Origin: Paralysiella testudinis
GTDB lineage: Bacteria > Pseudomonadota > Gammaproteobacteria > Burkholderiales > Neisseriaceae
Length of the DNA stretch: 64,000 bases
Assembly: GCF_016894345.1 (NCBI RefSeq)
Contig: NZ_CP069798.1
Coordinates: 2,439,385 to 2,503,384 of the forward strand
Reading direction: 5' to 3'
The notes beneath the pieces are model-generated. The model had not been told where the DNA came from, ran no database searches, and saw nothing but the letters and a program-made list of their open reading frames with translations. Each line of letters starts with the position of its first letter. Positions within the stretch are counted from its first letter, which is position 1. Below, piece by piece: positions 1 to 64,000 of this stretch. The position numbers were made by a program, and so were the translations under genes.

Positions 1-468
1 GTGGGAATGGCGTTTCTGGCGGTGGCGCGCGAAGGCTTGGAGAGCGTGTTTTTCCTGATTGCGGTGTTTGAGCAAAGCCCTTCTTGGCATATGCCGGTGG
101 GCGCGCTGCTGGGCTTGGCCGCAGCGGCGGTGATCGGCACGCTGATTTATCAGGGCGGCATACGGCTGAATTTGGCCAAGTTTTTCCGCTGGACGGGCGT
201 GTTTTTAATTGTGGTGGCCGCCGGTTTGCTGGCCGGCTCGCTGCGCGCGCTGCACGAAGCAGGCGTGTGGAACCATTTGCAGGGCATTGCCTTTCATTCG
301 GCGCATATCCTGCATGAAGACAGCCCGCTGGGCGTGCTTTTGGGCGGCTTTTTCGGCTACACCGACCACCCCACTTGGGGCGAAATCGCCGTGTGGCTGC
401 TGTATTTGGTGCCGGTATTGTATTGGTTTTTGCGCGGCACCCAACCTATGCCTGCCAAGGCTGCCTGA
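1..468 (+). CDS. efeU: FTR1-family iron permease, C-terminal part (cut by window start)
   Basis: This is the C-terminal part of an EfeU/FTR1-type inner-membrane iron permease. EfeU imports iron with EfeO and EfeB. The visible 155 residues are strongly hydrophobic, with about four membrane segments (roughly 15-25, 33-52, 62-82 and 128-145). An REGLE motif at residues 10-14 matches the family's iron-binding REGxE motif. The family usually has about 270-280 residues, so the 5' half lies before base 1 and the GTG at base 1 is probably internal. efeO follows within 35 bases, so an efeUO operon is likely. Family assignment is firm; the start is unknown. Confidence 0.88.
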   Translation: MGMAFLAVAREGLESVFFLIAVFEQSPSWHMPVGALLGLAAAAVIGTLIYQGGIRLNLAKFFRWTGVFLIVVAAGLLAGSLRALHEAGVWNHLQGIAFHSAHILHEDSPLGVLLGGFFGYTDHPTWGEIAVWLLYLVPVLYWFLRGTQPMPAKAA

Positions 469-499
469 ACATTATTTTTAACCACCTTTGAGATTCAAA

Positions 500-1654
500 A
501 TGAAAACATTCCGTATCACCGCCTTATCCGCCTTGCTTGCCTTGGGCCTTAGCGCCTGCCAGCCGCCCGAAGCCGACAAACCGGCCGCCGCATCCGCCGC
601 GGCCAATGCCGACGGCAGCGTAAACATCACTGTAAACGACGCTGCCTGCGAGCCGATGGCGCTCACCGTACCCAGCGGGCAAACCGTGTTCAATATCCAA
701 AACAACAGCGGGCGCAAGCTCGAATGGGAGATTTTAAAAGGCGTGATGGTGGTGGACGAACGTGAAAACATCGCCCCCGGCCTGGCCGACAAAATGACGG
801 TAACGCTGTTGCCCGGCGAATATGAAATGACTTGCGGCCTACTCACCAACCCGCGCGGCAAGCTCACCGTCACCGACAGCGGCTTTAAAGCCACCGCATC
901 GCAAGCCGATATGGCCAAGCTGGAACAGCCCTTGGCCGAATACAAAGCTTATGTGCAGGCCGAAGCCAAGGAATTGGTGGCCAAAACCACCGAATTCACC
1001 GCCGCCGTGAAAGCGGGCAATATCGCCAAAGCCAAATCGCTGTTTGCCGCCACCCGCTATCACTATGAGCGCATCGAGCCGATTGCCGAATTGTTTAACG
1101 AGCTGGATCCGGCCATCGACGCGCGTGAGGACGACTTCAAACAAGGCCCGAAAGACCCGGCCTTTACCGGCTTTCACCGCCTCGAATACGCGCTGTGGGT
1201 GGAAAACAGCACCGCCGGCGTGAACGAGGTTGCCGACAAACTGCTGGCCGATGTGAAAACCCTGCAACAAGAAATCGACTTACTGTCGTTCCCACCCAAT
1301 AAAGTGGTGGGCGGCGCGGCGGTGCTGGTGGAAGAAGTGGCCGGCAGCAAAATCAGCGGCGAAGAAGACCGCTACAGCCACACCGATTTGAGCGACTTCC
1401 AAGCCAATATCGAAGGCGCACAAAAAATTGTGGATTTGTTCCGCCCGCTGATTGCCGAAAAAAATCAGGCGCTGCTGGACAAAACCGATGCCAATTTCAA
1501 AACCGTCAACAATATTCTGGCCAAATACCAAACCGCCAACGGTTTTGAAACCTACGACAAACTCACCGAAGCCGACCGCAAAGCGCTGCAAGCGCCGATT
1601 AACGCGCTGGCCGAAGATTTGGCACAGCTGCGCGGCACGCTGGGTTTGAATTAA
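500..1654 (+). CDS. efeO: Iron uptake lipoprotein EfeO (cupredoxin-like plus M75 peptidase-like domain)
   Basis: The product is predicted to deliver periplasmic iron to EfeU. Residues 1-20 form a lipoprotein signal ending in LSAC with Cys20, so the protein should be lipid-anchored. Residues about 40-125 resemble the EfeO cupredoxin domain. The rest resembles the M75 (imelysin/EfeM) helical domain, with its HxxE metal motif as HRLE at residues 226-229. Length (384 aa) fits EfeO. The ATG at 500 was chosen over an upstream in-frame TTG at 488 because it starts the signal peptide directly. It follows efeU closely; a DUS-type hairpin just after the stop would end the transcript before efeB. Confidence 0.92.
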
Positions 1655-1667
1655 AAGCGATAACAAA

Positions 1668-1696
1668 AGGCTACCTGAAAAGCTTTCAGGTAGCCT
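1668..1696 (+). terminator. Inverted AGGCTACCTGAA pair acting as terminator after efeO
   Basis: Two copies of the eikDUS-type 12-mer face each other across a 3-base loop, 13 bases after the efeO stop. Paired uptake sequences are commonly used as terminators in Neisseriaceae. No long T-run follows. Confidence 0.6.
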
Positions 1697-1791
1697 ATTA
1701 AACCCGTCGCCCAGATTTAAAAATCCGACTCGTATAAATCGCAGCTATTTATAAACCATTTTGTTTAGGATATCTGAAACGCATAATCTGT

Positions 1792-2050
1792 GCAGCCTTC
1801 CCCTTGGCGCAGCCGAACGGAACGTGGTTTTGGCGGAAACAAGGGCGGTCCGGAGCGCAGCGACTAGCGGCCGCCGCCAAAAGCATGTGCAGTGAGGGAA
1901 GTTTGGCGCAGCCAAACCTGCAACCGGGGTCGCCTTTCTTTGCTTACTTTATTCGCCGTAGGTGCGCTTCGCGTGAACGAAGCAAAGAAAGTAAGTGGCC
2001 GCGCGGCCATGAAGCGCAAAGTAAAACGATAAGAAAACGTACAAAACAGT
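1792..2050 (+). repeat. Dispersed ~255 bp repeat, copy A (possible structured element)
   Basis: This stretch matches, on the opposite strand, the sequence at 24478-24732. The best conserved blocks are GAGGGAAGTTTG, CAACCGGGGTCGCC and GTAAGTGGCCGCGCGGCC. A stem 1935-1945/1980-1990 (TTTCTTTGCTT with AAGCAAAGAAA) is kept in the other copy with a compensatory base-pair change. An alternative stem 1943-1950/1988-1995 overlaps it. The element fills most of the 553-base gap between efeO and efeB. Open frames inside it are not conserved between the copies. Confidence 0.7.
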
Positions 2051-2162
2051 ATATGGATTTTTAAAATAATCCGCTTCATTTCGCTTTAGTTTTTGCCAAT
2101 GGATTACCGAATTTCATTCAGAAATAAGGGTTTAATGCTTTCAGGCAGCTTTATTAATCAGG

Positions 2163-2182
2163 TGCGTAACTTCAATTGTTAA
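2163..2182 (-). repeat. Solo end of the TGAAGTTACGCA repeat
   Basis: TGCGTAACTTCA followed by an AT-rich tail matches the right-hand end of the elements at 30420-30667 and 28791-29213. No partner end is nearby, so it looks like a remnant in front of efeB. Confidence 0.5.
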
Positions 2183-2207
2183 TCCAACCCCAACCCAAAA
2201 TCCAACC

Positions 2208-3482
2208 ATGACCCAATCCAACACCCCCGCCCAACCCGCCAAACGCGCGCTGCTCAAAGGCGCGCTGGCCGCCGGTGCCGCCGGCCTTGCCGCCGCCGCA
2301 GGCGGCTTTGCTTATGGCGAGAAAAAAGGCCGCGCCGATGAAAAAACCGACGCCGCCCAACACAGCCGCGAAAGTTACCCCTGCTACGGCACCCACCAGC
2401 AAGGCATCACCACCCCGCATCAGCCGTTTGCCATCATGGCCGCGTTTGACGTGTCCGCACAAACCCCCTCGCAGCTGCAAAACCTGCTGCGCACCCTCAC
2501 CGCCCGCATCGAATTTCTCACCCGTGGCGGCGAACTGCAAGACGGCGACGCCAAGTTGCCGCCCGCCGGCAGCGGCCTTTTGGGCAAAACTTTCCGCCCC
2601 GACGGCCTCACCATCACCGTATCCGTGGGCGCCAGCCTGTTTGATGCGCGTTTCGGGCTGGCCGATAAAAAGCCCAAGCACCTGATTGAAATGGCGCGTT
2701 TTCCCAACGACAAACTGGCCGCCGAATGGTGCGATGGCGATTTCAGCATCCAAATCTGCGCCCTTTCCCCCGAAACCTGCCAAAACGCCCTGCGCGACTT
2801 GGTGAAAAACACCGCCCAATACGCCATTATCCGCTGGAGCATCGACGGCTTTTTGCCCAAAACCGAACCCGGCGCCGCCGCGCGCAACCTGTTTGGCTTT
2901 CGCGACGGCAGCGGCAACCCCGATGTGGGCAACCCCCAAACCGCCAACGAAGTATTGTGGACCGGCATCGCCGCCAACAGCCTCGATGAACCCGCATGGG
3001 CGAAAAACGGCAGCTATCAAGCCGTGCGCCTGATTCGCCATTTTGTGGAATTTTGGGACCGCACGCCCTTGCAAGAGCAAGAAACCATTTTCGGGCGCGA
3101 AAAATACAGCGGCGCCCCGCTGGGCATGAAAAACGAACACGACAGCCCCGACTACGCCGCCGACCCGCAAGGCAAAACCATTCCGCACGACAGCCATATG
3201 CGCCTGGCCAACCCGCGCAGCCGCGAATTTATGCAGAAACACCAATTGTTCAGACGGCCTTTCGACTATTCGCGCGGTCTGGCCAAATCCGGCCAATTGG
3301 ATGTGGGGCTTGTGTTTATCTGCTACCAAGCCAATCTGGCCGACGGCTTTATCTTTGTGCAAAACCTGCTCAACGGCGAGCCGCTGGAAGAATACATCAG
3401 CCCCTTCGGCGGCGGCTATTTCTTCACCCTGCCGGGTGTGCAGGCGGGCGAATATTTCGGGCAAAGCCTGTTGCAAAGTTAA
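2208..3482 (+). CDS. efeB: Dye-decolorizing (DyP) heme peroxidase EfeB
   Basis: EfeB is the periplasmic heme peroxidase of the EfeUOB iron system. The 424-residue product has an N-terminal export signal (about residues 12-40) with a KR in place of the usual twin arginine of a Tat signal. The DyP GxxDG motif appears as FRDG with Asp233. The likely proximal heme ligand is His330 in SHMRLAN. Length and order fit EfeB of enterobacteria. It sits 553 bases after efeO, separated by a repeat and a terminator, so it probably has its own promoter. A long antisense frame covers it but has no coding character. Confidence 0.92.
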   Translation: MTQSNTPAQPAKRALLKGALAAGAAGLAAAAGGFAYGEKKGRADEKTDAAQHSRESYPCYGTHQQGITTPHQPFAIMAAFDVSAQTPSQLQNLLRTLTARIEFLTRGGELQDGDAKLPPAGSGLLGKTFRPDGLTITVSVGASLFDARFGLADKKPKHLIEMARFPNDKLAAEWCDGDFSIQICALSPETCQNALRDLVKNTAQYAIIRWSIDGFLPKTEPGAAARNLFGFRDGSGNPDVGNPQTANEVLWTGIAANSLDEPAWAKNGSYQAVRLIRHFVEFWDRTPLQEQETIFGREKYSGAPLGMKNEHDSPDYAADPQGKTIPHDSHMRLANPRSREFMQKHQLFRRPFDYSRGLAKSGQLDVGLVFICYQANLADGFIFVQNLLNGEPLEEYISPFGGGYFFTLPGVQAGEYFGQSLLQS

Positions 3483-3584
3483 CAGCCGCAATGGTTAGCG
3501 CTTTGGTGCGTTGTCGGCACGCATATAAAACTGCATCATGCGTTCAGGCTGCCTGAAACCCATTTGCTTTTGTTATACCCAAAA

Positions 3585-3620
3585 AAACCAATGCCGCCCT
3601 GAATAAGGCGGCATTGGTTT
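3585..3620. terminator. Strong hairpin between efeB and a small minus-strand ORF
   Basis: AACCAATGCCGCC pairs with GGCGGCATTGGTT around an 8-base loop, flanked by A-rich and T-rich edges. It can end transcription from both sides: efeB on plus and the small ORF 3713-3636 on minus. Confidence 0.7.
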
Positions 3621-3635
3621 AAATGGGTGGCGGGT

Positions 3636-3713
3636 TTATGACGGGGGCGACTGGGTTTGTGTGCGGGTGCGCAGTAAGGCACGGTAGTTGTTTAAACGGC
3701 GGCGGTGTTGCAT
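3636..3713 (-). CDS. Candidate 25-residue Arg-rich small protein
   Basis: A short reading frame with ATG at 3713 encodes 25 residues beginning MQHRRRLNNYRALL and rich in Arg and Thr. An AGGAAG ribosome-binding site stands six bases before the ATG, and the hairpin 3585-3620 follows the stop by 15 bases. These signals are what make it worth listing. I do not recognise the peptide. It could be a leader peptide, a small basic protein or chance. The region before it (3714-4022) holds no other gene that I can support. Confidence 0.35.
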   Translation of the reverse strand: MQHRRRLNNYRALLRTRTQTQSPPS

Positions 3714-4022
3714 GATAACTTCCTTAGGTACTGCTTTTGTACAGCAAATTTATTGTTTTAATTGTTAATACAGTGCGGTGTTGATTTCACCCAGTGATAT
3801 TGAAGCAAGAACAATGTGATGCGTTATAAAGCGGGGATGATGGCGCGAAGCCGGAATGGTTTGTCTGTATTGGAATAAAACGGTATGTGATAAACACCAA
3901 AGCCGATTTATAAATACATGCCAAGCATCATAACCGCTTTATCCACATAAAACCACTTTATTCTCGATACTTTACCCATACCTTACAAAATTGCGCCAAT
4001 CAATAAGCTTGCAATATTATTT

Positions 4023-4126
4023 ATACCAATTCTAAAAAATAAGATAACAAGGCGGCGAGCCACAGACAGTACACCTAGTACGGCAAGGCGAGCCAACGCA
4101 GTTAGGTTATTTTTTAGAATTGGTAT
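4023..4126. repeat. Correia-like element, short form (ATACCAATTC ends)
   Basis: This 104 bp element has inverted ends starting ATACCAATTCTAAAAAATAA. Its core (GGCGGCGAGCC, GACAGTAC, CGGCAAGGCGAGCCAACGC) resembles the Correia core. It lacks the ~50 base internal segment of the long form. It touches the mutY stop codon (4128-4126). Confidence 0.8.
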
Positions 4127-5184
4127 TATCTTATCTCCGCCAAATACGCCGCCAAAGGCTTGGGCAAGCCGTAAGCCGCCAAATCGGCTTTCGCCACCCA
4201 CTCACCATCGCGCTCGATAATGGCGCTGTTTTCAGGCAGCCTGAAATCGCAAACCAAGGGCGTGATTTGCAGCAGGCGGTGGGTTAAGCGGTGGCTGATG
4301 GTGTGGCCTTCGCTCATATCGGCCAAATTCAGCCCGGCTTTGGCCAGCCACTGCTCGGCTTGCGCCAAGCTGGGCACACACGGCACACACCACAGGCCGC
4401 CCCAAATGCCCTTTTGCGGGCGTTTGTGCAGCCACAGCGCGCCATCGGCCCGGCGCAACACCAGCCAATACAGCGGCAGCACCGCCACCGCCACGGCGGC
4501 TTTTTTGCGCGGCAGCTCGGCCACGCGGTTTTGCACCCGCGCTTGGCATACATCCGCCATCGGGCAAGCATTACACAACGGCTTGCTGCGCTTGCACACC
4601 GTGGCGCCCAAATCCATCAAGCCTTGCGTATAGGCGGCCATATCGGCAGCAGCAGGCGGCAACAGGCTTTCGGCCAATGCCCACAGCGTGTCGTTAAACG
4701 CCTTGCTGTTGGCATCGCCGTCTTGTGCAAACACCCGGCACAGCACCCGTTTTACATTGCCGTCCAAAATACTTTCGCGCTGCCCAAAGGCAAAAGCGGC
4801 AATCGCCGCTGCGGTGCTGCGCCCCACCCCGCTCAAGCGCTCCAATTGCGGCCGCGTGCATGGAAATTCGCCGTTAAAATCTGCCACCACCTGCTGCGCC
4901 GCTTTGTGCAAGTTGCGGGCACGGCTGTAATAGCCCAAGCCTTGCCACAGGCTCAACACCGCGTCTTGCGGCGCCGCCGCCAAAGCCTGCACATTGGGGA
5001 AAGCCGCCATAAAACGCGGATAATAGTCCAGCACCGTGGCCACTTGGGTTTGCTGCAACATGATTTCCGACAGCCACACGCCATAAGGATCCGCCACCTG
5101 CCACGGCAAATGATGGCGGCCATGCTGTTGCTGCCAGGCAATCAGGCGCGGGGCGAATTGTTGGACGGTTGTTTTTGGCGGCAT
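4126..5184 (-). CDS. mutY: A/G-specific adenine glycosylase
   Basis: MutY removes adenine mispaired with 8-oxoguanine. The 352-residue protein has the catalytic Glu40 in LSEIMLQQTQV, the helix-hairpin-helix LSGVGRSTA (117-125) and the nucleophile-assisting Asp141 in LDGNVKRV. It also has the iron-sulfur loop Cys197-X6-Cys204-X2-Cys207-X5-Cys213. A NUDIX-like C-terminal domain follows (about 230-350). The TAA stop lies exactly at the edge of a Correia-like element, so the element may supply the 3' end of the mRNA. The gene stands alone, head to head with the methyltransferase gene. Confidence 0.95.
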   Translation of the reverse strand: MPPKTTVQQFAPRLIAWQQQHGRHHLPWQVADPYGVWLSEIMLQQTQVATVLDYYPRFMAAFPNVQALAAAPQDAVLSLWQGLGYYSRARNLHKAAQQVVADFNGEFPCTRPQLERLSGVGRSTAAAIAAFAFGQRESILDGNVKRVLCRVFAQDGDANSKAFNDTLWALAESLLPPAAADMAAYTQGLMDLGATVCKRSKPLCNACPMADVCQARVQNRVAELPRKKAAVAVAVLPLYWLVLRRADGALWLHKRPQKGIWGGLWCVPCVPSLAQAEQWLAKAGLNLADMSEGHTISHRLTHRLLQITPLVCDFRLPENSAIIERDGEWVAKADLAAYGLPKPLAAYLAEIR

Positions 5185-5296
5185 TTTAGCAACGGTGTTT
5201 CAGGTATAATCGGCATTATTTTCAAGGCTGCCTGAAATTGATTTTCTGGCATTCCCAGCGTTTTCAGGCAGCCGCCCATTGTACACAAAGAGCCCC

Positions 5297-6439
5297 ATGT
5301 CCGATTATTCTTTATTTGTTTCCTGCCCGCGCGGTTTGGAGCCGGTGCTGGCCGTTGAGCTGGCGGCGCAACACGCGACCGACATCACCCCCGGCGATGG
5401 CGGCATCGCCTGCTGTGGCAGCTTGGAAACGGTTTACCGCATCAATCTGCACAGCCGCACCGCCAGCCGTGTGCTGCTACGGGTGGCGCACGGTGCCATC
5501 CGCCACGAGCAAGACGTTTACGCGCTGGCCGCCAAAACCGCTTGGCCGCAATGGTTTGCCGTGCAGCAAACCTTCAAAATCCACATTGAGGGCAAACGCG
5601 CCCCGGTAAAAAGCCTGGATTTCACAGCCTTAAAAGTGAAAGACGCAGTTTGCGACGTATTCCGCGAACACAGCGGCAGCCGCCCCAGCGTGGGCAAATT
5701 CCGCCCCGATGTGCGCATCCATGCCTTTTTAAACGACAAAACCGCCAGCCTGTTTATCGACACCAGCGGCGAAGCCTTGTTTAAACGCGGCTACCGCAAC
5801 GAAGCGGGCGAAGCACCGATGCGCGAAAATCTGGCTGCCGGGCTGCTGCTGTTGGCCGGCTACAACGGCAGCCAGCCGTTTATGGATCCCTTCTGCGGCA
5901 GCGGCACTTTAGCGATTGAAGCGGCACTAATCGCCACCGCCACCGCACCCGGGCTGGCACGCCGCTTTGGTTTTGAAACACTCAAAAATTTCGATGCCGC
6001 TCTGTGGCACAGCCTGCAACAACAAGCCAAAAACGCCATCCATCCGGCCACCGCACCCATTGGCGGCAGCGACAATGACCGCCACATGGTGGCCACCGCC
6101 CGCCACAATGCCGCGGCCGCCGGTGTGGGGCAATACATCCACTGGCAAACCCAAGACGCGCTCGACAGCCGCCCCAATGGCGAGCACGGCATTTTAATCA
6201 GCAACCCGCCCTACGGCGTGCGCTTGGCCGAAATCCAAACCCTGCAAGCGCTGTATCCGCAATTGGGCAGCTGGTTGAAACAATATTTCGCCGGCTGGAC
6301 CGCGGGCATGTTCACCGCCGACCGCGACATGCCCAAACTGATGCGCCTGTCGCCCAAGCGCAAAATCCCGCTGTTTAACGGCAACTTGGATGCGCGGCTG
6401 TTTTTGCTGGAAATGGTGGCCGGTTCCAACCGCAGCTAA
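5297..6439 (+). CDS. rlmL: THUMP-domain 23S rRNA guanine-N2 methyltransferase (RlmL-type)
   Basis: The product is a SAM-dependent RNA methyltransferase that matches the RlmL half of the enterobacterial RlmKL fusion, which modifies G2445 of 23S rRNA. An N-terminal ferredoxin-like/THUMP region (about 1-160) precedes the methylase fold. SAM motif I is DPFCGSGTL with Asp197, and the catalytic NPPY is at 303-306. At 380 residues it lacks the RlmK half, as is normal outside enterobacteria. ATG 5297 was preferred to the in-frame TTG at 5279 because MSDYSLF fits the family N-terminus. Exact target base is inferred. Confidence 0.85.
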
Positions 6440-6449
6440 TCTTGCCAAC

Positions 6450-6499
6450 AGGCTGCCTGAAAAGTTTGAGCTGCGCAGAAACTGCGTTTCAGGCAGCCT
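6450..6499 (+). terminator. Inverted DUS pair after rlmL
   Basis: AGGCTGCCTGAAA and TTTCAGGCAGCCT face each other across about 24 bases, with TTTATAT after. It lies between rlmL and the pseudouridine synthase gene and probably ends rlmL transcription. Confidence 0.5.
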
Positions 6500-6524
6500 T
6501 TATATATTGAATAAAGCCAACACC

Positions 6525-7268
6525 ATGACCGACACCCCCAACGACACACAACGCCTGTCCAAACGCATGGCACAGCTGGGCTTATGCTCGCGCCGCGAGG
6601 CCGACCACTACATCGAACAAGGCTGGGTAAAAGTAAACGGTCACACCGCCGTGCTCGGCCAAAAAGTGAGCCTTACCGACCGTATCGACTTAGAGCGCCA
6701 AGCACACCAGCAGCAAGCCGAACGCGTTACCATCTTGCTCAACAAACCGGTGGGCTATGTGAGCGCCCAGCCCGAAGACGGCCACCGCGCCGCCATGGAG
6801 CTGATTACCGCCGCCAACCACTGGGCGGGCGACACCAGCCGCATCCGCTACCAGCCCGGCCACAGCCGCCACCTCGCCCCCGCCGGGCGGCTGGACATCG
6901 ACTCGGTGGGCTTATTGGTGCTCACCCAAGACGGCCGCATCGCCAAGCAATTGATTGGTGAACACAGCGGCGTGGAAAAAGAATACTTGGTGCGCGTGGA
7001 AGGCCGCTTAAGCGAACAAGGCTTGGCCTTGCTCAACCACGGCCTAAGCCTGGATGGCGAAGCCTTGCGCCCGGCCAAAGTGAGCTGGCAAAACCAAGAC
7101 CAACTGCGCTTTATCCTCAAACAAGGCAAAAAACGCCAAATCCGCCGCATGTGCGAGCTGGTGGGCTTGCGCGTTACCGGCCTAAAACGCGTGCGCATGG
7201 GCAAGGTAAAACTGGGGCAGCTGCCGCCGGGGCAATGGCGCTATCTGCATGCGGATGAGCAGTTTTAA
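6525..7268 (+). CDS. rluF: 23S rRNA pseudouridine synthase of the RsuA/RluF group
   Basis: The enzyme isomerises uridine to pseudouridine in rRNA. Residues about 10-57 form an S4 RNA-binding domain ([16 protein letters not shown]). The catalytic domain carries [11 protein letters not shown] with Asp124 as the nucleophile and the C-terminal [10 protein letters not shown] motif. At 247 residues it fits the RsuA/RluB/RluE/RluF group. The S4 segment and KPVG motif look most like RluF (U2604), but the paralogue choice is uncertain. The start at 6525 follows the DUS hairpin closely and leaves no clear Shine-Dalgarno. Confidence 0.72.
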
Positions 7269-7388
7269 ATCACCAATTGAAATTACGCGCTCGTGTAAAG
7301 CACAGCCCATCGCTATTTAAATTTGCGCAGATAAACCGCGTTAACCCACCCACAATAATAAAACCACCTACTACAAAGGAGCTTCACC

Positions 7389-8570
7389 ATGCCCCCGTTT
7401 GCCCCGCAAATCAAAATTCCCGCCACCTACTACCGTGGCGGCACCTCCAAAGGCGTGTTTTTCAAATTAGACGACCTGCCCGCCGCCGCGCAAACACCCG
7501 GCGCCGCGCGCGACCAAATTTTGCTGCGCGTGCTCGGCAGCCCCGACCCCTACGGCAAACAAATCGACGGCTTGGGCAACGCCAGCTCCTCCACCAGCAA
7601 AGCGGTGATTCTGGCCCAAAGCAGCACCCCCGGCCACGACGTGGATTATCTGTTTGGCCAAGTGTCGATAGACAAGCCGTTTGTGGATTGGAGCGGCAAC
7701 TGCGGCAACCTCACCGCCGCCGTGGGCGCATTTGCCATCAGCAACGGTTTGGTAGACGCGGCCAACATCCCCGCCAACGGCCTGTGCACCGTGCGCATCT
7801 GGCAAAAAAACATCGGTAAAACCATCATCGCCCATGTGCCGATGCACAACGGTGCAGTGCAAGAAACCGGCGATTTCGAGCTGGACGGCGTTACCTTCCC
7901 CGCCGCCGAAGTGGCCATCGAATTTCTGGATCCTGCCGACGGCGATGGCGATATGTTCCCCACCGGCGCCGTGGTGGATGATTTGGATGTACCCGGCATC
8001 GGCTGCCTGAAAGCCACCTTAATCAATTCCGGCATTCCCACCATTTTTGTGAACGCCGCCGACATCGGCTACACCGGCACCGAATTGCAAGACGACATCA
8101 ACAACGACACCGCCGCCTTGGCAAAGCTGGAAACCATCCGCGCTTACGGCGCATTAAAAATGGGCTTAATTCAAGATATAGCCGAAGCCGCCACCCGCCA
8201 GCACACCCCAAAAGTGGCGTGGGTGGCACCGCCGCAAGGCTATACCGCCTCCAGCGGCAAAGCCGTGGCCGCCGCCGATATTGATTTGCTGGTGCGTGCC
8301 ATGAGCATGGGTAAACTGCACCACGCCATGATGGGCACCGCCTCGGTGGCCATTGGCACCGCCGCCGCCATTCCCGGCACCTTGGTTAACTTGGCTGCCG
8401 GCGGCGGCGAGCGCGAAGCCGTGCGCTTCGGCCATCCTTCCGGCACCTTGCGCGTGGGCGCGGCCGCAGCACAAGAAAACGGCCGCTGGACCGCCACCAA
8501 AGCCATTATGAGCCGCAGCGCCCGGGTGATTATGGAAGGCTGGGTGCGCGTGCCGGGCGATGCGTTTTAA
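7389..8570 (+). CDS. prpF: 2-methylaconitate isomerase PrpF-like
   Basis: PrpF isomerises 2-methylaconitate and works with AcnD in the 2-methylcitrate route for propionate breakdown. The 393-residue protein shows the family start (YYRGGTSKGVFF, about 15-26), the conserved QIDGLGNASSSTSK segment (about 58-71) and the GNCGNL motif (about 103-108). A good AAAGGAG site precedes the ATG. No prpB, prpC or acnD is beside it in this window, so the rest of the pathway must be elsewhere or the protein serves another substrate. A long perfect DUS hairpin ends the gene. Confidence 0.85.
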   Translation: MPPFAPQIKIPATYYRGGTSKGVFFKLDDLPAAAQTPGAARDQILLRVLGSPDPYGKQIDGLGNASSSTSKAVILAQSSTPGHDVDYLFGQVSIDKPFVDWSGNCGNLTAAVGAFAISNGLVDAANIPANGLCTVRIWQKNIGKTIIAHVPMHNGAVQETGDFELDGVTFPAAEVAIEFLDPADGDGDMFPTGAVVDDLDVPGIGCLKATLINSGIPTIFVNAADIGYTGTELQDDINNDTAALAKLETIRAYGALKMGLIQDIAEAATRQHTPKVAWVAPPQGYTASSGKAVAAADIDLLVRAMSMGKLHHAMMGTASVAIGTAAAIPGTLVNLAAGGGEREAVRFGHPSGTLRVGAAAAQENGRWTATKAIMSRSARVIMEGWVRVPGDAF

Positions 8571-8582
8571 CGATTAGCAACG

Positions 8583-8626
8583 CCAATAAAGGCTGCCTGA
8601 AAATATTTTCAGGCAGCCTTTATTGG
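8583..8626 (+). terminator. Long inverted DUS pair after prpF
   Basis: A near-perfect 20-base stem built from CCAATAAAGGCTGCCTGAAA and its complement lies 13 bases after the prpF stop. It is one of the clearest DUS-built terminators here. Confidence 0.75.
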
Positions 8627-8757
8627 CTTGACTTAATACAAACAAGAATGGCTTTCAATCCGGTTTTACATTCTGGCTATTGCCTCAATTACAAAAACAA
8701 ATAATAATGGTTAGCAATTATCAACCAACACCAGCCTTCCGGCACCGCCACCCGCCC

Positions 8758-8865
8758 TATAGTGGAATGAAGAATAAAGTGATACAAGGCGCGAAGCCGC
8801 AGACAGTATAAGTAGTACGGCAAGGCGCAGCAACGCCGTAGCATTTTGTTATGCATTTCACTATA
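8758..8865. repeat. Correia-like element, short form (TATAGTG ends)
   Basis: This 108 bp element has ends TATAGTGGAATGAAGAATAA and a matching inverted end TATAGTGAAATGCATAAC. The TATAGTG start equals that of classical neisserial Correia elements. The core contains GACAGTATAAGTAGTACGGC. It lies in the 343-base gap between prpF and feoA, which otherwise holds only the prpF terminator. Confidence 0.8.
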
Positions 8866-8913
8866 AGACCGCGACGCCCTACCGCACGCTGGGCAATTTG
8901 AAAGCCTGCTTTT

Positions 8914-9180
8914 ATGTCACCCCGTCCTTTACATCAATTCAAAAAAGGTCAGGCCGCGTATATCCACGCCATTCACCCCAATCCCCAATTCGGCCATCTG
9001 GACGACACCGTGGCACAGCGCTTAGCCGATTTGGGCTTTTCCCACGGCATGTCGGTGATGTTGATTGCCACCGGCCTTTTGGGCAAAGGCCCGTTTGCAG
9101 TGCGCTTGGGCAACAACGCCCAATTCTCGCTGCGCCACGCCGAAGCAGCCAAAATCCTCTGCCTGCCCCACCAATCCTGA
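8914..9180 (+). CDS. feoA: Ferrous iron transport accessory protein FeoA
   Basis: FeoA is a small cytoplasmic SH3-like protein that supports the FeoB ferrous iron transporter. The 88-residue product has the family pattern AQRLADLGFSHGMSV followed by LLGKGPFAVRLGN. It lies 10 bases before feoB on the same strand, so the two are surely co-transcribed. No clear Fur box was found in the short stretch between the upstream Correia-like element (ends 8865) and the ATG; the promoter could lie in or near that element. Confidence 0.93.
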   Translation: MSPRPLHQFKKGQAAYIHAIHPNPQFGHLDDTVAQRLADLGFSHGMSVMLIATGLLGKGPFAVRLGNNAQFSLRHAEAAKILCLPHQS

Positions 9181-9190
9181 GCGCTCCATC

Positions 9191-11065
9191 ATGACTGTTG
9201 CTTATTACGCCTTGGTGGGCGCGCCCAATTGCGGCAAAACCGCCCTGTTTAACGCGCTCACCGGTGCGCGTGCCAAAGTGGCCAACTACCCCGGTGTTAC
9301 CGTAGACAAACGCGAAGGCGTGTTTGCCGGCGATGCTAACATCCACATTATCGACCTGCCCGGCACCTACAGCCTGCGTGTAACCAGCCCCGACGAAGCG
9401 GTTACCCGCGATTTACTGCTCGGGCGCATGGGCGCCGCCGCTATGCGCAGCCCCGACGCCATTATCGCCGTGGCCGACGCCACCAATCTGCGCATGACGC
9501 TGCGCATGGTGCTGGAACTGCAAACCTTGGGCAAGCCGATGGTGGTGTCGCTGAATTTAAGCGATGTGGCGCGCGCCCGCGGCCTGTCGATCGACACCGC
9601 CAAATTAAGCCAATTGCTGGGCGTGCCGGTGGTGGAAACCGTGGCCGTGAATGCCAACGGCACACTGGCGATTAAAAACGCCATCGCCGCGCTGCCCCGC
9701 GCCGCCGCACAGCATCACGACAACGCCACTGTGCAGCAACGCATTGATGCGCTCGACAGCGCCGCGCTGTATCGGCAAGTGGAAAAAATCCTCGCCCAAG
9801 TAGTGAGCACGCCAATCCAACTGCCCGCCTGGCACCGCAGCTTGGATAATCTGGTGATGCACCCGTTTTGGGGATTGGTGGTGCTGCTGCTGGTGCTGCT
9901 GCTGGTATTCCAAGCCGTTTATGCTTGGGCTGCGCCGTTGATGGACGGCATTGAAGCCGCCATCGGCAGCTTCGGCGGCTGGGTGGGCGGCTTGCTGCCG
10001 GAAGGCCCGCTGCGAAGTCTGCTGGTAAACGGCGTGATTGCGGGCATTGGCAGCGTGCTGGTGTTTGTGCCGCAAATCACTATTTTATTTGCCTTTATTC
10101 TGCTGCTGGAAGATTCCGGCTATTTGCCGCGGGCCGCTTTTTTGCTCGACAACCTGCTGGCTAAAAGCGGCCTGTCCGGGCGCGCGTTTATCCCTTTACT
10201 GTCTAGCTTTGCCTGCGCCGTGCCCGCAGTGATGTCGGCACGCACCATTCAAGACCCGCGCGAGCGGCTGGTTACCATCGCCATCGCCCCCATGCTCACC
10301 TGCTCGGCACGCTTGCCGGTGTATGCCTTGATTATTGCCGCCGTGGTGCCCAACCACAGCGTGGGCGGCCTGTTTAACTTGCAAGGGCTTACCTTGTTCG
10401 GCCTGTATTTGGTGGGGATTGTGTCGGCCGCCGTGGCTGCTTGGGTAATGAAGCTGCTGGCACGCCGAAGCGGCCAAGTACAGCAGTTCCCTTTGCTGAT
10501 GGAGCTGCCCACCTTCCGCCGCCCTAATTTCAAACACATTTTGCTCAGCCTTTGGGATCGGGTTAGCGCCTTTTTAAAACGCGCCGGTACGGTGATTTTT
10601 GCCATCAGCGTGGTATTGTGGGCGCTGGTGAGTTTTCCGGCAGCGCCCGCCGGCGCCACGGGCCCGGCGATTGACTACAGCTTTGCCGGCATGCTGGGGC
10701 ATTTGATTCAGCCGCTGTTTGCGCCGCTGGGCTTTAGCTGGGAAATGTGCATCGCCATGGTGCCGGGCATGGCCGCCCGCGAGGTGGTGGTGGCCGCGCT
10801 GGGCACGGTATATGCCGTGGGCGGCAGCGACGAAGCATTGCAGCAAAGCCTGATTCCGGTGCTGCACCAGCAATGGAGCCTAGCCACCGCCTTCGCCTTT
10901 CTGGCCTGGTATGTCTACGCCCCCATGTGCGCCGCCACCTTGGCGGTTATCAAACGCGAAACCAAATCCGCCCGCACCACCGCGCTGATTACCGCCTATT
11001 TGTTTGTGCTGGCTTATGTGTTTGCGTTTATGGTGTACCGCATTACCTTAGCACTCACGGCTTAG
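9191..11065 (+). CDS. feoB: Ferrous iron transporter FeoB
   Basis: FeoB is the inner-membrane Fe(II) transporter with a cytosolic GTPase domain. The 624-residue product has the G1 motif GAPNCGKT (10-17), the switch/G3 region with DLPGTYS from Asp55, then two Gate-type hydrophobic halves from about residue 215. Typical conserved pieces include GYLPRAAFLLD, FIPLLSSFACAVPA and PMLTCSARLPVY. The ATG at 9191 begins MTVAYYALVG, the family start. Length fits the shorter neisserial FeoB type. It is followed by a Cys-rich partner gene. Confidence 0.95.
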   Translation: MTVAYYALVGAPNCGKTALFNALTGARAKVANYPGVTVDKREGVFAGDANIHIIDLPGTYSLRVTSPDEAVTRDLLLGRMGAAAMRSPDAIIAVADATNLRMTLRMVLELQTLGKPMVVSLNLSDVARARGLSIDTAKLSQLLGVPVVETVAVNANGTLAIKNAIAALPRAAAQHHDNATVQQRIDALDSAALYRQVEKILAQVVSTPIQLPAWHRSLDNLVMHPFWGLVVLLLVLLLVFQAVYAWAAPLMDGIEAAIGSFGGWVGGLLPEGPLRSLLVNGVIAGIGSVLVFVPQITILFAFILLLEDSGYLPRAAFLLDNLLAKSGLSGRAFIPLLSSFACAVPAVMSARTIQDPRERLVTIAIAPMLTCSARLPVYALIIAAVVPNHSVGGLFNLQGLTLFGLYLVGIVSAAVAAWVMKLLARRSGQVQQFPLLMELPTFRRPNFKHILLSLWDRVSAFLKRAGTVIFAISVVLWALVSFPAAPAGATGPAIDYSFAGMLGHLIQPLFAPLGFSWEMCIAMVPGMAAREVVVAALGTVYAVGGSDEALQQSLIPVLHQQWSLATAFAFLAWYVYAPMCAATLAVIKRETKSARTTALITAYLFVLAYVFAFMVYRITLALTA

Positions 11066-11107
11066 CGCCATAACCGATTGCCAACACCCTGGCAGAAAGA
11101 AATCAAA

Positions 11108-11239
11108 ATGATGGAATATATTGTGGTGGCCATTATCGTGCTGGCCTGTGCCGCTTTTTTAGGCAAACGCTTCTTCGGCAAAAAAGCCGATGCCTGCAGC
11201 GGCTGCAACCGCTGCGGCAGCAATAAACGCTGCCATTAA
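11108..11239 (+). CDS. FeoB-associated Cys-rich membrane protein
   Basis: A 43-residue protein starting MMEYIVVAIIVL has one membrane helix (about 4-18), a basic linker (GKRFFGKK) and a C-terminal cluster of four cysteines (CSGCNRC and a CH end). This is the pattern of the small FeoB-associated Cys-rich family that often follows feoB and may take the place of FeoC. It lies 42 bases after feoB, with an AGAAAG-like ribosome site, and is followed by a DUS hairpin. Function beyond the association is not known. Confidence 0.8.
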   Translation: MMEYIVVAIIVLACAAFLGKRFFGKKADACSGCNRCGSNKRCH

Positions 11240-11283
11240 ACTGCGGCGGTGTGGCTTTATTTTAAATCTGTTTTCTCAAAATG

Positions 11284-11318
11284 TTTTCAGGCAGCCTTCA
11301 CACAAGGCTGCCTGAAAA
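11284..11318. terminator. Inverted DUS pair between feo and higBA
   Basis: TTTTCAGGCAGCCTT pairs with AAGGCTGCCTGAAAA. It lies between the convergent feo operon and higA and can serve both. Confidence 0.65.
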
Positions 11319-11368
11319 ATCATGCCATTCAATCGGTTTATCCGGTATGCGCCAACCAGTGCATATCA

Positions 11369-11662
11369 TCAAACCGCATATGCTGGAGTAACCTGCGGGT
11401 TGGTTTTTTGCATGGCCTGCCACAAGTCGTAATCGGCCTGTTGGTGCAACCAACTTTCCGGGCTGGGGCTGTTATCGCCCAGCCATTTATGCAGGCGGAT
11501 GGCCATATCGGCACTGATGCCTGCCTTGCCGTTCAACAAGCGGGAAAGCGTCACGCGGGACACCCCAAGCTGCCGCGCCGCTTCGGTTACGCTCAGGCCA
11601 AGCTCGGGCAAGATGTCTTCCCGAATCACTTCGGCCGGGTGCGGAGGGTTGTGCATGCGCAT
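11369..11662 (-). CDS. higA: HigA-type antitoxin (XRE family)
   Basis: The product is an XRE-type DNA-binding antitoxin of the VapI/HigA group. The 97 residues start [16 protein letters not shown], the classic HigA opening, followed by a helix-turn-helix ([22 protein letters not shown], about 25-46). An AGGAAATT site precedes the ATG at 11662; a longer in-frame opening exists but overlaps the toxin gene and lacks family similarity. The toxin gene lies immediately upstream with 10 bases between, the toxin-first order usual for higBA. Confidence 0.88.
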
Positions 11663-11672
11663 AACAATTTCC

Positions 11673-11951
11673 TTAATGGTAATCCTGATAATCCACAATT
11701 TCGGCGTGGCCGTTTTCCAATTTAAACGTAACACGCCAGTTGCCGTTTACTTTCACGCTCCAATGGTTTTTTAAATCCCCTGATAAAGGGTGCAAATTCC
11801 AGCCTGCGATATTCATGTCGGAAGGCACGGCGGCGCTGTTCAAACGGGCGAGAATACGCGCCAACTTGACCGCGTGAGCAGCTTGTATTCCCGATTTGCT
11901 GCCCGTTTTATAAAACCGTTCAAGCCCTTTGTGTTGGAATGAAAGTATCAT
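11673..11951 (-). CDS. higB: HigB-type toxin (RelE superfamily)
   Basis: HigB toxins are ribosome-dependent mRNA endonucleases neutralised by HigA. The 92-residue protein opens [17 protein letters not shown] and contains [21 protein letters not shown] at its end, typical of the HigB/YgjN group. The core [20 protein letters not shown] also fits. The ATG at 11951 was chosen because it matches the family start; an earlier in-frame ATG at 12011 would add 20 residues running through the operator-like repeats. It forms an operon with higA. Confidence 0.88.
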
Positions 11952-11965
11952 GGCTGTATCTCTAC

Positions 11966-11997
11966 TATTTACAGTATTGTATCGCATGTATTTACAG
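11966..11997 (-). promoter_or_regulatory. Direct repeats upstream of higB (possible HigA operator)
   Basis: CTGTAAATA (minus strand) occurs twice, at 11974-11966 and 11997-11989, 23 bases apart, with TACAAT between. Position just before higB suggests a HigA or HigBA binding region; this is inference. Confidence 0.4.
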
Positions 11998-12079
11998 CCT
12001 GCAATCAACACGCATACACAGCCATAGGTCAGATTGGAAATCCAACTTATGGCTGCTGATTTATCCTAAACCTGTTTCC

Positions 12080-12126
12080 AAAATATTTTCAGGCAGCCTT
12101 TATATAAGGCTGCCTGAAAATATTTT
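12080..12126. terminator. Long inverted DUS pair after fpr
   Basis: AAAATATTTTCAGGCAGCC pairs with its complement across TTTATATAAG. It follows the fpr stop (minus strand) by 15 bases. Confidence 0.7.
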
Positions 12127-12141
12127 ATAAATCAAAAAATC

Positions 12142-12918
12142 TCAAAACCCGTTTTCCATCATTATCTGCCCCGGCACTTTATTGCGGTGCATAGCAAAGC
12201 CCATGTCGAGCAGGGTTTTGAAGGTGTCTTTTACCATCGCCGGGTTGCCGCAAATCATAAAGCGGCTGTGCTGCGGGCTGAAGTTGAGTTTGAGCGCGGT
12301 GGCCAGCTCGCCGTTGTGCAGCAGCTCAGGCAGCCTCTTATCTAAAGCACCCGCCAAATGTTCACGCGTGAGCACGGTTTGGAAAGTGAATTGGCTGCTG
12401 TATTCGCCCACCAGCGGATGCTGCGCCAGCTCGGCGATGCGTTGGTTGAAAATCAGCTCGTTGGCAAACGACACCGAATGCACCAATGCCAAGCGCTCGA
12501 AGCGTTGCCAGATTTGCGGCTGTTGCAGGATAGACAAAAACGGGGCGATGCCGGAGCCGGTGCACAGCATGATTAAATCGCGCCCGTCGGCAAAGCGCTC
12601 GGGCAGCAAAAAGCCGGTGGCGGTTTTGTCAAGCAAGATACGGTCGCCCGCTTGCAAATCGGCCAGCCGTGCGCTCATGGGGCCGCCTTCAATCAGCACG
12701 GCAAAGTATTCTAAGGTGTCGGCATATTCGGCCGACACCACCGAATAGGCGCGCCAAATAAAACCGGCACCGTCGCGAAAGCCCAAGCGGGAAAATTGCC
12801 CGGCGCTGAAACGGTAGTGCTCGGGGCGGCTGATGGCAAAGGTGATTAGCTTGGGGGTGTGCTGTTTTACCCACAACACGGTTTCTTCGCTGAATTTGGC
12901 TTCGGGTGCGGCAGGCAT
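12142..12918 (-). CDS. fpr: Ferredoxin/flavodoxin-NADP reductase
   Basis: The enzyme passes electrons between NADPH and ferredoxin or flavodoxin and supports redox stress defence and Fe-S or heme chemistry. The 258-residue protein has the FAD motif RAYSVVS at 56-62, the NADP-binding CTGSGIAPFLSIL (about 118-130) and the C-terminal PGQIMMENGF that marks bacterial subclass FNRs. An AAAGGA site precedes the ATG. It stands alone between higBA and the J-domain gene, both on minus. Confidence 0.9.
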   Translation of the reverse strand: MPAAPEAKFSEETVLWVKQHTPKLITFAISRPEHYRFSAGQFSRLGFRDGAGFIWRAYSVVSAEYADTLEYFAVLIEGGPMSARLADLQAGDRILLDKTATGFLLPERFADGRDLIMLCTGSGIAPFLSILQQPQIWQRFERLALVHSVSFANELIFNQRIAELAQHPLVGEYSSQFTFQTVLTREHLAGALDKRLPELLHNGELATALKLNFSPQHSRFMICGNPAMVKDTFKTLLDMGFAMHRNKVPGQIMMENGF

Positions 12919-13049
12919 GGGCGTCCTTTAGAGCATATTGATAAGGGATTGGATTAAGCGGGCGCCGGTTTAACAATTAGGTCTATCTCAGCGCACTTAA
13001 ATTTCAGGCAGCCTTGAATTACCCATTGGTTTATGAGCGTTATTTCGTG

Positions 13050-13880
13050 TTACAGCTTAACGTCAATCTGGCGGTATTGACCGCTGCGTTCGGTGTTTTC
13101 AATCAGCCACGGCGCGCTGATTTGCCATTCGCCGTTGTCTACGCGCCGGTAGTGCAGGCTGAAGTCGCCATCGCCCACTTGGGTAACGCTAAAGCGCTCG
13201 CCCGCAGGAATGTAAAACGAGCGGATGGCGGTGAGTTTGCCGCCGCGCAATTCATATAATTGGGCGAAAATGCCGCTGTTCAAGCCGCTGTTGTCTACCT
13301 CCACCACATTGCGGCCGCGCTGGCGCAGCACCGGATAGCCGGCCACATAGCCTTTGGCGGCAGGCAAGGCTTGGCCGTTGGGGGCAGTGGCGCTAAGGCT
13401 GGTGCTAATCGCGGGCGCTGCAGGGGTAGCTTGTGCCTGCCACCACCACCAGCCGGCCACCGGCAGCAATACCACCAGCGCCATGCCCAGCCATTGCCGC
13501 CACGCGTGCAGTGCATATTTGGCCGGGCGGGTGGGGCGCACGGCTTCGCGCTGGCGCTGATAAGCCGCCACCGCCTGCTGCCGATGTTGCAATTGCGCTT
13601 GGCGCTGGCTGGCGCTGTGCTGCTGCCGTTGCGCTTGTGCCTGCAGCGCCAAGCGCTGTTGCTCGGCAATCCAGATATCGTGGGCGCGGCGTTGTTGCGG
13701 GTCGGACAGCACCGCATACGATTGGTTGATGATGCTCATGATGCGGTGCGCATCGGCATTGTCGGGGTTGCGATCCGGGTGGTGCTTTTGCGACAAGGCA
13801 CGGTAGGCGGCGCGAATCACTTCGTCGCTGGCGTCGGCGGTGACTTTTAAATTGTCGTAATGGGTGTGCAGGCGTTTCAT
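13050..13880 (-). CDS. Membrane-anchored J-domain protein
   Basis: The product is a DnaJ-type Hsp70 co-chaperone of unknown target. The J domain spans about residues 7-70 with HPD at 34-36. A Gln- and Ala-rich linker (about 75-125) follows, then a single membrane helix (LGMALVVLLPVAGWWWW, about 135-152) and a C-terminal region of about 110 residues that may be periplasmic. There are no zinc-finger or DnaJ C-terminal domains, so it is not DnaJ itself. It is the only gene between fpr and a Correia-like element. Confidence 0.75.
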   Translation of the reverse strand: MKRLHTHYDNLKVTADASDEVIRAAYRALSQKHHPDRNPDNADAHRIMSIINQSYAVLSDPQQRRAHDIWIAEQQRLALQAQAQRQQHSASQRQAQLQHRQQAVAAYQRQREAVRPTRPAKYALHAWRQWLGMALVVLLPVAGWWWWQAQATPAAPAISTSLSATAPNGQALPAAKGYVAGYPVLRQRGRNVVEVDNSGLNSGIFAQLYELRGGKLTAIRSFYIPAGERFSVTQVGDGDFSLHYRRVDNGEWQISAPWLIENTERSGQYRQIDVKL

Positions 13881-13907
13881 CGGTAAATCAAGCTTTCAGG
13901 CAGCCGT

Positions 13908-14062
13908 ATATCCAATTTAAACAGTAAGATAACAAGGCGGCGAGCCGCAGGCAGTGCATCTAGTACGAAACAGATTTTGTTGGTGCTTTAGCGCCTTACA
14001 AAATCGTTCGCTTTGCGCTAAGGCAAGCCAACGCAGTTAGGTTATTGTTTAGATTGGGTATT
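13908..14062. repeat. Correia-like element, long form (ATACCCAAT ends)
   Basis: About 155 bp with ATATCCAATTTAAACAGTAA at the left and its inverted counterpart at the right. It contains the ~50 base internal segment (ACGAAACAGATTTTGTTGG and CGCCTTACAAAATCG) that short copies lack. Its right end touches the TAA stop of the Cys/Met PLP enzyme gene. Confidence 0.8.
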
Positions 14063-15215
14063 AGCACACGGTATTCAGGGCTTGGTTAATATCGGCCCAA
14101 ATGTCTTCGATGTCTTCGATGCCGGTGGAAAAGCGCAGCAGGCCTTCGCGGATGCCCAATTGCGCTTTTAAGGCGCGGCTCATGCCGCTGTGCGACTGGC
14201 TGGCGCTGTGGTTGACCAGGCTTTCCACGCCGCCCAAGCTGGAGGCCATTTGCACCAATTGCAGATTTTTAATCACGCTGTTGGCCGCGGCGCGGCTGTC
14301 TTGGCGCAAATACACCGACACCACGCCGCCAAAGCCGCGCATTTGCCGCTGTGCCAGCGCGTGGTGTTCGTGTTCGGGCAAGCCGGGGTAAAACACTTTT
14401 TCAATCGCCGGATGCGCTTGCAGGCGCTGCGCCAGAATGGCGGCGTTATACTGATGGCGGTCCATGCGCACGGCCAGGGTTTTGATGCCGCGCAACACCA
14501 AGGCGCAATCCATCGGCCCGGCTACGGCGCCGGTGTTCATCAACATGGTGCGCAAGGGTGCGGCCACGGCTTCGTCTTTCACTGCGGCCACGCCCATCAG
14601 CACATCGGAATGGCCGCACAGGTATTTGGTGGCCGAATGAAACACAATATCACAGCCCAAATCGAGCGGATTTTGCAGGTACGGGGTGGCAAAGGTGTTG
14701 TCCAGCCCCACCAATACGCCGTGTGCTTTGGCTTTTTGGGTGAGCGCGGCAATGTCTACCAGCCGCAGCAACGGGTTGCTCGGCGTTTCCAGCCACAGCA
14801 TTTTCACCGGCTGCGCCGCCAAAACGGCATCGAGGTTTTCAGGCAGCGTTAAATCGGCAAAAATCACCTTAATGCCCCATTGCGCATACACTTCGGTGAG
14901 CAAATCATAAGCACCGCCGTAAATATCGGCCACCGCCACAATGGTGTCGCCCGGGCGCAGAAAGGTGCGCCAAATGGTGTCAATCCCCGCCATGCCGCTG
15001 GCAAACGCAAAACCGGCCACGCCGTGTTCCAGCGCGGCTATGGTGTCTTCCAGCGTTTTGCGGGTGGGGTTGGCCACGCGCGAATAGCGGTAGGGAATGT
15101 CTTCGCCGATTTCATGCATACAAAACATGCTGTTTTGGTAGATGGGCGGCATAATGGCGCGGTTGTGCTGGTTGTGGTCGTAGCTGGTGTGGATGGCTTC
15201 GGTGGCGAATTTCAT
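14061..15215 (-). CDS. metB: Cystathionine gamma-synthase / beta-lyase family PLP enzyme
   Basis: A PLP-dependent trans-sulfuration enzyme for methionine or cysteine metabolism. The 384-residue protein has the family motifs YSRVANPTR (about 43-51), the PLP lysine in SATKYLCGHSD (Lys197) and SLGGVESL near the C-terminus. MetB, MetC and MetZ are hard to tell apart by eye, so the gene symbol is provisional. ATG at 15215 gives the canonical MKFATEAIH start and has AGAGAG upstream; an ATG at 15260 would add 15 unlike residues. The TAA stop abuts a Correia-like element. Confidence 0.82.
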   Translation of the reverse strand: MKFATEAIHTSYDHNQHNRAIMPPIYQNSMFCMHEIGEDIPYRYSRVANPTRKTLEDTIAALEHGVAGFAFASGMAGIDTIWRTFLRPGDTIVAVADIYGGAYDLLTEVYAQWGIKVIFADLTLPENLDAVLAAQPVKMLWLETPSNPLLRLVDIAALTQKAKAHGVLVGLDNTFATPYLQNPLDLGCDIVFHSATKYLCGHSDVLMGVAAVKDEAVAAPLRTMLMNTGAVAGPMDCALVLRGIKTLAVRMDRHQYNAAILAQRLQAHPAIEKVFYPGLPEHEHHALAQRQMRGFGGVVSVYLRQDSRAAANSVIKNLQLVQMASSLGGVESLVNHSASQSHSGMSRALKAQLGIREGLLRFSTGIEDIEDIWADINQALNTVC

Positions 15216-15481
15216 GGCACGCTCTCTTGTGCAAGTGGGCATAGTGCGCAATTCTAGCATGTGCCGCCGTTTTTCAGGCAGCCGCTGTTATCAAGCAAAG
15301 CCCATCGGCTGCATAGCCACAATCAATTCCGACTAATTTGCTCGGGCTTTTGCCATACCGTATAATTGCGCCCTTGCCGCCGGCGTTTCACTTGAATTTA
15401 TTGCAGCGGCACCTATTTTATACACCCTGCCTGCCGGATGGCCTGCCAGGCTTAATTGAATTACCCAAGGAACCGCACCGC

Positions 15482-16255
15482 ATGAATGCCATTGCCGACG
15501 TGCAAAGCAGCCCCGACCAGCGCAATATGCCCATCAACCAAGTAGGCATTAAAGACTTGCGTTTTCCCGTTGCCATCCAGTCTGACGACGGCACCCAGCA
15601 CACCGTGGCGCGGCTCACCATGACGGTTTATCTGCCGCCGGAGCAAAAAGGCACCCATATGTCGCGCTTTGTGGCGCTGATGGAGCAGCAAACCGAGCCA
15701 CTCAGCTTTACCCGCTTGCGCGCGCTTACCGAAGAAATGGTGGCGCTGCTGGAATCGCATTCCGGCAAAATCAGCGTAAAATTCCCCTACTTCCGCCTCA
15801 AAACCGCGCCCATTTCCGGCATCCGCAGCACGCTGGACTACGATGTGGAATTGAGCGGCGAAATCAAACAAGGCTGCTATTGCCACCGCTTGCAAGTGCT
15901 GGTGCCGGTAACCAGCCTCTGCCCGTGCAGCAAGGAAATTTCCCAATACGGCGCCCACAACCAGCGCTCGCACGTTACCGTGTCGTTAAGCTGCAACAGC
16001 GAAGTAAGTATTGAAGAAGTGATTGATTTGGTGGAAGCGCAGGCTTCGTGCCAGCTCTACGGCCTACTCAAGCGCCCGGACGAAAAATACGTTACCGAGC
16101 GCGCCTACGACAACCCCAAATTTGTGGAAGACATGGTGCGCGACATCGCCACCGCTTTACAAGCCGACCCGCGCGTGGGCGCGTTTCGGGTGGAAAGTGA
16201 AAATTTCGAATCCATCCACAACCATTCGGCTTGGGCGGTGATTGAGCAGCCTTAA
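15482..16255 (+). CDS. folE2: GTP cyclohydrolase FolE2 (type IB)
   Basis: FolE2 converts GTP to dihydroneopterin triphosphate, the first step toward folate. Unlike FolE1 it can work with metals other than zinc. The 257-residue product shows the type IB signature LCPCSKEISQYGAHNQRS with Cys147 and Cys149, the first being the expected metal/catalytic cysteine. ATG 15482 gives the family start MNAIADVQSS; an earlier in-frame start is unsupported. No clear Zur box could be read upstream. A strong hairpin follows the stop. Confidence 0.93.
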   Translation: MNAIADVQSSPDQRNMPINQVGIKDLRFPVAIQSDDGTQHTVARLTMTVYLPPEQKGTHMSRFVALMEQQTEPLSFTRLRALTEEMVALLESHSGKISVKFPYFRLKTAPISGIRSTLDYDVELSGEIKQGCYCHRLQVLVPVTSLCPCSKEISQYGAHNQRSHVTVSLSCNSEVSIEEVIDLVEAQASCQLYGLLKRPDEKYVTERAYDNPKFVEDMVRDIATALQADPRVGAFRVESENFESIHNHSAWAVIEQP

Positions 16256-16278
16256 ATCGTCTGTGTTTCTGTCCATTC

Positions 16279-16314
16279 AAACGCCTGCCGTGCACTGTTG
16301 CATGGCAGGCGTTT
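16279..16314 (+). terminator. Intrinsic terminator after folE2
   Basis: AAACGCCTGCC pairs with GGCAGGCGTTT, followed by GGTTTA, 24 bases after the folE2 stop. Confidence 0.75.
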
Positions 16315-16517
16315 GGTTTAGCGAGGTGCCAAGGCTTGCAGACAGCTTTGGTACCTAAAAGCCTGCTCACCATCTTGTTGATGCTGCTTTCAGCACATAA
16401 ACAAACGTATGCGGCGTTAACCATGCATAGCCAAAGCGGGCCTTGGCTGTGCTTTTTGCCTTGCCCGTGCCGCTTTCTGCACTAAAAATCCGCTACAAAA
16501 AATCGTCAACAGGCTCT

Positions 16518-16678
16518 AGGGCCTGTTCACATTTCATCGCGTGGCCCTATTTTGGCTTAAAAGCCCGCCTTCTGCGTTGAAAATGCGCGCAAGGTGTTCA
16601 ACTTTGCTGTGCTTTTCGCCTTGAACGCAGACTTTTCTACTCAAAATCTGCTGCACGGCTAAAATGTGAACAGACCCT
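16518..16678. repeat. 161 bp inverted-repeat element, copy 1
   Basis: The ends AGGGTCTGTTCACATTT (one change at the left end, AGGGCCTG) are inverted repeats. A second copy of identical length lies at 62445-62605 and is nearly identical inside. No reading frame is kept. The preceding bases (about 16430-16510) look like a diverged third version without clear ends. The rest of the 556-base gap before 16812 holds only the folE2 terminator. Confidence 0.75.
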
Positions 16679-16811
16679 AAAAAGACTTTTACACAATCCT
16701 ACATCGGCACTAAGTTTGGCCTAAGTTTGCAGGTTTATTCTGCACCCAACAAAACCACTGCGGTTTTGCTTTAACCCCCAACCGATTTAATACCGTTTTA
16801 GGAGACTGACC

Positions 16812-17039
16812 ATGAAAAAATTGACCGCCGCACTACTGGCTGCTGCTTTGGGCATGACTTCCGTTGCTTCTTTTGCCGCCGGCACCAGCACCACACCGGC
16901 ACCCGCCGCCAAACCGGCTGCTACCGCCCCGGCCGCCAGCAAAGCCAAACCAGCTGCCAAAGCCGAAGTCAAAAAAGACACTGCCAAAGCCAAAAAAGAA
17001 GTGAAAAAAGCAACTAAAAAAGCCGAAGCCAAAAAATAA
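16812..17039 (+). CDS. Exported Lys/Ala-rich low-complexity protein
   Basis: The product has 75 residues. A signal peptide (MKKLTAALLAAALGMTSVASFAA, about 1-23) is followed by an Ala/Pro/Thr stretch, then a Lys/Ala-rich tail of repeated KKxxKKA units resembling histone H1-like tails. An AGGAGA site stands seven bases before the ATG, and a strong terminator follows. Function is unknown; a basic periplasmic or surface-associated protein binding anionic polymers is one guess. It is monocistronic. Confidence 0.7.
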   Translation: MKKLTAALLAAALGMTSVASFAAGTSTTPAPAAKPAATAPAASKAKPAAKAEVKKDTAKAKKEVKKATKKAEAKK

Positions 17040-17053
17040 TCCGCTTATCCGGC

Positions 17054-17098
17054 CCAACAAACAGCCGCCCGCATGCATTGCGGGCGGCTGTTTGTTGG
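17054..17098 (+). terminator. Strong intrinsic terminator
   Basis: A 20-base stem (CCAACAAACAGCCGCCCGCA with its complement) with a 5-base loop follows the Lys/Ala-rich gene by 14 bases. Confidence 0.8.
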
Positions 17099-17178
17099 TG
17101 TTGATGCAAACCCCTTTATTTCAAGCCGCCGTAGGTCAACGCCACCCGCATCTTACCACCCGCTCCTATCCCAATCCC

Positions 17179-18099
17179 TCAACCCTCTTCAGGCAGCCCC
17201 AGCCGGTATTGGCGCGGTGTTTGCCGGTATTGCTGCTTAAACACCCGCGCAAAATGCGTTTCCGACTGAAAACCGGCGGCCAAGGCAATATGCACAATGC
17301 TGTCGCTGCGTTGGCGCAAATACACCGCCGCTTGGCGCAAACGGGTTTGCATCACAAATTGGTGCGGGCTTTGCCCCAAGGCTGCCTGAAACACGCGCAT
17401 AAATTGTGCGCGCGACAAATGCACCTGCGCGGCCATATTGTCTACCGTCCACACCTGCGCCGGTTCGGCCATCACCGCCGCCAGCAAAGGGCGCAAGCGT
17501 GCGTCTTGCCGTGCCCTCAACACGCCCGGTGGCGGATTTTGCCACTGCGGCTGCTGCCAGCAATGGCGAATCAACCACGCCAGCAAGGTGAGCGACAAAC
17601 CGTTAATCACACTGGCCGCGCCTTCGCTGTGTTCATCGGCCAACGCCGCCTCCATCTGCAATAAATCCACCCACGCCCGCAGCTGCGGCAATTGCTGCCA
17701 CGGCACCACCACCAAAGGCGGCCAGCCTTCCAGCAAACCGCTGTGCGGCTGGTAGTCGAAATGGCCGCACAACATGCCCATGTCTTCACGCCCCTCGGCA
17801 TTGCTGCCCAGCGTCCACGCGCCTTTTCGGCACATTTGCAGCGGCGCGGCTTCGCCTTGGCCGTTAAAGTCGCAAATACTGTGCGCCATCCCTTGCGGTA
17901 AAAACACCAAATCACCGGCATACAGGCGCTGCGGCGCGGCATCGGCACGCGCCAATACGCCGGTGCCAGACAACACAATATGCACATAAGCCCGCCCGGG
18001 CGCGGCCGGATTATGCAAATGCCAACGCCCGCGCACCAAGCATTGCATATTGATGGCCGCCGACACCTGCGCGTATTCCAATAGTTTGTCTAAAATCAT
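17179..18099 (-). CDS. AraC-family regulator, RclR-like (cupin plus two HTH)
   Basis: The 306-residue protein has an N-terminal cupin domain (AraC_binding type; LYAGDLVFLPQGMAHS at about 59-74) and a C-terminal AraC DNA-binding domain (about 205-302). Cysteines at 20, 76, 90 and 111 stand out. Cys20 and Cys111 (in MLCGHFDY) align by position and context with the redox-sensing cysteines of E. coli RclR. The gene is divergent from the AhpD-like/DUF417/DUF302 genes, with about 107 bases between, so it probably activates them on oxidant stress. The RclR link is inference from context and visible similarity. Confidence 0.8.
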   Translation of the reverse strand: MILDKLLEYAQVSAAINMQCLVRGRWHLHNPAAPGRAYVHIVLSGTGVLARADAAPQRLYAGDLVFLPQGMAHSICDFNGQGEAAPLQMCRKGAWTLGSNAEGREDMGMLCGHFDYQPHSGLLEGWPPLVVVPWQQLPQLRAWVDLLQMEAALADEHSEGAASVINGLSLTLLAWLIRHCWQQPQWQNPPPGVLRARQDARLRPLLAAVMAEPAQVWTVDNMAAQVHLSRAQFMRVFQAALGQSPHQFVMQTRLRQAAVYLRQRSDSIVHIALAAGFQSETHFARVFKQQYRQTPRQYRLGLPEEG

Positions 18100-18206
18100 A
18101 AAACCCGCCCAAAATGCGCTTTTAGTGAAAAGAAATGAGCTTATCAGATAATTATTACCCAGAAAAGCGGCGCAGAATACACCCCATCAACACAAGGAGT
18201 GTCATC

Positions 18207-18545
18207 ATGTTTTTAGACTGGAAACAACACGCGCTGATGGTGAAAAAAGCCTTTGGCAAACTGGGCGGCCAACACCCCAAAATGCTGCAAGCCTATCAGG
18301 CTTTGGGACAAGCAGCCGAAGCCGAAGCGCTCGACGCCAAAACCCGCGAGCTGATTTCGCTGGCCGTGGCGGTAACCACCCGCTGCGAAAGCTGCATCAG
18401 CGTGCATGCCGAAGCGGCGGTTAAAGCCGGCGCCACCAACAGCGAAGTGGCCGGTGCCTTGGCCACCGCCATTGCCTTAAATGCCGGAGCCGCCTACACC
18501 TATTCACTGCGGGCAATGGAAGCAGTAGAAGCCCAGCGCAGTTAA
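18207..18545 (+). CDS. AhpD-like carboxymuconolactone decarboxylase family protein
   Basis: A 112-residue protein of the AhpD/CMD fold with the redox CxxC-x3-H motif (Cys60, Cys63, His67 in RCESCISVHAEAAVKAG). Members often act as peroxidase partners or peroxide-detoxifying proteins. An AAGGAG site lies eight bases before the ATG. It is the first gene of the set divergent from the RclR-like regulator, which supports an oxidant-defence role; the actual substrate is unknown. Confidence 0.85.
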   Translation: MFLDWKQHALMVKKAFGKLGGQHPKMLQAYQALGQAAEAEALDAKTRELISLAVAVTTRCESCISVHAEAAVKAGATNSEVAGALATAIALNAGAAYTYSLRAMEAVEAQRS

Positions 18546-18674
18546 GCCCAGGCAGGCCGTGCGAGGAAACACGGCCTGCACTTTATTCAATTCAAAAATA
18601 ATAAACCAAGCAAACACCACATTAAGCCGGAAAGAAATGCTTTTTCAACTGCGGACATACAGAAAGGATCTGCA

Positions 18675-19259
18675 ATGCACTTCTATCGCGACTTAATCAA
18701 CAAAATCGCCAACTCCGAACAACTGGGGGTACACCTGTGCCGCATCGCCATTGCGGTGGTGTTTTTATGGATAGGCTGGCTCAAGTTTATCCCCTACGAA
18801 GCCGACAGCATCGTGCCGTTTGTGGCCAACAGCCCGTTTATGTCGTGGCTGTATAACGACCCGGCCAATTATCTGCAATACATGAACCACGAAGGCGCCC
18901 TCATGCCCGCGCACCGCTTATGGCACGAAGCCAACAACACCTACGGCTATTCCAACGGCTTAGGCGTAGTGGAAATTGCCTTTGCTTTATTGCTGCTGTC
19001 GCACTATATTTCGCCCAAGGCCGGGTTTGTGGGCGCACTGCTGTGCTTTTTAACCCCGTTTGTCACCTACACCTTTTTAATCTTCACCCCCGAAACCTGG
19101 GTGCACGGCGCCGATGCCCACACCGGCTTTCCCTACCTTTCCGGCGCCGGGCGGCTGGTATTGAAAGACATCATGATGCTGGCCTGCGGCTTTGTGGCCA
19201 TGGTGGATTCGGCCAAAGTGATTCGCAAACAGGGATTGCGTAGCCCTAAAGCGGCTTAA
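18675..19259 (+). CDS. DUF417 (YkgB/RclC-like) inner-membrane protein
   Basis: The 194-residue protein belongs to the DUF417 family, to which E. coli RclC (YkgB) belongs; RclC is needed for resistance to reactive chlorine. About four membrane segments are visible (about 24-42, 97-116, 120-141 and 167-185). The stretch YSNGLGVVEIAFALLLL and the C-terminal GAGRLVLKDIMML are family-like. An AAAGGA site precedes the ATG. It lies 129 bases after the AhpD-like gene and before the DUF302 gene. The role in oxidant resistance is inferred from the family and the RclR-like neighbour. Confidence 0.82.
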   Translation: MHFYRDLINKIANSEQLGVHLCRIAIAVVFLWIGWLKFIPYEADSIVPFVANSPFMSWLYNDPANYLQYMNHEGALMPAHRLWHEANNTYGYSNGLGVVEIAFALLLLSHYISPKAGFVGALLCFLTPFVTYTFLIFTPETWVHGADAHTGFPYLSGAGRLVLKDIMMLACGFVAMVDSAKVIRKQGLRSPKAA

Positions 19260-19276
19260 TATTTAAGCCATCAACC

Positions 19277-19317
19277 TTTCAGGCAGCCTTGGTCTACCCA
19301 TCCAAGGCTACCTGAAA
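19277..19317 (+). terminator. Inverted mixed-dialect DUS pair
   Basis: A simDUS (TTTCAGGCAGCCTTGG) faces an eikDUS (CCAAGGCTACCTGAAA), so the stem has one mismatch. It lies between the DUF417 and DUF302 genes and may reduce read-through. Confidence 0.5.
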
Positions 19318-19346
19318 TCTTTTCATCACCAGCCCCAGGAGACAAT

Positions 19347-19835
19347 ATGAATTTAACCCACCTGCGCCGCAGCTTGGCCATCGCCGGCTTAGCCGCCCTG
19401 CCCTTCACCTTTGCCCATGCCGAAAGCGCCCAACCCGCCATGATTACCCTTGCCAGCAGCCAAAATGTCGACACCACCGTGGCCAACTTAAGCCAAGCCT
19501 TTACTGCCCGCGGCATGACCATCTTCACCGTAATCGACCACCAAGCCGCCGCCCGCGCCGCCGGCCTAGATATGCAGGTCGCCAAAGTGATTGTGTACGG
19601 CACCCCCAAAGCCGGTACCCTGCTGATGCAAAAAGACCCCCACTTCGCCCTGAAGCTGCCGCTGAAAGTATTGGTTACCGAAAACCAGCAAGGGCAAACC
19701 GAAGTGGTGTTTGAAAGCACCCGCCAGCTACTGCAAAACAGCAACATCACACCAGCCGAAGTACAAAACACCTTGGCTCAGGCAGAAAAGCTGATTGCCA
19801 ACACAGTAAACGCAGCCAACCAGCCGGCCAATTGA
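19347..19835 (+). CDS. Exported DUF302 protein
   Basis: A 162-residue protein with a signal peptide ending AHA (about residue 25) and a DUF302 domain. That domain carries the recognisable FTVIDHQAAARAAGLDMQVAKVIVYGTPKAGTLLM region, split here as FTVIDHQAAARAAG and VIVYGTPKAGTLL. The biochemical role of DUF302 is unknown. It sits in the presumed reactive-chlorine locus, where enterobacteria have the periplasmic RclB instead, so it may fill a similar periplasmic place. A DUS hairpin follows. Confidence 0.78.
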   Translation: MNLTHLRRSLAIAGLAALPFTFAHAESAQPAMITLASSQNVDTTVANLSQAFTARGMTIFTVIDHQAAARAAGLDMQVAKVIVYGTPKAGTLLMQKDPHFALKLPLKVLVTENQQGQTEVVFESTRQLLQNSNITPAEVQNTLAQAEKLIANTVNAANQPAN

Positions 19836-19860
19836 TATTGCGCCCTACACTATTGAATTG

Positions 19861-19891
19861 AGGCTGCCTGAAACTCTTTATTCAGGCAGCA
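19861..19891 (+). terminator. Inverted DUS pair after the DUF302 gene
   Basis: AGGCTGCCTGAA and TTCAGGCAGC are opposed across a short loop, followed by ATTTTCTTTT. Confidence 0.65.
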
Positions 19892-19960
19892 TTTTCTTTT
19901 CCGGCGTAAATACCATAATCAACTGTAGGCCGGGCAGTGATGCCCGACACATGACCGTTG

Positions 19961-20120
19961 TATAGTGAAATGCATAACAAAGTGCTACGGCGTTGCTGCG
20001 CCTTAGCGCGATGCGAACGATTTTGTAAGGCGCTAAAGCGCCAACAAAAATCTGTTCCGTACGTGTGTACTGTCTGCGGCTTCGCGGCTTGTATCACTTT
20101 ATTCTTCATTTCACTCTATA
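19961..20120. repeat. Correia-like element, long form (TATAGTG ends)
   Basis: This 160 bp element runs from TATAGTGAAATGCATAACAA to an inverted, decayed end (CACTCTATA). It carries the ~50 base internal segment (CGAACGATTTTGTAAGGCGC and CCAACAAAAATCTGTTCCG) and the GTACTGTCTGCGGCTTCG core also typical of Neisseria Correia elements. It fills most of the 400-base gap between the DUF302 gene and ybdD. Confidence 0.8.
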
Positions 20121-20196
20121 TGAGCCGATTTTCATTTCAATAGATTTGAAAATGGCTTGTTTTTTATGCATACCATCATTAGGCTGCCTGAAACCC

Positions 20197-20233
20197 AAAA
20201 CAGGCCGGATTGCAATTCCAATCCGGCCTGTTT
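20197..20233. terminator. Intrinsic terminator after ybdD
   Basis: AAACAGGCCGGATT pairs with AATCCGGCCTGTTT, 18 bases after the ybdD stop on the minus strand. Confidence 0.75.
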
Positions 20234-20251
20234 GATTAAACACCTCAAGTT

Positions 20252-20455
20252 TCAACAGCAGCGCGAGCCTTTGCCTGCGCAGCGGCGTTTATGGCAGTAA
20301 TCCAGAAATTGGCGCTGGGTCATCACCGGCGCATGCGGATTATGGCGGCGCTGTTGTGCCACATAGTTATCATAATCGGGGATGCCCACCATCAGGCTGC
20401 CGGTTTGGCGCAGCAGCCCCAGATAATGGCGGATACGCGGCCATAATTTAGCCAT
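20252..20455 (-). CDS. ybdD: YbdD/YjiX family small protein
   Basis: A 67-residue protein of the YbdD/YjiX (DUF466) family with the typical core GIPDYDNYVAQQRRHNPHAP and a Cys-containing basic tail. Members are always beside CstA/BtsT transporters and are required for or modulate transport in enterobacteria. Here the start ATG overlaps the cstA stop by eight bases, so translation is coupled. A terminator follows. The molecular role is not settled. Confidence 0.88.
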   Translation of the reverse strand: MAKLWPRIRHYLGLLRQTGSLMVGIPDYDNYVAQQRRHNPHAPVMTQRQFLDYCHKRRCAGKGSRCC

Positions 20456-22535
20456 GGGCGCCCCCTTTGCTGATTACCGGCGCCACTTCATCACGGTAAA
20501 CGGGCGGGGTTTCACGTGCGGTGGCAAAGCCGGTTTTGCGCGCTTTGAGCGCCACTTTCAGGCCGAACACCGCCACGGTGACCACCACCACCAAAAACAG
20601 CCCGGCTAGGGTAGCGTTGATGTGGTCATTAAACACAATTTGCTGCATTTGGGCGATGTTTTTGGCCGGTGCCAGCACTTCGTTATTGGCAATGGCGGCC
20701 TGGTATTTGTTGGCGTGCGCCAAAAAGCCGATGGCCGGTTTGCTGTGGAAGATTTTTTGCAGCCCGGCGGTAACGGTCACCAGCAGCAAGCCTAAGGCCG
20801 GTACCAGCGCCACCCACACATAGCGATCGCGCTTCATTTTCACCAACACCACCGCTACGGTAATCAGCGCCACGCCCGCCAGCATCTGGTTGCCGATGCC
20901 AAACAGCGGCCACAGCGAATTGATGCCGCCCAAGGGATCGGTAACACCCACGTAAAGGAAATAGCCCCACAGCGCCACCGCCAAAAAGGTGCCGATTAAA
21001 TTGGCGGGCAGCGATTCGGTATTGGCAAAGGGTTTGATAAAAATGCCCACCAAATCCTGAATCATAAAGCGGCACACACGCGTGCCCGCGTCCACGGCGG
21101 TGAGGATAAACAGCGCTTCAAACAACAGGGCAAAGTGATACCAAAAGGCCATCATGGTTTTGCCGCCGATAAACTGGTGCATGATGTGCGCCATGCCCAC
21201 CGCCAGCGTGGGCGCACCGCCCGCGCGCGACAGAATGGTGTTTTCGCCCACATCCACCGCCATCTGATTAATCGCATCCGGGCTAACCGCAAAGCCCATT
21301 TGCGTAATCACCTGGGCGGCGTGGTTCACATCGGTGCTCAACAGCGCCGCCGGGCTGTTCATGGCAAAATAAATGCCCGGATCCAGCGTGGCGGCGGCGG
21401 CCAGCGCCATAATCGCTACAAAGCTTTCCATCAGCATGCCGCCGTAGCCGATCATGCGCACATCGGTTTCGTTGGCAATCATTTTCGGGGTGGTGCCCGA
21501 AGAAATCAGCGCATGGAAGCCGGAAACGGCACCGCAGGCAATGGTGATAAACAGAAACGGAAACAGATTGCCGGAAAACACCGGCCCTGTGCCGTCCACA
21601 AACTTGGTTACCGCCGGCATTTGCAGCGCCGGACCCACCACCAAAATACCCACCGCCAGCGCCACAATGGTGCCGATTTTCAAAAAGGTAGACAAATAAT
21701 CGCGCGGGGTGAGCAACAGCCACACCGGCAGCACTGCGGCTATAAAGCCGTAAATAATCAGCGCCCAGGTGAGCTGTACGCCGGTAAGGGTAAACATCGG
21801 CGCCCAAGCGCTTTGCGCCACCATGCCGCCGAAATGAATCGCCGCCATCAGCAACACAAAGCCCACCACCGAAATTTCACCGATTTTGCCGGGGCGGATA
21901 TAGCGGCTGTAGATGCCCATAAACAGCGCAATCGGAATGGTCATGGCAATGGTAAACGTGCCCCAGGGGCTGTTGGTGAGCGCTTTCACCACAATCAGCG
22001 CCAGCACCGCCAGAATAATCACCATAATCATCAAAATACCGATGGAAGCGATGATGCCGGGCACGGTGCCCATCTCTTGCTTGATGATGTCGCCCAGCGA
22101 TTTGCCGTCGCGGCGCATGGAGATAAACAGCACCAGCATGTCTTGCACCGCACCGGCAAACACCACGCCGAAAATAATCCACAAAGTGCCGGGCAAATAG
22201 CCCATTTGCGCCGCCAGCACCGGCCCCACTAAAGGGCCGGCTCCGGCAATGGCGGCAAAATGATGGCCGAACAGCACACCCTTGTGTGTGGGCACATAGT
22301 CTAAGCCGTCGTTGTGGCGCTCGGCCGGGGTCATGCGCCGCGCCTCTAGCTGCATCACGTTTTTGGCAATATAGAGGCTGTAAAAACGGTAGGCGATGGC
22401 ATACACCGATACCGCAGCGGTAATCATCCATACCGCATTCACCGTTTCACCACGGTTCAGCGCCAGCGTGGTAAACGCCGCCACGCCGGTAAGCACCACC
22501 AGCGCCCACAGCAGCCAAGTTTTGATTTGTTGCAT
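20448..22535 (-). CDS. cstA: CstA-family pyruvate/peptide transporter
   Basis: This is a large polytopic inner-membrane protein of the CstA/BtsT family, about 695 residues and some 16-18 membrane segments. The best conserved block VLFGHHFAAIAGAGPLVGP is at about 90-108, followed by MGYLPGTLW. The family takes up pyruvate (BtsT, CstA) and has been linked to peptide use under carbon starvation; substrate cannot be read from sequence. ATG 22535 is preferred to an in-frame start six codons earlier. It is the first gene of a cstA-ybdD operon. No CRP site was identified with confidence in the 350-base divergent region. Confidence 0.9.
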   Translation of the reverse strand: MQQIKTWLLWALVVLTGVAAFTTLALNRGETVNAVWMITAAVSVYAIAYRFYSLYIAKNVMQLEARRMTPAERHNDGLDYVPTHKGVLFGHHFAAIAGAGPLVGPVLAAQMGYLPGTLWIIFGVVFAGAVQDMLVLFISMRRDGKSLGDIIKQEMGTVPGIIASIGILMIMVIILAVLALIVVKALTNSPWGTFTIAMTIPIALFMGIYSRYIRPGKIGEISVVGFVLLMAAIHFGGMVAQSAWAPMFTLTGVQLTWALIIYGFIAAVLPVWLLLTPRDYLSTFLKIGTIVALAVGILVVGPALQMPAVTKFVDGTGPVFSGNLFPFLFITIACGAVSGFHALISSGTTPKMIANETDVRMIGYGGMLMESFVAIMALAAAATLDPGIYFAMNSPAALLSTDVNHAAQVITQMGFAVSPDAINQMAVDVGENTILSRAGGAPTLAVGMAHIMHQFIGGKTMMAFWYHFALLFEALFILTAVDAGTRVCRFMIQDLVGIFIKPFANTESLPANLIGTFLAVALWGYFLYVGVTDPLGGINSLWPLFGIGNQMLAGVALITVAVVLVKMKRDRYVWVALVPALGLLLVTVTAGLQKIFHSKPAIGFLAHANKYQAAIANNEVLAPAKNIAQMQQIVFNDHINATLAGLFLVVVVTVAVFGLKVALKARKTGFATARETPPVYRDEVAPVISKGGAHG

Positions 22536-22888
22536 GATTGGTTTACTCCGCAAAAGTCAGAGAATATAAATTTCAGGCAGCCTTACACAACATTACCTTT
22601 GTTAAAACTGCTAAAAGGGATTTATAAGAACATTACACCGCAACGTCAATCCCGCCCGCAGGGCAAAAAAGCCAAGACCATCAATCTTATAATAAAAAAC
22701 TTGGGTAAATTTCAAACCCCTGTTTTCACAGCAATTTTGTGCAATGCAACATCAAAATAAGCCTAATTTAACCCATCGGCAGCCATGTTTTGCCAATGGC
22801 GGCCAACAGCCGCCAACACACCACAATATACCGCCAGCCTCGTGTCGCAATGGTACAATCGCCCCCAATATTCCTTTGAAAGCCACCC

Positions 22889-23602
22889 ATGAACCCACCC
22901 GCCCTCACCTGGCAACAAATCCACGCCATCGCCTTTGATTTAGATGGCACTTTGGTTGATTCCATCGCCGATTTGGCCGCCGCCGCCAACGCCATGCGCA
23001 CCGAGCTGGGCTTGCCGCCGCTGCCGCAAGACACCGTGGCCGGCTATGTGGGCGACGGCGTGGCCACTTTGGTACACCGCTCCCTCACCGACACGCCCAG
23101 CAGCCAAGCCGATGATGCACTGTGGCAGCAAGGCTTTGTGGCGTTTGTACGCTACTACCGCGACCATCTGGCCGTACACACCCGCGCCTATCCGCAAGTG
23201 GAAACTGCGCTGAAGCTGTTTAAAAAACACAATCTGCCGCTGGCCGTGGTCACCAATAAAAACGAAGTGCTGGCCGTGGCGCTGTTGCAGCAACTGAGTT
23301 TGCTCGATTATTTCAGTTTGGTTATCGGCGGCGACACGCTGCCTGAAAAAAAACCGTCGCCCCAGCCCTTGCTGCATTGCGCCGAAGTGTTGGGCGTGGC
23401 GGCGGAAAACCTATTGATGGTGGGCGATTCGGCCAACGACATCCTCGCCGCCCACGCCGCCGGCTGCCCCAGTGTGGGTGTTAACTGGGGCTATGCCGAT
23501 ATGGACGCGCTGTGGCAAAACCCGGCCACCCGCCCCAACTTGGTGATTGGCAGCCTGCCGGAAATCTACGACCGCCTCTACCCCAAAGACCCGGTGCACT
23601 AA
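22889..23602 (+). CDS. gph: Phosphoglycolate phosphatase (HAD family)
   Basis: Gph removes phosphate from 2-phosphoglycolate formed during repair of oxidised DNA ends. The 237-residue HAD enzyme has motif I DLDGTLVDS with Asp17 and Asp19, a helical cap (about 28-100), motif II VVTNKN (about 125-130) and motifs III/IV KPSP and GDSANDILAAHAAG. An antisense frame is a shadow. The gene is followed two bases later by recX, suggesting an operon. The 335 bases before it carry one DUS and the divergent promoter region with cstA; nothing else was seen there. Confidence 0.9.
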   Translation: MNPPALTWQQIHAIAFDLDGTLVDSIADLAAAANAMRTELGLPPLPQDTVAGYVGDGVATLVHRSLTDTPSSQADDALWQQGFVAFVRYYRDHLAVHTRAYPQVETALKLFKKHNLPLAVVTNKNEVLAVALLQQLSLLDYFSLVIGGDTLPEKKPSPQPLLHCAEVLGVAAENLLMVGDSANDILAAHAAGCPSVGVNWGYADMDALWQNPATRPNLVIGSLPEIYDRLYPKDPVH

Positions 23603-23603
23603 T

Positions 23604-24056
23604 ATGAAACCCCAGCCCGACTTGCGCCAGCGTGCATTGGCCATTCTGGCACGGCGCGAAATCAGCCGCGCCGAGCTGGCGCAAAAATTACAGCAACTCA
23701 GCGACAACCACGCCGAAATCAACGCCCTGCTGGATGAGCTGGCCGAGCGCCATTGGCAGTCCGACACCCGCTATGCCGAAGCCTACATCAACAGCAAAGC
23801 CCGCAGCCACGGCAACCTGCGCCTGCAACAGGCCTTGGCCGCCAAAGGCGTGGACGCCGACACCATCCGCCAACACCTGCCCGATGCCGACACCCAACAG
23901 CAAGCGGCCATCGCCGTATTGCACAAAAAATTCAGCCACACCCCCGCCGATATGGCCGAAAAACACAAACAAATGCGTTTTCTGGCTTATCGCGGCTTTG
24001 ATATGCACACCATTCAGGCAGCCTTGAAGCAGGCTTGGGCAGAAGAAGACGAATAA
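23604..24056 (+). CDS. recX: Regulatory protein RecX
   Basis: RecX binds RecA filaments and tunes recombination, relevant to pilin variation and transformation in Neisseria. The 150-residue protein consists of three-helix repeats, starting RALAILARREISRAELAQKL and ending in the FLAYRGFDMHTIQAALKQAW unit. The ATG at 23604 starts one base after the gph stop; longer frames read back into gph. A DUS lies inside the coding sequence near the end (CAGGCAGCC at about 24016). Confidence 0.9.
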   Translation: MKPQPDLRQRALAILARREISRAELAQKLQQLSDNHAEINALLDELAERHWQSDTRYAEAYINSKARSHGNLRLQQALAAKGVDADTIRQHLPDADTQQQAAIAVLHKKFSHTPADMAEKHKQMRFLAYRGFDMHTIQAALKQAWAEEDE

Positions 24057-24151
24057 ACGGCATTGTTTTCATCAACACCCGCAAACGAAACATTGCGGGC
24101 GGGCATTAAGCCCGCCCCTATAAATGATTCCATCAATGTGCTATCACATCC

Positions 24152-24272
24152 GTCGCACCTGCGCAGGCAGGTGCCCAGCTCAAAGCAGCGCTTTGACTCT
24201 ACAAAGCCCTGTACTCTGTTCCTACAACTGAAGCCGTGCTTCAGACTAGACACCTGCCTGCGCAGGTGCGAC
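24152..24272. repeat. GTCGCACCTGCGCAGG inverted-repeat element
   Basis: GTCGCACCTGCGCAGGCAGG and its inverted copy bound 121 bases that also contain CAAAGC..GCTTTG and GAAGC..GCTTC mini-inverted repeats. Related copies are at 28595-28767 and, with one end decayed, about 29010-29152. The layout recalls neisserial intergenic mosaic elements. It is followed by a solo copy of the GCCGAACTTGATTCGGC repeat at about 24302-24337. Confidence 0.65.
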
Positions 24273-24358
24273 ACATCTTTTAAGGCTACCTGAAACGTAA
24301 AACCGTCATTGCCGAACTTGATTCGGCAATCCATTGGCACACAAAGCAAAACGAAGTG

Positions 24359-24462
24359 ATACCAATTCTATAAAATAACCTAACTGCGTTGGCTCGCCTT
24401 GCCGTACTACTTGTACTGTCTTCAGCTCGCCGCCTTGTTATCTTATTTTATAGAATTGGTAT
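24359..24462. repeat. Correia-like element, short form (ATACCAATTC ends)
   Basis: This 104 bp element has near-perfect inverted ends ATACCAATTCTATAAAATAA. The core reads CTGCGTTGGCTCGCCTTGCC, then GTACTGTCTTCAGC. It lies in the 780-base recX-comEC gap, which is filled by repeats and has no gene. Confidence 0.85.
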
Positions 24463-24477
24463 GAGTTATTTTAAAAA

Positions 24478-24732
24478 GTGCTGTGGTTTTTATGCGTTTC
24501 CTTATCGTTTTACTTTGCGCTTCATGGCCGCGCGGCCACTTACTTTTTTTGCTTCGCCAAAATAAGTAAGCAAAAAAAGGCGACCCCGGTTGTAGGTTTG
24601 CTGCGCAAACTTCCCTCATCTCCACGAATTTTAGCGGCGGGTGTGAACTCGCTGCGCTCAAACATAGCGCACCCTTCTCCCGCTAAAATCCGCTCCGATT
24701 CGGCTGCGCCAGGGGATGGGCTGAACGGATTT
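24478..24732 (-). repeat. Dispersed ~255 bp repeat, copy B
   Basis: This is the reverse-strand counterpart of 1792-2050. The stem TTTTTTTGCTT (24544-24554) with AAGCAAAAAAA (24568-24578) replaces a C-G pair of copy A by T-A, so pairing is kept while sequence changes. CAACCGGGGTCGCC and GGCCGCGCGGCC blocks are identical. A short AT-rich end resembling the TATAGCAAAG Correia-type end follows at about 24803-24825. Confidence 0.7.
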
Positions 24733-24840
24733 TTCGTTTCAAGTAGCTTAAACAAAATAACTTGTAAATGGCTGCGCTTTAATTTATACGAGCGCATATC
24801 TTCAGTTATTTAATTTCTTTGCTATATATTTCAGGCAGCC

Positions 24841-27114
24841 TCAATCATCTCCACCCCGCAACGGCTTGCGCTGCCAAAACGGCACCCGTGGCCGCAGCGG
24901 TTGCCACTGCAAAGGCTGCCCTTCTGCCAGCAACACACTGGCACCGCCCTGATTATCGGTGCGATACAGCGCCACCTGCCGCAGCGCCAGCAAATCCACC
25001 ACTTGCGGATGCGGGTGCCGGTAGGCATTGGCAAAGCCGCTGGAAGCCACCGCCCACTCCGGCCTCACCCGGCGCAAAAATGCAGGCGAGCTGGACGTGC
25101 GGCTGCCGTGGTGCCCCAATATCAACACGTGGCTAAACACATCTTCACCGTATTCGGCCAGCAATGCCGCTTCACCGCGCACGCCCAAATCACCGGTGAG
25201 CAGCAGCGCCTTATCCCCGGCCACCACCCGCAAAACACAGCTATGGTCGTTGTCGCCCAAGGGCGAAGCCACCGGCAGGGTGAGAAACTCAAACCACACG
25301 CCGTCCCACATCCAATTCAGCCCGCCCGCACACCAATCCGCATCGGCATAGGCTTGCGGCTGCCCGGCAAACACCCGCTGCGGCTTGAGTGCCTGCCGCA
25401 ATGCCGCCGCGCCGCCATCGTGATCCGCATCCTGGTGCGACAACACCAACACATCCAAGCCACGCACGCCCTGAGCACGCAAATTGGGCAGCAGCTGCAT
25501 TTCCGTGGCGGCGGCGGTGCCGGTGTCAAACAGCAAATGGCGCTGCCGCGTTTGCACCGACACCGCCAAGCCCTGCCCTACATCCCACACCGTGATTTTG
25601 GCCGTGTTCGCCGGTAATAAAGGCTGCCTGAAACCCAACAGCATCAGTAAACACAAGCACGCCCACGGCCGTAAACCCACACCGCGCGGCAACAACAGCA
25701 CCAACACCGCCACCGCACCCAGCACCACCACTGGCCACGGTGGCTGCGCCGGGGCATACACCGGCGCATATTCGCCCAGCCACATCAGCGCCCGCAGCGT
25801 ATATTCGGCCAGCGCCGCCATCCACATCAACGGCGCCTGCCATGGCAACAGCAAGCCCAGCAAAGCCAGCGGCACCAGCAGCCATGAAAACCACGGAATC
25901 GCCACGGCATTCACCAGCGGGCTGAGCAAAGGCACCGTGCCGAAAAAATACGCCACCAGCACCAGCGAAGCCAAAGCCGCCGCCCATTGCGCCCGCAACG
26001 CCGTGCGCCAAGCCCGCCAACGCAGCCCGCGCTCGGCCACGCGGCCACTGCCCGCCCACAATAACGCCGCCACCAAACCAAACGACAGCCAAAACCCCGG
26101 TGCCAAAGCCGATAAAGGATCAAACAGCAACACCAAAGCCAGCGCCGCCCACCAAACCTGCCACGGCGTTTGATGGCGCTGCCGCCACCAGCCCCAAGCC
26201 AACACCAACAGCATCAACAGCGCCCGCTGCGTGGGCACCGCAAACCCGGCCAGCGCCGCATAAAACAAAGCCGCCGCCACCCCCGCCGCCAGCCACCACA
26301 GCTTGGGCTGCGCCGGTTGCCACGGCAGCCAGCGCAATGTCCAACGCATCAGCCAGCCCGCCCACAGCGCCACCAAGCCGATATGCAAACCGGAAATGCT
26401 TACTAAATGGTTGATGCCCAAAGGGCGAAACGCTTGCCACGCAGCCTGCGGTAACGCCGCTTGCTCACCTAAACTCAGCGCCCGCATCAAAGCCACGCCC
26501 AAAGGATAATCCGCTGCCGTGGCCTGCCAGCGCACACTCAAGCCCGCACGGTAGCGCTGCCAAGCAATCGCCGCTGTGGCGCTTTCAGGCAGCCTTTCGC
26601 GCATTTGGCCGATACTGCCCACGCCCTGAATCCCATTGGCCAGCGCCCACGCTTCGCGGTTAAAACCCACCGCATTCACTTCGCCCACCATCGGCCGCAC
26701 CCGCACACCCACTTGCCAACGGCTGCCCAGCGGCCATTCCCGATTGCGATAGTCCGACAGCTGCAAACGGTAGCGCTGGCCATTTTCGGTGTAAGCCAGC
26801 GCCTCAAAACGCACCCGCCGCTCGTCTTGCTGCGGCGGCGTGGCCACCGTAATCACCAGCGGTGCGGCCTGCTGCGGCACCACCAACGGCCACTGCTGCG
26901 CCAGCGCCAACTCGGCACGCCACACCCCGTAAGCGCAGCCCAATAATACCGCCAACATCCAGCCCAGCCACGGCTGCCGCCACCAAGCCCACAGCAACAC
27001 ACACAATAAAGCCGCCGCCAGCCAATACACCGCGCCGCCAAACGGCAAAGCCAGAGACAACAACACCCCCACTACCCAGCAGGGCAGCCACGGCAAAATA
27101 AACACTTTTGGCAT
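24841..27114 (-). CDS. comEC: DNA internalisation protein ComEC/Rec2
   Basis: ComEC forms the inner-membrane channel that takes up single-stranded DNA in natural transformation (ComA in Neisseria). The 757-residue protein has an N-terminal membrane part and OB-like segment (about 1-190). The competence domain with HLVSISGLHIGLVAL-type motif follows (about 225-470), then a C-terminal metallo-beta-lactamase domain (about 500-750) with SHQDADHDGG. It fits well with the abundance of uptake sequences. It is monocistronic and ends in a DUS. A metal motif HxDxDH is intact, so the nuclease-like domain may be active. Confidence 0.93.
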   Translation of the reverse strand: MPKVFILPWLPCWVVGVLLSLALPFGGAVYWLAAALLCVLLWAWWRQPWLGWMLAVLLGCAYGVWRAELALAQQWPLVVPQQAAPLVITVATPPQQDERRVRFEALAYTENGQRYRLQLSDYRNREWPLGSRWQVGVRVRPMVGEVNAVGFNREAWALANGIQGVGSIGQMRERLPESATAAIAWQRYRAGLSVRWQATAADYPLGVALMRALSLGEQAALPQAAWQAFRPLGINHLVSISGLHIGLVALWAGWLMRWTLRWLPWQPAQPKLWWLAAGVAAALFYAALAGFAVPTQRALLMLLVLAWGWWRQRHQTPWQVWWAALALVLLFDPLSALAPGFWLSFGLVAALLWAGSGRVAERGLRWRAWRTALRAQWAAALASLVLVAYFFGTVPLLSPLVNAVAIPWFSWLLVPLALLGLLLPWQAPLMWMAALAEYTLRALMWLGEYAPVYAPAQPPWPVVVLGAVAVLVLLLPRGVGLRPWACLCLLMLLGFRQPLLPANTAKITVWDVGQGLAVSVQTRQRHLLFDTGTAAATEMQLLPNLRAQGVRGLDVLVLSHQDADHDGGAAALRQALKPQRVFAGQPQAYADADWCAGGLNWMWDGVWFEFLTLPVASPLGDNDHSCVLRVVAGDKALLLTGDLGVRGEAALLAEYGEDVFSHVLILGHHGSRTSSSPAFLRRVRPEWAVASSGFANAYRHPHPQVVDLLALRQVALYRTDNQGGASVLLAEGQPLQWQPLRPRVPFWQRKPLRGGDD

Positions 27115-27290
27115 GGGCGCACTCCGCGAAATAATGGGGGTGACACAAATTGGCGGTTAGATACCGATTAGTAAAACCAAGGCTACCTGAAACTGATTTG
27201 ATGCATTAATTTAAGCCTAGCAATGGCGGTTTTCCCTTTCAGGCAGCCTAGAGCGGCTCAATATATGCTCAGTAGATACCATCTCTCGCA

Positions 27291-28294
27291 TCAAGCCGCA
27301 ATGGTTATTTTGGCCTGATATTCGCATTGGTGCTTCAACACACCAAAGCAAATCTGTACCAAGCGGCGCATCGCTGCGCCGATGGTCTGCATTTCCGTTT
27401 TGTTTCTGGCTTTCAGTCTGCGGTAATGCGCGTTAATATCCGGATTCCACGTTTTTGCAACCACCGCAGCCATATACAACTTAGCTCGTATGACCGAACT
27501 GCCCCGCTTGGAAAGCATGGCTTTGCCTTTGTGTTTGCCGGATTCCCGTTTTTCGGCACCAATCCCAAATAGGCAGCCATTTGCGAGGCGGAGGTAAAAT
27601 GTTTGCTATGATAGAGCGCAACCATGCGCAATGAAACCACTTCACCTACACCGGGTATGCTGCGCAGTAAAGCACGGTCTTTTTCAAATCAGGATGCCGG
27701 TCAATATGTTGTTCGATTTCCTGTGTGATGGTGCTAATCTGCTGCTTCAAATTGGTCTGCATGGTGCTGATGGACTGGCTGACCGCTTCGGGAACAGCGC
27801 TGAATCCGGCTTTCTCCATGCGGTTGTCTTCACGCTGCAGATCAGCTTTGCAGCGCATCTAGACGGGCTAGTAGTGCGTTGAGCCGCTTGATGTGGGGTG
27901 CAGCAGGCTGCCATTGGCGTACTTTGTGGTGCATGAGGCGGTCAATACCGGCTCTGGCCAGTGACTGGCTATCAGCCTTATCGGTTTTGTGCAAGCTGTC
28001 GTATTTGGCATAATGGGCACTGTCGGCAGGATTAAGCAGATAAACGGCGATGCCTTTGTTATGCAGGTACTCTGCCAATGCTTCGTGGTAAACGCCGGTG
28101 GCTTCCATGAAAATTTTGAGTAGGCTTAAGTCTTCACCGATGTTTTTATACAGCCATTCTGTCAGTTGGTTAAAGCCTTGGAGGTGGTTTGGCAATGCTT
28201 TGGTTTTGATTTTACTGCTGCCAATGTCGCGGATAAGAGCACAATCTAATTTGTTTTTGCTGATGTCGATGCCCAATACTTGGAAGTTCATCAT
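27291..28294 (-). pseudogene. Decayed IS110-family transposase (three frameshifts)
   Basis: Four consecutive minus-strand pieces together make one IS110-type transposase. The first (28294-27842) opens FQVLGIDISKNKLDCALI and carries the N-terminal DEDD-type domain with FMEATGVYHEAL. The second (about 27858-27646) has a coiled-coil-like segment. The third and fourth (27640-27413 and 27518-27291) carry the C-terminal SMAAYLGLVPK-like and SKRGSSVIRAKLYMAA parts. Each junction needs a frameshift, so the enzyme is inactive. Element ends could not be set; a noncoding stretch 28295-28470 lies upstream of the start, where IS110 elements encode their bridge RNA. Confidence 0.85.
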
Positions 28295-28476
28295 AATCTA
28301 TCCTTATTTATGCAGTGTCTTGCGGGCGCTGCCGCGCACTGGATACCATTCAGATTGTAGGATGAGGTGTATGGCAGTGTTATCTACATTTCAGTGTCGG
28401 GCACTTGGGTCGGATACAGTTTGCTGCCATACGGGGCGGGAATAATACGCGTTTTACTCACCGCTTGAGAGATACA

Positions 28477-28572
28477 AGGTCGGATTCTTGAATCCGACAT
28501 TTTGCCGCATTGGCCAAAAAACATCTACATCTTAATTCTTTGAACCATTGCCGGATTCAAGAATCCGACCTA
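28477..28572. repeat. Inverted pair of GTCGGATTCTTGAATCCGAC palindromes
   Basis: AGGTCGGATTCTTGAATCC at the left and its inverted copy at the right bound 96 bases. Each end is itself a palindrome. A solo copy is at 41002-41023 between argC and erpA. Confidence 0.6.
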
Positions 28573-28594
28573 CGGCGTTACAAACCGAAGCACC

Positions 28595-28767
28595 GTCGCA
28601 CCCGCGCAGGCGGGTGCCCAGTGCAAAGCAACGCTTTGCTGATGGCTCATTTTCAGAACACTAAAATTCAAGCCATCATTTTCACTATTTCCTGCTTGAG
28701 TTTCACTTTGAATCCACAGCCACTGAAGTGATGCTTCAAACTGGGCTCCTGCCTACACAGGAGCGAC
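28595..28767. repeat. GTCGCACCCGCGCAGG element, second copy
   Basis: GTCGCACCCGCGCAGGCGGG at the left and the decayed inverted end CCTACACAGGAGCGAC at the right. It has the same inner order as 24152-24272, including CAAAGC..GCTTTG and TGATGCTTCA. Confidence 0.55.
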
Positions 28768-28790
28768 AAACATGACGAATATTAGTATCT

Positions 28791-29213
28791 TGAAGTTACG
28801 CAGCTGTGTATCAAGGCTGCCTGAAAAGTAAAACCGTCATTGCCGAACTTGATTCGGCAATCCATTGGCAGGGAAAGATTAAATTCAACTATTTTTTTAA
28901 AATCAATGATATTACTGCTGTTTCTGTATTACTACTGTGTCGGTTTATTTTCACCATGGATTGCCGAATCAAGTTCGGCAATGACGCATTCGATGGTTTC
29001 AGACAGATACCTAGTTCAAAGCATCGCTTTGATTTTAGAAAGTCGGGTTGCTTTTTAAAACCAGCTGATAACTGCATTAAATGCAGCCGCCGCGATATGC
29101 TGTAAAGCTGAAGCTTTGCTTCAGACTGGGCACCTGCCTTCGCAGGTGCGACGGACGCTGTAATACAAGGGTTTCAGGCGGCTTTGAAACATTGGATGCG
29201 TAACTTCAGTTAG
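28791..29213. repeat. Composite repeat with TGAAGTTACGCA ends (long form)
   Basis: The left end is TTGAAGTTACGCAGCTGTGT, the right end TGCGTAACTTCAGTTA. Inside are a DUS, an inverted pair of the GCCGAACTTGATTCGGC repeat (about 28834 and 28958-28985) and, inserted further right, a GTCGCACC-type element with only its right end clear (ends 29152). The whole looks nested. No gene is present from 28295 to 29287. Confidence 0.65.
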
Positions 29214-29287
29214 TATTATCAATGCTCTGCCGACCAATGCTTAAATCCGTAGGGTGCGCCCCGCGCACCACATCTATCAATACCCCA

Positions 29288-30274
29288 TCAAGGCAATTGC
29301 AACATACTCTGCCTCAGCTCATCAAACAAAGCATCGGCATCCACCTCGGTTACCCAATGCACATTCGGCGCTTTGCCCGTAGTACCCCACCAATCCACCA
29401 CACTGACGCCCATGGTGAGCTCGCTTTGGGTTTCCACCGCCACATAGCAGTCTTTGCCGCCAAACAAATGCGGAAACACCGCGCAGGCAATGGCGCACGG
29501 GTCATGCAAAGGGCCGCCTTCCAGGCCGAATTTTTGCGTGTCGTAGCGCTCGTAGCTGTGCAAAATATCCGCCAGCCGCGCGCCGTTTTCAGTGCCGGTT
29601 TGGCGCAGCGCATTCATGCGCGGGGTGGTGATGCAGGCCTTGTGCGTAACATCCAGCGGCAGCGCCGTAATCGGCACGCCGCTGTTCAGCACCATCGCCG
29701 CGGCGTGTGGGTCGACATAAAAATTAAATTCCGCCGCCGGGGTGATGTTGCCTGCCTCGAAATAAGCGCCGCCCATCAGCACAATGCGCGCAATACCGCG
29801 CGCGCAATCGGGTGCCAAGGCCAAGGCTTGGGCAATATTGGTGAGCGGGCCAATGGGGCACAGCGTAATGCTGCCCGGCTCGGCATGGCGCAAGGTATCG
29901 ATGAGAAACGCCACCGCATGTGCCGGCTGCAAAGGCGTGCGCGGCTCGTGCAGCGCCACGCCGTCCAGCCCGGTTTTGCCATGCACTTCTTCCGCGGTTA
30001 CCAATTCGCGCAGCAAAGGCTTGGTGGCACCGGCATACACCGGAAAATCCGCCTCATCCGCCCAATCGCAAATAATGCGTGCGTTTTTGCTGGTGTGGTG
30101 CAAGCCCACATTGCCCGCCACTGCGGTGATGGCGATAAAATCCACCAGCCCGCGCCTAGCCAAGCCGTGCGCCATCAAAATCGCCGCCGCATCGTCTTGG
30201 CCGGGGTCGGTGTCGATAATCAGTTTGATTTTGGAAAATGAATTGGGATGGGATTCAGCAGTGTTTGCACGCAT
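29288..30274 (-). CDS. Nucleoside hydrolase (IUNH family)
   Basis: The enzyme cleaves the N-glycosidic bond of ribonucleosides for base salvage. The 328-residue protein carries the calcium-binding signature DTDPGQDDAAA from Asp21, then VYAGATKPL, CPIGPLTNIA and the late HDPCAIAC motif with the catalytic His/Asp pair. The closest named groups are RihA/RihB/inosine-uridine hydrolases; substrate is unclear. The gene is isolated between repeat blocks, and a DUS touches the start codon. A GTAGGGTGCGC repeat lies just downstream (29249-29269). Confidence 0.88.
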   Translation of the reverse strand: MRANTAESHPNSFSKIKLIIDTDPGQDDAAAILMAHGLARRGLVDFIAITAVAGNVGLHHTSKNARIICDWADEADFPVYAGATKPLLRELVTAEEVHGKTGLDGVALHEPRTPLQPAHAVAFLIDTLRHAEPGSITLCPIGPLTNIAQALALAPDCARGIARIVLMGGAYFEAGNITPAAEFNFYVDPHAAAMVLNSGVPITALPLDVTHKACITTPRMNALRQTGTENGARLADILHSYERYDTQKFGLEGGPLHDPCAIACAVFPHLFGGKDCYVAVETQSELTMGVSVVDWWGTTGKAPNVHWVTEVDADALFDELRQSMLQLP

Positions 30275-30419
30275 TTCAGGCAGCCTTTAATCAAAATACA
30301 AAATTATTTGCAGTTTAAAGCAAGGCTGCTGCAAAAACAAACATCTGCCAAGCCCTGAAAATGATGGGCAAATCCATGCCCGGCTTAGACTGCAGGTTTT
30401 GATTATTTTTCAATTATTT

Positions 30420-30667
30420 AACTGAAGTTACGCAGTTGTGTATTAAGGCTACCTGAAAAGTAAAACCGTCATTGCCGAACTTGATTCGGCAATCCATTGG
30501 CAGAGAAAGAGCAGAATAAATCATCTGTTTTAAAATCAATGGTATTGGTGCTATTTCTGCTTTGCTACTGTGTCGGTTTATGTTTACTATGGATTGCCGA
30601 ATCAAGTTCGGTAATGGCATATTCGATGGTTTTTCAGCATTGGCCAATAAGTGCGTAACTTCAATTA
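30420..30667. repeat. TGAAGTTACGCA-ended repeat, short form
   Basis: The left end AACTGAAGTTACGCAG and right end GTGCGTAACTTCAATTATTT are inverted repeats enclosing about 248 bases. Inside are an eikDUS and an inverted pair of GCCGAACTTGATTCGGC repeats about 130 bases apart. The element runs up to the TAA stop of tfpZ (30671-30669). Confidence 0.7.
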
Positions 30668-30668
30668 T

Positions 30669-31403
30669 TTAAAATGGACGCAAGTCAACTATTTTAATGA
30701 TTTTACGCTGGCGGCTATCCAGTAATACAGCCATATCCTGCACAGGTGCTTTTAAGGGCAGATAGCTGTCTGTTTGCGGATATTGATGCAAAATTTGTTG
30801 CACCACTTCGGGTGAATTGTATTTTTTCAACTCATCCAAATGGTGTTTTCTTGCATTCATAGCTGGCCAAGCCTGCTCAATGGATTGATATAAATGCGCC
30901 TGCATCGTCGGTGAAATGCCTGTTTGCAATTCATAAAATGTCCGATTATTTTGCTCTTTGGCATCTTGAAATGGCCGCACTGCTGCCCAGTGGAATTTAA
31001 ACCAAGGGTTGCGCTCAAACTGTGGCAATATGGCTTTGCTTTCATCTCGAACCACAGAATCTGCCTGCACCACCTCAAAACGCAACACATCAAATGCCAC
31101 ATAAACAGGACGGCTTACCGCAATACTGTGCATACCGTATAAATACGCCGCTATTTGACAAGCAATAATCACTGCCATATCGAATTTAAGCGTTTTCTTT
31201 TTTGCATCCGATGCCACAACCAAGGTGAGCAGCGGCCCCAACACCATATCCACCGCCAGCACCAATAAAAAAATACCGGTTACACCCACTGCCTTTTGCA
31301 ATGGATCCGGGTGCCATAGATGGAACACAAGATACAGGCTTGCCATGGCCACCAAAAGAGATGCCAATAAATGAATGGCAAATGCTTTTAATCTGAATTT
31401 CAT
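30669..31403 (-). CDS. tfpZ: TfpX/TfpZ-type IV pilin accessory protein
   Basis: TfpX/TfpZ proteins sit beside particular pilin genes and help their assembly or stability. The 244-residue product has three N-terminal membrane segments (about 8-28, 38-60 and 75-95), with the family-like VDMVLGPLLTLVV, and a C-terminal soluble part of about 140 residues. It is the last gene after two pilin genes on the same strand. A perfect palindrome TATAGT-ATTG-ACTATA lies just upstream (31415-31430). The gene symbol follows the family name and is provisional. Confidence 0.85.
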   Translation of the reverse strand: MKFRLKAFAIHLLASLLVAMASLYLVFHLWHPDPLQKAVGVTGIFLLVLAVDMVLGPLLTLVVASDAKKKTLKFDMAVIIACQIAAYLYGMHSIAVSRPVYVAFDVLRFEVVQADSVVRDESKAILPQFERNPWFKFHWAAVRPFQDAKEQNNRTFYELQTGISPTMQAHLYQSIEQAWPAMNARKHHLDELKKYNSPEVVQQILHQYPQTDSYLPLKAPVQDMAVLLDSRQRKIIKIVDLRPF

Positions 31404-31492
31404 TTTTACTCAAATATAGTATTGACTATAGTGCAATTTATCATTACTTAAATAAAATTGCCATATTGCCAATACGGTGCAGTTAAATCTGT

Positions 31493-31987
31493 TTAATCTT
31501 GGCAGCTGCTGGGTAAATATTTTTGCTCTACTGTATTGCCGTTATTGCTGCCGCCACATTGCCACTTAATGATTTGCTCATGCCCGTTTAAATTTAAGGT
31601 AGGCGTAAAGATTAAGGTTTTACCTTGAAGCACCCCGGCATCAAATGGAATCGATAGCACGCCGGTATTTGCGGCCACTGTAACAGCGCCATCCGTAATG
31701 TAGCGCCCGCCTAGTGCCGTGGCCTGGCTGCCGATATAGCCTACACCGGCTACTGCCGCAGCATCGGGAAAAGCTTTGTAGTTGGCCGCCCACACCGCCA
31801 TTTCATGGCGCAAGCCATCGGTAGCCGTAAAAGCTTCCATGGCTTGGGCTCTTCCGCTGTATATTTGATATGTCGGCAATGCCAGCGCCGCCAGCACACC
31901 CATAATGGCAATCACCACCATTAACTCAATCAGGGTAAATCCGCGTATGTTATTTTTTTTATATAAAATCACAAACAACCCAATCAT
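31493..31987 (-). CDS. Second type IV pilin
   Basis: A type IV pilin of 164 residues. The leader is unusually long (16 residues, MIGLFVILYKKNNIRG) before the cleavage site G|FTLIELMVV; Glu21 is the conserved Glu5 of the mature protein. Two cysteines near the end (WQC and SSCQ) probably form the D-region disulfide. It lies about 60 bases after the first pilin gene, beyond a terminator. It is more diverged from the first pilin than a simple duplicate, so it could be a minor or alternative subunit. Confidence 0.88.
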   Translation of the reverse strand: MIGLFVILYKKNNIRGFTLIELMVVIAIMGVLAALALPTYQIYSGRAQAMEAFTATDGLRHEMAVWAANYKAFPDAAAVAGVGYIGSQATALGGRYITDGAVTVAANTGVLSIPFDAGVLQGKTLIFTPTLNLNGHEQIIKWQCGGSNNGNTVEQKYLPSSCQD

Positions 31988-31995
31988 TTTTAAAA

Positions 31996-32019
31996 AAAGC
32001 CCCGAAATATCGGGGCTTT
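31996..32019 (-). terminator. Terminator between the two pilin genes
   Basis: AAAGCCCCG pairs with CGGGGCTTT, followed on the minus strand by a T-rich run. It would end most transcripts after the first pilin and let some run on, as is common after major pilin genes. Confidence 0.75.
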
Positions 32020-32046
32020 AACAGAAAGTTATAGCTTACTAAATCA

Positions 32047-32502
32047 TTATTGGCATGAAGTAGGCAAACGTTTCGCCTCAATACCATTGGCACCAGCAGC
32101 CGGCGCACATGTCCATTTTGATATTTGGCCACTCGCGGCTACTAAGTTTGGACTAAGCGTCATGGATTTGCCGCTATTAGCGCCTGAGGTAAATGAAATT
32201 GTAATTACACCGTCATCTGCGCCAACACTTACCGACTTCGCAGCAAAATATTTACCTTCCAGAGCTTTAGCTTGGAGATCGATAACACCACCAACTTTAC
32301 CAACATCTTTTAAACTTCCTTTATCTGCGGCATAGGTACCAATATCGGTTTGCAAACCAGAAGTAGCCTTAAAGCCTTCAGTAGCTTGCGCACGGGCGGT
32401 GTAGTCTTGGTAGGCCGGCAGAGCGATGGCAGCCAAAATACCGATAATCGCGATTACAATCATCAATTCAATCAGGGTAAAACCTTTTTGCAATGCTTTC
32501 AT
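32047..32502 (-). CDS. pilE: Major type IV pilin (PilE/PilA-like)
   Basis: The 151-residue protein has a short leader (MKALQKG) and a cleavage site G|FTLIELMIV, with Glu12 as the conserved Glu5 of the mature pilin. The hydrophobic helix continues to LPAYQDYTARAQ. A C-terminal disulfide loop is bounded by WTC and TSCQ. Short leader, strong upstream signals and first position suggest the major pilin. A GGAGAG site lies nine bases before the ATG. Upstream are a C8 tract and a sigma-54-like promoter. No silent pilS cassettes were seen in the window. Confidence 0.9.
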   Translation of the reverse strand: MKALQKGFTLIELMIVIAIIGILAAIALPAYQDYTARAQATEGFKATSGLQTDIGTYAADKGSLKDVGKVGGVIDLQAKALEGKYFAAKSVSVGADDGVITISFTSGANSGKSMTLSPNLVAASGQISKWTCAPAAGANGIEAKRLPTSCQ

Positions 32503-32528
32503 TTTTTTCTCTCCAAAATAAGGAAGTG

Positions 32529-32536
32529 GGGGGGGG
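32529..32536 (-). repeat. C8 homopolymer in the pilE leader
   Basis: Eight Cs on the coding strand lie 27 bases before the pilE ATG, between the promoter-like element and the ribosome site. Slippage could alter leader length but not the reading frame. Confidence 0.6.
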
Positions 32537-32604
32537 ATAAAACAGCTTTATGTCTGGCGGTGTTCGGTTGGCCAGTACAAGCAAGACGCTTGGTTAAAAA
32601 AGAT

Positions 32605-32622
32605 AAAGCACCTGCCATGCCA
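32605..32622 (-). promoter_or_regulatory. Sigma-54-like promoter of pilE
   Basis: TGGCATGGCAGGTGCTTT on the minus strand keeps the GG-N10-GC core and most of the TGGCAC-N5-TTGCT consensus. The GC core is at 32609-32608, so transcription would start near 32596, giving a leader of about 95 bases. AT-rich DNA upstream (32631-32670) could bind IHF. Pilin genes of several beta- and gammaproteobacteria use this factor. Confidence 0.55.
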
Positions 32623-32700
32623 TCGCCTCAATAAAAATAATATATTGTTTTTAAATTAAAAAATAAATTAGCATTTGCACGCCTGCTTGGCTTGAAGCAG

Positions 32701-32727
32701 AAAAACTGACGAATTTTGTCAGTTTTT
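32701..32727. terminator. AT-flanked hairpin upstream of pilE
   Basis: AAAAACTGAC pairs with GTCAGTTTTT around a 7-base loop. It has the form of a bidirectional terminator and may shield pilE from upstream transcription. Confidence 0.6.
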
Positions 32728-32811
32728 ACACTCAAGGTGGACTTTTTATGCCAATGTATTTTCAGGTAGCCTAAGACCGTGGCCAACTTTGACTTGTCGA
32801 TTAAACCCTTG

Positions 32812-32983
32812 GTAGGGTGCGCTCCCCACACACCACTGCAAAAGAAAAACAAAATCGCCACAAAGGCATGCATCAGACCGTGTGTGGGTGTGTGCATAGC
32901 CACGCATACGGTTTAAATGGTTTCTGCGTGCGTGGCTGCGCCTGCGGGTATCGGCTACCACCGGTGCGCGGGGCGCACCCTAC
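32812..32983. repeat. GTAGGGTGCGC inverted-repeat element
   Basis: GTAGGGTGCGC plus CCCC and its inverted counterpart GCGCACCCTAC bound 172 bases. A solo end is at 29249-29269. The inside has CATACGG and CGTGCGTGG stretches but no gene. Together with the pilE leader and the maeB terminator it accounts for the 547 bases between pilE and maeB. Confidence 0.6.
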
Positions 32984-32999
32984 TTGCCGCACCCCGTAA

Positions 33000-33035
33000 A
33001 AAAGCCCACGTCACATAAAGTGCGCGTGGGCTTTT
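33000..33035 (-). terminator. Intrinsic terminator after maeB
   Basis: AAAAGCCCACG pairs with CGTGGGCTTTT on the minus strand, 15 bases after the maeB stop. Confidence 0.75.
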
Positions 33036-33049
33036 GCTATCGCGGCCGT

Positions 33050-35326
33050 TTATTTGGTGCGCTGGGCATCCACGGCGGCCAAGGCCACCATATTCACGAT
33101 GCGGCGCACGGAAGAAATGGGGGTAACGATGTGCACCGGTTTGGCCATCCCCATAAGGATGGGGCCGATGGTGACGCCGTCGGAAGCGGATACGCGCAGC
33201 AGGTTGTAGCTGATGTTGGCGGTTTCCACATTGGGCATTACCAGCAGGTTGGCCGAGCCTTTGAGTGGGGAATCGGGCATGATTTGCTGGCGGATGTCTT
33301 CAATTAAGGCGGCATCGCCCTGCATTTCGCCGTCGATTTCCAAATCGGGCTTGGCTGCCTGAATCATGGCCAGGGCATGTTGCATTTTTTGGCTGCCCGG
33401 CAGTTCGATGGAGCCGAAGTTGGAGTTGGACAGCAAGGCCACTTTGGGGGTGATGCCGAAGCGCTGCATTTCTTCCACGCACATTAAGGTGCCGGCGGCC
33501 AGTTGCTCGGCGCTGGGGTTGGCGTTTACATAGGTGTCGGCAATAAAGATGTTGCCGTTGCCCAAAATCAGCGCGTTCATGGCGCAGGCGTTGTGTTGCG
33601 GGTTGTCGTAGCCAATCACTTCGTCCATGATTTGGAAGTGGTCGCGGAAGCGGCCCATGGTGCCACACACCAGTGCATCGGCATGACCCATGTGCAGCAT
33701 CATGGCACCGATTAAGGTGGTGTTGCCAATCATGCGGCGGCGCGCCATTTCTTCGGTAACGCCGTGGCGTTTGCGCAGACGGTAGTATTCTTCCCAGTAT
33801 TCGCGGTAGCGCGGGTCGTTTTCGTTGTTTACCAGCTCAAAATCTTTGCCCGGCTGGATAGTGAAGCCGAGTTTTTTCAGGCGGGTTTCGATCACGCTGG
33901 GGCGGCCAATCAGCACCGGGAAGGCCAGTTTTTGCGAGATGATTTGCTGGGCGGCGTGCAGCACGCGCTCGTCTTCGCCTTCGCTCAATACCACGCGTTT
34001 GAGCTCGCGCTTGGCTTGTGCAAACACGGGTTTCATAAACAAGCTGGATTTATAAACAAATTCGTTTAGTGTTTCGATGTAGGCGTCGAAGTCGGTAATC
34101 GGGCGAGTGGCCACACCGGAATCCATGGCCGCTTGCGCCACGGCAGGCGCAATTACGGCAATCAGGCGCGGGTCGAACGGTTTGGGAATCAGGTATTCGG
34201 GGCCGAAGGTGAGCTCGGCATTGCCGTAGGCGCTGGCCACTTCGTCGTTTTGCTCGGCCATAGCCAAATCGGCAATGGCGCGCACGCAGGCAAGCTTCAT
34301 TTCTTCGTTGATGGTGCTGGCACCCACATCGAGCGCACCACGGAAGATAAACGGGAAGCACAATACATTGTTGACTTGATTGGGGAAGTCGGAGCGGCCG
34401 GTGCCGATAATGGCATCGGGGCGTGCCGCTTTGGCTTCCGGCGGCCAGATTTCGGGGGTGGGGTTGGCCAGTGCCAGGATAATCGGGTCTTTGGCCATGG
34501 TGTTGAGCATGTCTACGCTGAGCACATTGGGGCCGGACAAGCCCAAGAAAATGTCTTTTCCGCTCACCGCATCGGCCAATACGCGCTGGCCGCTGTCGGC
34601 TTGGGCGTAGCGCTGTTTGGATTCGTCCATGCGCTCGTCGCGGCCTTGGTAAATCACGCCTTTGGAGTCGCACACGGTGATGTTTTGACGCTGCATGCCC
34701 AAGGCCACCAGCAAATCCAAGCAGGCAATGGCGGCGGCACCGGCGCCGGAGCACACCAATTTTACTTCGCTGATATTTTTGCCCACCACGCGCAGGCCGT
34801 TGAGCACGGCGGCGGCGGTGATGATGGCGGTACCGTGTTGGTCGTCGTGGAATACGGGGATGTTGCAGCGTTCGCGCAGTTTTTTCTCAATATAGAAGCA
34901 TTCCGGCGCTTTGATGTCTTCCAGATTGATGCCGCCGAAGGTGGGCTCCAGCGAGGCGATGATGTCGACCAGTTTGTCGGGGTCGGTTTCGTTGACTTCG
35001 ATGTCGAACACATCAATACCGGCAAATTTCTTAAACAAAACGCCTTTGCCTTCCATTACCGGCTTACCGGCCAAGGCGCCGATATTGCCCAGCCCCAATA
35101 CGGCAGTGCCGTTGGAAATCACTGCCACCAGATTGCCGCGGGCGGTGTATTTGTAAGCGGCTAAGGGATCGTTGTAGATTTCCATGCAAGGCGCGGCCAC
35201 GCCGGGCGAATACGCCAGTGATAAGTCATACTGGGTGGCCAAGGGCTTGGTGGGGGCTACCTGAATCTTGCCCGGCTTGGGGAATTGGTGAAATTGCAGG
35301 GCGGCTTCTTTTAATAAATCATCCAT
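33050..35326 (-). CDS. maeB: NADP-dependent malic enzyme with phosphotransacetylase-like domain
   Basis: MaeB decarboxylates malate to pyruvate, making NADPH. The 758-residue protein has the N-terminal malic domain ([11 protein letters not shown] at about 37-47) and the catalytic stretch [16 protein letters not shown]. The NADP-binding [16 protein letters not shown] follows (about 191-206). A C-terminal phosphotransacetylase-like domain (about 430-758) serves regulation by acetyl-CoA in E. coli MaeB. The gene is monocistronic. With CstA, GDH and GcvP it fits growth on organic and amino acids. Confidence 0.94.
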
Positions 35327-35415
35327 GGGTATTGTGCTTTCTTTTCAACAACGGTTTTCGGCAACAAACGGTTAAGGCTCTGAATTAAGGCTCTAACGGG
35401 GCATTATAAATGATT

Positions 35416-35447
35416 TAAGGCTGCCTGAAAGGTTTCAGGCAGCCTTA
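35416..35447. terminator. Inverted DUS pair after ccoH
   Basis: TAAGGCTGCCTGAAA pairs with TTTCAGGCAGCCTTA across two bases, 11 bases after the ccoH stop. Confidence 0.7.
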
Positions 35448-35458
35448 TGTTGATAAAA

Positions 35459-36043
35459 CTAGCTGCTTTTTTGCGGCATCATCTGCTGATGCATCGGCGC
35501 CAGATTCAAGCTGTTGCCCTGGCTGACAATCCACTTGTCTTGCACGCGCCATTGTTGCTTGGCGTCTTCCACCCGCACATACCAGTGGTTGCTCGGGTGC
35601 AGTGGTTTGAATACCGCCGAATAGGTGACTTTATCGCCCGACATCGGCACGTCTTCATCGCGCTTGAGCACCACGGTTTGATCCCATTCTTTTTGTGTGG
35701 GGTGTATCCACAGCAAGTTGATGGTTTCTTGCGGGTCGAATTGGCCGCTGATAAACACCTTGGCTTGGTCGTTGTCCGGGCTTACCAGCACTTGCGCAGT
35801 GATGTGCTGTTTTACCGCGGCTTCGTCGCGCTCCAGTTGCAGCTCGATGTTTTTGCCTTCTTTGTAATAATCATCGCTCACCAAAGTGTCGCCACGGGTG
35901 TTGGCAATGTAGTAGGTGGCAAACCCGGCCACCACCACAATGGCGGGACCTGCCATCAACAGCCACGGCCACGGCTCTTTGTACCAGACTTTGCTTTGAG
36001 TTTGCTGCTTATTGCTGTTGTGCTGCACGCGTTTATTCTCCAA
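35459..36043 (-). CDS. ccoH: FixH/CcoH cbb3 oxidase assembly protein
   Basis: CcoH is a small membrane protein needed for stable assembly of cbb3 cytochrome oxidase. The 194-residue protein has a cytoplasmic N-terminus, one membrane helix (WLLMAGPAIVVVAGFATYYIA, about 28-48) and a periplasmic FixH domain with VSDDYYKEGKNIE. Its start overlaps the end of ccoG by 11 bases, so the two are translated together. The oxidase genes ccoNOP are not in this window. Confidence 0.85.
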   Translation of the reverse strand: MENKRVQHNSNKQQTQSKVWYKEPWPWLLMAGPAIVVVAGFATYYIANTRGDTLVSDDYYKEGKNIELQLERDEAAVKQHITAQVLVSPDNDQAKVFISGQFDPQETINLLWIHPTQKEWDQTVVLKRDEDVPMSGDKVTYSAVFKPLHPSNHWYVRVEDAKQQWRVQDKWIVSQGNSLNLAPMHQQMMPQKSS

Positions 36044-37448
36044 TAAATGAGGCTTTTTCGGTAATCACCCGCGCTTCGGCATCGGCTTCGTTTACATTGC
36101 GGTAGCGGAAGGTGAATTCAATTGGGTGGCTGCCTTTGCCGGCATAATCCGGATAAGTGGCTACCTGCACCGGCACGGTGATGGTGCTGCCGGCAGGCAC
36201 CACAATGCCTGCGGCATCCACGCCGTTGAGCTGGATGGTTTCAAAGCCGCTCACGCTGGGCAGCAGCACCTGATCCACTTCGTTGGCATTGATAATGCGC
36301 AGATTATACAGATTCTCGAGCATGCCCTGTTTGTTTTCGCGCACCATCACGCCGCGGTCTTTGATGATGTCTACGCGCACGGTATCGCGGTGAAACAGGC
36401 TAAACACCAGCGCGGCAAACACCAGCAACAACACCACACCATAGCCGGTAACACGCGGGCGCAGCAAGCGCTGTTTGATTTTGCTTTCCGGGTATTCTTT
36501 TTTCAGCGCCGCTTCGGTGGTGTAACGAATCAACCCGCGCGGGTAGCTCATTTTATCCATGATTTCATCGCAGGCGTCGATACAGGCAGCGCAGCCGATG
36601 CACTCGTATTGCAGGCCGTCGCGGATATCGATGCCCACCGGGCACACTTGCACGCACATGGTGCAGTTGATGCAGTCGCCCAGCCCCGCCTCTTGGCTGC
36701 TGAGGTTTTTCTTGCGCGCGCCGCGCGGCTCGCCGCGCTCTTCGTCGTAAGAAATAATCAGGGTGTCATTGTCGAACATGGCGCTTTGGAAGCGTGCATA
36801 GGGGCACATGTATTTGCACACTTGCTCGCGCATAATGTGCGCCATAAAGAAAGTGGCAAAGCCGTAAAACGCCGCTGCAAACAGGGCGCCGCCGGAAACG
36901 GTAAAGTTGAAAAACGCCGGCACCAGCTCGCGGATGGGGGTAAACCAACCGGCAAAGGTAATGCCGGTCCACGCGCACACCACAAAAATCAGCAGGTATT
37001 TGGTGAATTTGATGCGGATTTTGCGGGCGTTCCACGGCTCTTTATCCAGCTTGAGCCGCTTGTTGCGGTCGCCCTCCACCAAGTGGTCTATCCACAGCAT
37101 TATTTCGGTATACACGGTTTGCGGGCAGGCATAGCCACACCACAAGCGCCCGGCGATGGTGGTCCACCAAAACAGGCCAAAAGCGCTGAGCAGCAACAGG
37201 CCAGTAAGGTAAATCAAATCGCCCGGCACCAAGGTGATGCCGAAAATATAGAAATGGCGCCCCGGAATATCAAACAGCACCGCTTGGCGGCCGCTCCAGT
37301 TCAGCCACGGAATCACATAAAATACCAACTGGGTGACCAGAATAACGGCAATACGCCAGTTAGCAAAGCGGCCTTTGGCCAGCTTGGGATGGATGCGTTT
37401 ACTGCCCTGATAGAGGTTGACCACCTGTTCTTTGGGTTGCTGTGCCAT
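36033..37448 (-). CDS. ccoG: Cytochrome c oxidase accessory protein CcoG (FixG/RdxA)
   Basis: CcoG is a membrane Fe-S protein that reduces copper for cbb3 oxidase maturation. The 471-residue protein has several membrane segments, the WCGYACPQTVYTE motif (about 107-119) and two ferredoxin-type clusters: CINCTMCVQVCP and CIGCAACIDAC. An Ig-like C-terminal domain follows a last helix (about 345-365). It leads a ccoGH pair. A Correia-like element starts 44 bases before the ATG, between the gene and a FNR-like box, so the promoter region has been rearranged. Confidence 0.92.
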   Translation of the reverse strand: MAQQPKEQVVNLYQGSKRIHPKLAKGRFANWRIAVILVTQLVFYVIPWLNWSGRQAVLFDIPGRHFYIFGITLVPGDLIYLTGLLLLSAFGLFWWTTIAGRLWCGYACPQTVYTEIMLWIDHLVEGDRNKRLKLDKEPWNARKIRIKFTKYLLIFVVCAWTGITFAGWFTPIRELVPAFFNFTVSGGALFAAAFYGFATFFMAHIMREQVCKYMCPYARFQSAMFDNDTLIISYDEERGEPRGARKKNLSSQEAGLGDCINCTMCVQVCPVGIDIRDGLQYECIGCAACIDACDEIMDKMSYPRGLIRYTTEAALKKEYPESKIKQRLLRPRVTGYGVVLLLVFAALVFSLFHRDTVRVDIIKDRGVMVRENKQGMLENLYNLRIINANEVDQVLLPSVSGFETIQLNGVDAAGIVVPAGSTITVPVQVATYPDYAGKGSHPIEFTFRYRNVNEADAEARVITEKASFIGE

Positions 37449-37491
37449 GTGTTCCTCACATAATGTTTATCTATTTTTGCTTTTTGTTGTT

Positions 37492-37641
37492 ATACCGATT
37501 TCAAAAAACAACCTAACGGCGTTGGCTCGCCTTAGCGCTAAGCAAACGATTTTGTACGGTGCAGGCGCACCAACAAACCCTGTTGCGTACCACTCTGTCT
37601 GCGGCTCGCCGCCGTGTTACCTTATTTTTGAAATCGGCATT
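37492..37641. repeat. Correia-like element, long form, upstream of ccoG
   Basis: A 150 bp element with ends ATACCGATTTCAAAAAACAA and an inverted counterpart. It contains the internal segment with ACGATTTTGTACGGTGC and the GTCTGCGGCTCGCCGCC core. It separates ccoG from the FNR-like site. Confidence 0.8.
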
Positions 37642-37720
37642 ATGATGCTATTTGGCCGGATTAAGGCTGCCTGAAAGCCGAATAAGCCCTGCATTTTACC
37701 CGCAAGCGCCTTATCAAAAC

Positions 37721-37734
37721 TTGATGTGCATCGA
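37721..37734. promoter_or_regulatory. FNR-like box
   Basis: TTGATGTGCATCGA matches the FNR consensus TTGAT-N4-ATCAA with one change. It lies in the ccoG-kup divergent region, about 270 bases before ccoG and 205 before kup. FNR control of cbb3 assembly genes is common; which gene is served is unknown. Confidence 0.4.
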
Positions 37735-37937
37735 AAAACAACACATCATTCGAATTACATCGGCATCCTGATTTTGGCAGCGGCCACACCGCCAAATCCG
37801 CCGCCATTATACGCCCGATTGCCTGCGACACCCGCCCGCTGCGGCATCTTGCCACAGATACCCAAGCACGCCACTGCCATCAACGCTATTTTGCAGCGCA
37901 CAATCCGCTGTTTTTTCCGCCACGGCAGGGGTACACT

Positions 37938-39839
37938 ATGCGTCTCTTTTTCCCTGTGCGTAACCACACCATGCAAAAAAAACACGCCACCGCCGCCATG
38001 ACCCTAGCCGCTTTGGGTATTGTTTACGGCGACATCGGCACCAGCCCCTTGTATGCCCTGAAAGAAAGCTTTGCCGCCTCACACATTGGGGTGGAGCAGA
38101 CCAATGTATTCGGCTTTGTGTCGCTGATTATTTGGTCGCTGCTGCTGATTGTAACGCTCAAATATGTGGTATTTATTCTGCGTGCCGACAATAAAGGCGA
38201 AGGCGGGGTGGTGATTTTGATGCAGCAGGCCTTGCAATACCTGCAAGGCAAGCCCGCTTGGTTGGTGATGATGATGGGGCTCATCGGCACTTCGCTGTTT
38301 TATGGCGATGCCATCATCACCCCTGCCATTTCGGTGCTGTCCGCCGCCGAAGGGCTCACCGTTATCCATCCGCACTTTGCGTCTTGGGTGATGCCCTTGG
38401 CGCTGGCGATTTTGCTGGGGCTGTTTTGGATTCAGCGCCACGGCACCCAGAAAATCGGCGCTCTGTTCGGCCCGGTGATGTTGGTGTGGTTTTCGGTATT
38501 GGCCTTAATCGGCGTTTACCAGATTGTGCAATATCCGCAAATCTTGCAAGCAGTAAATCCTTATCATGGCTTATATTTTGCCATTCACCACGGCTGGGGC
38601 GGCTTTATCGGCCTAGGCGCGGTGGTGCTGGCGGTCACCGGCGCCGAAGCGCTGTATGCCGATATGGGGCATTTCGGCCGCCGCCCGATTCAAATCGCCT
38701 GGGTGAGCATGGTGTTGCCAAGCTTGGCGCTGAACTACATCGGCCAAGGCGCTTTGCTGCTGCGCCAGCCCGAAGCCATCAGCAACCCGTTTTTTCTCAG
38801 CGTGCCGCAATGGGGGCTGATTCCGCTGATTCTGCTGGCCACCGCAGCCACCATTATTGCCAGCCAAGCGGTGATTTCCGGCGCTTACTCGCTCACCCGC
38901 CAAGCCATTCAGCTTGGCTTTGCACCGCGCATGAGCATTATCCACACCAGCAAAGACGAAATGGGGCAAATCTATATGCCCACGGTAAATTGGATGCTGC
39001 TGGTGGCGGTGGTGCTGGTGGTGGTGAGCTTTCACGACTCCGGCCATTTGGCCGCGGCCTACGGCATTGCCGTTACCGGCACCATGGTGATGACCTCCAT
39101 CTTGTTCTGCATTGTGATGATTAACAAATGGCATTGGCCTAAGTGGCTGGCGTTCGGGCTTACCGGGCTGTTTTTGTGTTTTGACCTGGTGTTTTTCAGC
39201 TCCAACCTACTCAAGCTCGCCCACGGCGGCTGGCTGCCGGTGCTGGTGGCCACCGTGTTGGTGCTGGTGTTCAGCACCTGGCGCTATGGCCGCCGCTTGC
39301 TCAACCAGCAGCAGCACGATGACGACTGGACGCTGGACGAATTCTTGCACAATTTGGAAGAATACCCGCCGCAAACCGTGTCTGGCAATGCCGTGTATAT
39401 GGTGAGCGATTCGTTTAACATCCCGCGCGCATTGTTGCACAACCTCAAACACAATAAGGTATTGCATGAGCACAACATCATGCTTACCGTGCAAACCAAA
39501 GATGTGCCGTATGTGCCTGCCCACGAGCGGCTGGCCATCAAGCAACTGAGCCCGCACTTTAGCCGCATCATCGCCAACTACGGCTTTCAGGAAACGCCCA
39601 ACATCATGCACATCATGGCCTTGGCGCGCAAACACGGTACCGATTTGGAGCTGATGGACACCTCGTTTTTCCTGTCGCGCGACAGCATCACCGTGGCCGA
39701 CAAAACCGCGCCGCAACACATGGGCCGCCTGCGTACCCGCTTTTTCAAGTGGCTGTATAAAAACAGCACCCCGCCCACCGATTACTACCGCATTCCGGGC
39801 AACCGCGTGGTGGAGCTGGGTTCGCAAGTGTCTTTATAA
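37938..39839 (+). CDS. kup: Potassium uptake protein Kup
   Basis: Kup is a low-affinity K+/H+ symporter of the inner membrane. The protein has about 12 membrane segments, the family opening AALGIVYGDIGTSPLYALKE (residues about 23-42) and conserved FYGDAIITPAISVLSA, then a cytoplasmic C-terminal region (about 460-633). The ATG at 37938 has AGGGG six bases upstream; a second ATG at 37971 would give 622 residues, closer to the usual length, but has no ribosome site. It is transcribed alone. Confidence 0.92.
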   Translation: MRLFFPVRNHTMQKKHATAAMTLAALGIVYGDIGTSPLYALKESFAASHIGVEQTNVFGFVSLIIWSLLLIVTLKYVVFILRADNKGEGGVVILMQQALQYLQGKPAWLVMMMGLIGTSLFYGDAIITPAISVLSAAEGLTVIHPHFASWVMPLALAILLGLFWIQRHGTQKIGALFGPVMLVWFSVLALIGVYQIVQYPQILQAVNPYHGLYFAIHHGWGGFIGLGAVVLAVTGAEALYADMGHFGRRPIQIAWVSMVLPSLALNYIGQGALLLRQPEAISNPFFLSVPQWGLIPLILLATAATIIASQAVISGAYSLTRQAIQLGFAPRMSIIHTSKDEMGQIYMPTVNWMLLVAVVLVVVSFHDSGHLAAAYGIAVTGTMVMTSILFCIVMINKWHWPKWLAFGLTGLFLCFDLVFFSSNLLKLAHGGWLPVLVATVLVLVFSTWRYGRRLLNQQQHDDDWTLDEFLHNLEEYPPQTVSGNAVYMVSDSFNIPRALLHNLKHNKVLHEHNIMLTVQTKDVPYVPAHERLAIKQLSPHFSRIIANYGFQETPNIMHIMALARKHGTDLELMDTSFFLSRDSITVADKTAPQHMGRLRTRFFKWLYKNSTPPTDYYRIPGNRVVELGSQVSL

Positions 39840-39928
39840 TAAGCGGATAATGAGCGGCAAACCTTTTCAGGCAGCCTGAAAACACCTAAAGCAACGGCAA
39901 TCATTGACCCAACCGCCAAGGAAATCAA

Positions 39929-40975
39929 ATGACCCAAACCATCAAAGCCGGCATTGTCGGCGCCACCGGTTACACCGGCGTGGAATTGCTGCGCTTGCTG
40001 GCACAACATCCGCAAGTGCAAGTGGCCGCCGTAACCAGCCGCGGTGAAGCCGGGGTGGCGCTGGCCGATTATTTTCCCAGCCTGCGCGGCATCTATCCGA
40101 ACCTGTATTTCCAAACACCCGACCAAGCCGATTTGGCCGCCTGCGACGTGGTGTTTTTTGCCACCCCCAACGGTGTGGCCATGCAAGAAGCCCCGCCACT
40201 GCTGGCTGCCGGGGTGAAAGTGGTCGACCTCTCCGCCGACTACCGCATCCAAGACATCGCCACCTGGCAGCAATGGTATGGCATGAGCCACGCCAGCCCC
40301 GAATGGGTAGCCCGCGCCGTGTACGGCTTAAGCGAGCTAAACCGCAGCGCCATCGCCCAAGCACAATTGGTGGCCAACCCCGGCTGCTACCCCACTTGTG
40401 TGTCGCTGCCCTTGGTGCCGCTATTACAGCAAGGCTGCCTGAAAAGCGGTGCCCCGCTGATTGCCGACTGTAAATCCGGCGTATCCGGTGCTGGGCGCAA
40501 AGCCAGCGTGGGCAGCTTGTTTGCCGAAGCAGGCGACAACTTCAAAGCCTACGGCGTGGGCGGCCACCGCCATCTGCCCGAAATCCGCCAAACCATCAAC
40601 ACCCTGCAAAGTGGCGTGGCCGACGGCTTGGTATTTGTGCCCCACCTCACCCCCTTGATTCGCGGCATGCATGCCACCATCTATCTGCATACGGAAGCCG
40701 GGGTTAACCCGCACGCCCTATTGGCCGAGCATTATCAAAACAGCCCCTTTGTTGATATCTTGCCCGCAGGCAGCACACCGGAAACCCGCTCGGTGCGCGG
40801 TGCCAATATCTGCCGCATCAGCGTACAGCAAGCGCCGCAAAGCGAAGTGTGGATTATCTTGTCGGTAATTGACAATCTGGTGAAAGGCGCAGCCGGGCAA
40901 GCGGTGCAGAACATGAATATTATGTTTGGCATAGATGAAAACGCCGGGCTGAACATCACCCCGCTGCTACCGTAA
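39929..40975 (+). CDS. argC: N-acetyl-gamma-glutamyl-phosphate reductase
   Basis: ArgC performs the third step of arginine biosynthesis. The 348-residue protein has the NADP motif [17 protein letters not shown] (residues 8-24) and the active-site cysteine Cys153 in NPGCYPT. A full AGGCTGCCTGAA uptake sequence lies inside the gene (about 40433-40444) and reads QGCLKS in the protein. AAGGAAA precedes the ATG. The gene stands alone; other arg genes are elsewhere. Downstream (40976-41135) are a DUS and a solo GTCGGATTC palindrome. Confidence 0.95.
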
Positions 40976-41135
40976 ACCTTTTCAGGCAGCCTATCGTTTG
41001 TAGGTCGGATTCTTGAATCCGACAGAGGTTTGTCTCCAGCACACGCTTCAACGCTGCCTGAAAAATTGACCTTTACCGCCCCTTGGCGCAAAATAGCCCC
41101 AACACACACCGTTTGAATAGAATAAAGGAAATCCC

Positions 41136-41483
41136 ATGTCCGAAACCGCCCTCGAAAGCCCGATTGTGTTCACCGAAAGCTGCTGCGTAAAGGTGAAAGA
41201 CCTGATTGCCGAAGAAAACAACCCCGACCTAAAACTGCGCGTGTTTGTGAACGGCGGCGGCTGCTCCGGCTTCCAATACGGCTTTACCTTCGACGAAATC
41301 GTGAACGACGACGACTTTCAAATCGAAAAAGACGGTCTCACCTTTTTGGTGGATCCGATGAGCTACCAATACCTGCTGGGCGCCGAAATTGATTACACCG
41401 AAAGCCTGCACGGCTCACAGTTTGTCATCCGCAACCCCAACGCCACCACCACCTGCGGTTGCGGCTCTTCATTTTCGGTATAA
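41136..41483 (+). CDS. erpA: Iron-sulfur cluster insertion protein ErpA
   Basis: ErpA is an A-type carrier that inserts Fe-S clusters into target enzymes. The 115-residue protein has the three conserved cysteines Cys43 (GGCSGF), Cys107 and Cys109 (TTCGCGSSF). AAAGGAAA precedes the ATG. Its TAA stop is immediately followed by a Correia-like element, so the natural 3' end has been replaced or extended by it. Confidence 0.95.
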
Positions 41484-41586
41484 TACCAATCCTAAAAAAT
41501 AACCTAACTGCGTTGGCTCGCCTTGCCGTACTAGCTGTACTGTCTGCGACTCGCCGCCTTGTTATCTTATTTTTTCGAATTGGTAT
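41483..41586. repeat. Correia-like element, short form, at the erpA stop
   Basis: The left end ATACCAATCCTAAAAAATAA overlaps the last base of the erpA TAA. The right end is its inverted counterpart. The core matches 24359-24462 almost base for base. Confidence 0.85.
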
Positions 41587-41598
41587 AACACCACCGGC

Positions 41599-41653
41599 AT
41601 TTTAGCTGTGCCAAACCATAAAAAGGCTGCCTGAAAGTTTCAGGCAGCCTTTT
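41599..41653 (+). repeat. 55 bp direct repeat flanking relBE, left copy (with DUS hairpin)
   Basis: ATTTTAGCTG, two variable bases, then CCAAACCATAAAAAGG and an inverted DUS pair. It matches 42412-42466 with two differences. The hairpin itself (41618-41656) is a terminator for erpA. Confidence 0.8.
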
Positions 41654-41687
41654 TATATGTGAGCCATCGTGTTCATAGAAAAGAAAA

Positions 41688-41796
41688 TACAGTGAAATGT
41701 ATAACAAAGTGCTGCGGCGTTGCTGCGCCTTACAAAATCGTTCTCTTTAAGCTAAGGCGAGCCAACACTTTAGAATTATTTAGTTTTTTTGCTATA
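41688..41796. repeat. Hybrid Correia-like element upstream of relB
   Basis: The left end (TACAGTGAAATGTATAAC) is of the TATAGTG class. The right end, read inward, is TATAGCAAAAAAACTAAA, the class seen at 47275. The core is partly rearranged (AAATCGTTCTCTTTAAGC). Mixed ends point to recombination between two elements. Confidence 0.65.
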
Positions 41797-41820
41797 TCAC
41801 TTGTTTTACCCACTTGCAGA

Positions 41821-41845
41821 GAATACAATGAATACATTGAATACA
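41821..41845 (+). promoter_or_regulatory. Triple GAATACA repeat before relB
   Basis: GAATACA occurs three times with a 9-base period, ending just before the AGGAG ribosome site. Ribbon-helix-helix antitoxins bind such tandem sites, so this is the likely autoregulatory operator. Confidence 0.5.
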
Positions 41846-41858
41846 CAGGAGCAATACC

Positions 41859-42092
41859 ATGCCCACCAGCATCCGCCTTTCTCCCGAACTGGAGCAACGC
41901 CTAAACCATCTGGCCGCCAGCACCGGGCGCACCAAAGCCTTTTATCTGCGCGAAAGCATTGAGCGCGGCCTTGAAGATATTGAAGACATATATTTAGCCG
42001 AAGCACGTTTAACCGCGCTCAAAGAAGGGCGCAGCCATACCGTATCATTAAACGAAGTGATGGCCGAATATGACTTGGCAAATCCGCTTTGA
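41859..42092 (+). CDS. relB: RelB/CopG-type ribbon-helix-helix antitoxin
   Basis: The 77-residue antitoxin has an N-terminal ribbon-helix-helix (SIRLSPELEQRLNHLAAST, then KAFYLRESIERGLED) and an acidic C-terminus that would wrap the toxin. An AGGAG site lies seven bases before the ATG. The toxin gene overlaps its end by 23 bases. The pair is enclosed by 55 bp direct repeats, pointing to insertion or duplication of the erpA terminator region. Confidence 0.88.
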   Translation: MPTSIRLSPELEQRLNHLAASTGRTKAFYLRESIERGLEDIEDIYLAEARLTALKEGRSHTVSLNEVMAEYDLANPL

Positions 42093-42342
42093 AAAAGAAG
42101 CCCTGAAAGAGCTTAAAAAACTTGATCCGCCAACTGCCCGCCGTATTCTGCAATTTTTAAACGAAAGATTGGCGCCGCTGGAAAACCCGCGAAGCATCGG
42201 TGAAGCCTTGAAGGGCGCGCGCTTGGGTGATTTGTGGAAATACCGCATTGGCGACTGGCGTATTATTTGCGATATACAAGATCAGGAAATCATCCTGTTG
42301 GTGGTTAAAATCGGCAACCGCCGTCAAATTTACCGCAGTTAG
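42070..42342 (+). CDS. relE: RelE-family toxin
   Basis: The 90-residue protein is a RelE/ParE-fold toxin: MTWQIRFEKEALKELKKLD start, WKYRIGDWRIICDI core and a VVKIGNRRQIYRS end with basic residues placed as in mRNA-cleaving RelE members. It overlaps relB by 23 bases and is surely translated from the same mRNA. The target (ribosome-bound mRNA) is inferred from the family. Confidence 0.88.
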   Translation: MTWQIRFEKEALKELKKLDPPTARRILQFLNERLAPLENPRSIGEALKGARLGDLWKYRIGDWRIICDIQDQEIILLVVKIGNRRQIYRS

Positions 42343-42411
42343 AGAAACGGCTGAAGGCTTGGCAGGGGGCAATAAGCATACCGCATTGCACCCTACAACC
42401 ATAACGCCAAT

Positions 42412-42466
42412 ATTTTAGCTGCACCAAACCATAAAAAGGCTGCCTGAAAGTTTCAGGCAGCCTTTT
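42412..42466 (+). repeat. 55 bp direct repeat flanking relBE, right copy (with DUS hairpin)
   Basis: Same orientation as 41599-41653, two differences (TG changed to CA). The inverted DUS pair here can end both relBE and leuA transcripts. Confidence 0.8.
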
Positions 42467-42491
42467 ATTCACGCTGTTTGTCTTGCCACAA

Positions 42492-44279
42492 TCAAATATC
42501 GCCTTGCGCCTTGATGCGGTTTGGCGCCGATTCCAGTTTATTCAATGCCGACAAATAGGCTTTGGCGCTGGCCACCAGAATATCGGTATCCGCACCCTGC
42601 CCGCTCACAATCCGGCCTTGGCGTGCCAGCCGCACGGTGACTTCGCCTTGGCTTTCGGTGCCAGCAGTAATGGCGTTCACTGAATAGAGCTGCAATTCGG
42701 CCTGGCTGCCCACCACGTTTTCAATCGATTTAAATACCGCATCTATGGGGCCGGAGCCTTGGCTGGCGGCGCGTTGCTCTTGGCCGTCGATGCCGAACAC
42801 GATTTCGGCTTGCGGCGCTTCGCCGGTTTCGCTGTGGATTTTCAGCGACACATATTTATACCGCTCTTGCGCCAAATTAATCATTTCGTCAGACACCAGT
42901 GCATGCAGATCTTCGTCGAAAATTTCGCGTTTTTTGTCGGCCAGCTCTTTAAAGCGGGCAAAGGCGGCATTGAGCGCTTCTTCGCTGCCAAGCTCAATGC
43001 CCAGCTCCACCAGCTTGGTTTTAAAGGCATTGCGGCCGGATAGTTTGCCCAAAGTGAGGCGGTTGGCGCTCCAGCCCACGCTTTCGGCCGACATGATTTC
43101 ATAGGTTTCGCGGCATTTAAGGATGCCGTCTTGGTGAATGCCTGATTCGTGGGCAAAGGCGTTGGCGCCCACAATGGCTTTGTTGGGCTGCACCGGATAG
43201 CCGGTAACGGTGGACACCAATTTAGACGTGGGCACAATCTGGGTGGTGTCGATGCCGGTTTCCAAGCCGAAAATATCGTGGCGGGTTTTCAGCGCCATCA
43301 CGATCTCTTCCAAGCTGGCGTTGCCCGCACGCTCGCCCAAGCCGTTGATGGTGCATTCCACTTGGCGGGCACCGGCCTGCACCGCCGCCAGCGAATTGCC
43401 TACCGCCAAGCCCAAATCGTTGTGGCAATGTGCCGACCACACCACAGTGTCGCCACCTTGGGTTTTGCCGATTAATTCACGAAAAAACGCCTCGGTGCGA
43501 AAGGGAATGGAATAGCCCACGGTATCGGGGATGTTGATGGTGGTGGCACCGGCGGCAATCACGGCGCTGCACACATCCGCCATAAAGTCGATGTCGGAAC
43601 GCAACGCATCTTCACAGGAAAATTCAATGTCGTCGGTGTATTCTTTGGCAATGCGCACCGCGTTTACCGCCGCTTCCAGCACTTGCTGCGGTTTCATTTT
43701 CAGCTTGTGCTCCATGTGCAGCGGACTGGTGGCAATAAAGGTGTGGATGCGCTTGTGCGGCGCCGGTGCCACCGCTTCGCCGGCGGCACGCACATCGCGC
43801 TCGTTGGCACGCGCCAGCGAGCATACGGTGGCGTTTTGAATCACTTTGGCAATGCTGTTTACGGCATCGAAGTCGCCGGGGCTGGCGGCGGCAAAACCGG
43901 CTTCAATCACATCCACACCCAGTTTTTCCAGCTGGCGGGCAATGCGGATTTTTTCTTCTTTGGTCATCGCCGCGCCGGGCGATTGCTCGCCGTCACGCAA
44001 GGTGGTGTCGAATATGATTACGCGATTGTTGCCGGTCATTTCTTTTTTCTCCAGGGTGGTTTGCTGCTGCATAAAGGCATTTAAATCCAGCGGCCGGCCT
44101 TGTGCTTCGGCCAAGGCAATCAGCTTTTGCAATTGGTTGAGCGGCAGCGAGCTGCGGGTGCGCCATTTGTAGATGGCGGCGGTGCTGGTGGCGTCTTGCG
44201 GGTGATGTTGCTTCAGGGCGTCTGCCAAGGCGTTCACGCCGCCAAAATAGGCAATCAAGCGGTCAATGTCCAGTTGCAT
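42492..44279 (-). CDS. leuA: 2-isopropylmalate synthase with N-terminal HTH-like domain
   Basis: LeuA condenses acetyl-CoA and 2-oxoisovalerate in leucine biosynthesis. From residue 81 ([22 protein letters not shown] region) the protein is a standard 515-residue LeuA, with the catalytic TIM barrel, the metal-ligand HCHNDLG and a C-terminal regulatory domain. Residues 1-75 are extra: [11 protein letters not shown] and [14 protein letters not shown] look like a Cro/YdaS-type helix-turn-helix. The ATG at 44279 has AAAGG six bases before it. An internal GGAG also precedes codon 81 (44039), so two products are possible. Four TTGTCTAA motifs lie upstream. Confidence 0.92.
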
Positions 44280-44289
44280 AGTAGACCTT

Positions 44290-44419
44290 TTGTCTAAAAT
44301 TATTGAAATTATTTTTTATAACATGCAGAACAGTGCCAAATATACGGCTTTTTAGACAAAAAAACAAGCTGCCTGATAAAATCAGCAGCCTGTTTGTCTA
44401 AATTTATTGTTTTGTCTAA
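44290..44419 (-). promoter_or_regulatory. Four TTGTCTAA operator-like motifs upstream of leuA
   Basis: Exact 8-mers lie at 44290-44297, 44352-44359 (inverted), 44394-44401 and 44412-44419. The nearest reaches to within 11 bases of the leuA ATG and overlaps its ribosome site. They are probably binding sites of one regulator, possibly the N-terminal domain of LeuA itself. A small imperfect hairpin (44366-44393) lies between them. Confidence 0.55.
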
Positions 44420-44459
44420 TTACCAGCATCAACATCCCGCTTTCAGGCAGCCTTGGCCA

Positions 44460-44915
44460 TTAAATAGCGCCGTGGGGCGGTTTGGCGGCAGGCGCTGAGC
44501 GGTAGAGGATGGCGATGGTGGCGTTATTGATTAAATCGGCCAAGGTAAAACCATCCAAATGCTGTAAAAATGCGCGCGTAGCACCAGCCAGCATGCCGGC
44601 CAGCTGGCAGCTGGGCGTAATAAGACAGCTGTTGCCAGGCCCCATACATTCCACCATCTGCATCGGCTCCATATGCCGCACCACCGCGCCGATGTTGATT
44701 TCATGTGTGGCAGCCGCCAACCGCAGCCCGCCGCCCTTGCCGCGAATGCCTTCGAGAAAGCCACCTTTCACCAGCGCGGTGGTTACTTTCATTAAATGGC
44801 TTTTGGAAATGGCATAGTCTGCGGCAATTTCGCCAATGTTTACCAGCCGCTCGTTGTTGATGGCGGCGTAAATTAACACGCGCAAGGCATAGTCGGTTTG
44901 TTGGGTTAGATGCAT
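44460..44915 (-). CDS. nsrR: Nitric oxide-sensing Rrf2 repressor NsrR
   Basis: NsrR is a [Fe-S] repressor that responds to nitric oxide and controls denitrification genes in Neisseria. The 151-residue protein starts MHLTQQTDYALRVLIYAA, has the winged helix with SKSHLMKVTTALVKGGFLEG, and three cluster cysteines Cys90, Cys97 and Cys103. The ATG at 44915 gives this family start; an earlier in-frame ATG at 44969 lacks similarity. The usual target genes (norB, aniA) are not in the window. IscR is less likely because the start and cysteine spacing fit NsrR. Confidence 0.85.
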   Translation of the reverse strand: MHLTQQTDYALRVLIYAAINNERLVNIGEIAADYAISKSHLMKVTTALVKGGFLEGIRGKGGGLRLAAATHEINIGAVVRHMEPMQMVECMGPGNSCLITPSCQLAGMLAGATRAFLQHLDGFTLADLINNATIAILYRSAPAAKPPHGAI

Positions 44916-45033
44916 GGCAAGGCTTTTAATCAAAACAAGCATTAAAAAAGGCTGCCTGAAAGCCATCAAAACATTCAGGCAGCCTGCATATTATACCAAT
45001 TCTATTTTTTAATCAGTAAAAATCATAAAAATC

Positions 45034-45078
45034 AAAAGGCTGCCTGAACATTATTTACCAATATTCAGGCAGCCTTTT
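45034..45078 (-). terminator. Inverted DUS pair after phoU
   Basis: AAAAGGCTGCCTGAA and TTCAGGCAGCCTTTT face each other across 15 bases, just after the phoU stop. A half Correia-like end (ATACCAATTCTATTTTTT) is nearby at about 44994-45012. Confidence 0.65.
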
Positions 45079-45082
45079 ATGC

Positions 45083-45790
45083 TTATTTCTTATCCGACAA
45101 GGCCTCTTTCACCACTTCCACGCTGGTATGGCGCACGTCGATGCCTTTGGCCAAGTACACCACATGCTCGGCAATATTCACCGCATGGTCGCCCACGCGT
45201 TCGATGGCTTTATTCATAAACATCAAATCGATTGAGGTGCTGATGGTGCGCGGGTCTTCCATCATATAGGTTACCCGGCTGCGGGTGCTGCTGCGGTAGT
45301 CGTGATCCAGCTGTTTGTCGGCCTCAATCAACTCCAGCAAAGCGGAGGTATCGATGCGGGCAAAGGCGTCCAGCGCACGGCGCAGCATGGGGATAGTTTG
45401 GCCGCACATGCGGTTGAAATCATAAAAATCGCTGGCCACGGCACGCGAATGGTCGATAAGCTCATGTGCTTTGAGCGCGGCTTTTTTGATTTCGTCGCCA
45501 ATGCGCTCCAAGTCCACAATCACCCGGCTCACGGTGAGCACCAAGCGCAAATCACCGGCGGCGGGCTGGCGGCGGGCAATAATCAATTGGCACTCTTCAT
45601 CGATTTTCACTTCCATGCCATTGATGACACTGTCTGACTCAATTACCGGCTTTAATTCCGCCCCTTGCATGCCCAGCAAGGCGTTTAGCGTGTCGGTGAG
45701 CTGCTTTTCCACCATGCCGCCCATTTGCATCACTGCGGTGCGCACGTTTTCCAGTTCGATATTAAACTGGCTCGAAATATGTTCGGACAT
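45083..45790 (-). CDS. phoU: Phosphate transport regulator PhoU
   Basis: PhoU links the Pst phosphate transporter to the PhoR sensor and limits phosphate uptake. The 235-residue protein is made of two three-helix PhoU repeats (about 15-105 and 120-215), with the family metal motifs ERIGDEIKK and ERVGDHAVNIAE. pstSCAB and phoBR are not adjacent here. No Pho box was identified in the 80 bases between this gene and the next upstream gene. Confidence 0.93.
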   Translation of the reverse strand: MSEHISSQFNIELENVRTAVMQMGGMVEKQLTDTLNALLGMQGAELKPVIESDSVINGMEVKIDEECQLIIARRQPAAGDLRLVLTVSRVIVDLERIGDEIKKAALKAHELIDHSRAVASDFYDFNRMCGQTIPMLRRALDAFARIDTSALLELIEADKQLDHDYRSSTRSRVTYMMEDPRTISTSIDLMFMNKAIERVGDHAVNIAEHVVYLAKGIDVRHTSVEVVKEALSDKK

Positions 45791-45872
45791 ACCGTAATCC
45801 CATCATCATTGACAAGTAAATACCCGCATTATACGCACCGAGTGTGACAGAAAATTGACAAGCCGCGCGCCA

Positions 45873-46808
45873 TTAGCGCGATTGCTCCTGCTTGATTTGC
45901 CGCATGATGTGCGCCAAGTTGTGTTGCAGCACTTCTGCCACCGTGGCCGGTATTTCCGCCAACAGTTGCTGCTGCAATTGCGACACCAGCTGGGCGGTTT
46001 GCTTTTGCACCGCCACCCGCACCATGCCCGCCATGGCATCGGCCAAATGCGGACGCAGCTTTTCGTCCAGCCGCGCCAGTAAATCCGTTTCCGACAAACA
46101 CAGCACCGCCCGGCCATGCACGCCTTGCGGCTCAATCACATGCAGATGAACCTCAATCGGGGCAACGGCAGATGCGGCGGTGCTGGTGTTTTCAGATGCT
46201 TCAGCCATCGCAGCCGCTGTTTGGTGTTGCGCAGCTTCAGGTGGCGCTGTTTCGAGCTGCGCCGGTGCCGATAAAATTTCGGCTTCCTCAGTTTGCGCAT
46301 TCAAGCGCACCACGCAGCCGGCGGGTGTGTCGGCACTGGCATATTGCAAACATTCCTGCGCCGCCAGCCAGTCTTCTTGCAACAGCACGGCGGTGTCGTT
46401 TAAGGCGGCTTGTTGCTGCTCGGCGGCCAAGCTGGTTTGGTGTTGCCATTGTTGCAAATAGGCGCGGTATACCCGTTCGCGCTGCACCGGATCGAGTAAT
46501 TCGGGCGCAGGCTCGGCCACCGGTGTGCGTTCGGCAGCTTGGGGATGATGGCGAGTATCGCGGCGGATGGCACTTCTGCCGCTCGCGGCCACCACCGATG
46601 TCGTGGCAAAAATATCGTCTATCGGCAAGGTGGGGCTGCTTTGCCGCTGTTTGGTTTGACGCAGGCGCTCAAGACGGCGCTCCCAGTCGGCGGTGTCATC
46701 ATCGGTATGGGCATGATGCGTACTAGAAGATGTATTGCCGTGTGCCACCGGTGCGTCTTCTTCCAGCGTAAACACCATGCTTTGGCTGTGTAATGGTTTT
46801 TGATTCAA
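45873..46808 (-). CDS. Unknown 311-residue protein with amphipathic C-terminal helices
   Basis: I do not recognise this protein. It starts with TTG at 46808 behind a good AGGAGG site; the first ATG would be ten codons later. Residues 1-120 are polar and probably disordered (His/Asp/Ser-rich, HHAHTDDD). The middle has a helical Gln-rich stretch (about 115-155) and an Ala/Glu-rich linker (about 175-215). The last 70 residues (LLARLDEKLRPHLADAMAG onward) are strongly amphipathic helix. Disordered linker plus C-terminal oligomerising helices recall scaffold proteins such as PopZ, but there is no direct evidence. Confidence 0.6.
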   Translation of the reverse strand: MNQKPLHSQSMVFTLEEDAPVAHGNTSSSTHHAHTDDDTADWERRLERLRQTKQRQSSPTLPIDDIFATTSVVAASGRSAIRRDTRHHPQAAERTPVAEPAPELLDPVQRERVYRAYLQQWQHQTSLAAEQQQAALNDTAVLLQEDWLAAQECLQYASADTPAGCVVRLNAQTEEAEILSAPAQLETAPPEAAQHQTAAAMAEASENTSTAASAVAPIEVHLHVIEPQGVHGRAVLCLSETDLLARLDEKLRPHLADAMAGMVRVAVQKQTAQLVSQLQQQLLAEIPATVAEVLQHNLAHIMRQIKQEQSR

Positions 46809-47025
46809 AATGGCCTCCTACTGTTGGCTTGTTGCGCCGGCCTAAAATAATGGCTGCCTGAATAATATTGCCTTGTCTTAATGGGCGGATTATAGCCTAC
46901 ATCGATACGGTTACGGCATACCGCCTAACCGTAGCTGCGCTTTATATTTCAGGCAGCCTTGAGCGGCAGTTGCGCCACTTCATGGTAAACTGCGGCTCTT
47001 TGATGCCGATGCCACGGAGCGCAAT

Positions 47026-47274
47026 ATGAGCGAAAACGAACAAAAACTGGATTATCTGGAAGAAGCACAAGAAGTGCTGCGCATGCAAAACCGTGTGCTG
47101 GCCACGGCTTTAAAAGGCCTGATTCGCGCCCTGCCCGCCGAAATCGCCCAAGAAGCAGTGGAGTCGATTCAATTGGCGTTTGAAGACGAGCTGGCCGAAT
47201 TGCAATACGACAATAGCCCGCACACCGATTTGTTTCATGATGTCACTTATGCTTTTTTCCGCGAAAAACAGTAA
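47026..47274 (+). CDS. Small conserved-looking helical protein of unknown function
   Basis: An 82-residue acidic protein, MSENEQKLDYLEEAQEVL at the start, predicted mostly helical with a possible short coiled coil (about 5-35). A GGAG site precedes the ATG by eight bases, and codon use matches the neighbours. No membrane segment, signal peptide or metal motif is visible. It resembles SlyX only in size. The stop codon is directly followed by a Correia-like element. Confidence 0.6.
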   Translation: MSENEQKLDYLEEAQEVLRMQNRVLATALKGLIRALPAEIAQEAVESIQLAFEDELAELQYDNSPHTDLFHDVTYAFFREKQ

Positions 47275-47421
47275 TATAGCAAAGAAACTAAATAATCCTA
47301 CAGCGTTGGCTCACCTTAGCGCTATGCGAACGATTTTGTAAGGTGCTAAAGCACCAACAAAAATCTGTTCCGTACCACTTGTACTGTCTGCGGCTCAGCT
47401 CAAAGAGAACGATTTACTAAG

Positions 47422-48430
47422 TGTTTAGTCCCTGAATTTTATGGAGTATCATTACCCCAATTAAAAGAGACCGACTTATGGCAAGCATATTGCATGGTAA
47501 CGCCAAGACTACGCCTAGAATCAGAAAAGAAATACAAGAGTCTGAAGAGAGCATCGCAGCGTTAGCTAAAAATACAATATTAATTTCAAAACCGTTCTCT
47601 ACTGGAAACACGCAGATTCGGTCGAAGATAAAAAGTCCGGCCCCAAAACCCGCCCCAGCGTGTTGACCGAATTGGAGCAGCAGGCAATCTGTACCGTCCG
47701 GCGACATCTGCGGCTGTCATTGGACGAGCTGTATATCATCTTCAAGCCCAATATTCCAAAGCTGAGCCGCTCCAATCTGCACCGGTGCTTGCAACATCAC
47801 GGATTGTCGCGCTTACCCAAGAATGAATCCGATGGCCAAAAAGGTAAAAAACATTCAAACAATATCCGGTTGGCTTTGTCCATATCGACATCACCGAGGT
47901 GCGTTGTGAAACCGGCAAGCTGTACCTGTTTGTCGCCATCGACCGCAAAACCAAATATGTTTATGCAGAACTTCATCCGCGTATGACGCAGAAAACCGCC
48001 GTTTCTTTTCTGCGCAACCTACAACAAGATTGTGTGTTTAAAATCACCCATATCCTAACGGACAACGGTGCGCAGTTTACCTACAACTTGCTGAGCCAAG
48101 CACAACGGCCTGATAAGGAGCATCCGTTTGACGAGCTTTGCCGGCATTTGGGCATTGAGCACCGTACCACGAAATTCCGTCATCCATGGACGAACGGGCA
48201 GGTGGAGATTACCAACAAGATGCTGAAAGAGGTAACGGTCAAACGCTTCCACTATGAGCATCCTGACGAACTTAAACGGCACTTGATGGTATTTTTGCTG
48301 TATTACAACCATCAACGCCCCTTACGGTCGTTGAAGTACAAAACGCCTTGGCAGGCTTTGGAAGATTGCTATAATCTAGAGCCTGAATTGTTTCGTGAAA
48401 ATCCATTCCAGAAGATTATGGGTCTTAACA
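47422..48430 (+). mobile_element. IS481-family insertion sequence (about 1009 bp)
   Basis: The ends TGTTTAGTCCC and (inverted) TGTTAAGACCC match at most positions. The element is flanked by the 6-base direct repeat ACTAAG (47416-47421 and 48431-48436), taken as the target duplication. Inside is one transposase broken by two frameshifts. Confidence 0.8.
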
Positions 48431-48435
48431 ACTAA
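47478..48435 (+). pseudogene. IS481-type transposase with two frameshifts
   Basis: Three frames join into one IS481-like transposase. The N-terminal HTH part starts MASILHGNAKTTPRIRKEIQ. The middle piece has the second HTH (LSRSNLHRCLQHHGLSRLP), and the C-terminal piece (to 48435) has the DDE catalytic domain with HILTDNGAQFT and the late HRTTKFRHPWTNGQVE. Both breaks (near 47565 and 47848) are one missing A in an A-run. The stop TAA falls inside the target duplication ACTAAG. Probably inactive unless ribosomes slip at both A-runs. Confidence 0.82.
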
Positions 48436-48503
48436 GGTACTGAAGCACCCAGTAAATCAGTTCCGCCTTGTATGATTTATTTATTTTCTTGGCTATGCCA
48501 TCC

Positions 48504-48542
48504 ATAAAAAAATCCCGGCCAATGGCTGGGATTTTTTTATGG
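48504..48542 (-). terminator. Intrinsic terminator after ETF-QO
   Basis: AAAAAAATCCC pairs with GGGATTTTTTT around GGCCAATGGCT on the minus strand, 13 bases after the stop. Confidence 0.8.
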
Positions 48543-48554
48543 ATGCCTTTCGGC

Positions 48555-50210
48555 TTACATCTCGGCATAATTCGGCCCGCCCGCCCCTTCCGGCACCGTC
48601 CAGTTGATGTTTTGGGTGGGGTCTTTGATGTCGCAGGTTTTGCAGTGCACGCAGTTTTGAGCGTTGATTTGCAAATGCGGCTGGCCGTTTTCTTCCACGA
48701 TTTCATACACCGCCGCCGGGCAATAGCGGGTTTCCGGGCTGGCATATTCGCGGTAGTTGATGTCGATGGCCACGCCCGGCGTTTTCAGCTGCAAATGCGC
48801 TGGTTGGTTTTCTTCGTGGTTGGTGCCCGACAAAAACACGCTGGAGAGGCGGTCGAAGGTGAGCTTGCCGTCCGGTTTCGGATAATCAATCGGCTGGCAG
48901 TCTTTGGCTTTTTTCAGGCTGCCGTGATCGGTGCCGTGGTGTTTCAGCGTCCACGGGGCTTTGCCTTTGAAAATATATTCGTCAATCGCACCATAGGCCA
49001 AGGCCGGGAACAAGCCCCATTTGAATGCGGGGCGGATATTGCGCACGCCGTGCAATTCGTCGTACAGCCAGCTGGCTTTAAACAAGGCCGGGTAGCGGCC
49101 GGCTTCAACGCTGCTGTCGTAGGCTTCTTGCGGCTCAACCAGCACGCCAAACACCGCTTCGGCGGCCAACATGCCCGATTTCATTGCCGTGTGGGTACCT
49201 TTGATGCGCGGCACATTCAGAAAACCGGCGGCATCGCCCACCAATACACCACCGGGAAAGGTGAGCTTGGGCAGGCTTTGAATGCCGCCTTCGCTCAGGG
49301 CACGTGCACCGTAGGCAATGCGGCGGCCGCCTTCAAAAATGGGGCGGATGGCCGGATGGGTTTTGTAGCGTTGGAATTCTTCAAACGGCGATAAATAAGG
49401 GTTTTGATAGTCCAAACCCACCACCATGCCCACCGCCACTTTGTTGTCGTCTAAATGGTATAAAAAAGTGCCGCCGTAGGTTTGGCTGTCTATCGGCCAG
49501 CCGATGGTGTGGGTAACCGAGCCGGGGCGTGATTGCGCCGGATCGATTTCCCATAATTCTTTAATGCCGATGCCGTAGGTTTGCGGCTGGCTGTCTTTAG
49601 CCAAGGCAAAGCGTTCAATCAGTTGTTTACTCAACGAGCCGCGGCAGCCTTCGGAAAAAATGGTTTGTTGCGCCAGCAAGGCCATGCCCGGCTGATGGCT
49701 GTCGGTGGGTTGGCCGTCTTTACCGATGCCCATATCACCGGTGGCAATGCCTTTCACCGAGCCGTCGGCGTGATACAACACTTCGGCGGCAGCAAAGCCG
49801 GGGTAGATTTCCACGCCCATGCCTTCGGCCTGCTCGGCCAACCAGCGGCACAATAGCCCCAAACTGATGATGTAGTTGCCTTCGTTGTGAAAGCTCGGCG
49901 GTGTGGGCAGCTTAATGGCTTTTTCGCGGGTGAGGTATTCAAAGCGGTCGGAGGTGACTTTGCGGGTGAGCGGTGCGCCCAGCGCCGCCCAATCGGGCAG
50001 CAATTCGGTGAGCGATTTGGGATCAATCACCGCGCCGGACAAAATATGCGCCCCCACTTCGGAGCCTTTTTCCACAATACACACGCTGATGTCGCGCTCT
50101 TCTTGCGCTGCCAGCTGTTTGAGCTTGATGGCGGCACTGAGCCCGGCGGGGCCGGCGCCCACAATCACCACATCGTATTGCATGCTGTCGCGTTCAATGG
50201 TTTCGGTCAT
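48555..50210 (-). CDS. Electron transfer flavoprotein-ubiquinone oxidoreductase
   Basis: ETF-QO passes electrons from ETF (fatty acid, amino acid and one-carbon dehydrogenases) to ubiquinone. The 551-residue membrane-associated protein has the FAD motif VGAGPAGLSAA (18-28), a GDAAGFLNVPRIKGTHTA segment (about 320-337) and a C-terminal 4Fe-4S domain with CPAAVYE and NCVHCKTCDIKDP. The etfAB genes are not adjacent. It is monocistronic between a terminator and a 380-base gap shared with the lipoprotein gene promoter. Confidence 0.93.
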   Translation of the reverse strand: MTETIERDSMQYDVVIVGAGPAGLSAAIKLKQLAAQEERDISVCIVEKGSEVGAHILSGAVIDPKSLTELLPDWAALGAPLTRKVTSDRFEYLTREKAIKLPTPPSFHNEGNYIISLGLLCRWLAEQAEGMGVEIYPGFAAAEVLYHADGSVKGIATGDMGIGKDGQPTDSHQPGMALLAQQTIFSEGCRGSLSKQLIERFALAKDSQPQTYGIGIKELWEIDPAQSRPGSVTHTIGWPIDSQTYGGTFLYHLDDNKVAVGMVVGLDYQNPYLSPFEEFQRYKTHPAIRPIFEGGRRIAYGARALSEGGIQSLPKLTFPGGVLVGDAAGFLNVPRIKGTHTAMKSGMLAAEAVFGVLVEPQEAYDSSVEAGRYPALFKASWLYDELHGVRNIRPAFKWGLFPALAYGAIDEYIFKGKAPWTLKHHGTDHGSLKKAKDCQPIDYPKPDGKLTFDRLSSVFLSGTNHEENQPAHLQLKTPGVAIDINYREYASPETRYCPAAVYEIVEENGQPHLQINAQNCVHCKTCDIKDPTQNINWTVPEGAGGPNYAEM

Positions 50211-50483
50211 GGCGGTTCCTTAAATTCCCTTGCGGTTTTAATGTTTTTATCATGGTGTAAGAACGAGCCTGCTGATGCTTTAGGCTGCCTGAAACATCAT
50301 CAACTTCTGAACAATTATAGCCAATTTGCCGATGTGCTTGGGCGGCAAAACCGAATAAATGCCCTATAAAACCAATTACAATGATGTTTTTATTCTTTCA
50401 GGCAGCCTGTATACGGAAGATGGTGTATTCAAGCTCAATCGGCTTATTCAAGCTTCGTTATTTATTAAATATTTAAATTGATA

Positions 50484-50514
50484 TTGACATTACAAAAAAA
50501 AAAAACAATATACT
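50484..50514 (+). promoter_or_regulatory. Promoter with A12 tract in the spacer (possibly phase-variable)
   Basis: TTGACA (50484-50489) and TATACT (50509-50514) are separated by 19 bases, of which 50494-50505 are twelve As. Loss of one or two As would give the ideal 18 or 17 base spacing. Transcription would start near 50521, about 70 bases before the lipoprotein ATG. Confidence 0.6.
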
Positions 50515-50589
50515 TCTGCTGCATGTACTTTTTCTGTATTAACAAAAGCGCCTGCACTCCCTTAAAACTCACCTGACAAGGACATCATA

Positions 50590-50922
50590 ATGAAAAAAAC
50601 AGCGCTAATTTTGGCCACTTTGTTTTCTCTAACGGCTTGCGGCGGCGGCAAACTGCCCTCCAGTTGCGTTGATGCTTTAAAGGGCTTTGCCGCTTTGGAC
50701 GATGCTCAAAAAAAACAACTCAGTATGGTAACCACAATGCGCTTAAAAGCGGTTCTGCGCCAAGGCAATGGCGATGTCGACAAGGCCATTGACGTATGGA
50801 AAACAACCGTAGAAGCACAATATGAAGCCGTCAGCAAACAAAAAGGCAGCAAAACCGCCGATTTACTTATAAGCCAAAGCGAGCAGCAATGCGAGGAATG
50901 GAAAAAAGAAATCAAAAAATAA
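50590..50922 (+). CDS. Small lipoprotein of unknown function
   Basis: A 110-residue lipoprotein with a signal peptide MKKTALILATLFSLTAC; lipobox LTAC places the lipidated cysteine at 17, followed by GGGK. The mature part is helical and Lys/Gln-rich, with two cysteines (Cys26 and Cys101, in SSCVDAL and QQCEEW) that may form a disulfide. AAGGA precedes the ATG. Its promoter has a poly-A spacer (see 50484-50514), so expression may vary between cells. No family was recognised. Confidence 0.78.
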   Translation: MKKTALILATLFSLTACGGGKLPSSCVDALKGFAALDDAQKKQLSMVTTMRLKAVLRQGNGDVDKAIDVWKTTVEAQYEAVSKQKGSKTADLLISQSEQQCEEWKKEIKK

Positions 50923-50934
50923 TTAAACCCAATC

Positions 50935-50989
50935 AGGCTGCCTGAAAGTGCCTTTTGGCTTCACAGAAGCTTCGCTTTCAGGCAGCCTT
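50935..50989 (+). terminator. Wide inverted DUS pair after the lipoprotein gene
   Basis: AGGCTGCCTGAAAG and CTTTCAGGCAGCCT enclose about 27 bases that include GAAGCTTC. Likely terminator. Confidence 0.5.
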
Positions 50990-51028
50990 GTTTATCATTG
51001 CATTCAAACCATAGAAACCAAGCACATC

Positions 51029-51349
51029 ATGAGCACCCAAACCGATATTCTGAGCATCAATCAAATCCAGCTATTGCTGTCGGAAAAGCGCACGGCGCTG
51101 TCGGTGATGCGCACCGGCATTGCCATTCTGGCTTTGCCGCTGTCGATTTTCAGCGCGCTGATTGCCACCTCCAAAATGTACACCATTTCCGATGTGTGGC
51201 TACCGCTGGCGCTGGTGAGCGGGGTGAATTTGTCGCTGTTGGCTTTTTCGGCGTATTTGATTATCCATTCACTGCAACGCATGCGTCATTACGACTGCCG
51301 GATTGCCGCCATCAAGCAAAACCATCCAGCTTTAAAGAATTTGGTTTGA
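51029..51349 (+). CDS. DUF202-like small membrane protein
   Basis: A 106-residue protein with a soluble N-terminus ending in the DUF202-like motif EKRTALSVMRTGIAILALPL, then two membrane helices (about 27-46 and 57-80) and a basic C-terminus (LQRMRHYDCRIAAIK). DUF202 proteins have unknown function; vacuolar relatives bind polyphosphate machinery. ATG 51029 was chosen because earlier in-frame starts read through the DUS hairpin. It is between two DUS terminators and so is monocistronic. Confidence 0.65.
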   Translation: MSTQTDILSINQIQLLLSEKRTALSVMRTGIAILALPLSIFSALIATSKMYTISDVWLPLALVSGVNLSLLAFSAYLIIHSLQRMRHYDCRIAAIKQNHPALKNLV

Positions 51350-51356
51350 ATGAATT

Positions 51357-51395
51357 AAAAGGCTGCCTGAACATGAATCATGCTTTCAGGCAGCC
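51357..51395. terminator. Inverted DUS pair between convergent genes
   Basis: AAGGCTGCCTGAA and its inverted copy surround CATGAATCATGC. It ends the DUF202-like gene; the minus-strand carboxypeptidase stop lies 34 bases to the right. Confidence 0.55.
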
Positions 51396-51428
51396 TGAAA
51401 GCGGTTTTGTGTATTCAACCAAGGCAAA

Positions 51429-52574
51429 TCAGGCAAACAAGCCTTTCACCCACAGCACCAAGCCATCCCACAAGCGGCCAAACCAGCCCGCTTCCGGCAC
51501 ATCAGCCAATGCCACCACTTCTTTTTCGGCTACGACTTGTTCGCCATCCATCAGCTTCAGCGTACCCAATACACGGCCTTTGGCAATCGGCGCCACCACT
51601 GGCTGCACGGTTTCCAGCACCGGCTTCAGATTTTTGGCGCTGCCTTGCGGCACGCTCACATAAGCATCGCGCAAAAAGCCCACGCCCACGGTGCTGCTTT
51701 TGCCTTTATACACCTTCACATCGGTAATCGATTCGTTGGCATTATAAAGCTTGGGCGTATCAAAAAATTGCAGCGCCCAGTTGAGCAGCTTGCTGCTTTC
51801 AGTGGCGCGCGCTTCCGGGCTTTCGGTGCCCACCACCACGGAAATTACGCGGCGGCCATTGCGGTTGCTCGACGCCACCAAATTATAGCCCGCGCTGCTG
51901 GTGTGGCCGGTTTTCAGGCCGTCTACGCTCGGGTCGCGGTAGAGTAAGAGATTGCGGTTGGGCTGGTTGATGTTGTTGTAGGCAAAAGATTTAAGCGAGT
52001 AAATCGGGTAGTACTGCGGATAGTCGCGGATAATCGCATTGGCCAAGATGGCTAAATCGGCCACCGAAGTGAGGTGTTGCGGCCCGGGCAAGCCGGTGCT
52101 GTTGTCAAAATGGGTGTTGGTCATGCCCAAGCGTTTGGCTTCGGCATTCATGATTTGCGCAAAACCTTCTTCACTGCCGCCGATGGCTTCGGCCAAAGTA
52201 ACTGCCGCATCGTTGCCCGATTGCACAATCAGGCCTTTGAGCAAATCGTCGACACTGGCCGGTTTTTTGGGGTCCAAAAACATGCGCGAGCCTTCGCTGC
52301 GCCAGCCTTTATCGGAAACGGTGAGCATTTGATCGGGCTTCAGCCGCCCTTCACTCAGGGCTTTGAAACTTAGGTAAGCGGTCATCAGCTTGGTGAGCGA
52401 GGCAGGCTCTACTTGGTCGTGCAGGCCCTTGCTGGCCAGCACTTGGCCGCTTTGGGCATCTTCAATAATATAGGCAGCGGCAGCCACTTCGGGCGGCTGC
52501 GGCACGGTGGCGGCCACAGCCATGCCGGTGATGGCAATCAGGCTTAGGGCGGCAACGTTTTTAATCATGCTCAT
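51429..52574 (-). CDS. dacC: D-alanyl-D-alanine carboxypeptidase (PBP5/6 type)
   Basis: The enzyme trims the terminal D-Ala from peptidoglycan stem peptides. The 381-residue protein has a signal peptide (about 1-22), the three active-site motifs SLTK, SGN (in VQSGNDAAVT) and KTG (in DGLKTGHTSSAGYN), then a beta-rich C-terminal PBP5 domain. It ends in an amphipathic helix GRLWDGLVLWVKGLFA that would anchor it to the inner membrane. ATG at 52574 fits the signal peptide; the frame extends upstream to 52661 without family similarity. The paralogue letter is uncertain. Confidence 0.9.
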   Translation of the reverse strand: MSMIKNVAALSLIAITGMAVAATVPQPPEVAAAAYIIEDAQSGQVLASKGLHDQVEPASLTKLMTAYLSFKALSEGRLKPDQMLTVSDKGWRSEGSRMFLDPKKPASVDDLLKGLIVQSGNDAAVTLAEAIGGSEEGFAQIMNAEAKRLGMTNTHFDNSTGLPGPQHLTSVADLAILANAIIRDYPQYYPIYSLKSFAYNNINQPNRNLLLYRDPSVDGLKTGHTSSAGYNLVASSNRNGRRVISVVVGTESPEARATESSKLLNWALQFFDTPKLYNANESITDVKVYKGKSSTVGVGFLRDAYVSVPQGSAKNLKPVLETVQPVVAPIAKGRVLGTLKLMDGEQVVAEKEVVALADVPEAGWFGRLWDGLVLWVKGLFA

Positions 52575-52769
52575 GGCGTATCGGCAATCCATTTTTTGGG
52601 TTTTGCACCGCAGGCACGAATGTCTGCAGCTGGGGTAAAGGGCAGAATTATAGCCGCTCAAGCCACGCTTGCTAAGCGTTTAACTTGATTTTGCTTGCAC
52701 ATCGGCAAGGTGCGCGTTATTGTGGCTGCTTGTCATTGATGCAGTGCAACCAAAACAGTTCCTATCCTC

Positions 52770-54299
52770 ATGAAAAACACCCACGCCCATTACCTCACCC
52801 GCATTCTCACCGCATCGGTTTACGATGTGGCCGTTGAAACCCCGCTGGATTACGCCCGCAACCTGTCCGACCGCTTAAACAACCGCATCTGGATTAAGCG
52901 CGAAGACTTGCAGCCGGTGTTTTCATTCAAAATCCGCGGTGCCTACAACAAAATGGCCAAGCTGCCTGAAGCGGCACTGCAAAAAGGGGTGATTACCGCC
53001 AGCGCGGGCAATCATGCACAAGGCGTGGCCTTGTCGGCGCAAAGCCTGGGCTGCCAAGCCACCATTGTGATGCCCAAAACCACGCCTCAGATCAAAATCG
53101 ATGCGGTAAAAAAACGCGGCGGCAATGTGGTGCTGGCCGGCGAATCGTATAACGACGCCTACGACCACGCCATGGAATTGGTAGCACAAAGCGGCCTAGC
53201 CTATATCCCGCCGTTTGACGACCCCGATGTAATTGCCGGGCAAGGCACCATCGGCCTGGAAGTCATCCGCCAGCACCCCAAACACATCGACGCCATTTTC
53301 TTGCCTATCGGCGGCGGTGGCTTGGCCGCCGGCGTGGCCGCGTTTATCAAAAACGTGCGCCCGGAAATCAAAATCATCGGCGTGGAAACCGACGACGCTT
53401 GTGCCATGCGGCAATCCATCCATGCCGGCGAACGGCTGATGCTCAAAGACGTGGGGCTGTTTGCCGACGGCACCGCAGTGAAGCTGGTGGGCGAAGAAAC
53501 CTTTGCCTTGTGCCGCGATTTGCTCGATGAAATCATTTTGGTGGACACCGATGCCGTGTGCGCCGCCATCCAGGATATTTTTGACGACACCCGCAGCATT
53601 ACCGAGCCTTCCGGCGCCTTGGCATTGGCCGGTTTGAAAGCCTATATTGCGCGCGAGCAATGCAGCGGTCAAACCTTAATCACCGTGGCCAGCGGTGCCA
53701 ATATGAACTTCCACCGCCTGCGCCATGTTTCCGAACGCTGCGAAATCAGCGAAGGCCACGAAGGTATTTTTGCGGTCACCATTCCCGAAGAGCCGGGCAG
53801 CTTCCGCCGTTTTATCGACCTACTGGGCAGCCGCAACATCACCGAATTCAACTACCGCTACGGCGATAGCCGCCAAGCGCACATCTTTGTGGGCATTCAG
53901 GCAGCCGGTGCCGACGACTTGCAGCAAATCGCCGCCGAGCTCAACCAAGCCCAACTGCCCGCCTTGGATTTAACCCACGACGAAATGGCCAAAATCCACA
54001 TCCGCTATATGGTGGGCGGCCGCAGCAATCAAGTGGCCAACGAGCGCCTAATCAGCTTTGAATTCCCCGAGCGCCCCGGCGCATTAGGCCGCTTTCTCAA
54101 CCACATGCAGTCCGATTGGAACATCACCCTATTTCACTACCGCAATCATGGCGCTGACTATGGCCGCGTGCTGGTGGGCGTAGACGTTCCCCCGGCCGAC
54201 CATGCCGCTTTTGCCGCTTTTCTAGACAACCTAGGCTACAGCCACCACGAGCACACCGACAACGCGGCCTATAAGCTGTTTTTAAGCACCGCTGCCTGA
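52770..54299 (+). CDS. ilvA: Threonine ammonia-lyase, biosynthetic
   Basis: IlvA deaminates threonine to 2-oxobutanoate, the committed step of isoleucine synthesis. The 509-residue enzyme has the PLP lysine Lys54 in SFKIRGAYN, the glycine loop GGGGLAAGVA (about 182-191) and two ACT-like regulatory domains (about 335-410 and 430-505) for isoleucine/valine control. The ATG lacks a clear Shine-Dalgarno, and no leader attenuator was seen. It stands between a divergent dac gene and the GDH gene. Confidence 0.95.
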   Translation: MKNTHAHYLTRILTASVYDVAVETPLDYARNLSDRLNNRIWIKREDLQPVFSFKIRGAYNKMAKLPEAALQKGVITASAGNHAQGVALSAQSLGCQATIVMPKTTPQIKIDAVKKRGGNVVLAGESYNDAYDHAMELVAQSGLAYIPPFDDPDVIAGQGTIGLEVIRQHPKHIDAIFLPIGGGGLAAGVAAFIKNVRPEIKIIGVETDDACAMRQSIHAGERLMLKDVGLFADGTAVKLVGEETFALCRDLLDEIILVDTDAVCAAIQDIFDDTRSITEPSGALALAGLKAYIAREQCSGQTLITVASGANMNFHRLRHVSERCEISEGHEGIFAVTIPEEPGSFRRFIDLLGSRNITEFNYRYGDSRQAHIFVGIQAAGADDLQQIAAELNQAQLPALDLTHDEMAKIHIRYMVGGRSNQVANERLISFEFPERPGALGRFLNHMQSDWNITLFHYRNHGADYGRVLVGVDVPPADHAAFAAFLDNLGYSHHEHTDNAAYKLFLSTAA

Positions 54300-54383
54300 A
54301 CGCCTATCGGCAGGCTTTTATTGCATCGCAACACAAGCCCTGCTTGCTGTAGAGCAACAAACCCAGTATGGTAGACAACAACA

Positions 54384-54420
54384 CGCCATCTTTGTGCTGC
54401 ACAGCGGCACAAAGATGGCG
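54384..54420 (+). terminator. Hairpin after ilvA
   Basis: CGCCATCTTTGTGC pairs exactly with GCACAAAGATGGCG around nine bases, 85 bases after the ilvA stop. No T-run follows, so it may be a weak or Rho-assisted terminator. Confidence 0.5.
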
Positions 54421-54520
54421 TTGACACGTCAAATTTTGGCCTGCAACGCATGATTTCACTTTATGTTAAACACATAAGGCATAAGCAATATCCTTATATT
54501 CGCAACAGGAAAACACTGCC

Positions 54521-57500
54521 ATGAATCCCATCGACACCCTGATTAGCCAACTGCAACAACTGGCCGAAAACCAAAACCTGCCCGCCGACTTCGGCCAGTT
54601 TTTACAGTATTACTACGAAGACGCCGACATTGGCGATTTAAGCGGCTACCCCTTGCCGCAGCTGCTGGCCGGGGCGCTGGATCACTACCGCTTTGCCAGC
54701 GAGCCGCGCCAGCGCGGCCAAGCACGCTTGCGCTGCCTGCAACAGGGTGCCGATGCCGAATTTGCCGCCTGCAGCACCGTGATTGAAATGGTGGCCGACG
54801 ACATGCCGTTTTTGATTGACTCCACCATTTTGAACATCAACAAGCAAGACGCCCACCTCAACTGGATTGTGCACCCGGTGATTACCGCCCGGCGCGATGA
54901 AAAAGGCGCCGTCAAACAATGGCTGCGCAGCAAAAGCAGCGATGAAGGCAAAGAGTCTTTAATTCAAATCAGCCTGCAAACGCTGCCTGAACAGCAAGCA
55001 CAAGCCTTGGCCGATGCCCTGCAAAACATGCTCAACGGCATTTACGCGGTGGTAAACGACGAAGCGGCCATGCGCGAAAAAATCCACCACATCCGCCAGC
55101 ACATCATCACCGAAGGCCGCTCGGATCAAGCCGAAATCGTGGCGTTTTTGGAATGGATGGCCAACAACCACTATCTGTTTATGGGCTTTTGTGAATACAA
55201 CGTGGTGAGCGATGCCGCCGGTGAAATCCAGCTTCAGGTAGCCGAAAACAGCGGCTTAGGCGTTTTGGCCGGACGCCGCAACGCATCGTATTCCGCCGGT
55301 TTTTCCGCCCTGAATGCGGCCGACAAAAAAGCCTGGCTCGAAGGCGAACGGCTGATTCTGAACAAATCGCAACGCCGCGCCAACATCCACCGCAATGCCT
55401 ACTACGACTTGGTGGGCATCCAAAAACTTGACGCCTTGGGCAATGTGGTGGGGCAATGGCGCTTTATCGGCCTCTACACCGCCCAAGCCTATTTGTCCAG
55501 CGTATGGGACATCCCCATCCTGCGTCAGAAAAGCCAATATGTGGTAGAGCAATGCGACTTTATCCGCGGCAGCTACAAAGACAAAATGCTGCATTTCGTG
55601 CTGCAAACCTACCCGCGCGACGAATTGTTTGAAATCAGCGCCAAAGCCTTGGCCGACACCGCCAGCGGCATGGTGTCGCTCAACGAGCGCCCACGTGTGC
55701 GCCTGTTTACCCGCACCGACGACTTCAAGCGCTATGTGAGCGCCATCGCCTATCTGCCGCGCGAACAGTTCAACACCGAGCTGCGCCAGCGCGTGCGCCG
55801 CCATCTGGCCGAAGCTTTTGCCTCTAGCGAAAGCGATTTTGCGGTACAGCTCTTAGGCGACAGCCCCTTGGCACGGGTGCATTTTATGTTTCGTACCCAC
55901 GCCTCCACCCTGCCCGACTTCAGCACCGCCGCGCTAGAACAAGACATCAACACCATGGTGCGCGGCTGGCACAGCGACTGGCAGCAACTGGCCACCCAAC
56001 AAGGCTTGAGTGCCGAACAAACCGGCCCCTACGAAAACGCCTTTTCCGCCGGCTACCGCGAAAGCTTCAGCCCGGCCGAATCGCTGGACGACATCCGCAC
56101 CATCCAAACCCTGGACGAACAAGGCGAAACCGCCATGCGCATGGGTTTGCAGCCCGACAACACCATCGCTCCCTATTGGCTAAAAATGTACTTCAATGGT
56201 GCCAGCCCCAGCTTATCGAAAACCCTGCCCATCATTGAAAATCTCGGCTTGTCGGTGTATGCCGAAGTGCCCTACCGCATCCGCCGCAGCGGCGGCGATG
56301 TGGTGGGCTTAAGCCATTTCAGCCTGTCCTTGCCCGAAGGCCTTAGTGCCGAATTTATTGATCAGGAAAACACCCGCAACAACATCCTCGCGCTCTTGGA
56401 CGCGGTATGGCAAGGCCGGGTGGAAAACGACCGCTTCAATGCCTTGGTGGCCGCCGCCGGGATTGCTTGGCGCGACAGCGTGCTGGTGCGCGCCTTGGCC
56501 AAATTCCTCAAACAGGCCACGCTGCCGTTTGGCCAGCCCTATGTGGAGCAATGCTTAATGCGCCACGGCGCCATTGTGGCCAATTTGGTGGCGCTGTTTC
56601 ACGCCCGCCTGCATCCGGCCGATGCCGACGAAACCCGCGCCGCCGCCCTTCAGGCAGCCATTAAAACCCAATTGGCCGATGTGCCAAGCCTGGATGAAGA
56701 CCGTATTCTCAACGCCTTTATGACGGTGATTTTGGCCATCGAGCGCACCAATTTCTGGCAAAACGATGCCCAAGGCTGCCCCAAGCAAGACATCAGCTTC
56801 AAAATCCGCTCGGCGCAAATCGATTTTCTGCCCAAGCCGCATCCTTTGTTTGAAATCTGGGTCTACAGCCCGCGCGTGGAAGGCACACATTTGCGTGGTG
56901 CCAAAGTGGCGCGCGGTGGCTTGCGCTGGTCCGACCGCATGGAAGACTTCCGCACCGAAGTGCTGGGCTTGGTGAAAGCGCAAATGGTGAAAAATGCCGT
57001 GATTGTGCCGCACGGCTCCAAAGGCGGCTTTGTGTGCAAACAACTGCCACCGCCCAGCGAGCGCGAAGCCTATGCCGCCGAAGGCGTGGCCTGCTACCAA
57101 ATTTTCATCAACGCCCTGCTGGATCTTACCGACAACCTCAAACAAGGCGATATTATCGCGCCGGCCGATGTGAAGCGCCGCGATGAAGACGACCCCTATC
57201 TGGTGGTGGCCGCCGACAAAGGCACTGCCCGCTTCTCCGATGTGGCCAACGGCATTGCTCAAAAACACGGCTTCTGGCTGGATGACGCCTTCGCCTCCGG
57301 CGGCTCCGCCGGCTACGACCACAAAGGCATGGGCATCACCGCCCGCGGCGCATGGGAATCGGTAAAACGCCATTTCCGCCACTTGGGTAAAGACATTCAA
57401 AACGAAGACTTCACCGTGGTGGGCATTGGCGACATGGGCGGCGATGTGTTCGGCAACGGCATGCTGCTCTCGCGCCACATCCGCCTTAAAGCCGCTTTCA

Positions 57501-59281
57501 ACCACCGCCATATCTTTATCGACCCCAATCCGGATGCCGCCGCCAGCTTTGCCGAGCGCCAGCGCCTGTTTAACGCCGTGGCCGGTTGGGATCAATACGA
57601 CCCCGCCCTGATTTCCGAGGGCGGCGGCGTATACGAGCGCAATGTAAAAAGCATCAAACTCACCCCCGAAGTAAAAGCGTGGCTGGGCACCGATGCCGAC
57701 AGCCTGCCGCCCAGCGTACTGATTCACGAATTGCTCAAAGCCGATGTAGAGCTGCTCTACAACGGCGGCATCGGCACTTACATTAAAGCCAGTACCGAAA
57801 CCCACGCCCAGGCACAAGACCGCGCCAACGACGACTTGCGCGTAGACGGACGCGACATCAAAGCCAAAGTATTGGGCGAAGGCGGCAACCTCGGTGCCAC
57901 CCAACTTGGCCGCATCGAATACTGGCAAGCAGGCGGGCGCTGCTGCACCGATGCCATCGACAACTCCGCCGGTGTTGATTGCTCCGACCACGAAGTCAAC
58001 ATCAAAATCCTGCTCGGCGCCGAAGTGCAGCAAGGCCGCCTCACGCTGCCTGAACGCAACGAATTGCTCAAGGAGATGACCGACGACGTGGCCGCGCTGG
58101 TGCTGCGCAACAACTATCTGCAAACGCAGATTCTGGCCATGAACCAGCTCAACCCACACGCCTTTTTGCACGCCCATGCCGATTTGATTATGTTCCTGCG
58201 CGAACACGCCGGTTTGAGCCGCAAGCTGGAATTCTTGCCCAACGATGCCGAAATCAAGCAACGCGATTTGGCACAGCAAGGTTTGACCAATCCGGAAGTG
58301 GCGGTATTGCTCTCTTACAGCAAAATTCATTGCCAAAGCGAATTGTTGGAAAGCGACTTGCCCGACGACGCCAACTTTATGCCGGTGCTCACCCAATATT
58401 TCCCCACCGCCTTGCAACAGCGCTATGCCGACAAAATGGGCAGCCATTACCTCAAACGCGAAATCATCGCCAACCAGTTGGCCAACCGCGTGGTTAACCG
58501 CATGGGCATCAGCTTTGTGCAGCGTTTCAGCACCGAAATGGACGCCAGCGTGGCCGAAGTGGTGCGTGCCTACTGGATTGCCAGCGAATTGTTTGACGGC
58601 GAAGCGCGCTTTGCCCAAATCGAAGCACTCGACAACCGCATTCCGGCCGCAGAGCAAATGCAGCTGATGGCCACCTTTGCCCGCCTGCTCAACCGCGTGG
58701 CACGCCAGCTGCTCAGCCACAAACGCCCGTTTGGCGACATCGGCGCCTTTATCGAACGCTACCGCGCCCCGGTACAACAGCTGCTGCAACAACTGCCGCA
58801 ATGGGTAGGCACCAACGCCCATCCGAGCGTGCAAAAAGAAGAAGCCAAGCTGCGCAGCTTCGGCGTATTGGGCGACGATGACATCACCCTGTTGGCGCGG
58901 CTGCCGTTTGCCGAAAACAGCATTGCCATTCTCGATTTGGCACAACAGCAGCAACGCAGCCTGACCGAAGTGGCCGCAGCCTATTTTGCCTTATCGGAAA
59001 AGCTGAGCATGGGCTGGCTCTACCGCGCCATCGCCGCCTTGCCGCGCCACAACCAATGGCAAAACCAAGCCTGTTTGGCGGTGCGCGAAGACATCCAAAC
59101 CCTGCACCTGCTGGCCACCGAAAAATGGCTCGCCAGCGACGGCAATGCCCACGCGCGCGCCGAATTGGAAAACATACTCGACAAAGCCAGCCAGCAAATT
59201 CACGCCATGCAAGCCTACGAGCAAACCGATTTGGCCATGCTCTCGGCACTGGCACGCAGCCTGCTGCGGCTATTGGCCTAA
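54521..59281 (+). CDS. gdhB: NAD-specific glutamate dehydrogenase, large (180 kDa) type
   Basis: This catabolic enzyme oxidises glutamate to 2-oxoglutarate with NAD. The 1586-residue protein has the long N-terminal ACT-like and helical region of large GDHs (about 1-720). The catalytic part contains KVARGGLRWSDRMEDFRTE, split here as VARGGLRWSD and MEDFRTEVLGLV, with active-site KNAVIVPHGSKGGF. The nucleotide-binding VVGIGDMGGDVFGNG follows (about 967-981), then a helical C-terminal domain. AGGAAAA precedes the ATG. It is a single-gene unit ending in a strong hairpin. Confidence 0.95.
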   Translation: MNPIDTLISQLQQLAENQNLPADFGQFLQYYYEDADIGDLSGYPLPQLLAGALDHYRFASEPRQRGQARLRCLQQGADAEFAACSTVIEMVADDMPFLIDSTILNINKQDAHLNWIVHPVITARRDEKGAVKQWLRSKSSDEGKESLIQISLQTLPEQQAQALADALQNMLNGIYAVVNDEAAMREKIHHIRQHIITEGRSDQAEIVAFLEWMANNHYLFMGFCEYNVVSDAAGEIQLQVAENSGLGVLAGRRNASYSAGFSALNAADKKAWLEGERLILNKSQRRANIHRNAYYDLVGIQKLDALGNVVGQWRFIGLYTAQAYLSSVWDIPILRQKSQYVVEQCDFIRGSYKDKMLHFVLQTYPRDELFEISAKALADTASGMVSLNERPRVRLFTRTDDFKRYVSAIAYLPREQFNTELRQRVRRHLAEAFASSESDFAVQLLGDSPLARVHFMFRTHASTLPDFSTAALEQDINTMVRGWHSDWQQLATQQGLSAEQTGPYENAFSAGYRESFSPAESLDDIRTIQTLDEQGETAMRMGLQPDNTIAPYWLKMYFNGASPSLSKTLPIIENLGLSVYAEVPYRIRRSGGDVVGLSHFSLSLPEGLSAEFIDQENTRNNILALLDAVWQGRVENDRFNALVAAAGIAWRDSVLVRALAKFLKQATLPFGQPYVEQCLMRHGAIVANLVALFHARLHPADADETRAAALQAAIKTQLADVPSLDEDRILNAFMTVILAIERTNFWQNDAQGCPKQDISFKIRSAQIDFLPKPHPLFEIWVYSPRVEGTHLRGAKVARGGLRWSDRMEDFRTEVLGLVKAQMVKNAVIVPHGSKGGFVCKQLPPPSEREAYAAEGVACYQIFINALLDLTDNLKQGDIIAPADVKRRDEDDPYLVVAADKGTARFSDVANGIAQKHGFWLDDAFASGGSAGYDHKGMGITARGAWESVKRHFRHLGKDIQNEDFTVVGIGDMGGDVFGNGMLLSRHIRLKAAFNHRHIFIDPNPDAAASFAERQRLFNAVAGWDQYDPALISEGGGVYERNVKSIKLTPEVKAWLGTDADSLPPSVLIHELLKADVELLYNGGIGTYIKASTETHAQAQDRANDDLRVDGRDIKAKVLGEGGNLGATQLGRIEYWQAGGRCCTDAIDNSAGVDCSDHEVNIKILLGAEVQQGRLTLPERNELLKEMTDDVAALVLRNNYLQTQILAMNQLNPHAFLHAHADLIMFLREHAGLSRKLEFLPNDAEIKQRDLAQQGLTNPEVAVLLSYSKIHCQSELLESDLPDDANFMPVLTQYFPTALQQRYADKMGSHYLKREIIANQLANRVVNRMGISFVQRFSTEMDASVAEVVRAYWIASELFDGEARFAQIEALDNRIPAAEQMQLMATFARLLNRVARQLLSHKRPFGDIGAFIERYRAPVQQLLQQLPQWVGTNAHPSVQKEEAKLRSFGVLGDDDITLLARLPFAENSIAILDLAQQQQRSLTEVAAAYFALSEKLSMGWLYRAIAALPRHNQWQNQACLAVREDIQTLHLLATEKWLASDGNAHARAELENILDKASQQIHAMQAYEQTDLAMLSALARSLLRLLA

Positions 59282-59297
59282 ATGGTGTTTTAGCTGC

Positions 59298-59340
59298 ACA
59301 GAACGGGGCTTTCAGCTAGCCTGAAGCCCTGTTCTGTTTT
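59298..59340 (+). terminator. Terminator after gdhB
   Basis: ACAGAACGGGGCTTTCAG pairs, with few mismatches, with CTGAAGCCCTGTTCTGT around CTAGC, followed by TTTTGG. Confidence 0.7.
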
Positions 59341-59468
59341 GGTATTTTTTGATTCAATATTTGACTCAATAAAAGAAAAACGGATATGAATACCTTAAGC
59401 CGTGCATCGCTGCTTCATTCCCTTCAGGCTTAAGATTAAAAAGCACTGCCCGGATTCATTTGACAGTA

Positions 59469-59503
59469 AAAAAGGCTGCCTGAAACCTTTCAGGCAGCCT
59501 TTT
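59469..59503. terminator. Inverted DUS pair after gcvP
   Basis: AAAAGGCTGCCTGAAA pairs with TTTCAGGCAGCCTTTT, 18 bases after the gcvP stop on the minus strand. Confidence 0.75.
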
Positions 59504-59520
59504 AGCCAATACACAGCCGA

Positions 59521-62379
<2,859 letters not shown>

Positions 62380-62444
62380 GTTTTTCCTCTGGACTGGTTC
62401 AGTGTTGCATGGGTATACAGGCTGCCTGAAATGGCGGGCAGCCT

Positions 62445-62605
62445 AGGGTCTGTTCACATTTCATCGCGTGACCCTATTTTGGCTTAAAAGCCCGCTTTCT
62501 GCGTTGAAAATGCGCGCAAGGTGTTCAACCTTGCTGTGCTTTTCGCCTTGAACGCAGACTTTTCTGCTCAAAATCTGATGCACGGCTAAAATGTGAACAG
62601 ACCCT
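62445..62605. repeat. 161 bp inverted-repeat element, copy 2
   Basis: The ends AGGGTCTGTTCACATTT and AAATGTGAACAGACCCT are perfect 17-base inverted repeats. The inside matches 16518-16678 with few differences. It lies between gcvP and the DUF4189 gene. Confidence 0.8.
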
Positions 62606-62618
62606 AGAAAGTGGTGTT

Positions 62619-63635
62619 TTAACGGCGCGTGGCTTCGCCTATTTTTGGCCATCGTTCCAATTCCTGCTGCATCCAACGCTTTTGGTCGGCAATGCCTTTC
62701 TCGGAGGGCGGGGCATAATATGCCGGGCGCTCGCCGTATTGCAAGCCAGCGCATTGTGCATCGAAGTAGTAGCAGTCGTTGTCACCAAATTTGGCAACGC
62801 ACTGCCGGAATGCTTTTTGCTCCGCCTGCTTCGGATCGGCATCGGTGGCGGTGAAATACTGCGGCTTGCCTTGGTATTTGGCATAGGCCACCGCACCGCA
62901 AGTATCGGCAAAGGTTTGCAAAACCGTGCACGCACCTTGGCCACCGGCGCGGCAGAATTCTTCGGCGCTTCGCTGTGCGTCTTGTTTTTGCGTGTAGCTG
63001 GCGCTGGTGGTCACAAAACCAAACGTTTTCAAACCCACTTGGGTATTGAAAAAAGACACTTTTTGCCGCTGCATAATCGCCGTGATCAGGGCATGATTAT
63101 CGCCGGGCAGCCAGCCGTGGCGGCCGGAACCCTGCCCATTATCAAGCGTACCCCGGGGGGAGATAATGGTGGCGGCAACCTGGCAGCTGCTGCTGCCACA
63201 CTGAGCCAGCGCTTTTTGCTGTGCCTGGTCTTCGTCATCGCCGGTGGCCCAAAACGCTTTGCCTTGCTGCGCATCCCACGCCAGCACCAAAACGCCACCG
63301 GTGACCGTGGCCACCACCTTGCAGGGGCTAAACGGCTTGGCCGCTTCGCATTCTTTGACCGCACGCGGATTAATCACCGCCTTGCTGCTGATAAAACCGC
63401 CCGGCGCGGTATAAATACCATAAGCCATGCCGTGCTCGTCCATGGCCAGTGCGCCATACCAATTGTAGGTGGGCGGCGGCGGCGGTTCGTAGGTTTCGCA
63501 CCAGCGCGGCACCATCCCCTGAAGCTGGCCATTAAAAAAATACGGATCCTCGCCACATTGATACATCCTGGCATGCACCCCTGCCGAGATACTCAGCAAC
63601 ATCGCCATCGATATTGCTCTAAGCCCAATATTCAT
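62619..63635 (-). CDS. Exported protein with DUF4189-type repeats
   Basis: A 338-residue secreted or periplasmic protein. A signal peptide (about 1-23, ending VHA) is followed by a Pro-rich linker (EPPPPPTYN). Two DUF4189-like domains come next (about 60-155 and 190-280), each with YGALAMDE or FGFVTTSA-type openings and paired cysteines (ten or more Cys overall). A helical tail ends ELERWPKIGEATRR. AAGGAAG precedes the ATG at 63635. DUF4189 function is not established. The last bases are repeated at 63951-64000, so the gene is partly duplicated. Confidence 0.75.
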   Translation of the reverse strand: MNIGLRAISMAMLLSISAGVHARMYQCGEDPYFFNGQLQGMVPRWCETYEPPPPPTYNWYGALAMDEHGMAYGIYTAPGGFISSKAVINPRAVKECEAAKPFSPCKVVATVTGGVLVLAWDAQQGKAFWATGDDEDQAQQKALAQCGSSSCQVAATIISPRGTLDNGQGSGRHGWLPGDNHALITAIMQRQKVSFFNTQVGLKTFGFVTTSASYTQKQDAQRSAEEFCRAGGQGACTVLQTFADTCGAVAYAKYQGKPQYFTATDADPKQAEQKAFRQCVAKFGDNDCYYFDAQCAGLQYGERPAYYAPPSEKGIADQKRWMQQELERWPKIGEATRR

Positions 63636-63683
63636 CACAGCTTCCTTTCCGTTTGCCTTAACGGCAATAGCATCAACCGCGTT

Positions 63684-63950
63684 TTAGGCCGCAAACCCTT
63701 GCTGGCGCAAAAACGCCCACATTTTCTCTGCAAACACACGATAGCCTTGGGCATTGGCGTGGATTTGGTCGGATTTCAATTTTGGGTCGCCCAAAATTTC
63801 CGCCCACACACCAGCCAGCAAGGGAATGTTTAATTCTTGTGCCAATTCGGCATACAGCGGGTGGTCGCTTAAGCGGCCAAACAGCGCGCCGGTGGTGAAA
63901 TACGGCACCGCCACCAACACCACCGGCACACCAGCGGCCCCTACGGTGTT
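63684..63950 (-). pseudogene. C-terminal remnant of a GDSL/SGNH esterase
   Basis: About 88 codons, read PVVLVAVPY to WAFLRQQGFAA, match the C-terminal part of a GDSL (SGNH) arylesterase. The late Asp/His catalytic pair is present in SDQIHANAQGY. The N-terminal part with the nucleophilic GDS is missing. Upstream, the frame is closed by the TAA that ends the repeated DUF4189 tail (63953-63951). A GTG at 63929 could start a short peptide, but the enzyme cannot be active. The junction GGTGTTTTAA also occurs at the end of the neighbouring DUF4189 gene. Confidence 0.75.
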
Positions 63951-64000
63951 TTAACGGCGCGTAGCTTCGCCTATTTTTGGCCATCGTTCCAATTCCTGCT
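63951..64000 (-). CDS. 3' end of a second DUF4189-type gene (cut by window end)
   Basis: The last 50 bases repeat the 3' end of the 62619-63635 gene with one difference, encoding the same tail (QELERWPKIGEATRR). The body of this second copy lies beyond base 64000. It shows a tandem duplication with the esterase remnant trapped between the copies. Confidence 0.75.
   Translation of the reverse strand, partial: QELERWPKIGEATRR

Follow-up and report, generated by a model that had tools for sequence, protein, structure and literature searches.

The A12 promoter and its lipoprotein gene

The window (the whole stretch of 64,000 nucleotides of Paralysiella testudinis DNA analysed here) carries at 50590..50922 on the + strand an open reading frame for a predicted lipoprotein of 110 aa (MKKTALILATLFSLTACGGG...). 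Its lipobox, LTAC, spans residues 14-17, with the Cys codon at 50638-50640, and the Gly at +2 of the predicted lipoprotein fits sorting to the outer membrane. The surface exposure assumed in the initial annotation is putative. A ribosome-binding site, AAGGA, can be read on the same strand at 50578..50582, 7 bases 5' of the ATG at 50590. Upstream of it on the + strand lies a strong-looking promoter with a perfect consensus -35 hexamer, TTGACA (50484..50489), followed by TTAC (50490-50493), twelve consecutive As (50494..50505), CAA (50506-50508) and the -10 hexamer TATACT (50509-50514; CAA and hexamer together 50506..50514). The -35 and -10 hexamers are 19 bp apart, and the ATG lies 75 bp further 3'. 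The initial annotation, which had placed TTGACA and TATACT 19 bases apart with twelve As between them, is exact to the base. A homopolymer of at least 8 in the spacer of a recognisable promoter marks the spacer-homopolymer type of phase-variable promoter (transcriptional simple-sequence contingency loci), and the tract is such a homopolymer. A12 is one assembled length and may be off by one base through an error in the consensus or in sequencing. The A12 promoter is absent from a generic promoter scan because the scan accepts spacers of 16-18 only.

Two further features surround the spacer. An A/T-rich block (the TTATTTATTAAATATTTAAATTGATA region, 50464..50483, + strand) precedes the -35 hexamer and may be a UP-like element. 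The tract itself is flanked by a 6-bp inverted repeat, a putative element whose left arm, ATATTG, occupies 50481..50486 and whose right arm, CAATAT, occupies 50506-50511 (+ strand). A second A run, A8, is found inside the lipoprotein frame (50708..50715, + strand), where a role as another slippage point would be speculative; in a 464-kb sample of the genome, A/T runs of at least 8 have a frequency of about one per 21 kb.

Two uptake-type sequences in inverted orientation (AGGCTGCCTGAA ... TTCAGGCAGCCT, 50935..50988), likely a terminator, follow the gene; AGGCTGCCTGAA has 50 copies in the window, which, given the known dialects of uptake sequences, indicates Neisseriaceae. Because of this pair on the 3' side and a divergent ETF-QO-like gene on the 5' side, the lipoprotein gene looks monocistronic. 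Neither it nor its downstream neighbour adjoins the ETF-QO-like gene in any of 29 relatives, within the stretch compared. The 110-aa protein gave nothing over the cut-off against Pfam, NCBIfam and PDB, and no match in plasmid and phage collections. Its structure model (P0001; mean pLDDT 62.7, mostly helical) is too weak for a fold search. A single distant homologue is encoded beside a uvrB-like gene in a MAG labelled Eikenella sp. (G012; L004, L071). That copy has no A tract, begins with an ATG in a different frame from the conserved one and carries another residue in place of the lipobox Cys; gene decay or a fault in the assembly is the probable cause.

Rarity of the tract and its placement

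Whole-genome pattern searches found three A/T runs of at least 10 in the 2,905,699-base genome (A10, A11 and A12). The promoter tract is the longest of all A/T runs in the genome and the sole run of its length. No promoter pair was noticed around the A11 run. The A10 run sits within an ftsY-like reading frame (signal recognition particle receptor; L005, near 1501-1510, genome 859987), an odd place for a slippage-prone sequence. With composition taken from the 464-kb sample (55% GC) and genome-wide counts from the pattern searches, Markov models of order 1-6 expect 7-75 runs of at least 10 and 0.3-10 runs of at least 12 per genome. Long A runs are rarer in this genome than composition predicts. 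The bare existence of one A12 run is within chance; the remarkable part is that the longest run lies in a promoter spacer.

When flanks of matching composition were simulated, two hexamers with at least 11 of 12 positions matched and a spacer of 15-20 around the tract arose with P = 3.7e-4, or about 0.002 once both orientations and the three long tracts are allowed for. This placement P is somewhat flattering, because long A runs favour intergenic DNA, which is also the home of promoters. The pattern TTGACAN{13,21}TATACT has two occurrences in the genome, one of them the A12 promoter.

The same element in other Neisseriaceae

The pattern TTGACAN{0,8}A9N{0,8}TANAMT was searched in 83 Neisseriaceae genomes together with controls, yielding eight matches and no control match. 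This recurrence across genera, against none in the controls, is a stronger argument against chance than the placement P. Six of the eight matches have the form TTGACA-N4/5-A(n)-CAATATACT, namely the window (A12), a genome of another genus (G007, A14) and four genomes of a genus designated g10 (A11, A11, A10 and A11). The element ATATTGACA-N4/5-A(n)-CAATATACT therefore spans three genera, with tracts from A10 to A14 and CAATATACT identical at all six family loci. The remaining two matches, L077 and L078, come from two further family genomes with TTGACA, then a run of 16 or 17 As, and a hexamer resembling TATAAT/TAGAAT. They were set aside as lacking the CAATATACT signature; in L077 the A run follows TTGACA directly, and L078 has A17 and TAGAAT.

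A relaxed search adds a degenerate copy in G103 (A8; TTAACA and TATGCT), which brings the range at related loci to A8-A14 and leaves TTGACA the same in 6 of the 7 family loci with the element. This locus (L107) holds an NMB0032-like orthologue with A8 and one change per hexamer, a pattern reminiscent of a lost or locked switch. The spacers at the seven loci measure 16, 18, 19, 19, 19, 19 and 21 bp. Among 300 genomes drawn from the order, a sample that holds few Neisseriaceae, the organism's own genome is the sole match.

Compared over the promoter stretch, five g10 orthologues differ in length at the A run alone, and one of the five differs in sequence further upstream. One genome per species was compared, so these tract-length differences are between species. 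A length difference confined to the A run is what slippage predicts.

The window and G007 agree upstream of the promoter and diverge downstream of it. The 20 bases 5' of the -35 hexamer, which form the A/T-rich block, are identical at 18 of 20 positions. Over 32 bases the agreement is 23/32, a level that no other of the roughly 2,370 sample stretches with equal A/T richness reaches. On the 3' side of the -10 hexamer, 5 of 20 bases agree. The driven genes differ as well: the one in g10 encodes a lipoprotein of 175 aa and is divergent from a glmS-like gene, and the one in G007 encodes a protein of 178 aa that has a signal peptide and no lipobox. Pairwise BLASTP detected no homology among the downstream proteins of the window, G007 and g10; the 175-aa g10 protein had no significant BLASTP match to the 110-aa lipoprotein, and there was no match in the genome of the window. 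Because the upstream bases agree and the downstream bases and proteins do not, the common part across genera appears to be the promoter and not the gene.

NMB0032 and other known systems

The g10 gene (L073-L076) fits an orthologue of meningococcal NMB0032, judging by tract flanks, tract position, the lipoprotein product and the glmS neighbour. At the g10 loci G and C border the tract, whose first base lies about 45 bases 5' of the first ATG; both features agree with NMB0032. The glmS-like gene there corresponds to glmS, the neighbour of NMB0032. NMB0032 itself encodes a putative lipoprotein, has an intergenic A(11-13) tract and belongs to the core phasome of the meningococcus and N. lactamica (PMC5953494); its place in the core phasome holds for all clonal complexes (PMC7371114). 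Isolates carry the tract as G(A)11C, G(A)10C or G(A)12C, 47 bp 5' of the start (PMC5686521). Among household isolates, the A11 isolate had lower RNA than the A10 isolates, a difference that qRT-PCR did not confirm because of strongly variable replicates (PMC5686521).

The window promoter resembles the NMB0032-type loci in having ATATTGACA, a short linker, an A tract (A10-A11 at the g10 loci), CAATATACT and a lipoprotein gene downstream. The linker is TTAC in the window and AGCTG or ATCTG at the g10 loci, and since it is one base shorter 5' of the tract, A12 here and A11 there both result in a spacer of 19 bp. In contrast, the proteins are non-homologous and the neighbouring gene is ETF-QO-like here and glmS-like there. 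What the window shares with the NMB0032 type is thus the promoter, ATATTGACA-linker-A(n)-CAATATACT, and not homology downstream.

Unstable homopolymers between -10 and -35 are found in porA, fetA and opc of Neisseria (PMC2791445), the fetA tract being of C (PMC5953494) and the opc tract likewise of C, according to the title of a work cited in PMC2791445. As in those genes, the window has a spacer homopolymer in the promoter of an exported-protein gene, where tract length alters the spacing. Unlike them, it has A in place of G or C, and the sequences and proteins are unrelated. The poly-A tract of NMB0032 is a closer precedent than porA and opc, which the initial annotation invoked. The nspA promoter of N. 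meningitidis has an A5/A6 tract in which an extra A raises expression, not via spacing, and switching was not observed (PMC6389960). Both nspA, a meningococcal outer-membrane protein gene, and the window have an A tract just 5' of the -10 hexamer; however, the nspA tract is short, it comes without a -35 consensus, and spacing was ruled out by its authors. Citti and Wise reportedly described, in 1995, phase variation of the vlp lipoproteins of Mycoplasma hyorhinis via poly-A between -35 and -10. In contrast to the present case, that organism and its sequences are unrelated, and vlp is a family of size-variable lipoproteins.

Probable phase variation and alternative explanations

We consider it likely that the A12 tract is slippage-prone and modulates expression in this organism; length variation here is inferred from other loci. 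In the proposed mechanism, a sigma-70 promoter would drive one small lipoprotein gene, its spacer holding the slippage-prone A tract. The tract would gain or lose As at replication and thereby shift the distance between -35 and -10. At A12 (19 bp, as sequenced) low or intermediate expression would be expected; A11 and A10 (18 and 17 bp) would give stronger expression, and spacers of at least 20 bp weaker expression. A cell population would then hold mixed amounts of the lipoprotein. In the sole published comparison at NMB0032, expression was higher with A10 (18 bp) than with A11 (19 bp). By transfer, A12 in the window should match the lower state there and A11 or A10 higher ones, and the spacing argued for initially, with A12 too long and A10 or A11 nearer the optimum, fits. 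The accompanying claim that the gene is phase-variable by slippage is supported by analogy, from the same element with varied A runs in three genera and from A10-A13 at NMB0032. One insertion sequence has homopolymers of differing length among its genomic copies (C6, C8, C9 and C10 where uninterrupted), and in this respect homopolymers are seen to change length here over time. Counting against the phase-variation reading are the NMB0032 RNA difference without qRT-PCR confirmation, the nspA tract without switching, and the mostly weak standing of A/T tracts as survey candidates.

It is less likely that the locus is primarily a regulated promoter, in which ATATTG ... CAATAT and the upstream A/T block form the site of a regulator common to the genera. 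The tract would then be a bend or a spacer between half-sites, with its length variation secondary or tuning the regulator as at nadA. All three genera have both arms at their loci (the degenerate copy has ATATTA), and the ATA before the -35 and the CAA before the -10, which lie outside the hexamers, are kept before non-homologous genes. The near-identity of the upstream block in the window and G007 and the nadA precedent, where spacing and a repressor act together, also speak for a regulator. However, the arms are just 6 bp, half of each being promoter hexamer; common promoter ancestry would keep them too; and the arm spacing varies by up to 6 bp among the loci.

A static weak promoter, with a rigid A-rich spacer of fixed length within the species and neutral drift between species, seems similarly improbable. 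Meningococcal surveys do indicate slower slippage for long A tracts than for long G/C tracts, but tracts of at least 8 were mostly variable within colonies there, A/T tracts being mostly weak candidates, and the 12 As of the window exceed that length of 8 (PMC5084427). The matching NMB0032 tract varies among isolates of one household (PMC5686521), and such runs are otherwise absent from the genome. A chance A run between promoter-like hexamers before a decaying or unexpressed orphan gene is very improbable: the sole homologue looks broken and the gene is present in few genomes, but P is about 4e-4 for the hexamer pair alone, the whole element recurs before exported proteins in three genera, and in the window the frame is intact, with a signal peptide and a ribosome site.

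Slippage at the A12 tract, the reading we favour, would probably make this promoter a further example of the known spacer-homopolymer switch. The new angle is modest and is apparently a promoter module common to genera before unrelated genes. One may tentatively go further and regard the element, together with its upstream A/T block, as a phase-variation promoter module that is mobile, or has been recruited repeatedly, within Neisseriaceae, kept across genera and placed before unrelated exported proteins and possibly with its own regulator reading the spacing of the ATATTG and CAATAT arms. If the favoured reading is right, phase variation by spacer poly-A would extend beyond Neisseria; we know of no report of it in those genera. 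NMB0032, a meningococcal core-phasome gene of unknown function, would have its switch, not its protein, in common with other genera, and the element would exemplify a regulatory switch whose conservation does not depend on the gene under its control.

Other homopolymer loci

A second phase-variation candidate in the window is a C9 run (32536-32528, within 32499-32536, - strand) located 26 bases 5' of the start codon (ATG) of a type IV pilin-like gene, just upstream of the ribosome site. It is among the seven G/C runs of at least 9 in the genome. The insertion sequence with variable homopolymers has about 36 copies across the genome (e.g. L011, L013, L014, L017), in which the C run lies just before the transposase start, and besides the uninterrupted runs there are variants broken by A or T. 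Transposase expression might depend on this run. Another C9 is found in a spacer of a CRISPR-like array with the repeat GATTCCTGCCGCACAGGCAGCTTAGAAA (L012, near 1501-1509, genome 698912).
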